In this document: positions 1 through 37,916 of the stretch, one piece after another
How the letters are laid out: each line of letters begins with the position of its first letter
Position numbering within the stretch: the first letter of the stretch is position 1
Program-made: the position numbers and the translations under genes
DNA from: a virus
Virus record (IMG/VR): IMGVR_UViG_3300015171_000015
Span: 1-37,916 of that record
Direction: 5' to 3' (one strand)
Length of the DNA: 37,916 bases
Notes under the pieces: model-generated
Told to the model about the DNA's origin: nothing
What the model saw: the letters and a program-made list of their open reading frames with translations, nothing else
The model's database searches: none

Positions 1-90
1 AAACACCCGAGCATCACCATACACCTGAGCATCACCAGACACCTGAGCATTACCATACACCCGAGCATTATCAGACACCCGAGCATCACT
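1..90. repeat. Tandem 18-bp repeat array, left end
   Basis: Degenerate tandem units of 18 bp (for example CACCATACACCTGAGCAT). Each encodes one hexapeptide of the beta-helix-like protein on the minus strand. The array continues at 37747-37916, so the window is broken inside it. Confidence 0.9.
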
Positions 91-210
91 ATTTTTATCT
101 AAATTTGATTCTTTTTCTATCCAACCTCCTAATTCTCCAGATTCATATTTAATGCGGTTAAGAGTAATTCCAAGTTCTATTTTCGTTTCACCTGTAAATG
201 TATACTTCAT
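1..210 (-). CDS. Hexapeptide-repeat (beta-helix-like) protein, N-terminal part, cut by the window edge
   Basis: Seen: ATG at 210 opens a frame that runs to base 1 as exactly 70 codons. A short N-terminal domain (about residues 1-44, including LGGWIEKESNL) is followed by hexapeptide repeats of the type G-D/N-A-x-V-x. The same repeats continue at the other end of the window (37513-37916), so this is the first half of one gene. Family knowledge: phage proteins with an LGG-x-I-E-x-E-x-N-L lead-in and tandem (V/Y)GNA-type repeats are predicted left-handed parallel beta-helices, with no settled function. The gene overlaps the upstream lipoprotein gene by 4 bases (ATGA). Joining base 37916 directly to base 1 gives 614 nt, two thirds of a codon off, so the repeats fall out of frame unless a base is missing at the junction. 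Confidence 0.8.
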   Translation of the reverse strand, partial: MKYTFTGETKIELGITLNRIKYESGELGGWIEKESNLDKNSDARVSDNARVYGNAQVSGDAQVYGDARVF

Positions 211-407
211 TTTGCCTCCTTATCGCATGGACTTTGTTTACAGTAATAGGGCCAAAACACCCTTTGTGCCTCATACCTATCCATCTCTTCTTTTCTAAGT
301 TCAGACCATGATTGAGAACACCCAACAAATAGAGTTAAGCCAAAACACCCTAATAGTAAAACACTCAGTGTAAGGGTTACTTTAATAGCGAACTCTTTGT
401 TGTTCAT
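207..407 (-). CDS. Small predicted lipoprotein
   Basis: 66 aa. Seen: a short N-terminus with one lysine near residue 9, a hydrophobic stretch of about residues 10-28, then LFVGC, which fits a lipobox with Cys30 as the acylated residue. The mature part is short, charged (ELRKEEMDRYEAQR) and has two further cysteines. It would be an outer- or inner-membrane lipoprotein. ATGA-type overlaps link it to the genes on both sides. Small phage lipoproteins are often outer-membrane spanins, but this one is far from the lysis genes and lacks a proline-rich mature part, so the spanin idea is weak. A superinfection-exclusion or surface role is equally possible. Confidence 0.65.
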   Translation of the reverse strand: MNNKEFAIKVTLTLSVLLLGCFGLTLFVGCSQSWSELRKEEMDRYEAQRVFWPYYCKQSPCDKEAK

Positions 408-571
408 CTGTCCTCCATACTAGACATAGCCCGATCGATAGCTACACCGGGATCTTCTTCATGTTCACAATCCAAGCAAATGCCATGATCACGCTCATCA
501 TGTTGGCAGCATTCTTGGCAAGTAAGCTCATCGCAATACCCAATTAGTTCGTGCATTTGTTCTTGTGTCAT
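404..571 (-). CDS. Small Cys/His-rich (zinc-ribbon-like) protein
   Basis: 55 aa, function not recognised. Seen: ATG at 571 and stop at 404. The protein is acidic, with clustered cysteines and histidines (CDELTCQECCQHDERDHG, then CLDCEH), a pattern that suggests a small metal-binding knuckle. Its stop overlaps the start of the lipoprotein gene (ATGA) and its start overlaps the stop of the micro-membrane peptide, so translation is coupled along the cassette. Confidence 0.65.
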   Translation of the reverse strand: MTQEQMHELIGYCDELTCQECCQHDERDHGICLDCEHEEDPGVAIDRAMSSMEDR

Positions 572-657
572 TTTAAATGCTCCTCAATAATAGCTACTAA
601 AATAGTTAGCAATAAGGCTGAAGACATCACTAATCCTATAAACAATGCATTAAACAT
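568..657 (-). CDS. Micro-membrane peptide (29 aa)
   Basis: 29 aa, function not recognised. Seen: a good Shine-Dalgarno (AGGAG, about 5 nt before ATG at 657). The peptide begins MFNALFIGLVM, is almost entirely hydrophobic (one transmembrane helix, about residues 4-23) and ends EEHLK. It resembles the 26-aa peptide at 37236-37316 in length, start (MFN) and helix, so the two may be paralogues. It overlaps the next gene by ATGA. One-helix phage peptides can be holin-like, regulatory or inhibitory; nothing here decides which. Confidence 0.6.
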   Translation of the reverse strand: MFNALFIGLVMSSALLLTILVAIIEEHLK

Positions 658-665
658 AAGATCTC

Positions 666-830
666 CTATTCAAGGTCAACTAGGTAGTAAACTCCGTCTT
701 CAGTTGCTTCTATTTCATGTTTTACTTGTTTAATAAAGTGAGCAATTACCTCAAACATCGCCGCATCTGCCTCTTGATCTTTCATTTGAATCAATTTATC
801 TTTAAATTGTTGTAATGTTTTAAGTTCCAT
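666..830 (-). CDS. Small acidic helical protein, unknown
   Basis: 54 aa. Seen: Shine-Dalgarno AGGAG 5 nt before ATG at 830; stop TAG at 666. The sequence is predicted mostly helical (ELKTLQQFKDKLIQMKDQEA) and ends VYYLVDLE. No family recognised. It lies in the antisense cassette between the 47-aa gene and the micro-membrane peptide, with gaps of only about 10 bases, so it is co-transcribed with them. Confidence 0.6.
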   Translation of the reverse strand: MELKTLQQFKDKLIQMKDQEADAAMFEVIAHFIKQVKHEIEATEDGVYYLVDLE

Positions 831-839
831 AAGTACTCC

Positions 840-983
840 TTATTGAATCCTAAATTGGATGATAATGCCTAGTTTTAATTCCATAAGATCCCGAAGATAT
901 TGGATTTTAGAGAGACATCCAGTTGTATTGCCAATATATTCATCTGTTTGAGCGTTATAGAATTTTACTGTATATATGATCAT
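840..983 (-). CDS. Small protein, first gene of the antisense cassette
   Basis: 47 aa from ATG at 983. An upstream ATG at 1031 would add 16 residues, but only the 983 start has a ribosome site (GAGGAG, 7 nt away). The protein begins MIIYTVKFYNAQTDEYIGN, which looks like a short beta-strand pair, and is basic and hydrophobic towards the end. No family recognised. As the first gene it sits just below the candidate promoter/operator at 1042-1081. Confidence 0.55.
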   Translation of the reverse strand: MIIYTVKFYNAQTDEYIGNTTGCLSKIQYLRDLMELKLGIIIQFRIQ

Positions 984-1024
984 TTGTTTGCTCCTCAAAT
1001 AAATACTATTGCTTGTTTTGTGCC

Positions 1025-1040
1025 AAAACAAAGGCTAAAT
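1025..1040. promoter_or_regulatory. Shared 16-bp element, copy 1
   Basis: AAAACAAAGGCTAAAT. The same 16-mer with one change occurs at 29841-29856, and its first 12 bases recur as AAAATAAAGGCT at 29946-29957. All three lie in promoter-bearing gaps on the same strand, which suggests a binding site for one regulator. Confidence 0.4.
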
Positions 1041-1041
1041 G

Positions 1042-1081
1042 CAAACTAGCCTATATAACCTAGTTTGTTTACATAACCCAA
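1042..1081 (-). promoter_or_regulatory. Candidate promoter of the antisense cassette with operator-like inverted repeat
   Basis: Reading the minus strand: -35 TTGGGT (1081-1076), 18-bp spacer, -10 TATATA (1057-1052). A perfect 8-bp inverted repeat, CAAACTAG (1042-1049) and CTAGTTTG (1060-1067), brackets the -10, the usual position for a repressor operator. The -35 is only a partial match, so the call is tentative. Confidence 0.4.
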
Positions 1082-1107
1082 ATTATGTTGATTATGTTAA
1101 TTATGTT
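1082..1107. repeat. Three 9-bp iterons
   Basis: ATTATGTT occurs three times at exact 9-bp spacing (1082-1089, 1091-1098, 1100-1107) in an AT-rich gap between divergent genes. An inverted partner, ACATAA, lies at 1071-1076. Iterated sites like this bind a regulator or a replication initiator. The rest of the gap (984-1193) holds no other clear gene. Confidence 0.45.
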
Positions 1108-1193
1108 ATTAGTTTAATAACAATACATCACAATTACAACTGACCCAATATACCCCAATTAACGAAGCAATTATCCTCAGTTAAGGAGAATGT

Positions 1194-2177
1194 ATGAAAG
1201 TTAGTACAGTGTCTAGTCCTGCTCCAGTTAATACTGGAGCTACAATTCATCAAACAGTATTTGGCAATAATAAAAGTACGCCTATAATTAGATCTAGTGT
1301 TCCCGAACGGGAACAATCTGCAGTAGCTCAGCCTAACACTATAGCAAATGTTCCCGATCAGGAACAAAATGATACTAAACTAGCCCAAGAATCCAAGGTT
1401 GTAGAGTCTGTTACAGATTCTAGAACGAAGCAAGCTTTAGAGTCTTTAACACGTAAAGAACAAGAAATCCGTAAAGCCCAACAATCCCTTAAACTTGCCC
1501 AAGAGCAATGGCGTAATGAGCAGGGACAGTATTTAAGCAAGAAAGATCTGCAAGAACAAACGCTTAAGATATTGAATGAGAATGGTATTACGAATCAGAG
1601 GCTTATCGAGCTTCAGCTTGGTATCGGCCAAGACAGCCAAGCCCAAGCAGACCCAATCTCCCAAGAGATCTCCACACTTAAAGCACAAATAGCTGAACTT
1701 AAAGCAAATACAGACAATAGAGATACAGCTGCACGCACCCAAGCAGAGCAAATCGTTAAGAATGACGCACGTCTGCTTGTGGATAACGATCCAGCTTACC
1801 AAGTTACTAAGACAATGGGATTGCAGCACGAAGTAGCGGCTTTGGTAATACAGAACTTCGACGCTACAGGAGAGATGCTTAGCATTGAAGAGGCAGCCAG
1901 ACTAGTTGAGGGAGAGCTAATAGAGCGCACGCTTAAACAGAGAGCGGAGCTTGATAAGCTTGATGTCATCCAGAAGAGGTTGGCTCCAAAGGATGATGGT
2001 GTAGTGGCTTCCCAACAGGGTAGGGCTTCTATCCCAGCGCCAACCCTACAGAATGCCATTAGATCGACACAAAGGCCTCAGCAATCGACGCTTACGCATA
2101 AACTAGGCAGTACACGCCCCCTCACTGCCAGGGAGCGAGCTATACAGGCGTTTGAAGCCATCAGACAAAACAAATAA
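1194..2177 (+). CDS. Scaffold (capsid assembly) protein
   Basis: 327 aa. Inferred scaffold from place and composition: directly upstream of the major capsid protein, long helical and Gln/Glu/Lys-rich, with coiled-coil segments at about residues 85-120 (RKEQEIRKAQQSLKLAQEQW) and 150-180. The N-terminal 60 residues are Thr/Pro/Asn-rich and disordered. The C-terminus is basic (TARERAIQAFEAIRQNK), as is usual for the coat-binding end of scaffolds. Start ATG 1194 has AAGGAGA 4-5 nt upstream. A near-consensus promoter and two palindromes lie inside the first 60 codons. It would be co-transcribed with the capsid gene, 91 bp downstream. Confidence 0.75.
   Translation: MKVSTVSSPAPVNTGATIHQTVFGNNKSTPIIRSSVPEREQSAVAQPNTIANVPDQEQNDTKLAQESKVVESVTDSRTKQALESLTRKEQEIRKAQQSLKLAQEQWRNEQGQYLSKKDLQEQTLKILNENGITNQRLIELQLGIGQDSQAQADPISQEISTLKAQIAELKANTDNRDTAARTQAEQIVKNDARLLVDNDPAYQVTKTMGLQHEVAALVIQNFDATGEMLSIEEAARLVEGELIERTLKQRAELDKLDVIQKRLAPKDDGVVASQQGRASIPAPTLQNAIRSTQRPQQSTLTHKLGSTRPLTARERAIQAFEAIRQNK
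1261..1365 (+). promoter_or_regulatory. Intragenic promoter with two palindromic sites
   Basis: TTGGCA (1261-1266), 16-bp spacer, TATAAT (1283-1288): five of six and six of six matches to the sigma-70 consensus. Palindromes GTTCCCGAACGGGAAC (1299-1314) and GTTCCCGATCAGGAAC (1350-1365) follow 51 bp apart, the first covering the expected start of transcription. All of it lies inside the scaffold coding sequence. Confidence 0.4.
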
Positions 2178-2268
2178 ACATATTAATAGAGTAAACCGAT
2201 AACAGATTAGTAGAGTGGATTAGAGCATGGTGCCCTAAGCCAACACTATAGTAACAAAGGACATATCA

Positions 2269-3585
2269 ATGTCAGTCCCCCAATATGCATCTAGTTCGAG
2301 CGCGATTGCCGCGCTTAAGGAACTGTATGTAGACAATAGTGATTACATGAGAGACCTCGTGTATGCTGAGAACCCGTGGCTTACCCTCGTTCCTAAGAAC
2401 GAGAGTCCAGATGGATTTGCAGGTAAGTACTTGCCTGTGCCTATTCAGTATGGTAACAGCAGTGGGCGGTCTCATACGTTTGCCAATGCGCAAACGAATC
2501 AAAACCCCAACCTATATAATAGCTTCTTCGTGTATGTTATCCAAGACTATCAATTAGTTACGATCACGAACTTGCTCATTGAGCAGACGAAGACCAACGC
2601 TGGTGCATTTGTAGATGAGATGAAGCGTGAGATGGACGGCGGCATTCGCAATATCACGAACAACGTTGCGTTCGAGTTGTTTGGCTCGGGCACAGCGACT
2701 CGTGGCATGATCGGCGTCTTAGCTGGTGCAGGACCGTATACGATCACGTTGACTAACCCGCAAGCTATTGTTAACTTTGAAGTTAACATGATCATCCAGG
2801 CCTCGGCTGCGGATGGTGGTGCGGTGAAGCCTACAGGCACTCCGCTTACGCCTGACTTGGCTCAGATCACGGCTGTTAACCGTTCAACTGGTGTTATCAC
2901 CTTCATTGTGCTTCAAGGCGCTCCTCAGACTAACTGGGCAGTGAATGACAGCATTACGATGCAAGGCGACATCCCGCCAGCTGGTGGTTCGGGCAGTGGT
3001 CCTCTCGGTGCGACTGGATCTTACCTAGCTATCTCCGGCCTCGCGGCTTGGGTGCCTGCTACTGACCCGTCTCCAACGGATTCGTTCTGGGGCGTCAATC
3101 GCTCTAGCGATCCTACGAGGCTCGCGGGTCTTCGTTACGATGCGACTTCTTACTCCATCGAAGAGGGCATGACCAATGCGTTGGCGTTCCTGAATCGTGA
3201 AGGCGGACGTCCTGATCTCTGCATCATGGACTTTGCTTCTTACGCTGCTCTTGTGAACAGCCTCGGAGCTAAGGTTCAGTATGTGGAAGTGAAGCATGAT
3301 GAAGTGGATGTGGCCTTTGAAGGCGTTCGGTTCCATAGCGCGTATGGTTATGTTACTGTTCTTGCTGACAGAAGCTGCCCGCCTCAGACTGCTTATGTGC
3401 TTACGACCGATACGTGGAAGCTTCGCTCCTTGGGCAAGGTTCCTCATATCTTGACGTACGGCATTGAGGGTCTCGAAGGACTGCGAGTTGGCAACAGCGA
3501 TGCCCTTGAAGTTCGTATCGGCCATTACGGTAACCTCGTGTGCTCAGCCCCTGGGTTGAATATGCTTGTAAAGCTCAGTGCTTAA
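2269..3585 (+). CDS. Major capsid protein
   Basis: 438 aa. It forms the icosahedral shell, presumably with an HK97 fold. Support: it follows the scaffold gene, has the usual length, and carries the N-terminal pattern of podovirus capsid proteins (IAALKELYVDNSDYMRDLVY, ENPWLTLVPKNE, KYLPVPIQYG). An inserted, Gly/Thr-rich beta domain lies at about residues 150-260 (AGPYTITLTNPQAIVNFEV to GGSGSGPLGATGS). The tail holds typical capsid phrases (FLNREGGRPDLCIMD, GLEGLRVGNSDALEVRIGHYGNLV). The ribosome site AAAGGA lies 7 nt before ATG. The gene looks richer in G/C-ending codons than its neighbours, as expected for the most expressed product. A terminator follows at 3686. Confidence 0.9.
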   Translation: MSVPQYASSSSAIAALKELYVDNSDYMRDLVYAENPWLTLVPKNESPDGFAGKYLPVPIQYGNSSGRSHTFANAQTNQNPNLYNSFFVYVIQDYQLVTITNLLIEQTKTNAGAFVDEMKREMDGGIRNITNNVAFELFGSGTATRGMIGVLAGAGPYTITLTNPQAIVNFEVNMIIQASAADGGAVKPTGTPLTPDLAQITAVNRSTGVITFIVLQGAPQTNWAVNDSITMQGDIPPAGGSGSGPLGATGSYLAISGLAAWVPATDPSPTDSFWGVNRSSDPTRLAGLRYDATSYSIEEGMTNALAFLNREGGRPDLCIMDFASYAALVNSLGAKVQYVEVKHDEVDVAFEGVRFHSAYGYVTVLADRSCPPQTAYVLTTDTWKLRSLGKVPHILTYGIEGLEGLRVGNSDALEVRIGHYGNLVCSAPGLNMLVKLSA

Positions 3586-3609
3586 TAGCCCTTCGCTTTA
3601 CAAATAGAC

Positions 3610-3629
3610 TTATTATCGTAAGATAATAA
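3610..3629 (+). other. Perfect hairpin in the 3' UTR of the capsid gene
   Basis: TTATTATC-GTAA-GATAATAA: 8-bp stem with a GNRA-type tetraloop, 25 nt after the capsid stop codon and before the terminator. Possibly an mRNA-stabilising or processing hairpin. Confidence 0.5.
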
Positions 3630-3685
3630 AGCCTAATTCCTCCAGAGTAAGGCATTACATTCCCCGTAATGTCTTCTCGTTTGAC

Positions 3686-3723
3686 AAGCCCCTGAAGAGG
3701 TAAAATCTCTTTGGGGGCTTTTT
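3686..3723 (+). terminator. Rho-independent terminator after the capsid gene
   Basis: AAGCCCC (3686-3692) pairs with GGGGCTT (3714-3720), with an inner AGAG/CTCT stem, followed by a T run. It ends the scaffold-capsid transcript and separates it from the new promoter at 3771. Confidence 0.85.
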
Positions 3724-3770
3724 AATTTGCAGTTTGCAATTCATTAATTGTAGAAGTCAATACAATTCTA

Positions 3771-3799
3771 TTGACAAGCAACAAGTAACCTAATATAAC
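3771..3799 (+). promoter_or_regulatory. Strong sigma-70 promoter
   Basis: TTGACA (3771-3776), 17-bp spacer, TATAAC (3794-3799). This is the best complete match in the window. It lies between the capsid terminator and the structured leader, with predicted transcription start near 3806. Confidence 0.75.
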
Positions 3800-3805
3800 A
3801 TATGT

Positions 3806-4236
3806 AAGCCACACGCATTACAGCTGGCATGGTGATCGGGTAAACGGTTGTTAAACGAGACCCAAAATCCTAGCCTGGCTTTACGTGAGGGCGGTTCATA
3901 GTCGATAAGCTTTGGCTAGTAGCTGGGTGTGGTTTAACCGTTTGATTCACCAAAAGCCCCACTCGAAAGAGACAGCGATAGTCCCGAGGAAACGACGCTT
4001 AGTACTAATGGGGAAAAGAAGACTCGTGTGCTCTCTTCACCAAGTGATTGAAATCAATCACCTGCTATAACCCTTCGATTATAAATAAGATTGCCCGAAC
4101 TATCTGGTAATTCCGAATACTTCAATCGCCCAAACCCCCCTATACAAGAGGTTCACCTCTAACTGTCCCGGCAGAATCCGGTGCCCGTAGGCTTGCCCCA
4201 GGCATACGGTGACGAAACGGGGCATAAGAGGAACCT
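3806..4236 (+). ncRNA. Long structured leader or non-coding RNA
   Basis: About 430 nt without a plausible gene, transcribed from the promoter at 3771. Seen helices: CCPTA-type hairpin CCGTA...TACGG at 4184-4209 with inner GCTTG/CAGGC; GTGATTG-AAAT-CAATCAC at 4044-4061; AGAGG-TTCA-CCTCT at 4147-4160; CTC-GAAA-GAG at 3962-3971; CCCCA (3957-3961) with TGGGG (4009-4013); CTAGCC (3870-3875) with GGCTAG (3914-3919). Two long-range helices interleave: AAGCCACAC (3806-3814) with GTGTGGTTT (3927-3935), and AAACGGTT (3842-3849) with AACCGTTT (3936-3943), the latter extended by GGTGA/TCACC. They form either a pseudoknot or a switch. It ends at the ribosome site (AGAGGAA) of the ice-binding-like gene. 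It may be a regulatory 5' leader or a separate RNA; no Rfam family was recognised. Confidence 0.55.
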
Positions 4237-5577
4237 ATGGCAAATCGCCGCTACCAATCCCAATTTCTTCAGACTTTCGAAACCCAACAGGTATTGTTGG
4301 AATGTAACTTCCTAGTAGACCCGCTCAATCCTAACGGAATGGGCACTTCTCTTTTAAAAGGCGCAGGCATTGCTGCCGTTTATATGAACGTGCAGGGCGC
4401 AGGTCCTGCAGGCACTCCTGCAATGGGGTCTGCACGAACCTTCGCTATCCTAGGCGCTTCGGCAGTATCTAATACGGGTTCCAGCGTTCTATCTGGTGAT
4501 CTCGGTATCTATCCAAACGGCCCCTCTTCGGTTACTGGGTTTCCTCCTGGAACCTATAGCGGAGCACTACATGCTGCGGACACAGTGGCTCAGCAGGCAC
4601 AAGCCTCCGCCCTCGCAGCCTATACTGATTTGCAGGCTCGCGTTGCTACTGTAATCCCAACTGAACTTGGCGGGCAGTCTCTTGCCCCCGGGGTTTATAG
4701 AGCCGCTAGTGGTACTTTCACACTTAACGGAACGCTTACTCTTACTGGACCTGCTTCCAGCCTGTACGTGTTCCAGACCGCTACTACTCTTGTTACTGGC
4801 GCATCCAGCACCCCAGTTATAGCGCTTGGAAGCGTTCTTCCTAGCAACATCTATTGGGCAATCGGTTCGTCTGCAACTATTAACTCAGGGAACGCAGGCA
4901 CTTTTAGTGGTAACGTTATCGCCCAAGCTTCTATCACAGATACCCTCGGGGGTACGGTTAATGGAACTTTGGTGGCCCTTACCGGTGCAGTTACACTTAG
5001 TGCGGCGTCTTTGATTAACGTACAGACCCTCGCCCCATCCTTTGTGGCCCCGGGTAACCCAAATCCAGCTCCCGGTTACATCATGGTTCAGTTTACTGAT
5101 GTATACTCCCGTTATTTGGCTGGATTTTCTGGGTTTGCTTCTGGTGCAGGTGGTGTTATCAGTAATATTGGTGGAACGGCATTGACTCAAGGAAAAGCCT
5201 ACTTTGTTAATAGCGTTGGTACCAGCACTCAAGCAGATTGGACTGCAGTAGGGCTTCCAGCGGGAGTAGTTCCAGTTAGAGGAATGCCTTTCATTGCAGC
5301 CACAACTGGAGCAGGATCGGGATCTGGTACAGCAAGAACCGATAGTGTCTCTGGTATTGGCTCTATTGAGACGTTGGCAGTACCTAATTTGAGTGTATCA
5401 GCTATGGCAAAGTTACCCGCATCTAGTGTTCAGCCTATTGGACAAACTGTTGGCGGATACATAATTTTAATTTGCCTCGATGCTCCTGGAACTGCCCCAG
5501 TACCTCCTGCAACTTTTAGTACAGTATATCTAAACTTCTTGCTCTCCAATAGTTCAGTGACCATTAAAGGTCAGTAA
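4237..5577 (+). CDS. Virion protein with an inserted ice-binding-like (DUF3494) domain
   Basis: 446 aa. Seen: residues 1-60 (MANRRYQSQF...) and about 275-446 resemble a phage capsid-associated or decoration protein split in two. Between them, about residues 66-262 match the DUF3494 ice-binding fold: FAILGASAVSNTG near the start, SGDLGIYP, PGTYSG, an AQQAQASALAAYTDLQAR helix, LGGQSLAPGVYRAAS, FTLNGTLTLTG, YVFQTATTL, IYWAIGSSATINSG, FSGNVIAQASIT, VNGTLVALTGAVTLSAASLI. Family knowledge: such domains bind ice or act as beta-solenoid adhesion modules in cold-adapted microbes. Place (after capsid, before the adaptor) suggests a head-surface decoration protein or short head fibre. It has its own promoter, leader and terminator, so its dose may be set separately. 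Ice binding itself is inference. Confidence 0.75.
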   Translation: MANRRYQSQFLQTFETQQVLLECNFLVDPLNPNGMGTSLLKGAGIAAVYMNVQGAGPAGTPAMGSARTFAILGASAVSNTGSSVLSGDLGIYPNGPSSVTGFPPGTYSGALHAADTVAQQAQASALAAYTDLQARVATVIPTELGGQSLAPGVYRAASGTFTLNGTLTLTGPASSLYVFQTATTLVTGASSTPVIALGSVLPSNIYWAIGSSATINSGNAGTFSGNVIAQASITDTLGGTVNGTLVALTGAVTLSAASLINVQTLAPSFVAPGNPNPAPGYIMVQFTDVYSRYLAGFSGFASGAGGVISNIGGTALTQGKAYFVNSVGTSTQADWTAVGLPAGVVPVRGMPFIAATTGAGSGSGTARTDSVSGIGSIETLAVPNLSVSAMAKLPASSVQPIGQTVGGYIILICLDAPGTAPVPPATFSTVYLNFLLSNSSVTIKGQ

Positions 5578-5598
5578 ACTTTTGTAAGTTAGTTTATA

Positions 5599-5640
5599 GG
5601 CAGGTTGTACACCAAAACGTGTACAGCCTGCCCCTTTTAT
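5599..5640 (+). terminator. Terminator hairpin
   Basis: A 14-bp stem, GGCAGGTTGTACAC (5599-5612) with GTGTACAGCCTGCC (5619-5632), one G-T pair, 6-nt loop, then CCTTTTATTT. A strong hairpin with a moderate T tract. Some readthrough into the adaptor gene is likely. Confidence 0.75.
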
Positions 5641-5650
5641 TTGGAGACCC

Positions 5651-6691
5651 ATGATCCCCGCTATTCCAAATCCCAGTACAACTTACCTACAACAAGGGAA
5701 CGGCCAAGTCCTTCTTTCTTGGGCTTATGTGACTGGGGCCACAAGTTATAGCGTACAAAGAAGTCTTGATGGTCTTTCTTATGTGACTGTAGCTACTCCC
5801 ACGATTAATAGTTATCTCGACGCCACAGTAACACCTGGCACCCAATACTTTTATCAACTTGCCTCTGTAAATGTTAGTGGTACGTCTGCCTACACGCCAT
5901 CTCAGTCAATTGTCCCCACCATTCAGGGAAAGGCATCTCTTGCCTCGCTAAGACTAGCGGCTCAACAACGTGCTGATAGGGTTAATTCCAATTTTGTTGG
6001 GCTCCCTGAATGGAACTTCTTTATTAATCAAGCCGCCTCCGAGTTGTATGACATCCTTGTACAATCCTATGAGGATTACTTTGTAGCACAGCCAGCGCTT
6101 TTCACTACAAATGGAAGCTCTCAGTCGTACCCCTTGCCAGATGGAGTTCTTACTTTCAAAGACCCAGCCGGGAATACTTACGTAGCCCCCCCACTCTATA
6201 AACTAATGGGAGTGGATCTAGGACTTAACAATGCTCCTAATGGGTGGGTAACGGTAAAGAAGTTTAATTTCATAGATAGGAACCAATATGTATTCCCAAA
6301 TACATCTAGTACCCTTTATGGTGTATTCAATCTTCGTTATCGGCTGGTTGGTAGCACAATAGAATTCATTCCAGTTCCAACTAATCAACAGCCGATGCGG
6401 CTCTGGTACATTCCCCGAATGGCACAACTATTACAAGACACAGATACTCTCGAAGGCATCGCCGGAGCATGGTTCCAATATGTCATCATTAGAGCAGCAA
6501 AGTATGCTCTCGATAAAGAAGAGAGCGACACAACTAAGTTAGATGAGGAGCTGCTTTTCCTACGTAAGAGTATTGAAGAGAGCGCGCCTAATAGAGATGT
6601 TGGGCAAGCAGATACTATTAGCAATACACGAAATGCATCCGGGTATGGTGGGGGAAATGGCTTCCCAGGTATGGGCGGGCAGGGTTGGTAA
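5651..6691 (+). CDS. Tail adaptor (head-tail connector) with N-terminal FN3 domain
   Basis: 346 aa. Residues 1-95 form a fibronectin type III-like domain (VLLSWAYVTGATSYSVQRS, TQYFYQLASVNVSGTS). From about residue 97 the protein resembles podovirus adaptors of the gp4/tail-tube-A kind: ASLRLAAQQRADRVNSNFV, EWNFFINQAASELYDILVQSYEDYF, FTTNGSSQSYPLPDG, a beta core with RLWYIPRMAQL, and helical WFQYVIIRAAKYALDKEE. A Gly-rich tail ends the chain. Role: it binds under the portal ring and joins the nozzle. The FN3 fusion is the odd part; such domains usually decorate virion surfaces and bind carbohydrate or cells. Ribosome site GGAG lies 5 nt before ATG. Confidence 0.75.
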   Translation: MIPAIPNPSTTYLQQGNGQVLLSWAYVTGATSYSVQRSLDGLSYVTVATPTINSYLDATVTPGTQYFYQLASVNVSGTSAYTPSQSIVPTIQGKASLASLRLAAQQRADRVNSNFVGLPEWNFFINQAASELYDILVQSYEDYFVAQPALFTTNGSSQSYPLPDGVLTFKDPAGNTYVAPPLYKLMGVDLGLNNAPNGWVTVKKFNFIDRNQYVFPNTSSTLYGVFNLRYRLVGSTIEFIPVPTNQQPMRLWYIPRMAQLLQDTDTLEGIAGAWFQYVIIRAAKYALDKEESDTTKLDEELLFLRKSIEESAPNRDVGQADTISNTRNASGYGGGNGFPGMGGQGW

Positions 6692-6979
6692 GTGCAACAA
6701 CTGTCTAAACGACTCCCCTGGCCCTTAGCTCAAACTCAGTGGCCAGCACAGATAAATCCTGTGCTAGCTGTTCCTCTAGTAAACGGAACCATGTTAGAGA
6801 ATGTAATACTGAATACTGGCACTACAGTAATCAACCACATGCTTGGTAGGAAAATGCAAGGGTGGATTATTACAGATATAGATGGAAGTGCAGTTATCTA
6901 TAGATCAGTTGATTTTAATTCGGTCTCATTAACCCTTACTTCTAGTAGTAAGGTGAATGTCAATCTGTGGGTATTTTAA
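6692..6979 (+). CDS. Small conserved virion-module protein
   Basis: 95 aa, GTG start immediately after the adaptor stop codon. Contains LPWPLAQTQWPAQINPVLA and the pattern NTGTTVINHMLGRKMQGWIIT, a motif (N-x-V-x-H-x-L-G-R-x-x-Q-G-W) that recurs in short proteins beside fibre genes of many podo- and siphophages. Mostly beta-strand. Function not established; a fibre-attachment or minor head protein is plausible. Very close spacing (0 bp upstream, 14 bp downstream) ties it to the adaptor and fibre genes. Confidence 0.6.
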   Translation: MQQLSKRLPWPLAQTQWPAQINPVLAVPLVNGTMLENVILNTGTTVINHMLGRKMQGWIITDIDGSAVIYRSVDFNSVSLTLTSSSKVNVNLWVF

Positions 6980-6993
6980 TTGTAAGGTAATAA

Positions 6994-8355
6994 ATGACTT
7001 ATCTCATCACTCCAAATATGAATCTAACCAATCCCCTAGTTGGGGTTGAGACCGGTCCTCAGTATTCTACAGATGTTTATAACAGTCTAAATCTGGTTGA
7101 CTCTCATGATCATACTCCAGGGCATGGTGTAAAGATTACTCCTGCTGGGTTGAATATAAATGCACCCCTAGACTTCCAAGGTAATTCTGCTACAAATTTG
7201 AACATGACCCAATTTACACCCGTAGGAAGTCCTTTTCCTTCTTCGGTAATGGGGGCTTTATATGAGTTTAATCAGGATCTTTATTATAATGATGGGGCTG
7301 GAAATGTAATTCAAATTACAGGCATGGGATCTGTTATAGGGCCCCCTGGATCTATTTCCGGTCTTCCTTCTGGTACCGCTAGTGTTTCTTATTTAAGTCC
7401 TACCTACACTTTCCGGAGTGGTACGAATGCAGCAGGAAATCTAGATGCAGGAAGCATCACTATTAGGACAACAGCATTTGGTGCTCCAGGAATTACAATA
7501 AAAAGTCCAGCAATACTTACAGCAGGGGCTTACCAGTTAACTCTACCCGCATCCCTCCCAAGTTTTAACTCTGTTCTTACTTTAGACAATACTGGGGCAA
7601 TAGCTGCCTCAACAATGCAATTTCTTAGTGGTAATCTTATTCTACCCGGCAATTTATCTGCTGTAGGAACTATAGCAGTTGGAGGCCCTTCTGGACCATT
7701 CCTGTCTAACAATGCAGGAAATATACAGATTAGTTCTAATACCCTAGTCTTTGGTTTAGGTTCTACAATTGTAGACAGTGGGGGTGCTCTAAGCTTTTTT
7801 GAAGATATTGGGGTTGCTGGAGATATTGCTATTGCAGCGGGACACAAGTTACGGTTTTTGCTGGGTGGGCCGGTTACTGAATTATCAGGTAGTATCACAG
7901 GACCCGCGTTAATTAGTACAGGACCTCTTTTCTACCCATCAGGATCTACAGAAGCAGCAATTATAAGTCAATCCCCTAATGCATTAGATATCTATAGCCA
8001 GGCCGGACATGCTTATACAGCAGTAGTTGGGGGCGCTCCAGATGCCGGAGGTAATCCCTTGCGTATTGTAGCGGGGGGATTCAACTCCTCTGGGTTTAAA
8101 ACAAAAGGGTATGGATTTACATGCTCTGCCACCTCTACTGGAGTATATGTAGTACAAACAGATGTTGGTGGAAATATTTTTGCAGATTCTACGCCTATAG
8201 CTATTGGAGTAGCGGGCTCTCTGATGCCCGTAGGTACTCGGATAACCCCCACAGCAATTAGCACTGGTGGGGTGCAATGGACAGTCATAGACTCAGCGGG
8301 CAATCCCTTCGCTCTTGCTCTTGATTTTATGATCATTGGATTGCGGGGAAATTAA
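6994..8355 (+). CDS. Phage fibre protein (tail or head fibre)
   Basis: 453 aa. N-terminus NPLVGVETGPQYSTDVYNSLNLVDSHDHTPGHGVKITPAGLNINAPLDF carries the DSHDHTPG and GLNIN phrases common in virion-attachment domains of short fibres. Middle (about 125-330) is Gly/Ser/Thr-rich repeating beta structure (YTFRSGTNAAGNLDAGSITIRTT, TLDNTGAIAASTMQFLSGNL). The C-terminal part has hydrophobic beta stretches without a recognisable enzyme motif. Likely trimeric and attached to the adaptor or nozzle. A second, longer fibre is encoded at 17669-20083. Confidence 0.65.
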   Translation: MTYLITPNMNLTNPLVGVETGPQYSTDVYNSLNLVDSHDHTPGHGVKITPAGLNINAPLDFQGNSATNLNMTQFTPVGSPFPSSVMGALYEFNQDLYYNDGAGNVIQITGMGSVIGPPGSISGLPSGTASVSYLSPTYTFRSGTNAAGNLDAGSITIRTTAFGAPGITIKSPAILTAGAYQLTLPASLPSFNSVLTLDNTGAIAASTMQFLSGNLILPGNLSAVGTIAVGGPSGPFLSNNAGNIQISSNTLVFGLGSTIVDSGGALSFFEDIGVAGDIAIAAGHKLRFLLGGPVTELSGSITGPALISTGPLFYPSGSTEAAIISQSPNALDIYSQAGHAYTAVVGGAPDAGGNPLRIVAGGFNSSGFKTKGYGFTCSATSTGVYVVQTDVGGNIFADSTPIAIGVAGSLMPVGTRITPTAISTGGVQWTVIDSAGNPFALALDFMIIGLRGN

Positions 8356-8360
8356 CTTTG

Positions 8361-8378
8361 CTTTGCAAAGCCTATAAT
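8361..8378 (+). promoter_or_regulatory. Palindrome with a perfect -10 in the gap before the nozzle gene
   Basis: The gap 8356-8525 holds the 12-bp palindrome GCTTTGCAAAGC immediately followed by CTATAAT (TATAAT 8373-8378). No good -35 lies 16-18 bp upstream, so promoter activity is doubtful. The remainder of the gap shows no gene. Confidence 0.25.
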
Positions 8379-8525
8379 CAATGTTAACTAAACAACCATT
8401 ACAATTAGTTTCCGATACAAAACAGTGTACAGGATGTATACTTGTAAAGAATTTTAGCTATTTTAGCATTAAAAGAACTGGACATTCCGAACCAGAGTTA
8501 TTGACTCTTGCCCAGGGGTATAAGT

Positions 8526-11500
8526 ATGGGCTTAAATAAAATGCCTTTGTTGTTTAACTTCTCTGGGGGTCTTGATTTAAAGACAGATCCCAATCAGGTT
8601 GGAGCCGGAGCATTTCTATCCTTACAGAATAGTGTGTTTGATAAGGGAGGGCAGTTATCCAAACGTAATGGGTTCGAGCAACTAGCTTCTGTTACCACGC
8701 AGATTATCCCCCAGTACCTCACCACATTTAATGGCAACTTAACGGCAATCGGCAACCAATTAGTAGCTTATTCAGAAAATACCAAAGAATGGGACAGTAA
8801 GGGAGATTTTACTCCTCTTTCTTTGCAGACTCTTCCTCTTATAAGAAATAACTTCAACCAGATCCAAGTTGATGCTGCAGTTTCTAATGGCATTGTGTGT
8901 ACAGTTTATTCAGAGTTTGATGGATCTACTACTGCTTATAAAGCAGCCATAGCAGATGCAGTTACTGGACAAAGTTTTGGCCCCCCTACAGTAATCCCCG
9001 GCGCCACAGGAACTCCCAGGGTATTTATATTAGGTAGTTATTTTATAATAATGTTTAGCACTGTGGCCGGGTTTACGGATAACTTAAGCTATATTCCTAT
9101 AAATAGTCTAAACCTAAATATTCTTTCTCCAGTAACTTTAAGCCTTGACTATGCTCCAGCCCCAACCGTAGCGTTTGATGCAGTTACAGTGAATGGGGTG
9201 CTGTATGTAGCCTGGAACGGAAGTTCCTCAGGCATTAATATGGCAGCTATTGATTCAACACTCACTATTACTATTACTGGGGTGCCGGATCCAATTCATC
9301 AAGCTACGATGTTCAGCTTAAGTGGGGACTTTCTTGGAAATATTTGGGTATCTTACTATAGATTAAGTACCAAACAAGGATATGGGTTTAGAGTCTCTCC
9401 CGCCCTAGCCATACTTACTGCTCCTACCCTAATAATTAGTGGACCAGAGACAGTACTAAACCTCACCTCAGTGGCTCTTAATAGACTATTTTTCTACTAT
9501 GAAGTGCACAATACTTATACATATGATGGATCTATTGATACCAATTATATAAAAACCAACTCACTTCATACTAGCGGGGCACTGGATACAGCTACTGTAT
9601 TTGTTAGAGGGCTTGGGCTCGCTAGTAAAGCCGTACTTTTTCCGGCCCCTGGAGGAGATATAGCTTATTTCATGGGGGCTTATCAGAACGTACTTGGCAC
9701 CCCCTACCAGAATAATGGTAACTATCAACCGGGGTATTACCTTATTCAAGTCCCTTCCGCTGAGGTAGCCTCTACTTTAGCTTATGGAAATGGGGGAGGA
9801 TATTTAACACATGGGCTTCCTCAATTGCAGGTAATCGGGAATGATTTGATTTGTTCCTATCGGTACAAAGACTCTATCTCTGCCGTGAATAAAGGCACAG
9901 CCTTACCTGCAGGAACACAGGTGGATGGGATTTATTCCCAGACTGGGTTAAACTTAGTAACCTTTGATCTGGTCCCAGTGGAGCTAATCTCCACAGAGAT
10001 AGGGTCAAACCTCAATTTATCTGGAGGGTTTCTTTGGGCATATGATGGGTATTCTTTAACAGAGAACGGGTTCTTTCTGTGGCCAGATAGTATTGAGGGA
10101 ACTACGGCAGGAGCCTATGTAGGGGGGTGGAGTACTACTGGAGGCAGTATAGAGGCTAAGCCTGGCGGATTAGCTAACACAAAAGCCTATTTCTATCAAG
10201 TTACCTACGAGTGGACGGATAATCAAGGGAATGCATTTAGAAGTGCCCCCTCTATTCCTATCTTTGTCACTACAACTGGAAGTGGAACTACAGGAAGTAT
10301 TTCTTTAAACATTCCTACTTTGAGACTGACTTATAAACTAGCTAATCCAGTAAAGATAGTTATTTATAGGCGGAGCGTTGCCCAACAGACTTATTACCAG
10401 GTGACTTCAATTCTTAATCCACTTCTTAATGACCCAACTGTAGATAGTATTGGTTATACTGACACCCTTTCTGACGCCACCATATTGGGTAACAACATCC
10501 TGTACACTAATGGTGGGGTTGTGGAAGACGTAAGTGCTCCTAGCAGTACAGCAATTACACTATTTGACGATAGGCTGTGGCTTATTGATGCAGAAGATCA
10601 GAATCTTCTTTGGTTTTCTAAGCAAGTTATAGAAAATACACCAGTAGAAATGTCTAATTTGTTTACAATCTACGTAGCGCCTTCTATAGGGGCTCAGGGT
10701 AGTACAGGACCGTTGCGTTGTTTAGCCCCAATGGATGATAAGTTAATTATGTTTAAGTCTGAAGCCATTTACTATTTGAATGGGACAGGACCCGACAATA
10801 CCGGGGCAAACAGTACCTATAGTCAACCCCTGTTCATTACAGCTACAGTTGGATGTAGTAATCAGAATAGTATAGTGTTCTGCCCAGAAGGACTTATGTT
10901 CCAGTCAAGTAAAGGTATTTGGATATTGGGCAGAGACCTCTCTACTTCTTATATAGGAGCCCCCGTAGAGGCTCTTACACAGTTTAACCAGCAAACAGGC
11001 ATCCAACCCTCGGTGGTGTCTGCATTAGTGGAGCCTGGAACGAACCAGGTCCGGTTTACCATGAATACCGGGATCACTTTAGTATACGACTATTATTATA
11101 AGCAGTGGGGAACCTTTACAGGAATACCAGGGGTTTCCTCCACCATATATAAAGGTCTTCATACCTTTTTAGACACCTTTGGTGGTGTGTACAGGGAAAC
11201 CGTTGGAAAGTATCTTGATGGAACTCATCCAGTGGTTATGCAGTTTACCACTGGATGGTTACAATTGCAGAAATTACAGGGATTTCAGAGAGCCTATTAC
11301 TTTTATTTGTTAGGTAAGTATATTTCTTCACATAAGTTACAGTTGTCTATTGCCTATGATTACAGCCCCCCTAGCCAGGTGATTACCCTTACTCCAAATA
11401 ATAGTTCTCCCAATTGGGGAGGAGATCCTCTCTGGGGCTCTTCTACTCCATGGGGAGGACCGGGGAATGTTGAGTGGTGGAGAGTTTTTGTTGAAAGACA

Positions 11501-11651
11501 GAAATGCTCTTCTATCCAGATTAGCCTTCAGGAGATGTACGATCCTGTCGGAGGTCCTGCTGGGGGTGGGTTTACTATGTCTGGAATAAACATGGTTATT
11601 GGGTCTAAAAAGGGTTACCCAACTCTCAGGCCCTCTCAGTCGGTTGGTTAA
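8526..11651 (+). CDS. Tail nozzle / tubular protein B-like
   Basis: 1041 aa from ATG 8526, chosen over TTG 8508 because AGGGG lies 8 nt upstream of the ATG and nothing suitable precedes the TTG. The protein starts with FSGGLDLKTDPNQV and NSVFDKGGQLSKRNGFEQL, the standard opening of podovirus nozzle proteins, which list constants before a beta-propeller. It carries typical late phrases: FDDRLWLIDAEDQNLLWFSK, PLRCLAPMDDKLIMFKSEAI, FCPEGLMFQSSKGIWILGRD, YIGAPVEAL. C-terminus has WGGDPLWGSSTPWGG. Family knowledge: this propeller protein closes the short tail below the adaptor. The length is large for the group because of inserted beta domains (about residues 380-480). Confidence 0.75.
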   Translation: MGLNKMPLLFNFSGGLDLKTDPNQVGAGAFLSLQNSVFDKGGQLSKRNGFEQLASVTTQIIPQYLTTFNGNLTAIGNQLVAYSENTKEWDSKGDFTPLSLQTLPLIRNNFNQIQVDAAVSNGIVCTVYSEFDGSTTAYKAAIADAVTGQSFGPPTVIPGATGTPRVFILGSYFIIMFSTVAGFTDNLSYIPINSLNLNILSPVTLSLDYAPAPTVAFDAVTVNGVLYVAWNGSSSGINMAAIDSTLTITITGVPDPIHQATMFSLSGDFLGNIWVSYYRLSTKQGYGFRVSPALAILTAPTLIISGPETVLNLTSVALNRLFFYYEVHNTYTYDGSIDTNYIKTNSLHTSGALDTATVFVRGLGLASKAVLFPAPGGDIAYFMGAYQNVLGTPYQNNGNYQPGYYLIQVPSAEVASTLAYGNGGGYLTHGLPQLQVIGNDLICSYRYKDSISAVNKGTALPAGTQVDGIYSQTGLNLVTFDLVPVELISTEIGSNLNLSGGFLWAYDGYSLTENGFFLWPDSIEGTTAGAYVGGWSTTGGSIEAKPGGLANTKAYFYQVTYEWTDNQGNAFRSAPSIPIFVTTTGSGTTGSISLNIPTLRLTYKLANPVKIVIYRRSVAQQTYYQVTSILNPLLNDPTVDSIGYTDTLSDATILGNNILYTNGGVVEDVSAPSSTAITLFDDRLWLIDAEDQNLLWFSKQVIENTPVEMSNLFTIYVAPSIGAQGSTGPLRCLAPMDDKLIMFKSEAIYYLNGTGPDNTGANSTYSQPLFITATVGCSNQNSIVFCPEGLMFQSSKGIWILGRDLSTSYIGAPVEALTQFNQQTGIQPSVVSALVEPGTNQVRFTMNTGITLVYDYYYKQWGTFTGIPGVSSTIYKGLHTFLDTFGGVYRETVGKYLDGTHPVVMQFTTGWLQLQKLQGFQRAYYFYLLGKYISSHKLQLSIAYDYSPPSQVITLTPNNSSPNWGGDPLWGSSTPWGGPGNVEWWRVFVERQKCSSIQISLQEMYDPVGGPAGGGFTMSGINMVIGSKKGYPTLRPSQSVG

Positions 11652-11652
11652 T

Positions 11653-12036
11653 ATGAATAGTGTTAGAAAGTATACGTTGGACGATTATCCTATGATTGCT
11701 AATTGGTATAAAACTAGGAATATGGTTCCACCTAAACATAAACTATTCCCCACTACAGGGTACATTGTTAATGATGTTGTAGCTGGATTCTTTTACAGAA
11801 CGGATTCTTGTGTAGCTTTAATTGACGGAATTATAGCTAATCCAGCGGCTAGTAAGACAGCCAGGCGTAAGAGTTTAGAGTGTTTATATAGTGTGCTTAT
11901 AGGCAAGGCGTATGATAGTGGATATGATCATTTACTTGGAATAACCCAACATAAGGGTACAGATCTTATGGCTAAAAAGAAGGGGGCAACTTTAACCCCC
12001 TATCATGTATGGGCTTTAGAAATGAAGGGAAGATAA
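11653..12036 (+). CDS. GNAT-like acetyltransferase-fold protein
   Basis: 127 aa from ATG 11653, 1 nt after the nozzle stop. Seen: RKYTLDDYPMIANWYKTRNM (helix 1 region), TTGYIVNDVVAGFFYRTDSCVALIDGIIANPAASKTAR (beta-4/acetyl-CoA loop region), SLECLYSVLIGKAYDSGYDHLLGITQHKGTDLMAKKKGATL. This resembles the GNAT folds often found in phage structural operons. The Q/R-x-x-G-x-A loop is not clear, so catalysis is uncertain. Substrate unknown. It may acetylate a virion or host protein, or be a structural relic. It is followed at once (2 bp) by an internal virion protein gene. Confidence 0.55.
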   Translation: MNSVRKYTLDDYPMIANWYKTRNMVPPKHKLFPTTGYIVNDVVAGFFYRTDSCVALIDGIIANPAASKTARRKSLECLYSVLIGKAYDSGYDHLLGITQHKGTDLMAKKKGATLTPYHVWALEMKGR

Positions 12037-12037
12037 T

Positions 12038-13312
12038 ATGGGATTCATGGCAGGTACGTTTAGTGCTCCTGGAGGGGGCTGGAATGCTTCTGGCACACAA
12101 ATTGCTCAACCCTCTACAGTAGCTCAGGCTAATACAGCTTATGGACAAGCTCAGCAGGGCATTGGTCAACAGCAAGGTTTAGTGGGTCAAACTGCTCCTG
12201 GAGGGGCACAAGGATTTGCCAACCAGAGCGCCTTAGCGGGGCAATTAAGCAATCAGGCGCAGGGACAGGGTCCTAACCCCGCCCAGGCTGCCCTGAATGC
12301 TGCCACAGGGCAAAATATCGCGTCTCAGGGGGCTTTAATGGCAGGGCAGCGAGGAGCAGGATCAAATCCTGCCCTCATAGCCCGTCAAGCGGCTATGCAG
12401 GGTGCTAATACCCAGCAACAGGCTGTAGGTCAATCTGCTACAATGCAGGCACAACAGCAATTGGCTGCGCAGCATCAATTGGCTAATTTATCCGCACAGC
12501 AGGTTGGGCAACAAGCGAATGCTGTGTCTGGATTTAATCAAGCAGCGCAGTCTGAACAGGGCAATCTACTGGGATCTATTGGTGCTCAAAATAATGCTAA
12601 TGTTGGCATGCAATCCAATATAAACAGTACGAATGCAGGGATTCAAGGTATTAATGCCCAAGGACAGCAAGCACTTACTGGTGGGATATTGGGAGCAGCC
12701 GGGGGTGCCCTCAAGGGGTTGGCTGGATTTGCGGAAGGAGGAGTAGTACCAGAAACAGGTCCTACTACTTCTTTTGGTAAGTATTTTAATCAGGATACTC
12801 AGGGACAATCTCCTTCTAGTTTAGCGGGTACAACTAATATGCCACAGGGAACGGGAGCACTATACCAAGGATCTAAAGATGCTGGATCTGGGATGATGTC
12901 CCTCCTTGGTAAAATAGCACCTATGGCAGTAGAGACAATGAGTGAGGGAGGTAAACTGGGAACTCGCGCTATGTCAAAAAGCGGGGAACAAACTTCTTCT
13001 GGTGTTTCTACAAACTATGGTTCCTATGCAAAGGGGGGGAAAGTCAAAGCCATGCTTAGTCCTGGTGAGATTTATCTACCCCCTAAGAAGGCTAAAGCTG
13101 TTGCAGCAGGAAAGATGTCTCCTATGGTTGGTGAGAAGATTTCAGGGAATGCGAGAGTAGCGGGAGATAGTCTTAAGAATGATACAGTTCCTAAGACGCT
13201 TGAGTCTGGCGGTGTGGTGGTTAAAAGGTCTCAGGCCAATGATCCCGAGAAGGCACGTTCTTTTGTACAAGCTGTCATGGCACATTCCATGGCACCAAAG
13301 AAGAGGAAATAG
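12038..13312 (+). CDS. Internal virion / ejection-type protein 1
   Basis: 424 aa. Residues 1-215 are Gln/Ala/Gly-rich helical repeats (AQANTAYGQAQQGIGQQQG, MQAQQQLAAQHQLANL); a hydrophobic GGILGAAGGALKGLAGF segment lies at about 213-230. The C-terminal half has repeated x-GG-x-V units (AEGGVV, AKGGKV, ESGGVV), KVKAMLSPGEIYLPP and a basic end (APKKRK). The SPGE phrase is common in phage internal or tape-like proteins. By place, between nozzle and two more Ala/Gln-rich proteins, it is the first of three proteins stored in the capsid and ejected with DNA to extend the tail. Spacing to the next gene is 2 bp. Confidence 0.6.
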   Translation: MGFMAGTFSAPGGGWNASGTQIAQPSTVAQANTAYGQAQQGIGQQQGLVGQTAPGGAQGFANQSALAGQLSNQAQGQGPNPAQAALNAATGQNIASQGALMAGQRGAGSNPALIARQAAMQGANTQQQAVGQSATMQAQQQLAAQHQLANLSAQQVGQQANAVSGFNQAAQSEQGNLLGSIGAQNNANVGMQSNINSTNAGIQGINAQGQQALTGGILGAAGGALKGLAGFAEGGVVPETGPTTSFGKYFNQDTQGQSPSSLAGTTNMPQGTGALYQGSKDAGSGMMSLLGKIAPMAVETMSEGGKLGTRAMSKSGEQTSSGVSTNYGSYAKGGKVKAMLSPGEIYLPPKKAKAVAAGKMSPMVGEKISGNARVAGDSLKNDTVPKTLESGGVVVKRSQANDPEKARSFVQAVMAHSMAPKKRK

Positions 13313-13314
13313 TC

Positions 13315-14859
13315 ATGGCTGACAAAGGATTAGATTTTAGTGGTTGGAAGAAGACTAAAGAAGGAAAAGACAGCACTGAGTTCAAGCATGCTGATGGGCA
13401 TACTATGCAGGTGGCGCATAAAAGCCTAACCCCAGCACTGCAGAAACAACTCAAATCCCTTCCTGCTCATATGGAAAGTGGCGGAAATGTGGCGGAAGAA
13501 CTTCCTCCAGTGGATAATGATCCTACCTATAATCAACAGATTACGCCAACACCTAGTGGATTGCTTGGTAATGGACTTGGCGCACCTGCTCCTAGTGCTC
13601 CCGCAGCCCTAAGTCCACGTCCTACCCCAGCCGTTCCTTCTACTCCCCCTAAAGATCCTGCCACAGCTGGAATGGAAGCCGGATCTAATGCTGCTATTAC
13701 TGGACTTGGAGAGCAGAAGGCAGCTAATACAGGCATTGCTAAAGTAGAAGGGGAGATTGCTTCTAAGACAGCTCCTGAAATGGAAAAAGGAGCGAAGCAA
13801 CAACAGCAATTTGCAGATACTTTGGATCAAAATAGACAGAAATATGATCAAATTGTACAAGATGCATCAAAAGCTATTAATGCGGGAGAAATAAAACCTC
13901 AGCATATCTTTGAAGGCAAGGATCTTCCTAATAGAATTGGTACAGCAATTAGTCTTCTTCTAGGTGGAATGGGTGGAGGCTTATTACATCAAGAAAATCC
14001 TGTTCTAAAGCAAATGAACCAAGAGATACAACAAGACATACAAAGACAACAGCTTAATCAAAATAATAGGCTCAACCTTATGGGAGCTATTAGCAATCAA
14101 TTGGGACATTCTGCTGGTGCAGCACAAATAGCCACGGGCATTATAGACAATCATTTGAAGAATATGGTCATTGCTCAAGCTATGAAGCTTGGGTCTCCTC
14201 TTGCTATGCAGCGGGCTCAGTTGATTAATGGTCAACTGGAGTCTGGTGCAGCCCCATTGAGAGAAAGAGCGGCTTTTTTAGCTGCCCAACAAGCTCATGG
14301 TGCTGGCGGATCTCCAGAAGAGTCTTTAATGCAGTATTATGGGATGCAAGATCCTAAGGCTGCGGCTAATTTGGCCATAAGGCTTGGAACTACTCATGGT
14401 ATTTCTAAGGACATGCTCTCTTATGCTGGAGATGCTCAAAAGAACTTTGTACAAGGACCCGGAGACAAGTATTATAATGCCGGAAGTCCAGAAGCTGCAA
14501 AGGAATATAATGATGATATGAGTAAGTATCAGCCATTGATGAAAGACTTACAAAGTCTTCAACAGTTTAATACTCTAGGCGCTAAACTTAAAGTGGGGCC
14601 AGCGGCTGAGGCAGCTAATGCAGCTGCGGGACGAATTGAGCAACAATTACTAGCACTAGGGAGTTCAGGCCGACTGTCTGAGACAGCCTTGGGCTTCTCT
14701 AAGGGGTTGTTTTCAGATCCAACCAAATTGAGATCTCTTGTATCTAACAATGCAGGAACAGATCAACTTATTAAGTCTCTTGGAAACCACATCCAGTTTA
14801 TGCAGAAACAGAGACTACCAGGTCTTAAACAACCGTCTTCTTTTAAGGCAAGAAAATAA
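13315..14859 (+). CDS. Internal virion / ejection-type protein 2
   Basis: 514 aa. N-terminus LDFSGWKKTKEGKDSTEFKH, then a Pro/Ala-rich stretch at about 60-125, a coiled-coil region (about 150-190, KGAKQQQQFADTLDQNRQKYD), a Gly-rich hydrophobic SLLLGGMGGGLL at about 213-224, and Gln/Asn-rich helices (MNQEIQQDIQRQQLNQNN). It shares the ESGGNV motif type with its upstream neighbour. No enzymatic motif was seen. Its stop overlaps the start of the next gene by 1 base, so the three ejection-type genes are translationally coupled. Confidence 0.6.
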   Translation: MADKGLDFSGWKKTKEGKDSTEFKHADGHTMQVAHKSLTPALQKQLKSLPAHMESGGNVAEELPPVDNDPTYNQQITPTPSGLLGNGLGAPAPSAPAALSPRPTPAVPSTPPKDPATAGMEAGSNAAITGLGEQKAANTGIAKVEGEIASKTAPEMEKGAKQQQQFADTLDQNRQKYDQIVQDASKAINAGEIKPQHIFEGKDLPNRIGTAISLLLGGMGGGLLHQENPVLKQMNQEIQQDIQRQQLNQNNRLNLMGAISNQLGHSAGAAQIATGIIDNHLKNMVIAQAMKLGSPLAMQRAQLINGQLESGAAPLRERAAFLAAQQAHGAGGSPEESLMQYYGMQDPKAAANLAIRLGTTHGISKDMLSYAGDAQKNFVQGPGDKYYNAGSPEAAKEYNDDMSKYQPLMKDLQSLQQFNTLGAKLKVGPAAEAANAAAGRIEQQLLALGSSGRLSETALGFSKGLFSDPTKLRSLVSNNAGTDQLIKSLGNHIQFMQKQRLPGLKQPSSFKARK

Positions 14860-17231
14860 TGCCAAGAGTACCTGTCATAGATCCTAGTGGTGTGTCTGGA
14901 GACGTGGAACAAACAGATCTTCCTGCTTATTTAGATCAGGGATATACACAAGATTCTCCAGAAGCTCAGGCTTCACGCCAAAAAGAGACCAAGTTTGGCA
15001 CTCCCCTAGAAATGGCTAAAACAGCTGTCGAGGGATTGGGAGAGGGAATAGCGGGTCCTATTTCTCCAGCTATAGAGCGCTTAGGGGGAGAAAGACCGGA
15101 AGATATTAGATCCAGAGCAGAGACCAATCCTTGGACACATGGTATTAGTAAGGCCGTGGGTCTTGGTGCGGGTCTTATGACCGGGACAGGTCTTCCTGGA
15201 CTCGCTGTTGGTGCTGGAAAAGCTGTAGGAGGAACCCTTGCTAGGGGTGCGGCTGAAATGGCAGTATTGGCTCTAGGAGATGAGGCTACTAAAGCTGTCT
15301 TGCAAGATCCCAATCAAACCGCCACTAATGCAATAGCTAATGTTGGTCTATCTTCCGTCCTAGGCGGAGCTATGGGGGTAGCAGGTAAGGCCGCTAGTAG
15401 TTTATTTGGTAAGGTAGGAGATGTACTCGCAGACAGTAAAATGGGTAAATGGGTGGGAGATGTTAAAGACCGGTTAGGCTATCATATTGACAATCCGAAT
15501 CCAGGAACGTCCCTATCTGATCACATGACTCAGTATTATGAGGATATGAAGGGTCTCACTGATTCTGTACGAGGCGGAGAAGGACTTAAAGCCCAAGATA
15601 TTGCAGCAACCCTCCCAGAATCTATTACTCCCAATATTAGAAATGTAATGGGAGACACCATACAGCATATTAGCGGTGCAGTTGATAAAATAGCTGCTGA
15701 ACCAGCTATTTACCAAGGCGGGGCTGGCAAAGCCCTAGAAGCTTATAGAGATAGGCTTATTACAGGTATTTCTGAAGACAGTTCTCCCAAAGAGTTGTTT
15801 ACTGCATTAGATCAATTTAAGAAAGACATTGCTCCATTAAAGAAATGGAATTCTCTTTCTCCTGAGACGGAGAAGCCAGCATCTAAACTGATTGGGGATG
15901 TGTATGGTAAAGTGCAAATGGCCTTGGAGGATCAAGGGGCTTGGGGAGAAGCTGGAAAGATACAATCAGAAGTAAACCAAGCTTGGTCTAAATATATTCC
16001 CGCTCTAAAAGATGCGGAGAAGTCTTTCACTATACCTACAGCTGAAGGTACACGCATTATTGATCCGGGTAAGCTTCAGACTTACATAAACCAAACTGAT
16101 AAGCTTTCTGGAGAAATTAAACGCGGAAGAATGCAGGATTTTCTAGAAGCTTCTGAGAACTTTAAAAGTACGCTAAAGGATACATACTCTCGACTAGGGT
16201 TAGAGGCACCGACTACCATATCTCCTCAAGCCTTATTAGACACCGTTCAGTCTCTTTCCTCTGGAGCTAAGTTTGCTGATACTCTCGTTAAACGTGGACT
16301 TGCTAAAATGGGCGGACAAGCGATCGGCGGTAGCGTCGGTGCTGCGGCAGGTAGTGTAGTAGGAATGCCCGCTGTTGGCGCAGCCCTGGGTTCGATGGGA
16401 CTAGGGCCTGTATTTGAGTCCTTGTTACCCACTATAGTAAAACCATTGCTCTCTAAAGAAGCCAATGCCCCAGCTGTTCAGGCTGCGCTAGATTACGCGC
16501 AGGCGGCCGTACGCACAGAAGGTGTCCTAAAGAGAGCAGTTAAAGCAATCACCTCTGGAACTGTATTGGATATATCCGATAGACTTATTAAGTCAGCCCC
16601 AGAGGAGCTAGAAAGGCTTGATAAAATGGTTGCGGAAGTATCCCTAGCCCCAGACAAGTTACTGAATATGGGGCACAACCTAGCCCACTATATGCCAGAT
16701 CACAGCAGCGCTCTTACTGCCCACTCTTCTAACATTATCCAGTATCTTGTATCCCAGAAGCCTCATCCAGCCTCTCAATTGCCGTTTGACAGGGAATTTA
16801 AAGCCAATGACGTTCATGCGGGCCAATGGAATAGGACCCTTCAACTAGCGGATAAGCCCCTTTCTATCCTAAAAACCATCCAATCGGGTAGATCTACGAT
16901 GAGAGACATGCAGGATATGACTGCAATGTACCCTCAAATGCTTAGTAATATTAAGGATAAGCTTATGCAGGGGGTGCTGGACGCTAAATCATCGGGTAAA
17001 TCAATACCTTATGCTACTCGAATGCATATGAGTCTATTTGTAGGCGAACCCCTTGACTCTACGATGGTTCCAAGCTCAATCCAAGCTCTACAGGCTGTGT
17101 TTGCTGTTGCTGGTACTCCAGCAAGCCCCCAGAAGGGCTCTAAGGGGTCCACAAAGGCTTTGGCCAAGGGACCGGCTATGTACGCTACCCCCTCTCAAGC
17201 CAGAGACCAGGCAAGGCAGAATAAAGCCTAA
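14859..17231 (+). CDS. Internal virion / ejection-type protein 3 (large)
   Basis: 790 aa. Begins with an acidic, soluble part (GDVEQTDLPAYLDQGYTQDSP), then Gly/Ala-rich amphipathic segments: GLGEGIAGPISPAIERLG (about 55-75), AVGLGAGLMTGTGLPGLAVG (96-115), and MGGQAIGGSVGAAAGSVVGM (about 480-500). Long helices with charged heptads lie between. Segments of this type can insert into membranes, as expected of a protein forming the trans-envelope ejection channel. Unlike T7 gp16 it lacks a visible transglycosylase motif. Ends with a Lys-rich, low-complexity tail. Confidence 0.6.
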   Translation: MPRVPVIDPSGVSGDVEQTDLPAYLDQGYTQDSPEAQASRQKETKFGTPLEMAKTAVEGLGEGIAGPISPAIERLGGERPEDIRSRAETNPWTHGISKAVGLGAGLMTGTGLPGLAVGAGKAVGGTLARGAAEMAVLALGDEATKAVLQDPNQTATNAIANVGLSSVLGGAMGVAGKAASSLFGKVGDVLADSKMGKWVGDVKDRLGYHIDNPNPGTSLSDHMTQYYEDMKGLTDSVRGGEGLKAQDIAATLPESITPNIRNVMGDTIQHISGAVDKIAAEPAIYQGGAGKALEAYRDRLITGISEDSSPKELFTALDQFKKDIAPLKKWNSLSPETEKPASKLIGDVYGKVQMALEDQGAWGEAGKIQSEVNQAWSKYIPALKDAEKSFTIPTAEGTRIIDPGKLQTYINQTDKLSGEIKRGRMQDFLEASENFKSTLKDTYSRLGLEAPTTISPQALLDTVQSLSSGAKFADTLVKRGLAKMGGQAIGGSVGAAAGSVVGMPAVGAALGSMGLGPVFESLLPTIVKPLLSKEANAPAVQAALDYAQAAVRTEGVLKRAVKAITSGTVLDISDRLIKSAPEELERLDKMVAEVSLAPDKLLNMGHNLAHYMPDHSSALTAHSSNIIQYLVSQKPHPASQLPFDREFKANDVHAGQWNRTLQLADKPLSILKTIQSGRSTMRDMQDMTAMYPQMLSNIKDKLMQGVLDAKSSGKSIPYATRMHMSLFVGEPLDSTMVPSSIQALQAVFAVAGTPASPQKGSKGSTKALAKGPAMYATPSQARDQARQNKA

Positions 17232-17236
17232 TTAGC

Positions 17237-17258
17237 CTAATAAGACCAAAGTAGTCTT
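17237..17258 (+). other. Hairpin between ejection and fibre genes
   Basis: ATAAGAC-CAAAGTA-GTCTTAT, a perfect 7-bp stem in the 69-bp gap, followed by GGGG...CCCC. There is no T run, so it is not a classical terminator. It could stabilise an RNA end. Confidence 0.35.
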
Positions 17259-17300
17259 ATATAGCATTGGGGCCAACATCCCCTAACCCATGAGGAATGC

Positions 17301-17669
17301 ATGTCCCATAAAAGTAATCTAAAAGTTTTCCCCTCAATCGTAGCTGGGGATATGGCTGGGGATCTCACCTCCAAAGTCACTAACATCCAATTCCTTGATC
17401 TTATTGGGATTCAGGCTAATGTAGTGTCGGGCACGCCCACCGGAAGCCTAGCTGTACAGGTTTCAGCAGATTATAACCAAGATGATCTTGGCAATGTGCT
17501 TAATGTAGGCACTTGGGTCACTTTAGTCACTCAGGCGATCACCTCTGGATCCCCTGCGGCCACATATGTTGACCTAACCCCCACCAGTGCTCCTTGGATT
17601 CGACTTAAATATACCCGTACTTCTGGAACTGGGGTTCTTAACGCCTTTGTAACCGGAAAGAGCATCTAA
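17301..17669 (+). CDS. Small beta-rich virion protein, unknown
   Basis: 122 aa. Begins SHKSNLKVFPSIVAGDMAGDLTSKVTNIQFLDLIGIQAN and ends WIRLKYTRTSGTGVLNAFVTGKS, an all-beta pattern typical of short phage fibre-base or decoration proteins next to fibre genes. No enzyme motif. Ribosome site GAGG lies 5 nt before ATG. Its stop codon overlaps the start of the long fibre gene by 1 base, so it may be the fibre's partner or base. Confidence 0.55.
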   Translation: MSHKSNLKVFPSIVAGDMAGDLTSKVTNIQFLDLIGIQANVVSGTPTGSLAVQVSADYNQDDLGNVLNVGTWVTLVTQAITSGSPAATYVDLTPTSAPWIRLKYTRTSGTGVLNAFVTGKSI

Positions 17670-20083
17670 TGTCTACATCATACATTACCTATCCTCCTAA
17701 GGGTGTTCCGATTTATGCCAATGTCTCGTTACTACCCTCAACAGCTATACCGGGATCTTTAGCTACAGTAACTAATACCGACTCACTTTATATTTATGAT
17801 GCAATCACCGGTTGGGTGCTTATATCTGCAGGCGGAGGCGGAGGTATTTCTGGGGCTGGAGCTAGCTCTCAAGTAGCTTTTTTCACTGGAACCTCCGTTA
17901 TAGCTAGCTCTTCCACCCTCACTTTATTCGGAGGTATCCTTACTACCCCCAATCTAGTTGCTAATGGACGCTTAGGGGTTAATATCTCTAACCCCGGGGC
18001 TCAGTTAGAAGTTGATATAGCTGGGGCTGCTATTACAGGAATGATTATTAAAGGGGCTGCTTCTCAATCATCTGATCTTCAGCAGTGGCAATCCAGTGCA
18101 GGAGCTGTTCTTGGAAGCATTGCCTCTGATGGGACTCCTAGCTTTCCAGGAGCTGGTGTTAGATCTCAAAGAATTGGAGCCACCTCAATAGCCTCTGCTA
18201 CAGATTCTATTGCAATTGGAGTTGGTGCTACCGCCTCAGCAGTAGGATCCCAAGCCTGGGGAACGAATGCTATTGCTAGCGGTGGGGGTGCTATTGCTCT
18301 AGGAGATGGAGCAGCGGCTACTTTTTCTAGTTCTATTGCAATAGGCTCATCTACTAGTGTTTCTGGAAATGGTGCGATAGCTATTGGAGATGGTGGAAGC
18401 ACTGCAGCAGCAGGAGCAGTTGCTTTAGGTAATGGCACACAAGCACTTGCTACTGATTCAATTGCTATTGGCAATTCCGCTATAGCAAATAATATTGGAT
18501 CTATCGTTATTGGACGAGATACTACAGATACTGCTGCTCATCAATTTGTAGCTGGAAGTGATACTAGATCAATTAATAATGTGTATTTTGGACGTGGGGT
18601 AAGCTCCGCAACCCCTTCCTCCTATGCGATTAATGGCACGGGTGGGCTTGGAACTGATATTGCTGGAGGGGACTTAAACTTAGCTGGTGGTGCCAGCACC
18701 GGGGCGGGGCTTGGCGGATCTATTGGATTTTTTACCTCATTAGCAGGTTCCACTGGATCAACTACTAACGGCGAATCGCAGAGAATGCTTATTGATCAAG
18801 CTGGGCTTGTGAGTATAGGATCAGGCTCTCAGTTTCAGGTAAATTCTACTGGTAACTTAATTAAGATTCGAAATGTATCTTACTCATGGCCCGCCGCTCA
18901 AGGAGCTGTTTCAACTGTTCTTACTGATGATGGTAGTGGCAATCTTTCTTGGTCTACTGTCAGCGGCGGAGCTAACGTCTCTTTATCTAACCTTTCTGCA
19001 CCAACAGCTGTTAACCAAAACTTAAACTTTAGTGTAGATGGAAGTTTTGATATAGGAAGTCCTGATGGGGGCACTACTGTTTTACGCCCAAACACCATAT
19101 ATGCTAAAACAGCAGTACGTATTGGTAGACAAGATGTTGTAACTGGTGGAGATAGGCTCACTCTTATTGTCCCTGGTGGGGGCGGTAGTGGATCTCTTAT
19201 AGCTTGGGGATCTAATGGTGATGGACCAGGTCCCGCTTGGTTTAATGGTAGGACTACGGCAGCGCTATCGGACTTTGTTATTGCTTACGGATCCTCCGGC
19301 AATATGGCAGGTCCTGATGGTATAGCTAGTTTCCAAACAACTGGTTCTTTTACTTTAAAAAGACCTTCTGGAGCCAATATCCTTTGGACTACAGATGGTG
19401 CGGGCACCATTGGAGGTAACACCGTTAATCGTCCGAGTGATATATATGTTTCCAATACTATAAATTCTGGCGGCAATGCCCTATTTGGACCGAATACAGC
19501 GGAAAGAGTTTATTTGGTAGCCTCGCAGGGAGTTGGAACCAGAATAGTCATAGGAAACACGGGCGATGGTGGTGCCTCGGGTTGGAGGATAGAGCGGGTT
19601 GCTGCTGCTGCATCCGACCTGAATTTTGCTTGGGGCACTGGTGCAATTGGAACCAACACCCTGGTTAGCCTACAAACCTCAGGCTCCCTAACCATGAATT
19701 CAGCTTCTGGTGCCAATATCTTATGGGCTACGGATGGTGCCGGAAGCATAGGAGCAGCCGGGGCTAGCAGACCTCTTAACATAGATGCTGCCGGAACTAT
19801 AACTGGTGCAGTTAGTGTAAGAAGTGTACAGCTCTCAACTAGAGAAGCAGGAGCAGGGGCAGATAGTAGTGGGGGCGGTACATTGGTTGCAGGAACTGTC
19901 ACAATTACTACTTCTGCCGCTAAAACAACAAGTAGAATATTTGTTACCGATACTACCACTGGAGCCCTTGTTAATGTTGGATCTTTGGTAGTTAGTGCTA
20001 AAAATATAGGTAATTTTACAGTAAAATCCACCAATTCATTAGATACGTCCACTTTTGATTGGCTTATAATTAATCCATATTAA
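17669..20083 (+). CDS. Long tail fibre with YadA/Hia-like head repeats
   Basis: 804 aa. N-terminus (SYITYPPKGVPIYANVSLLPSTAIPGSLATVTNTDSLYIYD region, residues 1-50) is the virion-binding part. Residues about 165-290 are tandem 14-15-residue repeats with SIAIG, AIALG, AIAIG, AVALG and SIVIG cores, the signature of left-handed beta-roll heads of trimeric autotransporter adhesins. A second repeat, NILW(T/A)TDGAG(T/S)IG...RP, occurs at about 572 and 687, with a related DGSFDIG...LRP at about 455. The C-terminus (LVAGTVTITTSAAKTTSRIFVTD and DTSTFDWLIINP) is a typical fibre tip of phage receptor-binding proteins. Likely trimeric; determines host attachment. Confidence 0.75.
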   Translation: MSTSYITYPPKGVPIYANVSLLPSTAIPGSLATVTNTDSLYIYDAITGWVLISAGGGGGISGAGASSQVAFFTGTSVIASSSTLTLFGGILTTPNLVANGRLGVNISNPGAQLEVDIAGAAITGMIIKGAASQSSDLQQWQSSAGAVLGSIASDGTPSFPGAGVRSQRIGATSIASATDSIAIGVGATASAVGSQAWGTNAIASGGGAIALGDGAAATFSSSIAIGSSTSVSGNGAIAIGDGGSTAAAGAVALGNGTQALATDSIAIGNSAIANNIGSIVIGRDTTDTAAHQFVAGSDTRSINNVYFGRGVSSATPSSYAINGTGGLGTDIAGGDLNLAGGASTGAGLGGSIGFFTSLAGSTGSTTNGESQRMLIDQAGLVSIGSGSQFQVNSTGNLIKIRNVSYSWPAAQGAVSTVLTDDGSGNLSWSTVSGGANVSLSNLSAPTAVNQNLNFSVDGSFDIGSPDGGTTVLRPNTIYAKTAVRIGRQDVVTGGDRLTLIVPGGGGSGSLIAWGSNGDGPGPAWFNGRTTAALSDFVIAYGSSGNMAGPDGIASFQTTGSFTLKRPSGANILWTTDGAGTIGGNTVNRPSDIYVSNTINSGGNALFGPNTAERVYLVASQGVGTRIVIGNTGDGGASGWRIERVAAAASDLNFAWGTGAIGTNTLVSLQTSGSLTMNSASGANILWATDGAGSIGAAGASRPLNIDAAGTITGAVSVRSVQLSTREAGAGADSSGGGTLVAGTVTITTSAAKTTSRIFVTDTTTGALVNVGSLVVSAKNIGNFTVKSTNSLDTSTFDWLIINPY

Positions 20084-20092
20084 GGAGATAAA

Positions 20093-20308
20093 ATGGCGAA
20101 AACATGTGTTAGTTTTATATTACAAATATTAGATAGCGATGGAAACTACAGCTCATCGCTTCAAATTGGCTCTACAGATATGCCAAATTCAATTGGAATG
20201 GTAAGTCAGAGTCAAGGGCTGCTCACTTCTGATCAAAAGGCTATGAGCACTTCAACTCTATATGCATCAATGAAGGCCGCAGCCTTGGCTGCCGCTGGTA
20301 TAGTGTAG
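20093..20308 (+). CDS. Small protein between fibre and holin, unknown
   Basis: 71 aa, with a clear ribosome site (AAGGAGA, 4-5 nt before ATG). Begins with a beta-like KTCVSFILQILDSDGNYSSSLQIG, ends Ala-rich (MKAAALAAAGIV). No signal peptide or transmembrane helix long enough to be certain. By place it could be a fibre-associated protein or a first lysis-cassette gene. Its stop overlaps the GTG start of the holin. Confidence 0.5.
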   Translation: MAKTCVSFILQILDSDGNYSSSLQIGSTDMPNSIGMVSQSQGLLTSDQKAMSTSTLYASMKAAALAAAGIV

Positions 20309-20679
20309 TGGGCTACAAGACCTTCATATTCTCTATATTGGTTATATTCCTACCGATTAAACCCGTTCTTCTTACGGTGCTTACTCTTGTTGGGGTAGAC
20401 CTAATAGGGGGGCTTATGGCAGCTAAGAAGAGGAAAGAACCCATAACTTCTTCTGGCTTTAAACGCACTATAGTAAAACTATTTGTATATGAACTTGTGA
20501 TCATTTTAGCTCATATTACTACTCAATACTTAACGGGAGATATGATCCCCCTTGTAAAAATACTAGCAGGGTATATCGGAATTACAGAACTTAAGTCTTG
20601 CATGGAAAATATGGAAGAGTTGACTGGAGTTCCAGTCCTTAAAGCCTTAATTGATAAGATAACCCAAGCGGGGCAGTAA
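20308..20679 (+). CDS. Holin
   Basis: 123 aa, GTG start overlapping the previous stop by 1 base. Seen: N-terminal hydrophobic helices (about residues 5-35), then GVDLIGGLMAAKKRKEPITSSGFKRTIVKLFVYELVIILAH and a last hydrophobic stretch (PLVKILAGYIGITELKSCMENM). The D-x-x-G-G-x-x-A-x-K...SSGF order matches the phage holin 4 (TcdE/Cph1-type) family. Role: forms the inner-membrane hole that releases the lysozyme encoded two genes downstream. Overlaps the rhomboid gene start by 1 base. Confidence 0.8.
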   Translation: MGYKTFIFSILVIFLPIKPVLLTVLTLVGVDLIGGLMAAKKRKEPITSSGFKRTIVKLFVYELVIILAHITTQYLTGDMIPLVKILAGYIGITELKSCMENMEELTGVPVLKALIDKITQAGQ

Positions 20680-21272
20680 TGCGTTACAAAGTTACCACCA
20701 ATATACTTCTTGTGAGCATATTGTTACAAGTAATACAATCCCTATTTCCACACTTTATTAACTTCCAGGCCTTCCGCTTAAGCGACTTCGAACAACAAAG
20801 AACCTTTTGGAGGGGAATATCCTGTATCCTAGTCCACATGGTGTCTCATGCTAGCTGGGATCACCTACTTGGTAACTTTTCCTTAGGAATACCGTGCCTG
20901 GCTTATATGGAATACCGCCTGGGCTCGGCTAAGATGCTTCAGTTTTACGTAATAACGGGGGTAGGAGCTTTAGTTACAGCCCTATCCATGCCTGTGGGTG
21001 GGGATGCTCTAATCGGGTCTTCTGGGGCTATCTTTGGCTGTTTGGCGGGATCTTGCATGCTTTGGGGTAATACTAAGGCTACTAAGAAGCTTTCTATGTT
21101 CCTATTGCTTCTGTGGCTATTGCCTCAGCTAATGGCCCTATCTATTAGCTTAATGGGGGGTCATATATCCAATTCAGCCCATATTGGGGGGATGTTGACA
21201 GCTATTATTTATCTTCATATAACGTTGGTTTATGACCGCAGAAGATCTAATAAAGCAATGCGAGGGTTGTAG
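20679..21272 (+). CDS. Rhomboid-family intramembrane serine protease
   Basis: 197 aa, about six hydrophobic helices. The rhomboid fingerprint is complete: HASWDHLLGN in helix 2 (His62, Asn66), GSSGAIFG (Ser115 in the GxSG motif) at the start of helix 4, and SAHIGG (His168) in helix 6, giving the Ser-His dyad. Role by family: cleaves substrates within or near membrane helices. It lies between holin and lysozyme with overlaps of 1 and 41 bp, so it is expressed with lysis genes. Possible targets are a holin or inhibitor, a spanin or an unrelated host membrane protein; no substrate can be named. Lysis role is inference from place alone. Confidence 0.85.
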   Translation: MRYKVTTNILLVSILLQVIQSLFPHFINFQAFRLSDFEQQRTFWRGISCILVHMVSHASWDHLLGNFSLGIPCLAYMEYRLGSAKMLQFYVITGVGALVTALSMPVGGDALIGSSGAIFGCLAGSCMLWGNTKATKKLSMFLLLLWLLPQLMALSISLMGGHISNSAHIGGMLTAIIYLHITLVYDRRRSNKAMRGL

Positions 21273-21648
21273 GCTTACTGCCTATACTGATATAGGCGGT
21301 AGGGTTACAATTGGGTGGGGACACGCCCTAGACGTTAAGTTAGGGGAAACTTGGACTCAAGCCCAAGCTGATGCCCAACTCAGGCTTGATATATCACGCG
21401 TCCAGGCTCAAATAAAGAGCATTGTGACCGTACCCCTTACTGCAGGACAACTTGTTGGGCTAACTTCCTTTGTTTTCAATTTAGGAATTGGGAACCTACA
21501 ACGATCAGGCCTACTTAAGATGCTAAATAGAGAAGACTATAAGGGGGCTGCAGATCAATTTCTTTTATGGGATAAGGTTGGTCACTATGTATCCCCGGGA
21601 CTAGCGGCAAGAAGAGCTTTAGAACGATCTATCTTTTTAGCAAAATAG
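21232..21648 (+). CDS. Endolysin, T4-type lysozyme (GH24)
   Basis: 138 aa. Cleaves peptidoglycan glycan strands. Active-site layout is exact: Glu11 (KQCEGCRL), Asp20 (AYTDIGG) and Thr26 (VTIGWGH), the same numbering as T4 lysozyme. Also LTAGQLVGLTSFVFNLGIGNLQRSGLL and a C-terminal RRALERSIFL. No signal peptide or SAR helix, so release should depend on the holin. ATG 21232 lies inside the rhomboid gene (41-bp overlap). The 3' end overlaps the convergent gene 21629-21916 by 20 bp. Confidence 0.92.
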   Translation: MTAEDLIKQCEGCRLTAYTDIGGRVTIGWGHALDVKLGETWTQAQADAQLRLDISRVQAQIKSIVTVPLTAGQLVGLTSFVFNLGIGNLQRSGLLKMLNREDYKGAADQFLLWDKVGHYVSPGLAARRALERSIFLAK

Positions 21649-21916
21649 TCGCTGTAATACCCAGATAACCCCCCACAAGTACCCACATATAAGCAGGCAA
21701 TACGGAAGACTTATCCTCTCCTAACTTATCTTCTAGCTGCTTTGTAGCTAATTTTAGGGCTTTTATATCTTTATCTTGTTCTGTTGATAAAGTGAGGCAT
21801 GCGTTTAGGGCTTTGTCACATTTACTTACATCTTTTTGTGACTTAGTTTCACTTAAGGCTGGATTAACAACTATAAGTTGTTGTATTAGCAACAAAGTAA
21901 ACCATTTATTTAGCAT
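21629..21916 (-). CDS. Membrane protein with coiled coil, spanin-like candidate
   Basis: 95 aa. Seen: N-terminal hydrophobic segment with a signal-like end (FTLLLIQQLIVVNPALSETKS), two cysteines spaced CDKALNAC, a coiled coil (TEQDKDIKALKLATKQLEDKLGEDK) and a C-terminal hydrophobic helix (MWVLVGGYLGITATILLKR). This resembles small exported coiled-coil proteins near lysis genes in other phages. A spanin-like role is possible, but it is convergent with and antisense to the lysozyme end, and an inner-membrane spanin would normally have its helix at the N-terminus. Start ATG 21916 overlaps the upstream gene by 11 bp. Confidence 0.6.
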   Translation of the reverse strand: MLNKWFTLLLIQQLIVVNPALSETKSQKDVSKCDKALNACLTLSTEQDKDIKALKLATKQLEDKLGEDKSSVLPAYMWVLVGGYLGITATILLKR

Positions 21917-22154
21917 TATGATAGTCCTCTAAAGCCCCTGTAAGGGCTTTTCTCATATCTTCTAGCTTAGCCTCTTCTTGAGTTTGTTGTAGGCTTATGG
22001 CTTGTGAAATAAGCTCCACTCTAGCTCTATGTAGTTGATTGCCCTTGATGCTCAATAAAGTTACCAATCCCCCAATTGTTACGGCAGCAGTCAACAGTAA
22101 CCACTGGGTAATGTTAAGTCTAACGTTATCTAAATATGCTATAGCTGCTTGCAA
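21906..22154 (-). CDS. Single-pass membrane protein with coiled coil
   Basis: 82 aa with a TTG start at 22154: AAAGGAG lies 5 nt upstream. An in-frame ATG at 22190 would add 12 residues but has no ribosome site and lies deep inside the HNH gene. Seen: transmembrane helix ITQWLLLTAAVTIGGLVTLLSI, then a long, charged coiled coil (ARVELISQAISLQQTQEEAKLEDMRKAL). The N-in, long coiled tail layout matches inner-membrane spanins (Rz-type), making it the better spanin candidate of the two neighbours. Partner lipoprotein not identified next door. Confidence 0.6.
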   Translation of the reverse strand: MQAAIAYLDNVRLNITQWLLLTAAVTIGGLVTLLSIKGNQLHRARVELISQAISLQQTQEEAKLEDMRKALTGALEDYHNAK

Positions 22155-22576
22155 CTTATCTCCTTTGATTGTTTTGTACAAGTTCGACATAAGTTTCTTT
22201 TCTTAGAAACAGAGGAAGTTTTCCTCCCGCATTGAATACAAGAGGCGTAGCCATTTCTATCTATAGTTCTAGAAAAAGACTTATATACATTATCTGATTG
22301 TGTAACCCACTCTAAATTACTAACTTCATTGTTAAGTCTATTGTGGTCTATATGATTTACAATTTTAAGCCTTTTTTCATTAGGTAAAAATGCTTCTGCT
22401 ACAAGCCTATGAACTAATATTTGACTACCCCCATAATGTATTCGTTCATATCCTTTGCGTCCCCATTTTTGTATTTTAGGAAAAAAAATACATCTAACTT
22501 TACCTAAATTGCTAACTTGATAGATATTCCCCCCATCTTTTCTAACGGTTTTCCAAATGACCTTCATAGTGCTCAT
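22139..22576 (-). CDS. NUMOD4-HNH homing endonuclease
   Basis: 145 aa. N-terminal NUMOD4-like segment (IWKTVRKDGG...YQVSNLGKVRC), then an HNH_3 nuclease: VHRLVAEAFLP, NHIDHNRLNNEVSNLEWVTQSDN. A C-terminal zinc finger follows (CIQC...CRTC). These are free-standing homing endonucleases that cut intron- or gene-less alleles and spread by repair. It starts with an ATGA overlap at 22576. Its 3' end runs 16 bp past the TTG start of the next gene, and an SD for that gene is embedded in its last codons, so it fits its site tightly. Likely a mobile insertion in this small-gene operon. Confidence 0.8.
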   Translation of the reverse strand: MSTMKVIWKTVRKDGGNIYQVSNLGKVRCIFFPKIQKWGRKGYERIHYGGSQILVHRLVAEAFLPNEKRLKIVNHIDHNRLNNEVSNLEWVTQSDNVYKSFSRTIDRNGYASCIQCGRKTSSVSKKRNLCRTCTKQSKEISCKQL

Positions 22577-22794
22577 AGTGGGCGTCTTTTACGCATTGCA
22601 GTATATACTTCCCGAATATCAGACTTAGTGAAGCTAGAGATGCGTTGTACATATGAGGTGGGGGGGCCATCCAATTTAGAGACTAAATTTAGAGCTATAA
22701 ATAGTCGATCAGTTATTGTTCCCCAGTCCATATGTGGATTCTGATGTTTAGCTAGATCTAGGGCTTCTTTGATGTTTGTTTCTGTATAGGTCAT
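22573..22794 (-). CDS. Small protein, unknown
   Basis: 73 aa. Helical, begins MTYTETNIKEALDLAKHQNP, ends basic (TAMRKRRPL). No family recognised. Ribosome site GGAAA lies 4 nt before ATG. It follows the 62-aa gene with no gap and its stop forms ATGA with the HNH gene start, so the three are one operon. Confidence 0.55.
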   Translation of the reverse strand: MTYTETNIKEALDLAKHQNPHMDWGTITDRLFIALNLVSKLDGPPTSYVQRISSFTKSDIREVYTAMRKRRPL

Positions 22795-22983
22795 TTATTT
22801 CCTTTCAATACCCGCGTCGCGGGCTTTTATAGTCAAAACCTTATTCACCAACTCCCGTCGATCGGTGAGAAGGGAGGGGATATCGTCTCTAAGAGTGGGA
22901 GCGGCGTTACCCCAGGAGCAATACTTAATGGCCGCCTCCACCCGCGCCTCAATCTTGGCTATTTGTTTATCTGAAAGCATCAA
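22795..22983 (-). CDS. Small helical protein, unknown
   Basis: 62 aa, ribosome site GAGGA 6 nt before ATG 22983. Sequence LSDKQIAKIEARVEAAIKYCSWGN, then LLTDRRELVNKVLTIKARD: two amphipathic helices. No family recognised. It is the first gene after the structured RNA at 23094-23365, and a CTGGT/ACCAG hairpin (around 23003-23020) lies in its leader, so RNA-level control is possible. Confidence 0.55.
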   Translation of the reverse strand: MMLSDKQIAKIEARVEAAIKYCSWGNAAPTLRDDIPSLLTDRRELVNKVLTIKARDAGIERK

Positions 22984-23093
22984 ATCTCCTCTGGGGGCTT
23001 CCTGGTAGCCGTATACCAGTAAAAAGTTAAAGTTTGATCCACAGCCTCTCTATAAACAAACTGAGCCTAATTACTGTTAAAACAGAAATTATA

Positions 23094-23365
23094 ATGCTAG
23101 GCCAGGCTTGATTCTGGCTGTGACTGATGGGAGTTATTTAAACTTACGTTTTAGTAAGTTCACCCACATCTTCCCGGTACAAACCAGGGCTTTACTTAAG
23201 CTACAGTCATTCACTTGACAGCATGTATTCCGGTTATAGTGTCTCCCGGTCATTGCCTGCGTGTCCTCGGGCGGTGCTGCTTCACCTTTAAACGGGGACA
23301 GCTACTCCCCAATACCCTTCGCTTCTCACCCTTTCAGGCCAGGAGAAGCTCCACGCCGCTAGCAT
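23094..23365 (-). ncRNA. Candidate large structured RNA
   Basis: A 272-nt domain closed by a perfect 7-bp helix (ATGCTAG at 23365-23359 with CTAGCAT at 23100-23094, minus strand). Nested inside, in order: GCTTCTC/GAGAAGC with inner CCT-GAAA-GGG; GGGGA/TCCCC; GGTG/CACC; CCGG/CCGG; GTCA/TGAC; CCTGGT-TTGT-ACCGGG; GGG/CCC enclosing AACTTAC-TAAAAC-GTAAGTT; GCCAG/CTGGC. The G-U pairs in two stems and the GAAA tetraloop work only on the minus strand, which sets the orientation. No credible coding frame exists on either strand. It lies between the exonuclease gene (5 nt) and the 62-aa gene (110 nt). Not matched to a known class; not a tRNA. Confidence 0.6.
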
Positions 23366-23369
23366 CTCT

Positions 23370-24116
23370 TTATAAATTAACAATTACTGGCTTAATACTT
23401 TTTATTGGTAGCCTACTTCTGCAATAACCACCACAACCTATACAATGAAATCTTCTATAAGTTCCTGCTGTAGTGTATCTAAATCCTTTTGATTGAAGTG
23501 TTGTAGTTTTACCGCATTTAGGGCAACCATCGGGCTTTCCCTCTATTTGAGCTACATTAGGATGATTGTTAATAAAGGGTAGCATTTTATTATAAATCTT
23601 CTCTAACAGCACAACATCTTGCTTATTATAATGAATCATTTTCTTCCAAGCCGAAGGCTTATTGGCCATACACCCGAGCCAAAGATCAAATCCTTCATGT
23701 TTAGCTTTCTGTCCCAGTTTAAGGGTTTTACCAAGATTGTCAAGGCTATTGCTGTTGAAATTGAAATGGGCTTTAGCTACCTTCTTGGTGTCAATAGAGC
23801 GGTAGGGAGTCACTGGGGGCAGTCCTGCAATTATAAATCTAGCATTAGCTTTTTTATTGTCAAATTGGTCTCCATTGTGAGCCACTACAATATCAGCTTG
23901 GCTAAGAATCTTATGGAGATGTAGCAATAGAGTTTTATCGTCTTTCTGGTTTTTTCTAGTAATACATGTAACTTTAGACTCTCCTTGCCACTTATAGGCA
24001 AAGGAAAGAAGCTCCCACTCCTTCTTGTATGCAATTACATTCTGCTCATACATTCCCCAAACATAAGCTAAATTAGGACTTGTTTCTATGTCATAAAACA
24101 ATATTTTTGGTTTCAT
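23370..24116 (-). CDS. RNase H-fold 3'-5' exonuclease with zinc ribbon
   Basis: 248 aa. DEDD-type signature: YDIETSP (Asp/Glu of motif I), VVAHNGDQFDNKKAN (motif II, Asp), and YNKQDVVLLEKIY (motif III, Tyr/Asp). This is the RNase H-like (PF13482 type) exonuclease found in phages, acting on DNA or RNA ends. A C-terminal ribbon (CPKCGKTTT...RRFHCIGCGGYCRS) may bind nucleic acid. The start overlaps the HAD gene stop by 4 bases (ATGA). It is the last gene before the structured RNA. Confidence 0.8.
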   Translation of the reverse strand: MKPKILFYDIETSPNLAYVWGMYEQNVIAYKKEWELLSFAYKWQGESKVTCITRKNQKDDKTLLLHLHKILSQADIVVAHNGDQFDNKKANARFIIAGLPPVTPYRSIDTKKVAKAHFNFNSNSLDNLGKTLKLGQKAKHEGFDLWLGCMANKPSAWKKMIHYNKQDVVLLEKIYNKMLPFINNHPNVAQIEGKPDGCPKCGKTTTLQSKGFRYTTAGTYRRFHCIGCGGYCRSRLPIKSIKPVIVNL

Positions 24117-24577
24117 TTTTGTCCGCCTGATCGGGCTTTAAAAAAGGTATACCCATTCTTCTTACACATGGCTTCTATGGTGCCATGTTCGTCATCATCA
24201 AACACTATAGCAGACTGATTTGCCCCTAAGGTTTCCTTTATAATGCGTTCTTTTAGGTCTGCTGCATCATCCCAACAATCATTTGGTCTCATCTTAAGGT
24301 CTATTCCAACGGGGAAGCCATTGTTTATAAGCCACTCTTGAGTTACTACCCTAAGCTTTTCTTCTCTAGAAGTGAGGTAGATACAATCATGTTGATATAG
24401 TGCGTCGCACAATACATCCATCCCGGGCACCGGTACATCATTGTGAACTCCAGTATTAACCAACTCCACCCATTTAGTGTAGGCTTCTTTGTCAGACCTA
24501 AGAGGCTCTGGTCCAGCCAACTTAAATCTAATTTCTCCGTTAGCTAACGTGCCGTCAATGTCGAAAACATATAGCAT
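24113..24577 (-). CDS. HAD phosphatase, polynucleotide 3'-phosphatase-like
   Basis: 154 aa. HAD motif I FDIDGTLANGEIR (nucleophile and acid Asp), motif II YLTSREEK, motif III/IV around MRPNDCWDDAADLKE and IVFDDDEHGTIEAM. The order, including W-x-x-L-V near 36-40 and an MRPNDCWDD stretch, resembles the phosphatase half of T4 polynucleotide kinase/phosphatase. The kinase half is absent. Likely removes 3'-phosphates from nicked nucleic acid, alongside the nucleases of this operon; a nucleotide phosphatase is the alternative. Ribosome site GGAG lies 5-6 nt before ATG. Confidence 0.75.
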   Translation of the reverse strand: MLYVFDIDGTLANGEIRFKLAGPEPLRSDKEAYTKWVELVNTGVHNDVPVPGMDVLCDALYQHDCIYLTSREEKLRVVTQEWLINNGFPVGIDLKMRPNDCWDDAADLKERIIKETLGANQSAIVFDDDEHGTIEAMCKKNGYTFFKARSGGQK

Positions 24578-24585
24578 AAGTACTC

Positions 24586-24672
24586 CTAGTTAAATCCGCA
24601 TTTAATCCAATGTGCCTTCCAAAACTTGTACCACAACAAAGCTCTTTTACGCCTTGCTTTTGTAGACGGCAC
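24586..24672 (-). CDS. Possible 28-aa basic, Trp-rich microprotein
   Basis: 28 aa from GTG 24672 to TAG 24586, filling the gap between two genes. Sequence starts PSTKARRKRALLWYKFWKAH; strongly basic with three tryptophans. No good ribosome site in the usual place, so it may be chance. Confidence 0.3.
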   Translation of the reverse strand: MPSTKARRKRALLWYKFWKAHWIKCGFN

Positions 24673-24676
24673 TATA

Positions 24677-25306
24677 TTAGTACTCTTTTTCCTTAACATA
24701 ACGATCGTCCAATTCTGGATGAGTTTTCTCAAACTCCAATAAAAACATGCATTCACACATTGCATGGGCTATATGTGAGAGGCCTGTTTCTTGATCTTTG
24801 CTTTCACCGCCGAGGTATGCGACAACATGTCGCAGAATAGCTCCAAGGATGCGTGAATAAGAGATACCTTTTCTCCAGTTGTGCGATTCGTACTTTCTAG
24901 CACCATGGGTAAGAACTTTGCCAAGTTGGAGCAATGCTTCAGGGCTAATGAGTTCGAGACGGACTTTATCTTGGTCATTTTTTATTCCTCCTTCGTTTGT
25001 TTTCTCTTCCAGTTTTGCTATAGTGGCATTGGGGACAAAGGACCTGATAGCCGCTTTGTCTGCAGAGGAGACGTTCTGCAAAAGAGTCCCAGGAAACGAA
25101 TCCGATGTTGGGTTCCACGACTGGGGAGATGTGGTCGAGTTGTTTATCCTTGTTTCTGACTTGTTGTTTACATTTGGCACAAGTATAGATTCCTCTCTCT
25201 GTTCTAGCTTGTTTAATCGCTTCATTACGCCACGGCCATCTAAAGGATGCACGTCTAAGCGATGCCCGAATAAATTGAAAACGATACTTTTTAAACTCTT
25301 CTTCAC
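24677..25306 (-). CDS. dATP/dGTP diphosphohydrolase-like (DUF5664) protein, start uncertain
   Basis: The last about 105 residues are a clear DUF5664 (MazG-like dNTP hydrolase) domain: GGIKNDQDKVRLELISPEAL, HGARKYESHNWRKGI, RHVVAYLGGE, GLSHIAHAMCECMFLLEFE. Family role: hydrolyses deoxynucleotide triphosphates, shaping the dNTP pool. Oddity: the open frame extends upstream to ATG 25306, but those codons overlie the HNH gene in another frame and look like its shadow. The only good ribosome site plus ATG (AAGGAGG, ATG at 24978) opens the wrong frame. In the DUF5664 frame no ATG, GTG or TTG lies nearby; CTG or a TTG about 60 codons upstream are the options. A frameshift, non-standard start or sequence error should be considered. 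Confidence 0.7.
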   Translation of the reverse strand: MKKSLKSIVFNLFGHRLDVHPLDGRGVMKRLNKLEQREESILVPNVNNKSETRINNSTTSPQSWNPTSDSFPGTLLQNVSSADKAAIRSFVPNATIAKLEEKTNEGGIKNDQDKVRLELISPEALLQLGKVLTHGARKYESHNWRKGISYSRILGAILRHVVAYLGGESKDQETGLSHIAHAMCECMFLLEFEKTHPELDDRYVKEKEY

Positions 25307-25334
25307 TATAGTTTAACCAATCTTTATTAACCAT
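24975..25334 (-). CDS. HNH endonuclease
   Basis: 119 aa. Contains YTCAKCKQQVRNKDKQLDHISPV, then SGYQVLCPQCHYSKTGREN: two CxxC knuckles flanking the D-H of the HNH motif and a final N. Basic C-terminus (NKRRRNKK). This class of small HNH nucleases is common beside phage primase and polymerase genes and may resolve or nick replicating DNA. It starts 7 bp inside the primase gene end. Its stop codon TGA overlaps an ATG with a strong ribosome site that belongs to no recognisable frame. Confidence 0.8.
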   Translation of the reverse strand: MVNKDWLNYSEEEFKKYRFQFIRASLRRASFRWPWRNEAIKQARTERGIYTCAKCKQQVRNKDKQLDHISPVVEPNIGFVSWDSFAERLLCRQSGYQVLCPQCHYSKTGRENKRRRNKK

Positions 25335-26124
25335 ATATGCTTTTCACAAGCTGGTCAAGGTTTTCTTCTGTCTTACGGTCTAAATAGGTCTTATTAACTT
25401 CTCCAACCCACCAGCGAGCGTGGGAAAGTAACACACCCTGGGACTTAAGTGCATACAAACAACGCACTAGATGTACGTGACGCTCTCCATTATCTTGAGG
25501 GGTACTATTATACATTATCGATTTAACATCAAATATAGACCGCCCCCCACCAGTATACACCATATTGTCAATGAGATCATTAGGTACACCTTTATCTCCT
25601 ATCAAAGTATTATAATCAGCTTCAATTGCTCTCACTCCACCAACTTCAATAAGCTTTTTTTGATATCCAGTCTTCTCATGTACAGTGCCTGGCAGGCGAA
25701 ACAGATGCAAGTGTGTGTAGATACTGGAGTCATGCCCTTCAAATGTCTTTTCTGTCCACTTCTTATCGAATAGGGGTAGAAGGTGGCTAGGAGTAGTGTT
25801 CCTAAGGATACCAACATGAAAGCCACGGCCGCCACTAGTATATAGTTGATAGTCATACTTTAACTCCTTTACCTTATCAATCACCGCTTTGCTGGCGGCT
25901 TCATTATCCGTGTCGACCCATAGTCTTTCACTCCAGACCGTACCTTTAAAACCGCGCGTAGTTCCTGTTTCGACAATCGAATGGGCGGTTTCTTCTGGGA
26001 TGGAATATAAAGAGACGAATCCTCCAGGAGGCAAATCATTCCTATAAATAACATAAGGAGGAGAAGGATAGAACTTCCCAGTAGAAAACAAATAACAATT
26101 ATAAATGTTAGCATAATTATTCAT
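25327..26124 (-). CDS. AEP-type primase (prim-pol)
   Basis: 265 aa. Archaeo-eukaryotic primase signature: motif I LWVDTDNE (Asp71, Asp73), motif II SGGRGFHVGI (Ser97, His103), and a motif III-like LFRLPGTVHEKTG (Arg143). The N-terminus and C-terminal helical part (RCLYALKSQGVLLSHARWW) vary in the family. It would make primers for the family A polymerase, whose stop it overlaps by 8 bp. No helicase domain is attached, unlike T7-type primase-helicases. Confidence 0.75.
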   Translation of the reverse strand: MNNYANIYNCYLFSTGKFYPSPPYVIYRNDLPPGGFVSLYSIPEETAHSIVETGTTRGFKGTVWSERLWVDTDNEAASKAVIDKVKELKYDYQLYTSGGRGFHVGILRNTTPSHLLPLFDKKWTEKTFEGHDSSIYTHLHLFRLPGTVHEKTGYQKKLIEVGGVRAIEADYNTLIGDKGVPNDLIDNMVYTGGGRSIFDVKSIMYNSTPQDNGERHVHLVRCLYALKSQGVLLSHARWWVGEVNKTYLDRKTEENLDQLVKSIYG

Positions 26125-28099
26125 CTTTCTTTAACCCCGCTAATGTATGGAATTCTCTAAGTTCCATCTTTATAGGCACACTTAATCCTAACTCAGTATT
26201 TACTTTTTGTAAAGCTTCTTTGTATATTTCTTTGAGTTCCACAACTCTTTCTTTCGGGCACTGGTTACTAGTACTATCATGGCAATCAAGAAGAATAGGG
26301 TTAATAGGCAAATTGGCAGCACTACATAATACATAAACATGAAGAACCCAAGATACCAAAACATCATGACCTCCAGATTGAATAAACCTATTAAAAAGAT
26401 CCTTATACTCAGGATCAGGTACTCTAATTATCCTACCACAAACATTTATTAACTGCCCATCTCGTTTGTATAGTTGTCTAAGTTGGTACTGGGTTTCAGC
26501 AACCTTACGGAACTTTGTCCAGTACTTTCGAACGAGAACATTAGCCTCTTCTGGGGTTGTTGGAATTCCAGCTGAAGAAAGGTTCTTTGCCACTGTAAAG
26601 CCAGTTCCTGTGTAGGAAACTGCAAGCTGAATAATTTTAGCAACTTTACGTTGTCTGGCAAAATGTTCTTTAATTGCTCCTGTAATTGGTAAACGTGGAT
26701 TGTAACCATCTTGTAACTCCTTATCGTTTGGAAATAACTCCAGAGCTAGATCAAGGTAAATATCCCCGATCCCGTCTCTAAATACTTTTAACATACTTGG
26801 ATCATCACTATAGTGGGCTGTTAGCGTTGGTTCTATTGCTGTCAAATCTGCATGTACACCGCTCCACCCCTCGTCGCACCTAAAGCACTGCATTATCTCC
26901 TTCTCGTCAAAGGGGGCATTAAGAAGGTGTGGCTTAAACCCTGCCAACCTATAGGATACTGTCCCTGCTATATTATACCTGGGATGCAATCTTCCTGTCT
27001 TAGTGTGCTTTAGGTATAGTTGAGTGAAGTTGGATGTTAATGTATTCGTGTGTTCATATTTGAGGTAACTTTCGAGCCCCGCTCTAATTTTATGGTCAAG
27101 GGTGCTTCGAAGGATAGAAGATATACTATCCTCTGTAACTGCTGCCTTACCTGCTGGCGTAGTTTCAGTGATGGGGAGTTTAAGTTTATCGAAGAATAAC
27201 TCTCGTTTGTGTTTATCCGAATTGATATTAAACTTCTCCCATTCTTCTTCATTGTTAAGATAACGCGATCTATTGTATTCCCGCTTATATAGCGCGGCAT
27301 GCCTATCCCTCCAGTCTTCTTCGATATCTTTGAGGGTGCTTTCAAACTCTTTCTTAAAGTCTTTTTCATACTTCTCCGTCTTTGTGGTTAAAGAGTCGTG
27401 TACTGATTGTAGTAAGTTAATATCTGTTAGAATACCTTTTTCTGTACCCTTCTCTAGAAGTAACTGGTAATCCATAGTGCGTTTCATCATCCAAAAATAA
27501 TCATTAAGCATAAACCAGTTAAGTAACTTACTGTATATACGAATAGTAGAAACTGCATCTAATGCGGCATATTTGCCCATAACATCCATGGAAGCCATAT
27601 AGTGATCGCCGTTACGCAAATTACCGCCCCTGCTGCTAACATCTGTTTTAAGGTCCTCATCATTGCTCTTCTCCCATCCAAGTAACTCTACCTGAGCATC
27701 TTTTAACCCATAAGGTCTAGGGCCCGCAGGAGCGGAACTAAGATGCCACATGATTCTAGTATCACCAACCCAATTACTATTAATGCTCCCAGCAATGTCA
27801 ATAAATCTTTTATCATAAGTAAAGTTATGCCCTATAAGTTCTTGTGCAGCAAGCCAAGAGAAAAGGAAGGAGGATAAGGCGCTCTCAGCCTGCTGCACAA
27901 ATGTTTTACCATCCCAATGCACTAAGGGAATATAAATCCCATTAGGATTGGTTTCGTTAGGCACTAAGGGAGACAGAGATACACCTAACAAAATCTTATC
28001 ATGAGCAGTTTCAGTATCACACCCAATTGGATCCTCACTGCTCCATGTTTCTGTTATTTCTTTAAAACGGGACAAGCTAATTACAATTTCAGTAGTCAA
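26117..28099 (-). CDS. polA-like: DNA polymerase I family (family A), with 3'-5' exonuclease
   Basis: 660 aa, TTG start at 28099 with GGAGG 5 nt upstream. Exonuclease motifs are intact: CDTETAHD (Asp28, Glu30), GHNFTYDKRF, YAALDAVST. Polymerase: HPRYNIAGTVSYRLAG, motif A HADLTAIEPTLTAH, motif B RKVAKIIQLAVSY, motif C LLDCHDSTS. Aligned with E. coli Pol I, Arg754, Lys758 and Tyr766 are kept while the 762 position is Leu instead of Phe/Tyr, and the Glu after the motif C Asp is Ser. No 5'-3' exonuclease domain. It is the replicative polymerase. Leu762 types are common in environmental phages and have been linked with accurate, slow synthesis. An RNA element with alternative stems lies upstream. 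Confidence 0.92.
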   Translation of the reverse strand: MTTEIVISLSRFKEITETWSSEDPIGCDTETAHDKILLGVSLSPLVPNETNPNGIYIPLVHWDGKTFVQQAESALSSFLFSWLAAQELIGHNFTYDKRFIDIAGSINSNWVGDTRIMWHLSSAPAGPRPYGLKDAQVELLGWEKSNDEDLKTDVSSRGGNLRNGDHYMASMDVMGKYAALDAVSTIRIYSKLLNWFMLNDYFWMMKRTMDYQLLLEKGTEKGILTDINLLQSVHDSLTTKTEKYEKDFKKEFESTLKDIEEDWRDRHAALYKREYNRSRYLNNEEEWEKFNINSDKHKRELFFDKLKLPITETTPAGKAAVTEDSISSILRSTLDHKIRAGLESYLKYEHTNTLTSNFTQLYLKHTKTGRLHPRYNIAGTVSYRLAGFKPHLLNAPFDEKEIMQCFRCDEGWSGVHADLTAIEPTLTAHYSDDPSMLKVFRDGIGDIYLDLALELFPNDKELQDGYNPRLPITGAIKEHFARQRKVAKIIQLAVSYTGTGFTVAKNLSSAGIPTTPEEANVLVRKYWTKFRKVAETQYQLRQLYKRDGQLINVCGRIIRVPDPEYKDLFNRFIQSGGHDVLVSWVLHVYVLCSAANLPINPILLDCHDSTSNQCPKERVVELKEIYKEALQKVNTELGLSVPIKMELREFHTLAGLKKDE

Positions 28100-28120
28100 C
28101 TTGTCCTCCTAAAATTTGGG

Positions 28121-28174
28121 GGTTACTAACCCGGAACCCCGCTACACGGTAACCACTCACTCAAGGCAGGTTAC
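28121..28174 (-). promoter_or_regulatory. Possible RNA switch upstream of the polymerase gene
   Basis: On the minus strand GTAACC (28174-28169), GGTTACC (28154-28148) and GTAACC (28126-28121) lie in series: the middle can pair with either flank, giving two exclusive hairpins. GGGTT-AGT-AACCC overlaps the last one, 14-20 nt before the ribosome site. Fits a translational or attenuation control; no T run for termination. Confidence 0.35.
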
Positions 28175-28184
28175 GCCAGTCACT

Positions 28185-28649
28185 TTACTTATTACCACCA
28201 TCCAACGGCCACACACTTGCTACATCCTTCACTGCTTTGCCCATATACTCGCGATCACGCAAGTAAATGGTAACAGTAGCTCCAAGAACATCAGCAAATT
28301 CAGAATTATCCGTGATCTTCCGGGGGATCGGAAATGCAAGGATGTCCTCTGAAGTATATCCAGCCGCTTGAAGACGGCGCTTGAAACTATCGATGCCGTA
28401 TTTGGTATTAACTAGATTACCATCTGGATCGGCTTTGTCAACGGTTTTAAGAACAATATTCTCGTAGACAGGACGATCAAGCCCCGCCACGATATACTTC
28501 ATCTTAAGGCCGAAGGCTCCAGTACGATAACTAGTGGTTTCGATCTTATCGATCGTTCCCTCGTAACGTGTACCACGATCCTTTGTATTCCCAGTACCCA
28601 CTGGGATCGCCTGTGCGGCTTCTTTAGTTGCTGTTGATGGTTTACTCAT
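28185..28649 (-). CDS. Probable ssDNA-binding protein
   Basis: 154 aa. Basic Thr-rich N-terminus, beta core (RYEGTIDKIETTSYRTGAFGLKMKYIVAGLDRPVYENIVLKT), a helical SFKRRLQAAGYTSEDILAFPIP and terminal beta strands (GATVTIYLRDREYMG). This layout resembles DUF669-type single-stranded DNA-binding proteins of phage replication modules. It sits between a Cas4-like nuclease and the polymerase, with an 8-bp overlap to the nuclease gene. The call rests on context and shape, since no signature residue proves it. Confidence 0.5.
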   Translation of the reverse strand: MSKPSTATKEAAQAIPVGTGNTKDRGTRYEGTIDKIETTSYRTGAFGLKMKYIVAGLDRPVYENIVLKTVDKADPDGNLVNTKYGIDSFKRRLQAAGYTSEDILAFPIPRKITDNSEFADVLGATVTIYLRDREYMGKAVKDVASVWPLDGGNK

Positions 28650-29523
28650 TTACTTTCTCCTTGTTTTTGTTTTCTAACATCTTCTTATATTGAGGACAAA
28701 AGCTTTTTACTGAACAATATGATTCGCATCTAACACTTTCGCCTTCTCTAAAGACCGCACTATATGCTGATCCTAGTTCCGCAATCATACTTTCTGCTGC
28801 TTCTTTAGTATTACACAAGCGATGGGCTCTTTTCAATCCCTTTTTCATCACTGCATAAACATCATCTTTAGCCCATCTTTCTTCTTTAGAGCAAAGAGGA
28901 ACTTCTCCCCAGGCAGCCTTTTGATGTAGTCTCACCCTATCTTCAATATAATTCTTAGCTTTTTTCTCTTCCCAAAGAGGAACATCAACTAATACTACTT
29001 GATGCGCGGGATAGATAGAGGGATCTAGTTCACGCTGTGCTCCCATTTTACTCCAATCGCGTAAGATAGCTACTATTTGAAGTTTCTTAACGTCGATATT
29101 GTTCTGTCTGAGTATTTCTCCATAGACGTTGAGTTGCTTTTCCCACTCTTCCGGTATAGTATTTCCTCTAACTTTGTAAACGGAAGTGAACTTATAATCC
29201 TGAAGTAGCCCGTCTTTGAGGACAAATCTATCCATTCCTCCTGAGACTTTCCATCCATTGACCAATACAGACAAACGCCTCTCAGCATCCCCCGTTTCGT
29301 CAGCCCTTTCAAGAATACCATGAATAACTTGGCCGCAGAGAGACCAGATTCTCTCGGAAACATCTTCAGTAATCTCGTTTTCATGCTTATCCTTTAAAAC
29401 TCGTATTTGGGGTGGATCGTTCAACTCAGTAACACTAATATCAGAATCGCCTTTAGTATAGGAGTCATTCTTTACCGCCCGTACGATTGGTTCTGGAAGA
29501 TTTAATTTGTTAGTTAATTTCAT
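28642..29523 (-). CDS. PD-(D/E)XK nuclease of the Cas4/RecB type
   Basis: 293 aa from ATG 29523, which makes ATGA with the upstream stop; an ATG at 29535 would add 4 residues. Motifs: CGQVIHGILERAD (His and Glu), GGMDRFVL (Asp), LQDYKFT (Asp-x-Lys), QLNVYGEIL (Gln/Tyr). A late cysteine set (RCESYCSVKSFC) plus the Cys before the His motif suggests a 4Fe-4S cluster as in Cas4 and AddB. Role: exonuclease acting in phage recombination or replication, beside the ssDNA-binding candidate. Confidence 0.75.
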   Translation of the reverse strand: MKLTNKLNLPEPIVRAVKNDSYTKGDSDISVTELNDPPQIRVLKDKHENEITEDVSERIWSLCGQVIHGILERADETGDAERRLSVLVNGWKVSGGMDRFVLKDGLLQDYKFTSVYKVRGNTIPEEWEKQLNVYGEILRQNNIDVKKLQIVAILRDWSKMGAQRELDPSIYPAHQVVLVDVPLWEEKKAKNYIEDRVRLHQKAAWGEVPLCSKEERWAKDDVYAVMKKGLKRAHRLCNTKEAAESMIAELGSAYSAVFREGESVRCESYCSVKSFCPQYKKMLENKNKEKVNE

Positions 29524-29798
29524 TTCCCACCACATTGACAGCCATAAGGCATTATAACAGAATGAAAGTCACAAGTACAAGCTTTTATTTCTGACGAAGT
29601 AAAAGCTTCAGGAACACCCTCAAAATAATCATAAAGATAAGTAATATTACATTGATCAAATCCATACTTATGTACAGAAATATAACTCCCATAAAGATCA
29701 GCCTCAAGATAAACATAATCTTCTGAAATAGGATAATAAATATCATCACCAATACAAAAAGGAAGTCCTTGCCTCATTAAATCCATAAAAGTTCTCAT
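29520..29798 (-). CDS. Small acidic protein, first gene of the replication operon, unknown
   Basis: 92 aa. Contains GDDIYYPISEDYVYLEADLYG and, at the end, CTCDFHSVIMPYGCQCGG with four cysteines in 14 residues, possibly a metal site. No family recognised. The start at 29798 has no ribosome site and lies about where transcription from the promoter at 29805 would begin, so it could be leaderless. Internal Mets at residues 5 and 8 are alternatives. ATGA links it to the nuclease gene. Confidence 0.5.
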   Translation of the reverse strand: MRTFMDLMRQGLPFCIGDDIYYPISEDYVYLEADLYGSYISVHKYGFDQCNITYLYDYFEGVPEAFTSSEIKACTCDFHSVIMPYGCQCGGK

Positions 29799-29804
29799 GA
29801 AACT

Positions 29805-29834
29805 AAACTATCACAAAATGTATTTATGTGTCAA
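29805..29834 (-). promoter_or_regulatory. Promoter for the replication operon
   Basis: Minus strand: TTGACA (29834-29829), 18-bp spacer, TAGTTT (29810-29805). Perfect -35, moderate -10. Divergent from the promoter at 29957. Confidence 0.55.
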
Positions 29835-29840
29835 CAGATT

Positions 29841-29856
29841 AAAACCAAGGCTAAAT
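29841..29856. promoter_or_regulatory. Shared 16-bp element, copy 2
   Basis: AAAACCAAGGCTAAAT, 15 of 16 identical to 1025-1040. It lies just upstream of the -35 of the leftward promoter, a position usual for an activator or repressor site. Confidence 0.4.
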
Positions 29857-29945
29857 TTACGTTCTAGTAATATCAACTACTTAGGCGTTATGAAAGATAT
29901 ATTTAAGATGTTGTTATTGTTAGTAAAGTGGGATTGAGTAGGCTC

Positions 29946-29957
29946 AAAATAAAGGCT
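29946..29957. promoter_or_regulatory. Shared element, partial copy 3
   Basis: AAAATAAAGGCT, 11-12 of the first 12 bases of the element, abutting the -35 of the rightward promoter. The gap 29799-30060 otherwise shows no gene. Confidence 0.35.
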
Positions 29958-29984
29958 TGACAACAAATAAACATATGATAGTAT
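29957..29984 (+). promoter_or_regulatory. Promoter for the packaging/head operon
   Basis: TTGACA (29957-29962), 16-bp spacer, TAGTAT (29979-29984). Transcription would run into the genes from 30061. Confidence 0.5.
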
Positions 29985-30060
29985 CTATATATGGGGTTAA
30001 GTACTTGTATATACCTAATCCACTATACTAACATCAAGTAACTAATACAGGAGATAAATA

Positions 30061-30348
30061 ATGTCCAAGTTTACAGAAATGCTTCAGAAAAAGAAAGCCC
30101 CGCAAAAAGTAGAGGCTACGGTTGAGTCCCTCCAAGCCGATTATAATAATACCTGTGCCCAACTAGGACAGGATGTGGTTCGCATTGAAGACCTTATGAA
30201 TGCTACAGATACTTTGAGAAAGAATGTTGAAGACCATAAAACTAAGATCTTTGCCATTCTTAAAGAAATGCCGGCTGCCCGTGAAAAAGCCACTAAGAAA
30301 GCCGCTGAAGCCAAAAAGGATCAGGACGATGCTAAAGAAACTGATTAG
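30061..30348 (+). CDS. Small coiled-coil protein
   Basis: 95 aa, first gene of the rightward operon, ribosome site AGGAGA 5-6 nt upstream. Lys/Glu/Ala-rich helix with heptads (VESLQADYNNTCAQLGQDVV, EKATKKAAEAKKDQDD). No family recognised; possibly a small DNA-mimic or assembly helper. Overlaps the next gene by 20 bp. Confidence 0.55.
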   Translation: MSKFTEMLQKKKAPQKVEATVESLQADYNNTCAQLGQDVVRIEDLMNATDTLRKNVEDHKTKIFAILKEMPAAREKATKKAAEAKKDQDDAKETD

Positions 30349-30658
30349 TTTTTTCCCTACAAAGATGCCTATTGGAGTTGATGAGTTTAATGCATGGGCA
30401 GCAGATGTAATAATGTTGTCCAATACGCCAGACAATAGTTCCACTAGGTTTAGTCTTTGTGTGATGATTATGCACCGGCCAGCTACAGAATGGCGTAAAT
30501 CCAAAAGGTTTTATGCTAAACAGCTTTATAAGGCTGCTGTGAATGAGGTGGCGCATAGTATGGCACAAGGGTATAAAGAGGCTCAGCGGTTATCTGCTGT
30601 AAGTGATATAAATGACCAAACAAAAATCATTGAAGCAGTTAAAAGCCAAGTGGTATAA
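30329..30658 (+). CDS. Small protein, unknown
   Basis: 109 aa from ATG 30329 (AAGGA 8-10 nt upstream). A longer frame from 30224 would overlie the previous gene and is Lys/Pro-rich nonsense. Sequence: FFPTKMPIGVDEFNAWAADVIML, then helical MHRPATEWRKSKRFYAKQLYKAAVNEVA and YKEAQRLSAV. No family recognised, probably a small all-helical protein. Overlaps the next gene by 47 bp. Confidence 0.55.
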   Translation: MLKKLISFFPTKMPIGVDEFNAWAADVIMLSNTPDNSSTRFSLCVMIMHRPATEWRKSKRFYAKQLYKAAVNEVAHSMAQGYKEAQRLSAVSDINDQTKIIEAVKSQVV

Positions 30659-30968
30659 GAAGCTTAGGGCAAGCGGGTTTGTTGATCAAGAGGATCAATA
30701 TGAACGCCTAAAGACGTATTCTAAAGTGCCTGAGATAAATGAGGAGAAAGAAACCTATTATCAGAAAGCCGGGCAGTTTCTTTATGATTACGACTTTGAA
30801 TACAAAGCCCATAATAGGATTTGGGCGCTCCACTGCGAGGGTCTAGGCAGAAATAAGATCTGTAAGAAACTAAGAAAAGGACTCACCCCAGCTAAAGTAA
30901 GATTTATCTTAGAGAAGCTAGGAAGAGAGTTTGCATTATATAGGTATGTAAGTGACCCCAGTGATTAG
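30612..30968 (+). CDS. Small basic protein with HTH-like C-terminus
   Basis: 118 aa. Lys-rich helix at the start (KQKSLKQLKAKWYKKLRASGF), then WALHCEGLGRNKICKKLRKGLTPAKVRFILEKLGREF, which has the spacing of a helix-turn-helix (GLGRNKICKKL). It may bind DNA, as a late regulator or terminase accessory, but no close family is recognised. Confidence 0.45.
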   Translation: MTKQKSLKQLKAKWYKKLRASGFVDQEDQYERLKTYSKVPEINEEKETYYQKAGQFLYDYDFEYKAHNRIWALHCEGLGRNKICKKLRKGLTPAKVRFILEKLGREFALYRYVSDPSD

Positions 30969-31239
30969 AGACATTAAGCCAGAGGATCATGCATTTATAT
31001 ACGCTACATGGCTTAGGCAGCTTTGGTTTTCAAAGGACAACAACACCCTACTTCCAAAGGATACATTTATGCGGGTACAGCATAAACGTATTGAGGATAA
31101 GTTAAGTAAGGGAGGAAAGATAGTGTGTCCTCCTGATGATACCAATCTCATTTATGGGTATACCGTAGATGGGTATACGTATATAAAGAAGGCATTTAGA
31201 AATATAGGGTTAGAAGAAATATTAAAGGAGAGCCAGTGA
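30952..31239 (+). CDS. GNAT-like short protein
   Basis: 95 aa from GTG 30952, or from GTG 30961 (V-I-R-D-I-K-P-E-D-H), which looks more natural. Opens like an N-acetyltransferase (RDIKPEDHAFIYATWLRQLWF) and ends YGYTVDGYTYIKKAFRNIGLEEIL, a pattern met in phage GNAT relatives beside terminases. It is about half the length of a full GNAT domain and lacks a clear acetyl-CoA loop. Function unknown. Confidence 0.45.
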   Translation: MTPVIRDIKPEDHAFIYATWLRQLWFSKDNNTLLPKDTFMRVQHKRIEDKLSKGGKIVCPPDDTNLIYGYTVDGYTYIKKAFRNIGLEEILKESQ

Positions 31240-31463
31240 AGGTTGTAAGTTTCCATATGTCAGAGGGTATCTTTGTTCCTGAAGTTGGGATGATTAAAGA
31301 TAGCGTTACATCTAAGTTCTATCCAGGATTTGTAGCCACTGTTGATGCTAGCGGAATGTTTCTTACTTGCTTGTACAAAGGGAAGACCTTTCTTATTCCT
31401 ACAGTAAGGTGTGAGGTTATTGTAGTTGAACCCCCCAATAAGGTTAAGTTCAGCGATGTTTAA
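31236..31463 (+). CDS. Small beta-rich protein, unknown
   Basis: 75 aa, GTG start overlapping the previous stop by 4. Alternating hydrophobic strands (VVSFHMSEGIFVPEVGMIKDSV, GFVATVDASGMFLTCLYKGKTFLIP, RCEVIVVE) suggest a small beta-barrel. No family recognised. Overlaps the next gene by 8 bp. Confidence 0.5.
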   Translation: MKVVSFHMSEGIFVPEVGMIKDSVTSKFYPGFVATVDASGMFLTCLYKGKTFLIPTVRCEVIVVEPPNKVKFSDV

Positions 31464-31725
31464 TTATCTTAAAGATTGCTGGCAGCTTTGGAAGCTTTCT
31501 AGGGCTATTGAAAAGGAACTAGAACACTCCGGTATACCCCCACTACACCGACTGCCAAAGCAAGAGAGAGCAGCTCATGATATTTATAAACTAGGAAGTT
31601 GCACTTGCTATACGAATGATAAAGAGCATATTACTTTCAATAGAATATCCCGTTCGCAGAGTTCAGATAAGATTCGCAAAGAGCGAATTGCTAAGGCACA
31701 AGAAGAATGGCTTCATAAATCATGA
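31456..31725 (+). CDS. Small protein, unknown
   Basis: 89 aa from ATG 31456; a TTG/ATG further upstream would only overlap the previous gene. Helical start (FNYLKDCWQLWKLSRAIEKELE), then a Cys pair (CTCYTNDKEH) and charged helix (KIRKERIAKAQEEWL). No family recognised. Its stop overlaps the small terminase start by 4 bp. Confidence 0.45.
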   Translation: MFNYLKDCWQLWKLSRAIEKELEHSGIPPLHRLPKQERAAHDIYKLGSCTCYTNDKEHITFNRISRSQSSDKIRKERIAKAQEEWLHKS

Positions 31726-32204
31726 ATAGTAAACCTGTCGGCAAGATAAGAAAGAATAAAGGAGCTACAGCAGCTACTATGACTAAAGAGGGTGTAGTGG
31801 CTTTAGCTGAAAACTTTTATAAGATGTCTGAGATAGCGGCTTACTTCAGAGTGTCTGACACCTACATCCACAATCACTATGGAAAAGAGATAGCTCTCGC
31901 CCACTCCAGAGCAAAGGGCAGACTTAGAGAGATTCAGTGGAATGCAGCTAAACGCGGTGATGTTAAGATGATTATTCATATGGCTAAACACCATTTAGAT
32001 GAGCATGATCAGACTAAATTGCAATTACAAGCTTTAAGTAATGAACAGTTAGCTGTATTGGTAGAGCAACGCTTAGAGGAAGAAAAGACTAAGCTAGCTA
32101 TAGCAGCTACAGTGATACCAGCGGAGACTATCGATCCTCCGAGTTCAGAGCCGGAAGGCGATCTGGAGCAATTGACAGTTCCAGAAGACCACGATGATCA
32201 ATAG
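31722..32204 (+). CDS. terS: Terminase small subunit
   Basis: 160 aa. Recognises the packaging site and loads the motor. Seen: a helix-turn-helix (VALAENFYKMSEIAAYFRVSDTYIHNHYGKEI), a coupling helix RLREIQWNAAKRGDVKMIIHMAKHHL usual in TerS, then a coiled coil (LSNEQLAVLVEQRLEEEKTKL) and an acidic disordered tail (PPSSEPEGDLEQ). One small gene separates it from the large subunit. Confidence 0.75.
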   Translation: MNSKPVGKIRKNKGATAATMTKEGVVALAENFYKMSEIAAYFRVSDTYIHNHYGKEIALAHSRAKGRLREIQWNAAKRGDVKMIIHMAKHHLDEHDQTKLQLQALSNEQLAVLVEQRLEEEKTKLAIAATVIPAETIDPPSSEPEGDLEQLTVPEDHDDQ

Positions 32205-32213
32205 GGTCCTGAC

Positions 32214-32277
32214 GTAGGTGCCGCATAGACGGCTAAGCCCCTTGTGAACGCTACTCTAGAGTGCCCTGGGTGCCTAC
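32214..32277 (+). other. Structured element between the terminase genes, possible packaging or RNA site
   Basis: GTAGGTGCC (32214-32222) and GGTGCCTAC (32269-32277) can form a 9-bp helix with two G-U pairs in RNA, enclosing a 46-nt GC-richer loop. Its G-U pairs make sense only as RNA. A perfect TATAAT follows at 32294-32299 without a good -35. The 101-bp gap has no gene. Confidence 0.35.
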
Positions 32278-32305
32278 AAACAGTTTAATTAAGTATAATT
32301 AAAGT

Positions 32306-32542
32306 ATGAAAGATAAAGAACTAATTCTAAAGCAACTTGTTAAAATGAACGATGTAGATTTAGCTAAACTACTACGTCCTATGCTTAATAGATTTAGTGC
32401 AGTAGAAAGAGGAAAGTTATCTGCTTCCACTCTTCCCTCTTCTTTCCTTCCCCCAAGTATTACTCTTGATAATTTGATATTTATCCTTTTAGTTCTTTGT
32501 GATCGTATACAGAAGCTAGAGAAAGATACCGATGAACAATGA
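32306..32542 (+). CDS. Small protein between terminase genes, unknown
   Basis: 78 aa. Helical (KELILKQLVKMNDVDLAKLLRPM), then a hydrophobic LDNLIFILLVLCDRIQKLEK, too short to call a membrane helix with confidence. No ribosome site is seen before ATG 32306, and a TATAAT box lies 6 bp upstream, so a leaderless start is possible. Overlaps the large terminase by 11 bp. May be a terminase partner. Confidence 0.5.
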   Translation: MKDKELILKQLVKMNDVDLAKLLRPMLNRFSAVERGKLSASTLPSSFLPPSITLDNLIFILLVLCDRIQKLEKDTDEQ

Positions 32543-33965
32543 TGATCTTCTTAAGAAGTTTGTAGCTTCTTATGCTCCCAAGAATCTTGATTTATCCAAG
32601 ACTTGCTTTAAAGAGCAACTTACCTTCATTCAAGATCCTTCCCCCTTTATTACAGCCATATGCTCCAGGAGAGCGGGTAAGTCTACAGCGTGCGCCGCCG
32701 ATCTCCTTTACACAGCACAAACGAACCCCGGAACCGTTTCACTTTACCTAACCCTCACTCGTGGACAGGCTAAGAGAAATATATGGCCAGTGTTTAAGAC
32801 ATTCATTAAAGAACACAATCTTTCCGCTGAGATGAATGAGTCCGAATTATCAATCAAACTCCCTAATGGGTCTATTATCTTTTGTTCTGGAGCTAAGGAT
32901 ACAAGAGAAGTAGAGAAGTTCTTGGGATTTCCAATAAAAAAGGTGTATATCGATGAAGCACAATCATTTCGAAGTTATCTTTTGGATCTTATTGATCGGG
33001 TCCTCGCTCCTGCCCTTCTTGATCACGCTGGTGTTATCCGCCTTATTGGTACTCCGGGGTGCGTTCCGGTGGGCCCGTTTTGGGAACTATCCCAGAATCC
33101 TGCATGGAAACACCATCATTGGACATTCTTCCAAAACCCATACATCTCTAAAAAATCTGGACAGACACACCAGGCACTCCTCCAGAGAGAATTGGATAGA
33201 CGAGGCATAACTACACAAGATCCTTCTATTAGAAGAGACTACTTTGGTGAGTGGATTACCGATGAAAATAGTCTTGTTCTTAAATACAACCCAAAGGTCA
33301 ACCATTATGACACCCTTCCTCAAGGCAAGTATACTTATATCCTCGGCGTTGATCTTGGCTTCAATGATGCAGACGCCTTGTCTGTTATTGCTTGGAGTGA
33401 GTCTTCTCCTGTTACTTACTTGGTTCACGAAGTAGTTAAGCGTAAGCAAACTATCTCAGACCTCATAAAAGAGATAGAAACCGTCCAGAAACGCTTCGAT
33501 ATCAGTAAAATGATGATAGACACCGGGGGACTGGGTAAGAAGATAGCTGAGAGCCTTTTAAGCCGCTTCCAGGTGCCTTTAATAGCGGCTGACAAAGTGA
33601 GAAAGATGGAAAACCTAGAGCTATTGAATGACGCTATGCGTACGGGTAGGTTCAAAGCAAAGCAAAATAGTGTATTTGCAGAGGATTGTTATAAAGTGGA
33701 ATGGGATAGGGATAAGACCACGCCAGATAAGAAAGTAATAAGTGACCGATTTCATTCGGATATCATCGACGCTGTATTATATTCCTTTAAAGAATCACCA
33801 GCTTATGCCTACCAGCCTCCTATTACTCAGCCTAAATATGGGAGTAAGGAGTGGGCTAAAAAGGAAGAAGATAATATGTTTGAATCAGAGATGGAAAAGG
33901 CTAAAGAGCAATCTGAATCAAATCAAGTATTTAGTGATAGCTTATTCGGTGCAAAGAAATGGTAG
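32532..33965 (+). CDS. terL: Terminase large subunit
   Basis: 477 aa. Packages DNA using ATP, then cuts it. Walker A ICSRRAGKST (residues about 43-52), Walker B KKVYIDEAQ (Asp/Glu), C-motif LIGTPG. Nuclease (RNase H fold): GVDLGFNDADALSV (Asp), MMIDTGGLGKK (Asp), and HSDIIDAVLYSF (Asp). Typical length, all catalytic residues present. The C-terminus is acidic/Ser-rich and Lys-ended, likely portal-binding. Confidence 0.95.
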   Translation: MNNDDLLKKFVASYAPKNLDLSKTCFKEQLTFIQDPSPFITAICSRRAGKSTACAADLLYTAQTNPGTVSLYLTLTRGQAKRNIWPVFKTFIKEHNLSAEMNESELSIKLPNGSIIFCSGAKDTREVEKFLGFPIKKVYIDEAQSFRSYLLDLIDRVLAPALLDHAGVIRLIGTPGCVPVGPFWELSQNPAWKHHHWTFFQNPYISKKSGQTHQALLQRELDRRGITTQDPSIRRDYFGEWITDENSLVLKYNPKVNHYDTLPQGKYTYILGVDLGFNDADALSVIAWSESSPVTYLVHEVVKRKQTISDLIKEIETVQKRFDISKMMIDTGGLGKKIAESLLSRFQVPLIAADKVRKMENLELLNDAMRTGRFKAKQNSVFAEDCYKVEWDRDKTTPDKKVISDRFHSDIIDAVLYSFKESPAYAYQPPITQPKYGSKEWAKKEEDNMFESEMEKAKEQSESNQVFSDSLFGAKKW

Positions 33966-34009
33966 ATTTATTTAAAATTCATGCATTTTAGCCCAATTAT
34001 CCCTCCAAT

Positions 34010-34723
34010 ATGCCTTTAATCAAGTCAAAATCCCCCCAAGCCTTTAAAAAGAATCTGGAGACCGAAATGTCCGCTGGTAAACCCCAAAAACAAGCCCTTG
34101 CAATCGCCTATTCAATGAAGAAACGACAGAAGTTGGCCCGAGGGGGAGTTGCTATGCAATGTCCCGCTTGTTGTTTGGAAGATGTAGAGCATGGTGGTAG
34201 ATGCGACGTCCACTCAGATAACCGTATGGCTTCTGGTGGTGAAGTGGGGCAAATGAATCAGATGGAAAAAGATGGGGATATGGAACAAAAGCCTAATAGG
34301 GCAGCCGAATCCAATTTAGACAATGAAGGCTATCAACATGATCTAGAGCCTCATGGTGATGCAGAATATGACACTTTCCGTATGCGTAATCAAGAAGCAG
34401 AGACCTCTGGAATGACTTCCGGGTCTCCTACTCTAGACAAAGCTGTTGGAGAAACCTACCCCAATCCAATGAGTATTGCCGAACATATTATGAAGAAGCG
34501 TAAGGATAGTGGATCCGAAGTTGCCAAGCACTATGCTTCAGGCGGCTATGTAGATAGTTCCGAGGACGATCTTAAGAGCGAGCACGACTACAGTATGTTG
34601 CCTGCTGGTAAGGATGCTCAGACTATTCCTGGTGAAGAGCATGATTCAGACATGCCCGATGATGCTCAGCAAGAATCTCTTGTAGGACAGCTTATTAAGA
34701 AACGTCGCCAACTTAAGAAATAA
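34010..34723 (+). CDS. Head-associated disordered protein
   Basis: 237 aa. N-terminus PLIKSKSPQAFKKNLETEMSAGKPQKQALAIAYSMKKR is a widespread short module found beside portal and capsid genes. The rest is disordered and acidic with three x-GG units (ARGGVA, ASGGEV, ASGGYV), a CPACCLEDVEHGGRCDVH cluster, and a basic end (LIKKRRQLKK). Similar x-GG-x-V units occur in the internal virion proteins. Possibly a virion or assembly component; function not known. Confidence 0.55.
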   Translation: MPLIKSKSPQAFKKNLETEMSAGKPQKQALAIAYSMKKRQKLARGGVAMQCPACCLEDVEHGGRCDVHSDNRMASGGEVGQMNQMEKDGDMEQKPNRAAESNLDNEGYQHDLEPHGDAEYDTFRMRNQEAETSGMTSGSPTLDKAVGETYPNPMSIAEHIMKKRKDSGSEVAKHYASGGYVDSSEDDLKSEHDYSMLPAGKDAQTIPGEEHDSDMPDDAQQESLVGQLIKKRRQLKK

Positions 34724-34748
34724 CATACGTAAAGTTAAGGAGACTTCT

Positions 34749-34985
34749 TTGCTTATGGATATTAAAGAACTAGATAAGTTAGCTCAATTATGCCGTAAAC
34801 GCGGCATATTGAAGCTAAAGACAGCAGACATAGAGCTTGAACTGTCTGAATTTGCTCCCCAATCTACTCGCCAAACATCGGCAAAAACATCGGCAATAGA
34901 CGATAGCGGAGAAAAGGCTTGGGATGAGCTATCTGATGAGGAAAAGCTCTTCTATAGCAGCACCACAGGAACCATTCAAGAGTAA
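34749..34985 (+). CDS. Small conserved portal-neighbour protein
   Basis: 78 aa from TTG 34749 or 76 from ATG 34755. GGAG lies about 6 nt before the TTG and 12 before the ATG, so TTG has the better spacing. Sequence DIKELDKLAQLCRKRGILKLKTADIELEL is a pattern seen in small proteins just before podovirus portals. The end (DELSDEEKLFYSSTT) is acidic. Function unknown; its stop overlaps the portal start by 1 bp. Confidence 0.55.
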   Translation: MLMDIKELDKLAQLCRKRGILKLKTADIELELSEFAPQSTRQTSAKTSAIDDSGEKAWDELSDEEKLFYSSTTGTIQE

Positions 34986-36862
34986 TGAAAATCTCTAAGA
35001 AATCCATGCCAGATAGAGTTACTATCGTGGCTAAGACTACCAATAAAGGCACTAAGCCTTCATTTTACCGTTGGTGGGAAGCTAAAGATGATGTAAAGTT
35101 AGCTAATGAACTATGCTCTACAGTCCTATACCTTAAAGAAGGGCAAGGCTTCCGTCAAAGACAAGCGGCGATATTCGCGAGACTTTATGGAAATCAAAGC
35201 CTTTTTGGATTCGTTGGAAGCAATCTCTCCAAAATGGATCAATACGCGGGACTTCCCCCGGACCGCCCGACGTTTAATATTATATCCTCAGTCACTGATA
35301 CACTTGTATCTAAACTCACACAGTCGCGTCCATCTCCAGTCTTCCTTACTAATAACGGAGATTACAAGGAGCGGAACCTTGCTAAGCAACTTAATAATTT
35401 CATCAACGGAGAGTTTTATCGTACCAAAGCTTACGATGTAATGGAGTATGTGTTAAGGGACGCCCTCGTAGAAGGCACTGGTTGCTTAAAGGTTTATGAG
35501 AATGATAAGAAAGAAGTTGCAATTGAGCGTGTCTTCCTTACTGAGCTATTCGTGGACCTATCTGAATCGTATATGGGAGATCCTCGCTCCCTTTATCAAG
35601 TAAAGCTTATAGACAGAGAAGTGCTGGAAACTTCGTTCCCAAAGGTCTCTAAAAAGATCATTCTAGAAGCCGAAGCATCCACCTTAGATAATAGTGCCGA
35701 ATCCTCTAAAACCATCTCTGATCTTGTTCTAGTAGTTGAGGGATGGCATTTGCCTTCCGGACCTGGCTCAGGGGACGGGCGCCACACTATAGCTTGTTCC
35801 ACGGGGGTTATACTTGACGAAGAGTATACCAAAGACACCTTTCCATTTATATTCCTGCACCATAAGAAGCGTACTTTTGGCTTTTGGAGCCAAGGCGTAG
35901 CTGAGACCCTTATGGGCACGCAGATTGAGATTAATAGCCTTCTAAACACCATTAGCCGCGCTATTAAGCTTGTAGGGGTGCCTAGGGTATTCATTGAAGA
36001 TGGTAGTAAAGTGGTTAAAGCTCACCAAAACAATGAGGTAGGCGTTATTGTGACGTATAGGGGCACCAAACCGTCATATGAAGTGGCTCCTTGCGTTCCT
36101 CAAGAGATGTATGCAGAAAGAGACAGGCTAATTCAATATGGATATAGACAAGAAGGTCTCTCTGAAATGGCAGCCAACAGCGAAAAGCCTGCTGGACTCG
36201 ACAGCGGAGAAGCCATCAGAACTTACGATGATATCAATACTGATCGCTTCGCTGCTCTTAGCCGACGCTATGATAATGTATTTATTGACTTAGCTTATCA
36301 AATAACGGATAAAGCTAGAGATATTGCTAAGAGAGATGGTAAATATAGCACCGTATTCCCAGATAAGACTGGATCTAAAGAGGTTGATCTTCCAAAAGCC
36401 TCTTTATTAAATGATTCTTATGTTATCCAGTGCTTTAATGAATCCAGCCTTCCAAAGAATCCAGCCGGACGCCAGCAAGCTATTGTAGAGCGTGTGCAAG
36501 CAGGTATCCTCTCCATCAAAGAGGGTAGACGCCTTATGGACTATCCAGACTTAGCGCAGATTGAGACGCTCGCCAATGCTTCTGAAGAGCGTATATTCAT
36601 GATTCTTGATGAAATTGTAGAGAAGGGGAAGTATACAGAGCCAGACCCTTTTATGGATCTGGCCCTTGCGGAGCAACTTGTTGTGCAATACTACAACCTA
36701 TATAGCTGCCGTAAGCTTGAAGAATCTAAATGTCAAATGCTTAGAGACTTCTTTAGTCAGATACAGCTTCTGAAGCAAGCGGGCACCCCGCCTGTACAGC
36801 CGCAGCCAATGGCTCCTTCGGCAGAGCCTCAGATGCCACAGGCGCCGACTCAAGCAATTTAA
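34985..36862 (+). CDS. Portal protein
   Basis: 625 aa. Forms the dodecameric head-tail vertex. Support: 20 bases of coupling to its small partner, length, the N-terminal WEAKDDVKLANELCSTV, LYGNQSLFGF, and the core TFNIISSVTDTLVSKLTQSRP, LVEGTGCLKVYE, FFIFLHHKKRTFGFWSQGVAETLMGTQ region, EMAANSEKPAGLDSGEAIRTYDDI and RRYDNVFIDLAYQ, all standard for podovirus portals. Long C-terminal helix (LLKQAG...) and a Pro/Gln-rich tail. The last 110 bp are overlapped by a convergent gene. Confidence 0.88.
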   Translation: MKISKKSMPDRVTIVAKTTNKGTKPSFYRWWEAKDDVKLANELCSTVLYLKEGQGFRQRQAAIFARLYGNQSLFGFVGSNLSKMDQYAGLPPDRPTFNIISSVTDTLVSKLTQSRPSPVFLTNNGDYKERNLAKQLNNFINGEFYRTKAYDVMEYVLRDALVEGTGCLKVYENDKKEVAIERVFLTELFVDLSESYMGDPRSLYQVKLIDREVLETSFPKVSKKIILEAEASTLDNSAESSKTISDLVLVVEGWHLPSGPGSGDGRHTIACSTGVILDEEYTKDTFPFIFLHHKKRTFGFWSQGVAETLMGTQIEINSLLNTISRAIKLVGVPRVFIEDGSKVVKAHQNNEVGVIVTYRGTKPSYEVAPCVPQEMYAERDRLIQYGYRQEGLSEMAANSEKPAGLDSGEAIRTYDDINTDRFAALSRRYDNVFIDLAYQITDKARDIAKRDGKYSTVFPDKTGSKEVDLPKASLLNDSYVIQCFNESSLPKNPAGRQQAIVERVQAGILSIKEGRRLMDYPDLAQIETLANASEERIFMILDEIVEKGKYTEPDPFMDLALAEQLVVQYYNLYSCRKLEESKCQMLRDFFSQIQLLKQAGTPPVQPQPMAPSAEPQMPQAPTQAI

Positions 36863-37220
36863 TTTCATTTTCTATTTGTTCAAGTATAAAAGTTAATTTT
36901 GAAATAAGATTTATTTTTCTTTCTTTTTCCGCTTTAAGTTGATCTAATTCAGAAAATTCAGTACCTGTAGCAGAGTATCTACTTAATGGTGATTGTCCAG
37001 TAGTAGTTCCTGTTTTTTTAATTGCTCCAATATGAGCTAAATAAGATCTAACATCATATAATGTTTTAATATGATTAAATTTTCCAATATATTCAGGGTA
37101 CTTATTTTTATGTAAAACTACTAATTCTATAATATCTATATTTGGATATTGAGTAATAATGTCTAAAACTTCCTTTTTAGTTTTATTAGGAGTATTTCTC
37201 ATAAATTTTCTTTTAGTCAT
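36753..37220 (-). CDS. Helical protein, possible HTH regulator, last gene of the antisense cassette
   Basis: 155 aa, GGAAA 5-7 nt before ATG 37220. N-terminal basic KRKFMRNTPNKTKKEVLDIITQYPNIDIIELVVLHKNKYPEY suggests a helix-turn-helix or winged helix (KTLYDVRSYLAHIGAI). A coiled coil follows (LDQLKAEKERKINLISKLTFILEQIENEIKLL). The Ala/Pro/Glu-rich tail (about residues 120-155) is antisense to the portal end and may be shaped by it. It could regulate the cassette, but this is inference. Confidence 0.55.
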   Translation of the reverse strand: MTKRKFMRNTPNKTKKEVLDIITQYPNIDIIELVVLHKNKYPEYIGKFNHIKTLYDVRSYLAHIGAIKKTGTTTGQSPLSRYSATGTEFSELDQLKAEKERKINLISKLTFILEQIENEIKLLESAPVASEALPKEPLAAAVQAGCPLASEAVSD

Positions 37221-37235
37221 ATTAATTTCCTTTAC

Positions 37236-37316
37236 TTAATGAGTATTATTATGTTGAATGAACCAAAGTAACAATACAATACTTATAGCTAGTCCCATTC
37301 CAATTAGATTAAACAT
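37236..37316 (-). CDS. Micro-membrane peptide (26 aa)
   Basis: 26 aa: MFNLIGMGLAISIVLLLWFIQHNNTH. Single hydrophobic helix, polar end. Its start overlaps the previous stop (TGATG), and AGAGG lies about 9 nt upstream. It resembles the 29-aa peptide at 568-657 (MFN start, helix, polar tail), so the two may be paralogous. Confidence 0.6.
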   Translation of the reverse strand: MFNLIGMGLAISIVLLLWFIQHNNTH

Positions 37317-37516
37317 CAAAACACCTCTTTCCATTTATTCTCTGCTTTAGTCAATTCCATTGTCTGTTTAATAAGACGTTTCTTATTCTTTTTAGACAAT
37401 ATAGTGAAGTGCCAAGAAGCCATGTTCATTGTTATCCACGCCCCTGTAGGGGTAAAGGTAACTGCATAGGCTTTAAGGCCGCCAAAGATATCATATAGAC
37501 TAATACATAATTTCAT
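37316..37516 (-). CDS. Small basic protein, unknown
   Basis: 66 aa. Begins KLCISLYDIFGGLKAYAVTFTPTGAWITMNMASW (beta-like), ends with Lys-rich helix (SKKNKKRLIKQTMELTKAENKW). No family recognised. Linked by ATGA to the beta-helix-like protein gene and by TGATG to the micro-membrane peptide. Confidence 0.55.
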   Translation of the reverse strand: MKLCISLYDIFGGLKAYAVTFTPTGAWITMNMASWHFTILSKKNKKRLIKQTMELTKAENKWKEVF

Positions 37517-37916
37517 TTATTAATCCTTTGTCTAGGTACAATTTTGCATCCAAGTGCAATAATACTCATGTATTCTGATAAATTAGTAATATTGTTCTCT
37601 TTTGCATCTATATTCTTTAATTTAAATATAGTTTCTTTACCAAATCTAGAGTAAAGTTTACATCCAATTGAGATATTCTGAGGAGTGATTGTTACAGCAT
37701 ATCCTGCCCAAAGGATACAAAATAAATGTGATTGTTTTAAGACTTTAGCATCACCAGACACCTGAGCATCACCATACACCTGAGCATCACCAAACACCCA
37801 AGCATCACCATACACCTGAGCATCACCATACACCAGAGCATCACCAAACACCCAAGCATTACCAAACACCCAAGCATTACCAAACACCCGAGCATCACAA
37901 TAAACCTGAGAATCAC
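37513..37916 (-). CDS. Hexapeptide-repeat protein, C-terminal part, cut by the window edge
   Basis: An open frame from base 37916 (partial codon) down to TGA 37513. The first about 55 codons are repeats (FGNAWV, YGDAQV), then a C-terminal domain (CILWAGYAVTITPQNISIGCKL, LSEYMSIIALGCKIVP) of the type that follows such repeats in phage proteins. A GTG at 37887 can serve as a start only by chance; the repeats and codon pattern continue upstream to the window edge. With 1-210 it forms one gene of about 205 codons plus any repeats lost at the break. Confidence 0.75.
   Translation of the reverse strand, partial: DSQVYCDARVFGNAWVFGNAWVFGDALVYGDAQVYGDAWVFGDAQVYGDAQVSGDAKVLKQSHLFCILWAGYAVTITPQNISIGCKLYSRFGKETIFKLKNIDAKENNITNLSEYMSIIALGCKIVPRQRINK
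37747..37916. repeat. Tandem 18-bp repeat array, right end
   Basis: About nine units such as CACCATACACCTGAGCAT and CACCAAACACCCAAGCAT, continuing those at 1-90. Some neighbours form 36-bp higher-order pairs. Arrays of this kind expand and contract by slippage and are hard to assemble. Confidence 0.9.

Follow-up and report, generated by a model that had tools for sequence, protein, structure and literature searches.

A DUF3494 ice-binding-type domain inserted in a capsid-neighbour protein points to a mobile, putatively displayed module in uncultivated phages

Introduction

The type 1 ice-binding proteins, among them AnpIBP (7BWX), EfcIBP (6EIO) and FfIBP (4NU2), belong to the family PF11999 (DUF3494). 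The domain that we describe here shares with them the family, the solenoid, the bracing helix and the small-residue B-face. However, the known proteins are secreted freely or occur within secreted surface proteins, whereas the present domain lies inside a phage protein of structural type and falls in a separate phage clade. DUF3494 proteins encoded by viruses have been met before. An Arctic study found PF11999 in three viral OTUs and reported these as auxiliary genes (PMC11515562), and Hyperionvirus, a giant virus, also encodes DUF3494 proteins, but these cases were not described there as virion modules. A homolog in cyanophage S-SKS1, named in the Arctic study (PMC11515562), gave no PF11999 match in our hands. 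In a survey of 50,669 metagenomic DUF3494 sequences, viruses are absent from the main text (PMC12337378).

Other proteins resemble this locus in architecture rather than in family. T4 Hoc, T5 pb10 and phi29 gp8.5 are head decoration or head-fibre proteins with a proposed role in surface adhesion; the protein studied here, for which a place on the head is suggested by its neighbouring genes, is related to them neither in sequence nor in any recognised fold. The RTX ice adhesin MpIBP of Marinomonas primoryensis likewise carries an ice-binding domain, used for adhesion, on a larger scaffold, and its ligand domains emerge from split domains. MpIBP is a calcium-dependent, cell-anchored RTX beta-roll unrelated to DUF3494. 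The Ig-like domains of phages are likewise mobile and occur in head, decoration, sheath/tail and baseplate-type proteins (PMC7602432), but their fold and presumed ligand differ, the mobile domain of the present locus being a beta-solenoid and not an Ig-like beta-sandwich.

Here we analysed an IMG/VR virus record of 37,916 bases (the window), in which a sequence-only reading had noticed a DUF3494-like domain within a gene close to the capsid gene. We refer to the protein that hosts the domain as CAP (capsid-neighbour) protein.

Results

The chimeric gene encodes a protein of 446 aa (Table 1), in which PF11999 Ice_binding (DUF3494) is the sole Pfam family (residues 71-257, E 4.7e-41, 141.2 bits against a gathering score of 28.7). 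The match covers positions 1-205 of the 208 in the profile and confirms the family assignment made from the letters. In a phmmer search of PDB sequences, all 19 matches bore ice-binding, antifreeze or DUF3494 names or were the Shewanella DUF3494 domain (6BG8), the best being 6EIO (E 5.6e-31) and 7BWX (E 1.3e-28). A beta-solenoid with a flanking helix had been expected, and AlphaFold predicted this fold, with pLDDT of 94-98 over most of residues 66-260 and the helix present at residues 116-134. The predicted domain matched solved DUF3494 crystal structures with Z scores of 28.8-33.1, among them AnpIBP (Z 33.1 and 32.9) and EfcIBP (Z 31.9), with an rmsd of about 1.2 Å at Z 33; the next unrelated chain had a Z score of 13.1. 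By this model, the domain is a DUF3494 family member with a three-sided discontinuous beta-solenoid and bracing helix, a likeness far beyond chance. The low model confidence of both linkers that join it to the remainder of the protein fits flexible tethers. The protein begins straight with the CAP N-terminal part, with no leader peptide seen, and a PHROG search returned no match for it.

Table 1. Features of the chimeric gene and its surroundings in the window
Feature	Position	Strand	Remarks
Major capsid protein gene	2269..3585	+	phrog_9953, E 1.3e-11; weak SU10_MCP match
Terminator-like hairpin after major capsid gene	3686..3720	+	16-bp stem and T run
Promoter-like site TTGACA-17-TATAAC	3771..3799	+	From sequence; last base C, outside strict filter
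437-nt leader	3800..4236	+	Between promoter-like site and chimeric gene
Chimeric gene, CAP protein with DUF3494 insert, 446 aa	4237..5577	+	
CAP N-terminal part, residues 1-56, first three strands of host beta-sandwich	4237..4404	+	Aligned to empty orthologs
N-terminal linker, residues 57-68, low-confidence, Gly/Pro-rich	4405..4440	+	pLDDT about 67 over residues 51-60
DUF3494 / PF11999 ice-binding-type beta-solenoid, residues 69-261, bracing helix 116-134	4441..5019	+	
Ice-binding (B) face segments of the domain	4459..5001	+	Mapped from AnpIBP (PMC7277481)
C-terminal linker, residues 262-275	5020..5061	+	pLDDT under 50 at residues 267-272
CAP C-terminal part, residues 276-446	5062..5574	+	38-43% identity to empty orthologs
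Terminator-like hairpin after chimeric gene	5599..5632	+	14-bp stem and T run
g3, conserved next gene, syntenic in relatives	5651..6691	+	

With the major capsid protein as query, eight relatives were found that were 66-71% identical. In all seven of these that reach the next gene, the gene after the capsid encodes a protein of 224-238 aa without DUF3494. These empty orthologs align to window residues 1-65 and 274-446 only and leave the middle unmatched, which agrees with the earlier view of a domain placed between two halves of another protein. The alignment was built from separate N- and C-terminal fragments, the loop being misaligned by whole empty orthologs; in it, the insert replaces a loop of 10-18 aa between 'VFMH' and 'NPNP'. 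This comparison shows the predicted DUF3494 domain to be an insertion into a conserved gene.

The model of the empty CAP protein is mostly beta (pLDDT 91, pTM 0.82). The strands that flank the loop are at residues 45-49 and 72-77 in the empty protein and at 45-50 and 281-286 in the window model, and strands E18-27, E37-41 and E45-50 of the N-terminal part agree with the empty-CAP model. Structure comparison of the empty protein gave a best Z score of 6.2, to non-decoration proteins, with 4.1 for the P1 head and 3.4 for the KHP30 capsid. A Foldseek/VIA search on the CAP fold gave no match above the usual background, a PHROG search for CAP gave none below 0.05, and no recognised fold or family was found for CAP. 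In three contigs (L002, L003 and L009), g3, the next gene after CAP, carries an insert resembling the CAP C-terminal part (window residues 287-377), which is another shared module; g3 of the window itself is without it.

A profile scan of viral contigs returned 135 CAP relatives, 80 of which were kept. DUF3494 occupies the same loop in 8 of these 80 other CAP contigs (L044, L046, L070, L076, L077, L078, L079 and L080). On a CAP tree made without the insert, in which the window row has a long branch and an unsure exact placement, the filled state requires six changes, and the AU test rejects the placement of all filled CAPs in one clade (p 0.004). A single clade of CAP-borne domains is rejected on the domain tree as well (AU p 0.0025; 8e-5 without the L044/L076 pair). 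Because both trees point to several separate insertion events, this phylogenetic evidence shows that the same loop was filled several times independently. Filled forms recur as closely similar contig pairs across different metagenomes (L076/L077 and L078/L079).

In six filled contigs (L044, L046, L076, L077, L078 and L079), an empty CAP gene is found directly upstream of the filled copy. Such tandem paralogs, empty upstream and with DUF3494 downstream, stand at 6001-8083 in L044, 1935-3959 in L046, 6043-8045 in L077 and 6001-8014 in L079, and L045 has two empty CAP copies. The window's own 650-bp gap (3586-4236) was examined for the relic of such an empty copy, an idea that was rejected because no similarity extends beyond the gene itself. 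A different module of ~60 aa, of the GMPVQGTGIP type, was seen in the CAP loop of L086 (6001-6876) and of L068 (185-898, a match without the N-terminal part). With DUF3494 in some CAPs and the ~60-aa module in these two, the loop is therefore an insertion hot spot.

A DUF3494 scan of viral contigs returned 93 relatives, 80 of which were kept, and most of these were not CAP. More than 60 further viral contigs have DUF3494 in non-CAP proteins, including tail sheath, baseplate J and fibre-like proteins. The sheaths matched phrog_279 and phrog_2839, the baseplate wedge/baseplate J proteins matched phrog_6 (E 1e-28, 9e-23 and 9e-34) and PF04865, and other carriers had tail-fibre or minor-tail matches. 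Some phages have several DUF3494 copies within one protein. In one contig of 85.6 kb (G007), the sheath and the baseplate J protein contain DUF3494 and a protein of 1,634 aa (L089) contains it twice, and it is to this last protein, unrelated to CAP, that the window domain is closest, with 66% identity over window residues 57-268. The similarity takes in the domain and linkers only, starting at residue 57 and ending at residue 268. At least four different proteins of one 141,877-base virus contig (L138, L144, L160) also have DUF3494.

A tree of 171 domains places 65 viral ones in one clade (SH-aLRT 96) and 82 viral rows in a clade with support 83, while six viral rows fall among cellular DUF3494. 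Because different sequence motifs served to retrieve the viral and the cellular domains, these proportions are not abundances. Cellular relatives are 40-49% identical to the window domain and differ in architecture, having mostly a leader-like start, the domain, and then low-complexity or other surface-type tails. These comparisons show the inserted domain as part of a phage-specific DUF3494 clade that has moved between unrelated structural proteins, namely tail sheath, baseplate, fibre-like and CAP proteins. Beyond what the sequence-only reading had claimed, the insertion is thus recurrent, and the domain is, as judged from these contigs, a widespread mobile module of phage structural proteins. 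A GSP-type linker motif was considered as part of the mobile unit and set aside as too weak (17 of 83 viral vs 6 of 76 cellular domains).

The substitutions S153Y and T156Y lower the activity of AnpIBP to 17% (PMC7277481), and these two residues are conserved in the window as S211 and T214. The B-face of the window domain, assigned by alignment to AnpIBP and not from coordinates, consists of the segments SAVSNT (75-80), SSVT (97-100), SGTFTLN (158-164), TTLVTG (183-188), SSATIN (211-216), ASITDT (231-236) and GAVTLS (250-255). All 23 scored outward positions of this face are S, T, A, G, N or V and none is charged. Among 88 viral domains, 96.6% of the outward B-face positions are one of these six residues and 1.6% are charged, the retrieval motifs overlapping some scored columns, notably 97-100 for the viral rows and 79-88 for the cellular rows. 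Thr takes the six stacked central rung positions in 93% of cases in the 88 viral domains and in 80% in 81 cellular domains, and it is present on all six rungs in 54 of the 88 viral vs 10 of the 81 cellular domains; the window has Ser in place of Thr at rung 78 and Val at rung 186.

The mean entropy of the viral B-face was 0.96 bit, as compared to 1.94 for the bracing helix, a value that takes in buried positions, and roughly 2-3 for many non-hydrophobic C-face positions. The face is conserved in cellular members too (entropy 0.88). By these alignments, no other exposed surface of the domain is as conserved as the known ice-binding face. Since this conservation extends to cellular members, it shows a face that has been kept functional and does not identify ice as the ligand. 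A Thr-rich face is common in the DUF3494 domains of cellular genomes, many of them from soil actinobacteria, and need not mean ice.

The chimeric gene had been placed directly after the major capsid gene, and the PHROG match of the latter agrees with this position (Table 1). It had further been credited with its own promoter, a long leader and a terminator. A promoter-like site, strong terminator-like hairpins and the 437-nt leader are indeed present, but the leader is not unusually structured (z -0.87); the longer stretch 3586-4236, terminator included, gave z -4.6. As a known RNA the leader was rejected, since Rfam gave only a chance lincRNA match far under the gathering score. No similarity to it was found in the related loci, and a pattern scan was empty. 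The usual gene order in relatives is g1, capsid, CAP, g3, with only 150-220 nt between the capsid and CAP genes in close relatives and a gap of kilobases in some others. In L007 (6603-8825), and also in L082, L083 and L085, the major capsid gene appears split in two pieces; those of L007 are separated by about 1 kb with a 184-aa ORF, possibly an intron or similar element.

The portal encoded in the window resembles the SU10 portal (PF23899, E 4e-10), and the window also encodes a terminase, a DNA polymerase of family A and a tailspike-like protein of 804 aa (17669-20083) that has YadA-head repeats and, at its C terminus, a K1-lyase domain. Together, these four genes suggest a short-tailed phage. 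A gene for a Rhomboid-family intramembrane protease (PF01694, E 4.6e-17) is found at 20679-21272. The two ends of the window (3-89 and 37747-37916) carry the same 18-bp tandem repeat, with unit ACACCCGAGCATCACCAG, so that the break in this record probably falls within a repeat of a genome that is permuted or was assembled as a circle.

A tblastn search with the domain, CAP and capsid against 50,697 phage records gave no match. As a control, the window's family A DNA polymerase found 1,488 of these phage records, so the search works. In a viral protein structure library, the only matches named DUF3494 were from Hyperionvirus. A literature search, thin on subscription journals and bioRxiv, found no paper joining DUF3494 and phage, and an earlier mention is possible. 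The metagenome numbers of the contigs led to no paper on their habitats. Within this scope, we found no isolate phage, PHROG or paper showing DUF3494 as a virion module.

Discussion

CAP is most likely a virion surface protein, head decoration or cement-like in kind. We take it as structural because of its gene order and because the same module is found in sheath and baseplate proteins elsewhere; it would lie outside the capsid. The best explanation, to which we give a little under an even chance, is that the domain is a promiscuous display module on such a virion surface protein and binds ice or ordered surface water. For this, we infer that the protein is present on the particle, that the domain points outward and that its flat Ser/Thr/Ala/Gly face binds ice. 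The CAP beta-sandwich, interrupted in one loop by an entire DUF3494 domain, would hold this domain on two flexible linkers, and the B-face would adsorb to ice or to the ordered water of the ice surface. Many copies per particle would give high-avidity adsorption, by which virions may be kept at ice surfaces or in the liquid veins where hosts concentrate, and adsorption to ice may also limit freeze-thaw damage to virions. The module would then work like the Ig-like domains by which virions adhere to mucus or to glycans of cells, as an ice analogue of them and not a member of their group. More tentatively still, DUF3494 may be a general, repeatedly recruited virion module that adsorbs particles to ice or the ice-water interface and that many uncultivated phages carry on head, sheath and baseplate.

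The main rival to the ice reading is a displayed adhesion module with a non-ice target, such as host envelope glycans, capsule or soil polymers, bound by the B-face or another surface. We regard this as a real, though minority, possibility. The conserved surface argues against it, being a flat Ser/Thr/Ala/Gly plane almost without charged or aromatic residues. Such a flat plane of small residues is unlike typical sugar sites. Adhesion of this kind would, by analogy with Hoc and the Ig-like domains and with the same limited probability, raise the chance of host encounter. About 25% of tailed phages have Ig-like domains, and the protein classes that carry them are the same (PMC7602432); in RTX adhesins, too, the domains that bind ligands bud from split ones (PMC12077191), and DUF3494 has been described as both ice- and substrate-binding (PMC12337378); the commonness of the same face in cellular genomes, including those of many soil actinobacteria, also favours a non-ice target. 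The sequence-only reading had proposed attachment to ice or to host polymer, or simple decoration. Ice and host polymer are both candidates, and decoration is less likely given the strong conservation of the B-face.

Specifically, a solenoid that is tolerated in surface loops and that spaces, shields or stiffens the particle as inert bulk or stabilising decoration is improbable. Such a role would be in keeping with the ~60-aa module in the same CAP loop of two contigs and with the several DUF3494 copies found in one protein in some phages, but conservation of the exposed B-face far exceeds that of other exposed positions, and the same family was gained independently and repeatedly. It is very unlikely that the protein acts off the particle, as a free ice-binding or cryoprotective product released from lysed cells. 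PF11999 genes in Arctic viral OTUs have been read as auxiliary genes (PMC11515562), which would suit such a product; however, the present domain is embedded in a conserved head-block gene, and in other phages it is embedded in sheath and baseplate proteins. That the gene is an assembly chimera or mis-binned host sequence, as might be feared of a single metagenome contig, is hardly credible in view of the in-frame insertion, its precise boundaries and the nine contigs of the same architecture, which include two similar pairs from different metagenomes.

The matched empty and filled versions of CAP make the function of the domain directly testable. If the module does bind ice, then phage particles in freezing habitats would attach to ice, which would change our view of how phages are transported, survive and meet their hosts in frozen ground, snow and permafrost. 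Multivalent ice-binding particles would also be available ready-made. Should ice binding not hold, these results would still reveal a display module that moves among the head-block, sheath and baseplate proteins of many uncultivated phages.

Follow-up and report, generated by a model that had tools for sequence, protein, structure and literature searches.

Background

As a class, rhomboids work in trans on proteins with a single transmembrane (TM) segment, and rhombosortase appears to transfer its substrates to lipid. Rhombosortase substrates are characterized by a signal peptide, a single C-terminal helix and a basic end (PMC3237569). In Providencia stuartii, according to PMC3712462 as cited in PMC9527704, a rhomboid activates TatA by removing an N-terminal extension. 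The genes of two-component spanins often overlap, the proteins nearly always have periplasmic cysteines and a lipoprotein signal is needed, and u-spanins are without cysteines (PMC6139136).

Rhomboid genes are already present in phage or metagenomic virus records (A0A8S5Q3G3; A0A6J5NSS0, named 'rhombosortase'; the megaphages LR745206 and LR756502). Unlike the locus described here, the three rhomboid neighbourhoods that were inspected by eye (LR745206, MT835727 and MT835518) showed no lysis cassette. When four phage rhomboids were compared by tblastn with 50,697 records, the only matches were to megaphages, a few metagenomic scaffolds and two Acinetobacter records, which may hold host DNA; the search yielded no lysis-linked rhomboid in a named phage. 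A second viral rhomboid, used as query, matched 7 of the 50,697 phage records. A separate viral rhomboid, related to those of LR756502 and LR745206, was noticed in a 73.7-kb contig (L119, 4950-5534), near a topoisomerase-like gene and with no recognisable lysis cassette around it. The words phage, virus and viral are absent from a 2025 review of the rhomboid superfamily (PMC12615303), and a literature search on phage rhomboids and on spanins combined with rhomboids found no relevant study.

The rhomboid gene and its neighbours

The window, i.e. the whole stretch of 37,916 nucleotides of viral DNA that was analysed, contains the genes listed in Table 1.

Table 1. Features of the lysis region and of nearby genes in the window
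Feature	Position	Strand	Properties
Holin, Phage_holin_4_1 family	20308..20679	+	123 aa, GTG start; PF05105, 47.2 bits vs cut-off 22.2; PHROG 199 holin
Rhomboid intramembrane serine protease	20679..21272	+	197 aa, ATG start; PF01694, GlpG homology, AlphaFold2 model
Phage lysozyme (endolysin)	21232..21648	+	138 aa; Phage_lysozyme PF00959, 130 bits, E 7e-38
95-aa candidate substrate	21629..21916	-	Signal peptide, CDxxLxxC, coiled coil, P74/V79/L80/G82, C-terminal TM, KR end
94-aa partner, i-spanin-like	21906..22190	-	N-terminal TM and coiled coil; 11-nt overlap with the 95-aa gene
Exonuclease-like gene	23370..24116	-	PHROG 403 (phrog_403, E 1e-83); outside the lysis module

The rhomboid ORF matched the Pfam family PF01694 with 63.0 bits (cut-off 22.6, E 4.6e-17), a cut-off also exceeded by other phage copies, and a sequence search against solved structures detected Haemophilus influenzae GlpG (2nr9, E 3e-6). 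An AlphaFold2 model built from 11 phage relatives (pLDDT 76, pTM 0.74) has six core TM helices; S115 and H168 are placed at the beginning of the fourth core helix and of the last helix, respectively. GlpG was the best match to the model (VIA Z 14.1 over 158 residues; Foldseek probability 1.00 but E 0.05), and GlpG entries occupied the top 22 places in the fold list with Z values of 12-14. The iRhom entries in the same list reflect the shared fold only.

The active-site set consists of H53, H57, H62, N66, G113-S114-S115-G116 and H168, and comparison of the sequences showed that the 4-5-4 spacing of H53/H57/H62/N66 is that of the H/H/H/N series of Escherichia coli GlpG. The first-pass annotation had listed H62/N66, the GxSG motif with S115, and H168, all of which were found where it had placed them. 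The phage protein thus shares with the GlpG proteins of E. coli and H. influenzae the six-TM core, the H/H/H/N series and the GxS plus His dyad, but it lacks the N-terminal cytoplasmic domain of E. coli GlpG, is only 14-19% identical in structural alignment, is phage-borne and encoded in a lysis operon, and belongs to a clade of its own. By the Pfam match, these residues and the GlpG-like six-TM fold of the model, the ORF is a rhomboid protease, with predicted catalytic activity.

It was also claimed in that annotation that the gene lies between, and overlaps, two lysis genes. Matches to Phage_holin_4_1, PF01694 and Phage_lysozyme do follow one another in that order; in the sequence TAATG at 20677-20681 a single base is common to the holin stop and the rhomboid start, and the ATG of the lysozyme at 21232 falls within the rhomboid gene, giving a 41-nt overlap. 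No signal or SAR helix was evident by eye in the lysozyme. Upstream of the holin gene, a tail-fibre-like protein (17669-20083, plus strand) has YadA head repeats and a C-terminal match to the model for the C-terminal part of K1 capsule lyase. An 18-bp tandem repeat (AGCATCACCAAACACCCG-like), which on the minus strand reads as a hexapeptide repeat, is present at both ends of the window (3-89 and 37747-37916), and the contig may be a genome, either circular or end-repeated, that was broken inside one repeat array.

Lysis-linked rhomboids in related phages

Profile scans of viral contigs detected 11 further metagenomic phage contigs with a rhomboid gene beside lysis genes. Since a 64%-identical rhomboid with the same neighbours occurs in another contig, the rhomboid ORF of the window is not a chance ORF. 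The phages were grouped into clade 1 (the window, L001 and L004) and clade 2 (L010-L017, n=8), with L118 standing apart. The window and L001 have the order holin-rhomboid-lysozyme, and L004 the order holin-lysozyme-rhomboid. Clade 2 has an endolysin, a small single-TM protein and then the rhomboid, an order that recurs in L118 with an extra 75-aa gene.

The clade-2 small protein, which differs from the 95-aa protein discussed below, is a presumed holin, with weak matches to PHROG holins. A holin or presumed holin adjoins the rhomboid, or is one gene off, in 12 of the 12 phages across the three gene orders, and an endolysin scoring above cut-off lies at most two genes away in eight of them, in agreement with the link to lysis made in the first-pass annotation. 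These endolysins are the lysozymes of all three clade 1 members and the upstream endolysins of L010, L012, L013, L015 and L118; the endolysin of L011 stays below the Pfam cut-off, and none was recognised with Pfam in L014, L016 and L017. The start of the rhomboid gene overlaps the stop of the gene for the 72-73-aa single-TM protein in most clade-2 members, and in two of the three clade 1 members the rhomboid gene overlaps the Phage_holin_4_1 gene.

The exonuclease-like gene served as bait for related phages. The other loci found with this exonuclease family lack a rhomboid up to a distance of about 6 kb from the exonuclease, and none was found in nine of these contigs that were searched whole; the rhomboid is therefore dispensable to phages at large. 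Clade-2 relatives were also found to encode secreted protease-like proteins (G003 32494-33150, G004 5501-6154, G009 2224-2727 and L017 5872-6324), judged by eye to be subtilase-like and HExxH metalloprotease-like, the metalloprotease-like one in G009 having a lipobox. Such proteins seem unusual for phages of this size.

Conservation and phylogeny

All 12 phage rhomboids share H53, H57, H62, N66, G113, S114 and S115, and H168 is kept in all 11 complete ones, the twelfth copy being truncated. The first-pass annotation regarded a lost dyad in relatives as telling against its proposal; such a loss was looked for in the related phages and not found (Ser 12/12, His 11/11). Among 157 gap-free columns 17 were invariant, and these include H53, H57, H62, N66, G113, S115 and H168. 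In L004 the sequence is GSSS in place of GSSG, with Ser and His kept. This conservation is seen at 27-38% identity to the window rhomboid among relatives other than the closest. With dN of 0.26-0.33 vs dS ranging from 0.87 to saturation, the phage rhomboids are under purifying selection, and the combination of conservation and selection rules out a chance ORF or pseudogene.

A tree was built from 11 phage copies (the truncated L015 was left out), 20 cellular homologues, two other viral contigs and GlpG; the cellular rhomboids were a small sample picked by similarity. The phage rhomboids formed one clade (support 100/99) on a long branch, apart from the sampled cellular rhomboids. The 20 cellular matches of the genome scan had 24-43% identity, or 24-33% without two short matches. 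Recent capture from a host was rejected, there being no close cellular relative of this single, long-branched clade in the genome scan. The invariant active site, the single clade and the purifying selection together argue for an active enzyme that has long resided in the phage lineage.

A candidate substrate

An all-against-all comparison of contigs revealed the genes common to the window and the long clade-2 contigs. They share few families, namely the exonuclease, a DNA polymerase, a pyrophosphohydrolase, the rhomboid and a 95-aa protein, and at least one further small gene was seen by eye to be common to L004 and clade 2. The 95-aa family is present in six of the six rhomboid phages whose contig reaches its locus, the other six contigs ending earlier. 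Its gene is located just past the lysis genes, on the opposite strand, in clade 1, and 10-12 kb from the rhomboid in clade 2. The six-member alignment was too divergent for a scan of the collection, so a three-member alignment was used, which detected a seventh member on the fragment L142, a contig that ends before the expected rhomboid locus.

The family has two conserved cysteines (CDxxLxxC), a coil, conserved P, V, L and G residues near the point where the C-terminal helix begins, and a basic end. Signal peptide, motif, single TM segment and basic end were called by simple hydropathy and alignment for the six aligned members, and by eye for L142; by these calls the tripartite layout of a C-terminal sorting signal is present in all of them. 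An AlphaFold2 model of the 95-aa protein has three helices, at low confidence. A75 of the window protein fits the usual P4/P1/P2' rule of rhomboid cleavage. This match is not common to the family; VLxG is, but it sits within the C-terminal helix.

A search for substrate helices among phage and host proteins had been recommended in the first-pass annotation, which named no phage-encoded candidate; a hydropathy scan was run here on the phage ORFs. Among all ORFs of the six contigs the scan returned the 95-aa protein and two doubtful ORFs; the same scan of 75 rhomboid-less loci gave 3 loose matches in 1,256 ORFs. Judged by sequence features, the 95-aa protein is the sole credible protein with signal peptide, C-terminal tail anchor and basic end in those six phages, and is the best candidate substrate of the phage rhomboid, which would process it in lysis. 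The two clades also share the exonuclease, the polymerase, the pyrophosphohydrolase and small genes, and therefore the co-occurrence of the rhomboid and the 95-aa protein may reflect common descent; shared descent of the two phage groups is the main alternative reason for it. The distance of 10-12 kb between the two genes in clade 2, where another small protein is next to the rhomboid, also speaks against the pairing, and so does one of the 3 loose matches. A 138-aa protein with a signal peptide, a coil and a C-terminal TM segment, similar in layout to the 95-aa family, is encoded in another phage contig (L020, 12244-12657), in which a rhomboid was searched for and not found. There, a host rhomboid could serve the 138-aa protein.

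Comparison with spanins and rhombosortases

An overlapping gene on the same strand comes before the 95-aa gene at seven of seven loci, and its product is predicted to have an N-terminal TM segment and a coil. The two genes overlap by 4-11 nt in clade 1, and clade 2 has overlaps of some 100 nt or more; the 94-aa sequence of the window is conserved in L001 and L004. A homing-type HNH endonuclease gene (22139-22576, minus strand) overlaps the start of the 94-aa gene in the window; it was not seen at this locus in L001 and L004.

The pair resembles two-component spanins of the Rz/Rz1 type in being small and overlapping, the first gene encoding an N-anchored coil and the second a secreted coil that has conserved cysteines. 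It differs from them in that the 95-aa protein has a C-terminal TM segment instead of a lipobox, which was found in no member of the family, and in that the clade 1 pair and the late operon are on different strands. A secretion signal, a periplasmic part and a C-terminal TM segment in one small protein are also features of unimolecular spanins of the T1 gp11 type, but the 95-aa protein is without a lipobox, has cysteines and is accompanied by a second protein. Spanin family models did not match the 95-aa protein, and a lipobox scan of the rhomboid phages for o-spanins found almost none. In the window, a 66-aa ORF (210-407, minus strand) with the lipobox-like signal LFVGC, for which no homologue was found in the related contigs, is a possible o-spanin or small lipoprotein; it could be an ordinary o-spanin, which would count against a spanin role of the 95-aa protein.

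The target topology used by rhombosortases is that of the 95-aa protein (PMC3237569, PMC6219818). As in rhombosortase systems (e.g. RssP/VesB of Vibrio cholerae), the rhomboid is small and without extra domains, and the candidate partner has a signal peptide, a single C-terminal TM segment and a basic end. In contrast to these systems, there is one candidate substrate per phage genome, lipid transfer is not indicated, and the conserved glycine of the 95-aa protein is inside the helix, with no GlyGly motif before it; the GlyGly-CTERM model of NCBIfam gave no match to the 95-aa protein at E up to 1. The rhombosortase model TIGR03902 was the best NCBIfam model for most phage rhomboids, but the scores (32.1 bits for the window, 21-36 for the relatives) are below the cut-off of 84, and membership in rhombosortase proper was rejected. 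The best NCBIfam match is weak evidence, because ordinary rhomboids in 14 of 14 control genomes also match TIGR03902 below cut-off.

Possible roles of the rhomboid

The identity of the rhomboid, its conserved active site, its gene neighbourhood, and the architecture and co-occurrence of the 95-aa protein are observed. An intact active site, a target-like topology and a lipobox-free, spanin-like pair fit one model of anchor removal, which we regard as quite possible without calling it probable: the rhomboid of the holin/endolysin operon would cut in the inner membrane, with the 95-aa protein as main substrate and a spanin-like job as the outcome. The signal peptide of the 95-aa protein would direct its export, and the single C-terminal helix would anchor it N-out/C-in. 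The rhomboid, presumably expressed with the lysis genes, would cut this anchor in the inner membrane at the time of lysis, and the periplasmic coiled coil would be freed or handed to another anchor, perhaps in the outer membrane. The freed coil and the N-anchored 94-aa partner could then act on the envelope, disrupting it in a spanin-like manner. By analogy with rhombosortase, the two genes might even form a self-contained sorting route, in which the rhomboid frees an o-spanin-like protein of its C-terminal anchor, perhaps with lipid transfer, and makes the spanin independent of the lipoprotein pathway; this we consider rather unlikely.

It is unlikely, too, that the time of lysis is set by the rhomboid through direct processing of the holin or of a holin-like neighbour. 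The overlaps of the rhomboid gene with the single-TM gene in clade 2 and with Phage_holin_4_1 in clade 1 would suit such a role, for which the activation of TatA, as cited from PMC3712462, may serve as a precedent. However, the holin types differ between the clades while the rhomboid belongs to the same clade, the lysozyme separates holin and rhomboid in L004, and the clade-2 small protein has a C-terminal helix and no signal peptide, which makes an N-in/C-out orientation likelier than the usual substrate topology.

A host membrane protein (a defence effector, or a protein of envelope stress or quality control) could also be the target, the rhomboid merely sharing the late operon. Action in trans on single-TM proteins is a general rhomboid trait, and the varying position of the gene within the lysis module would suit a co-expressed accessory; against this, all 12 copies are in the lysis module, and counter-defence genes would usually be expected to be early, so we give a host target little credence. 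A gene product with no lysis role, either a passenger or a non-proteolytic rhomboid-like protein, would be in line with its absence from the other exonuclease-family loci, but is improbable in view of the active site, invariant across deep divergence (the GSSS of L004 keeps Ser and His), the purifying selection and the kept linkage.

Conclusions

According to the literature searched, the rhomboid of these phages belongs to a known enzyme family, and its setting, the phage lysis module, is undescribed. The rhomboid and the 95-aa candidate are encoded by small, separable genes and can be tested together. If the conserved protease is active in lysis modules, proteolysis would be an added control or maturation step in host lysis.
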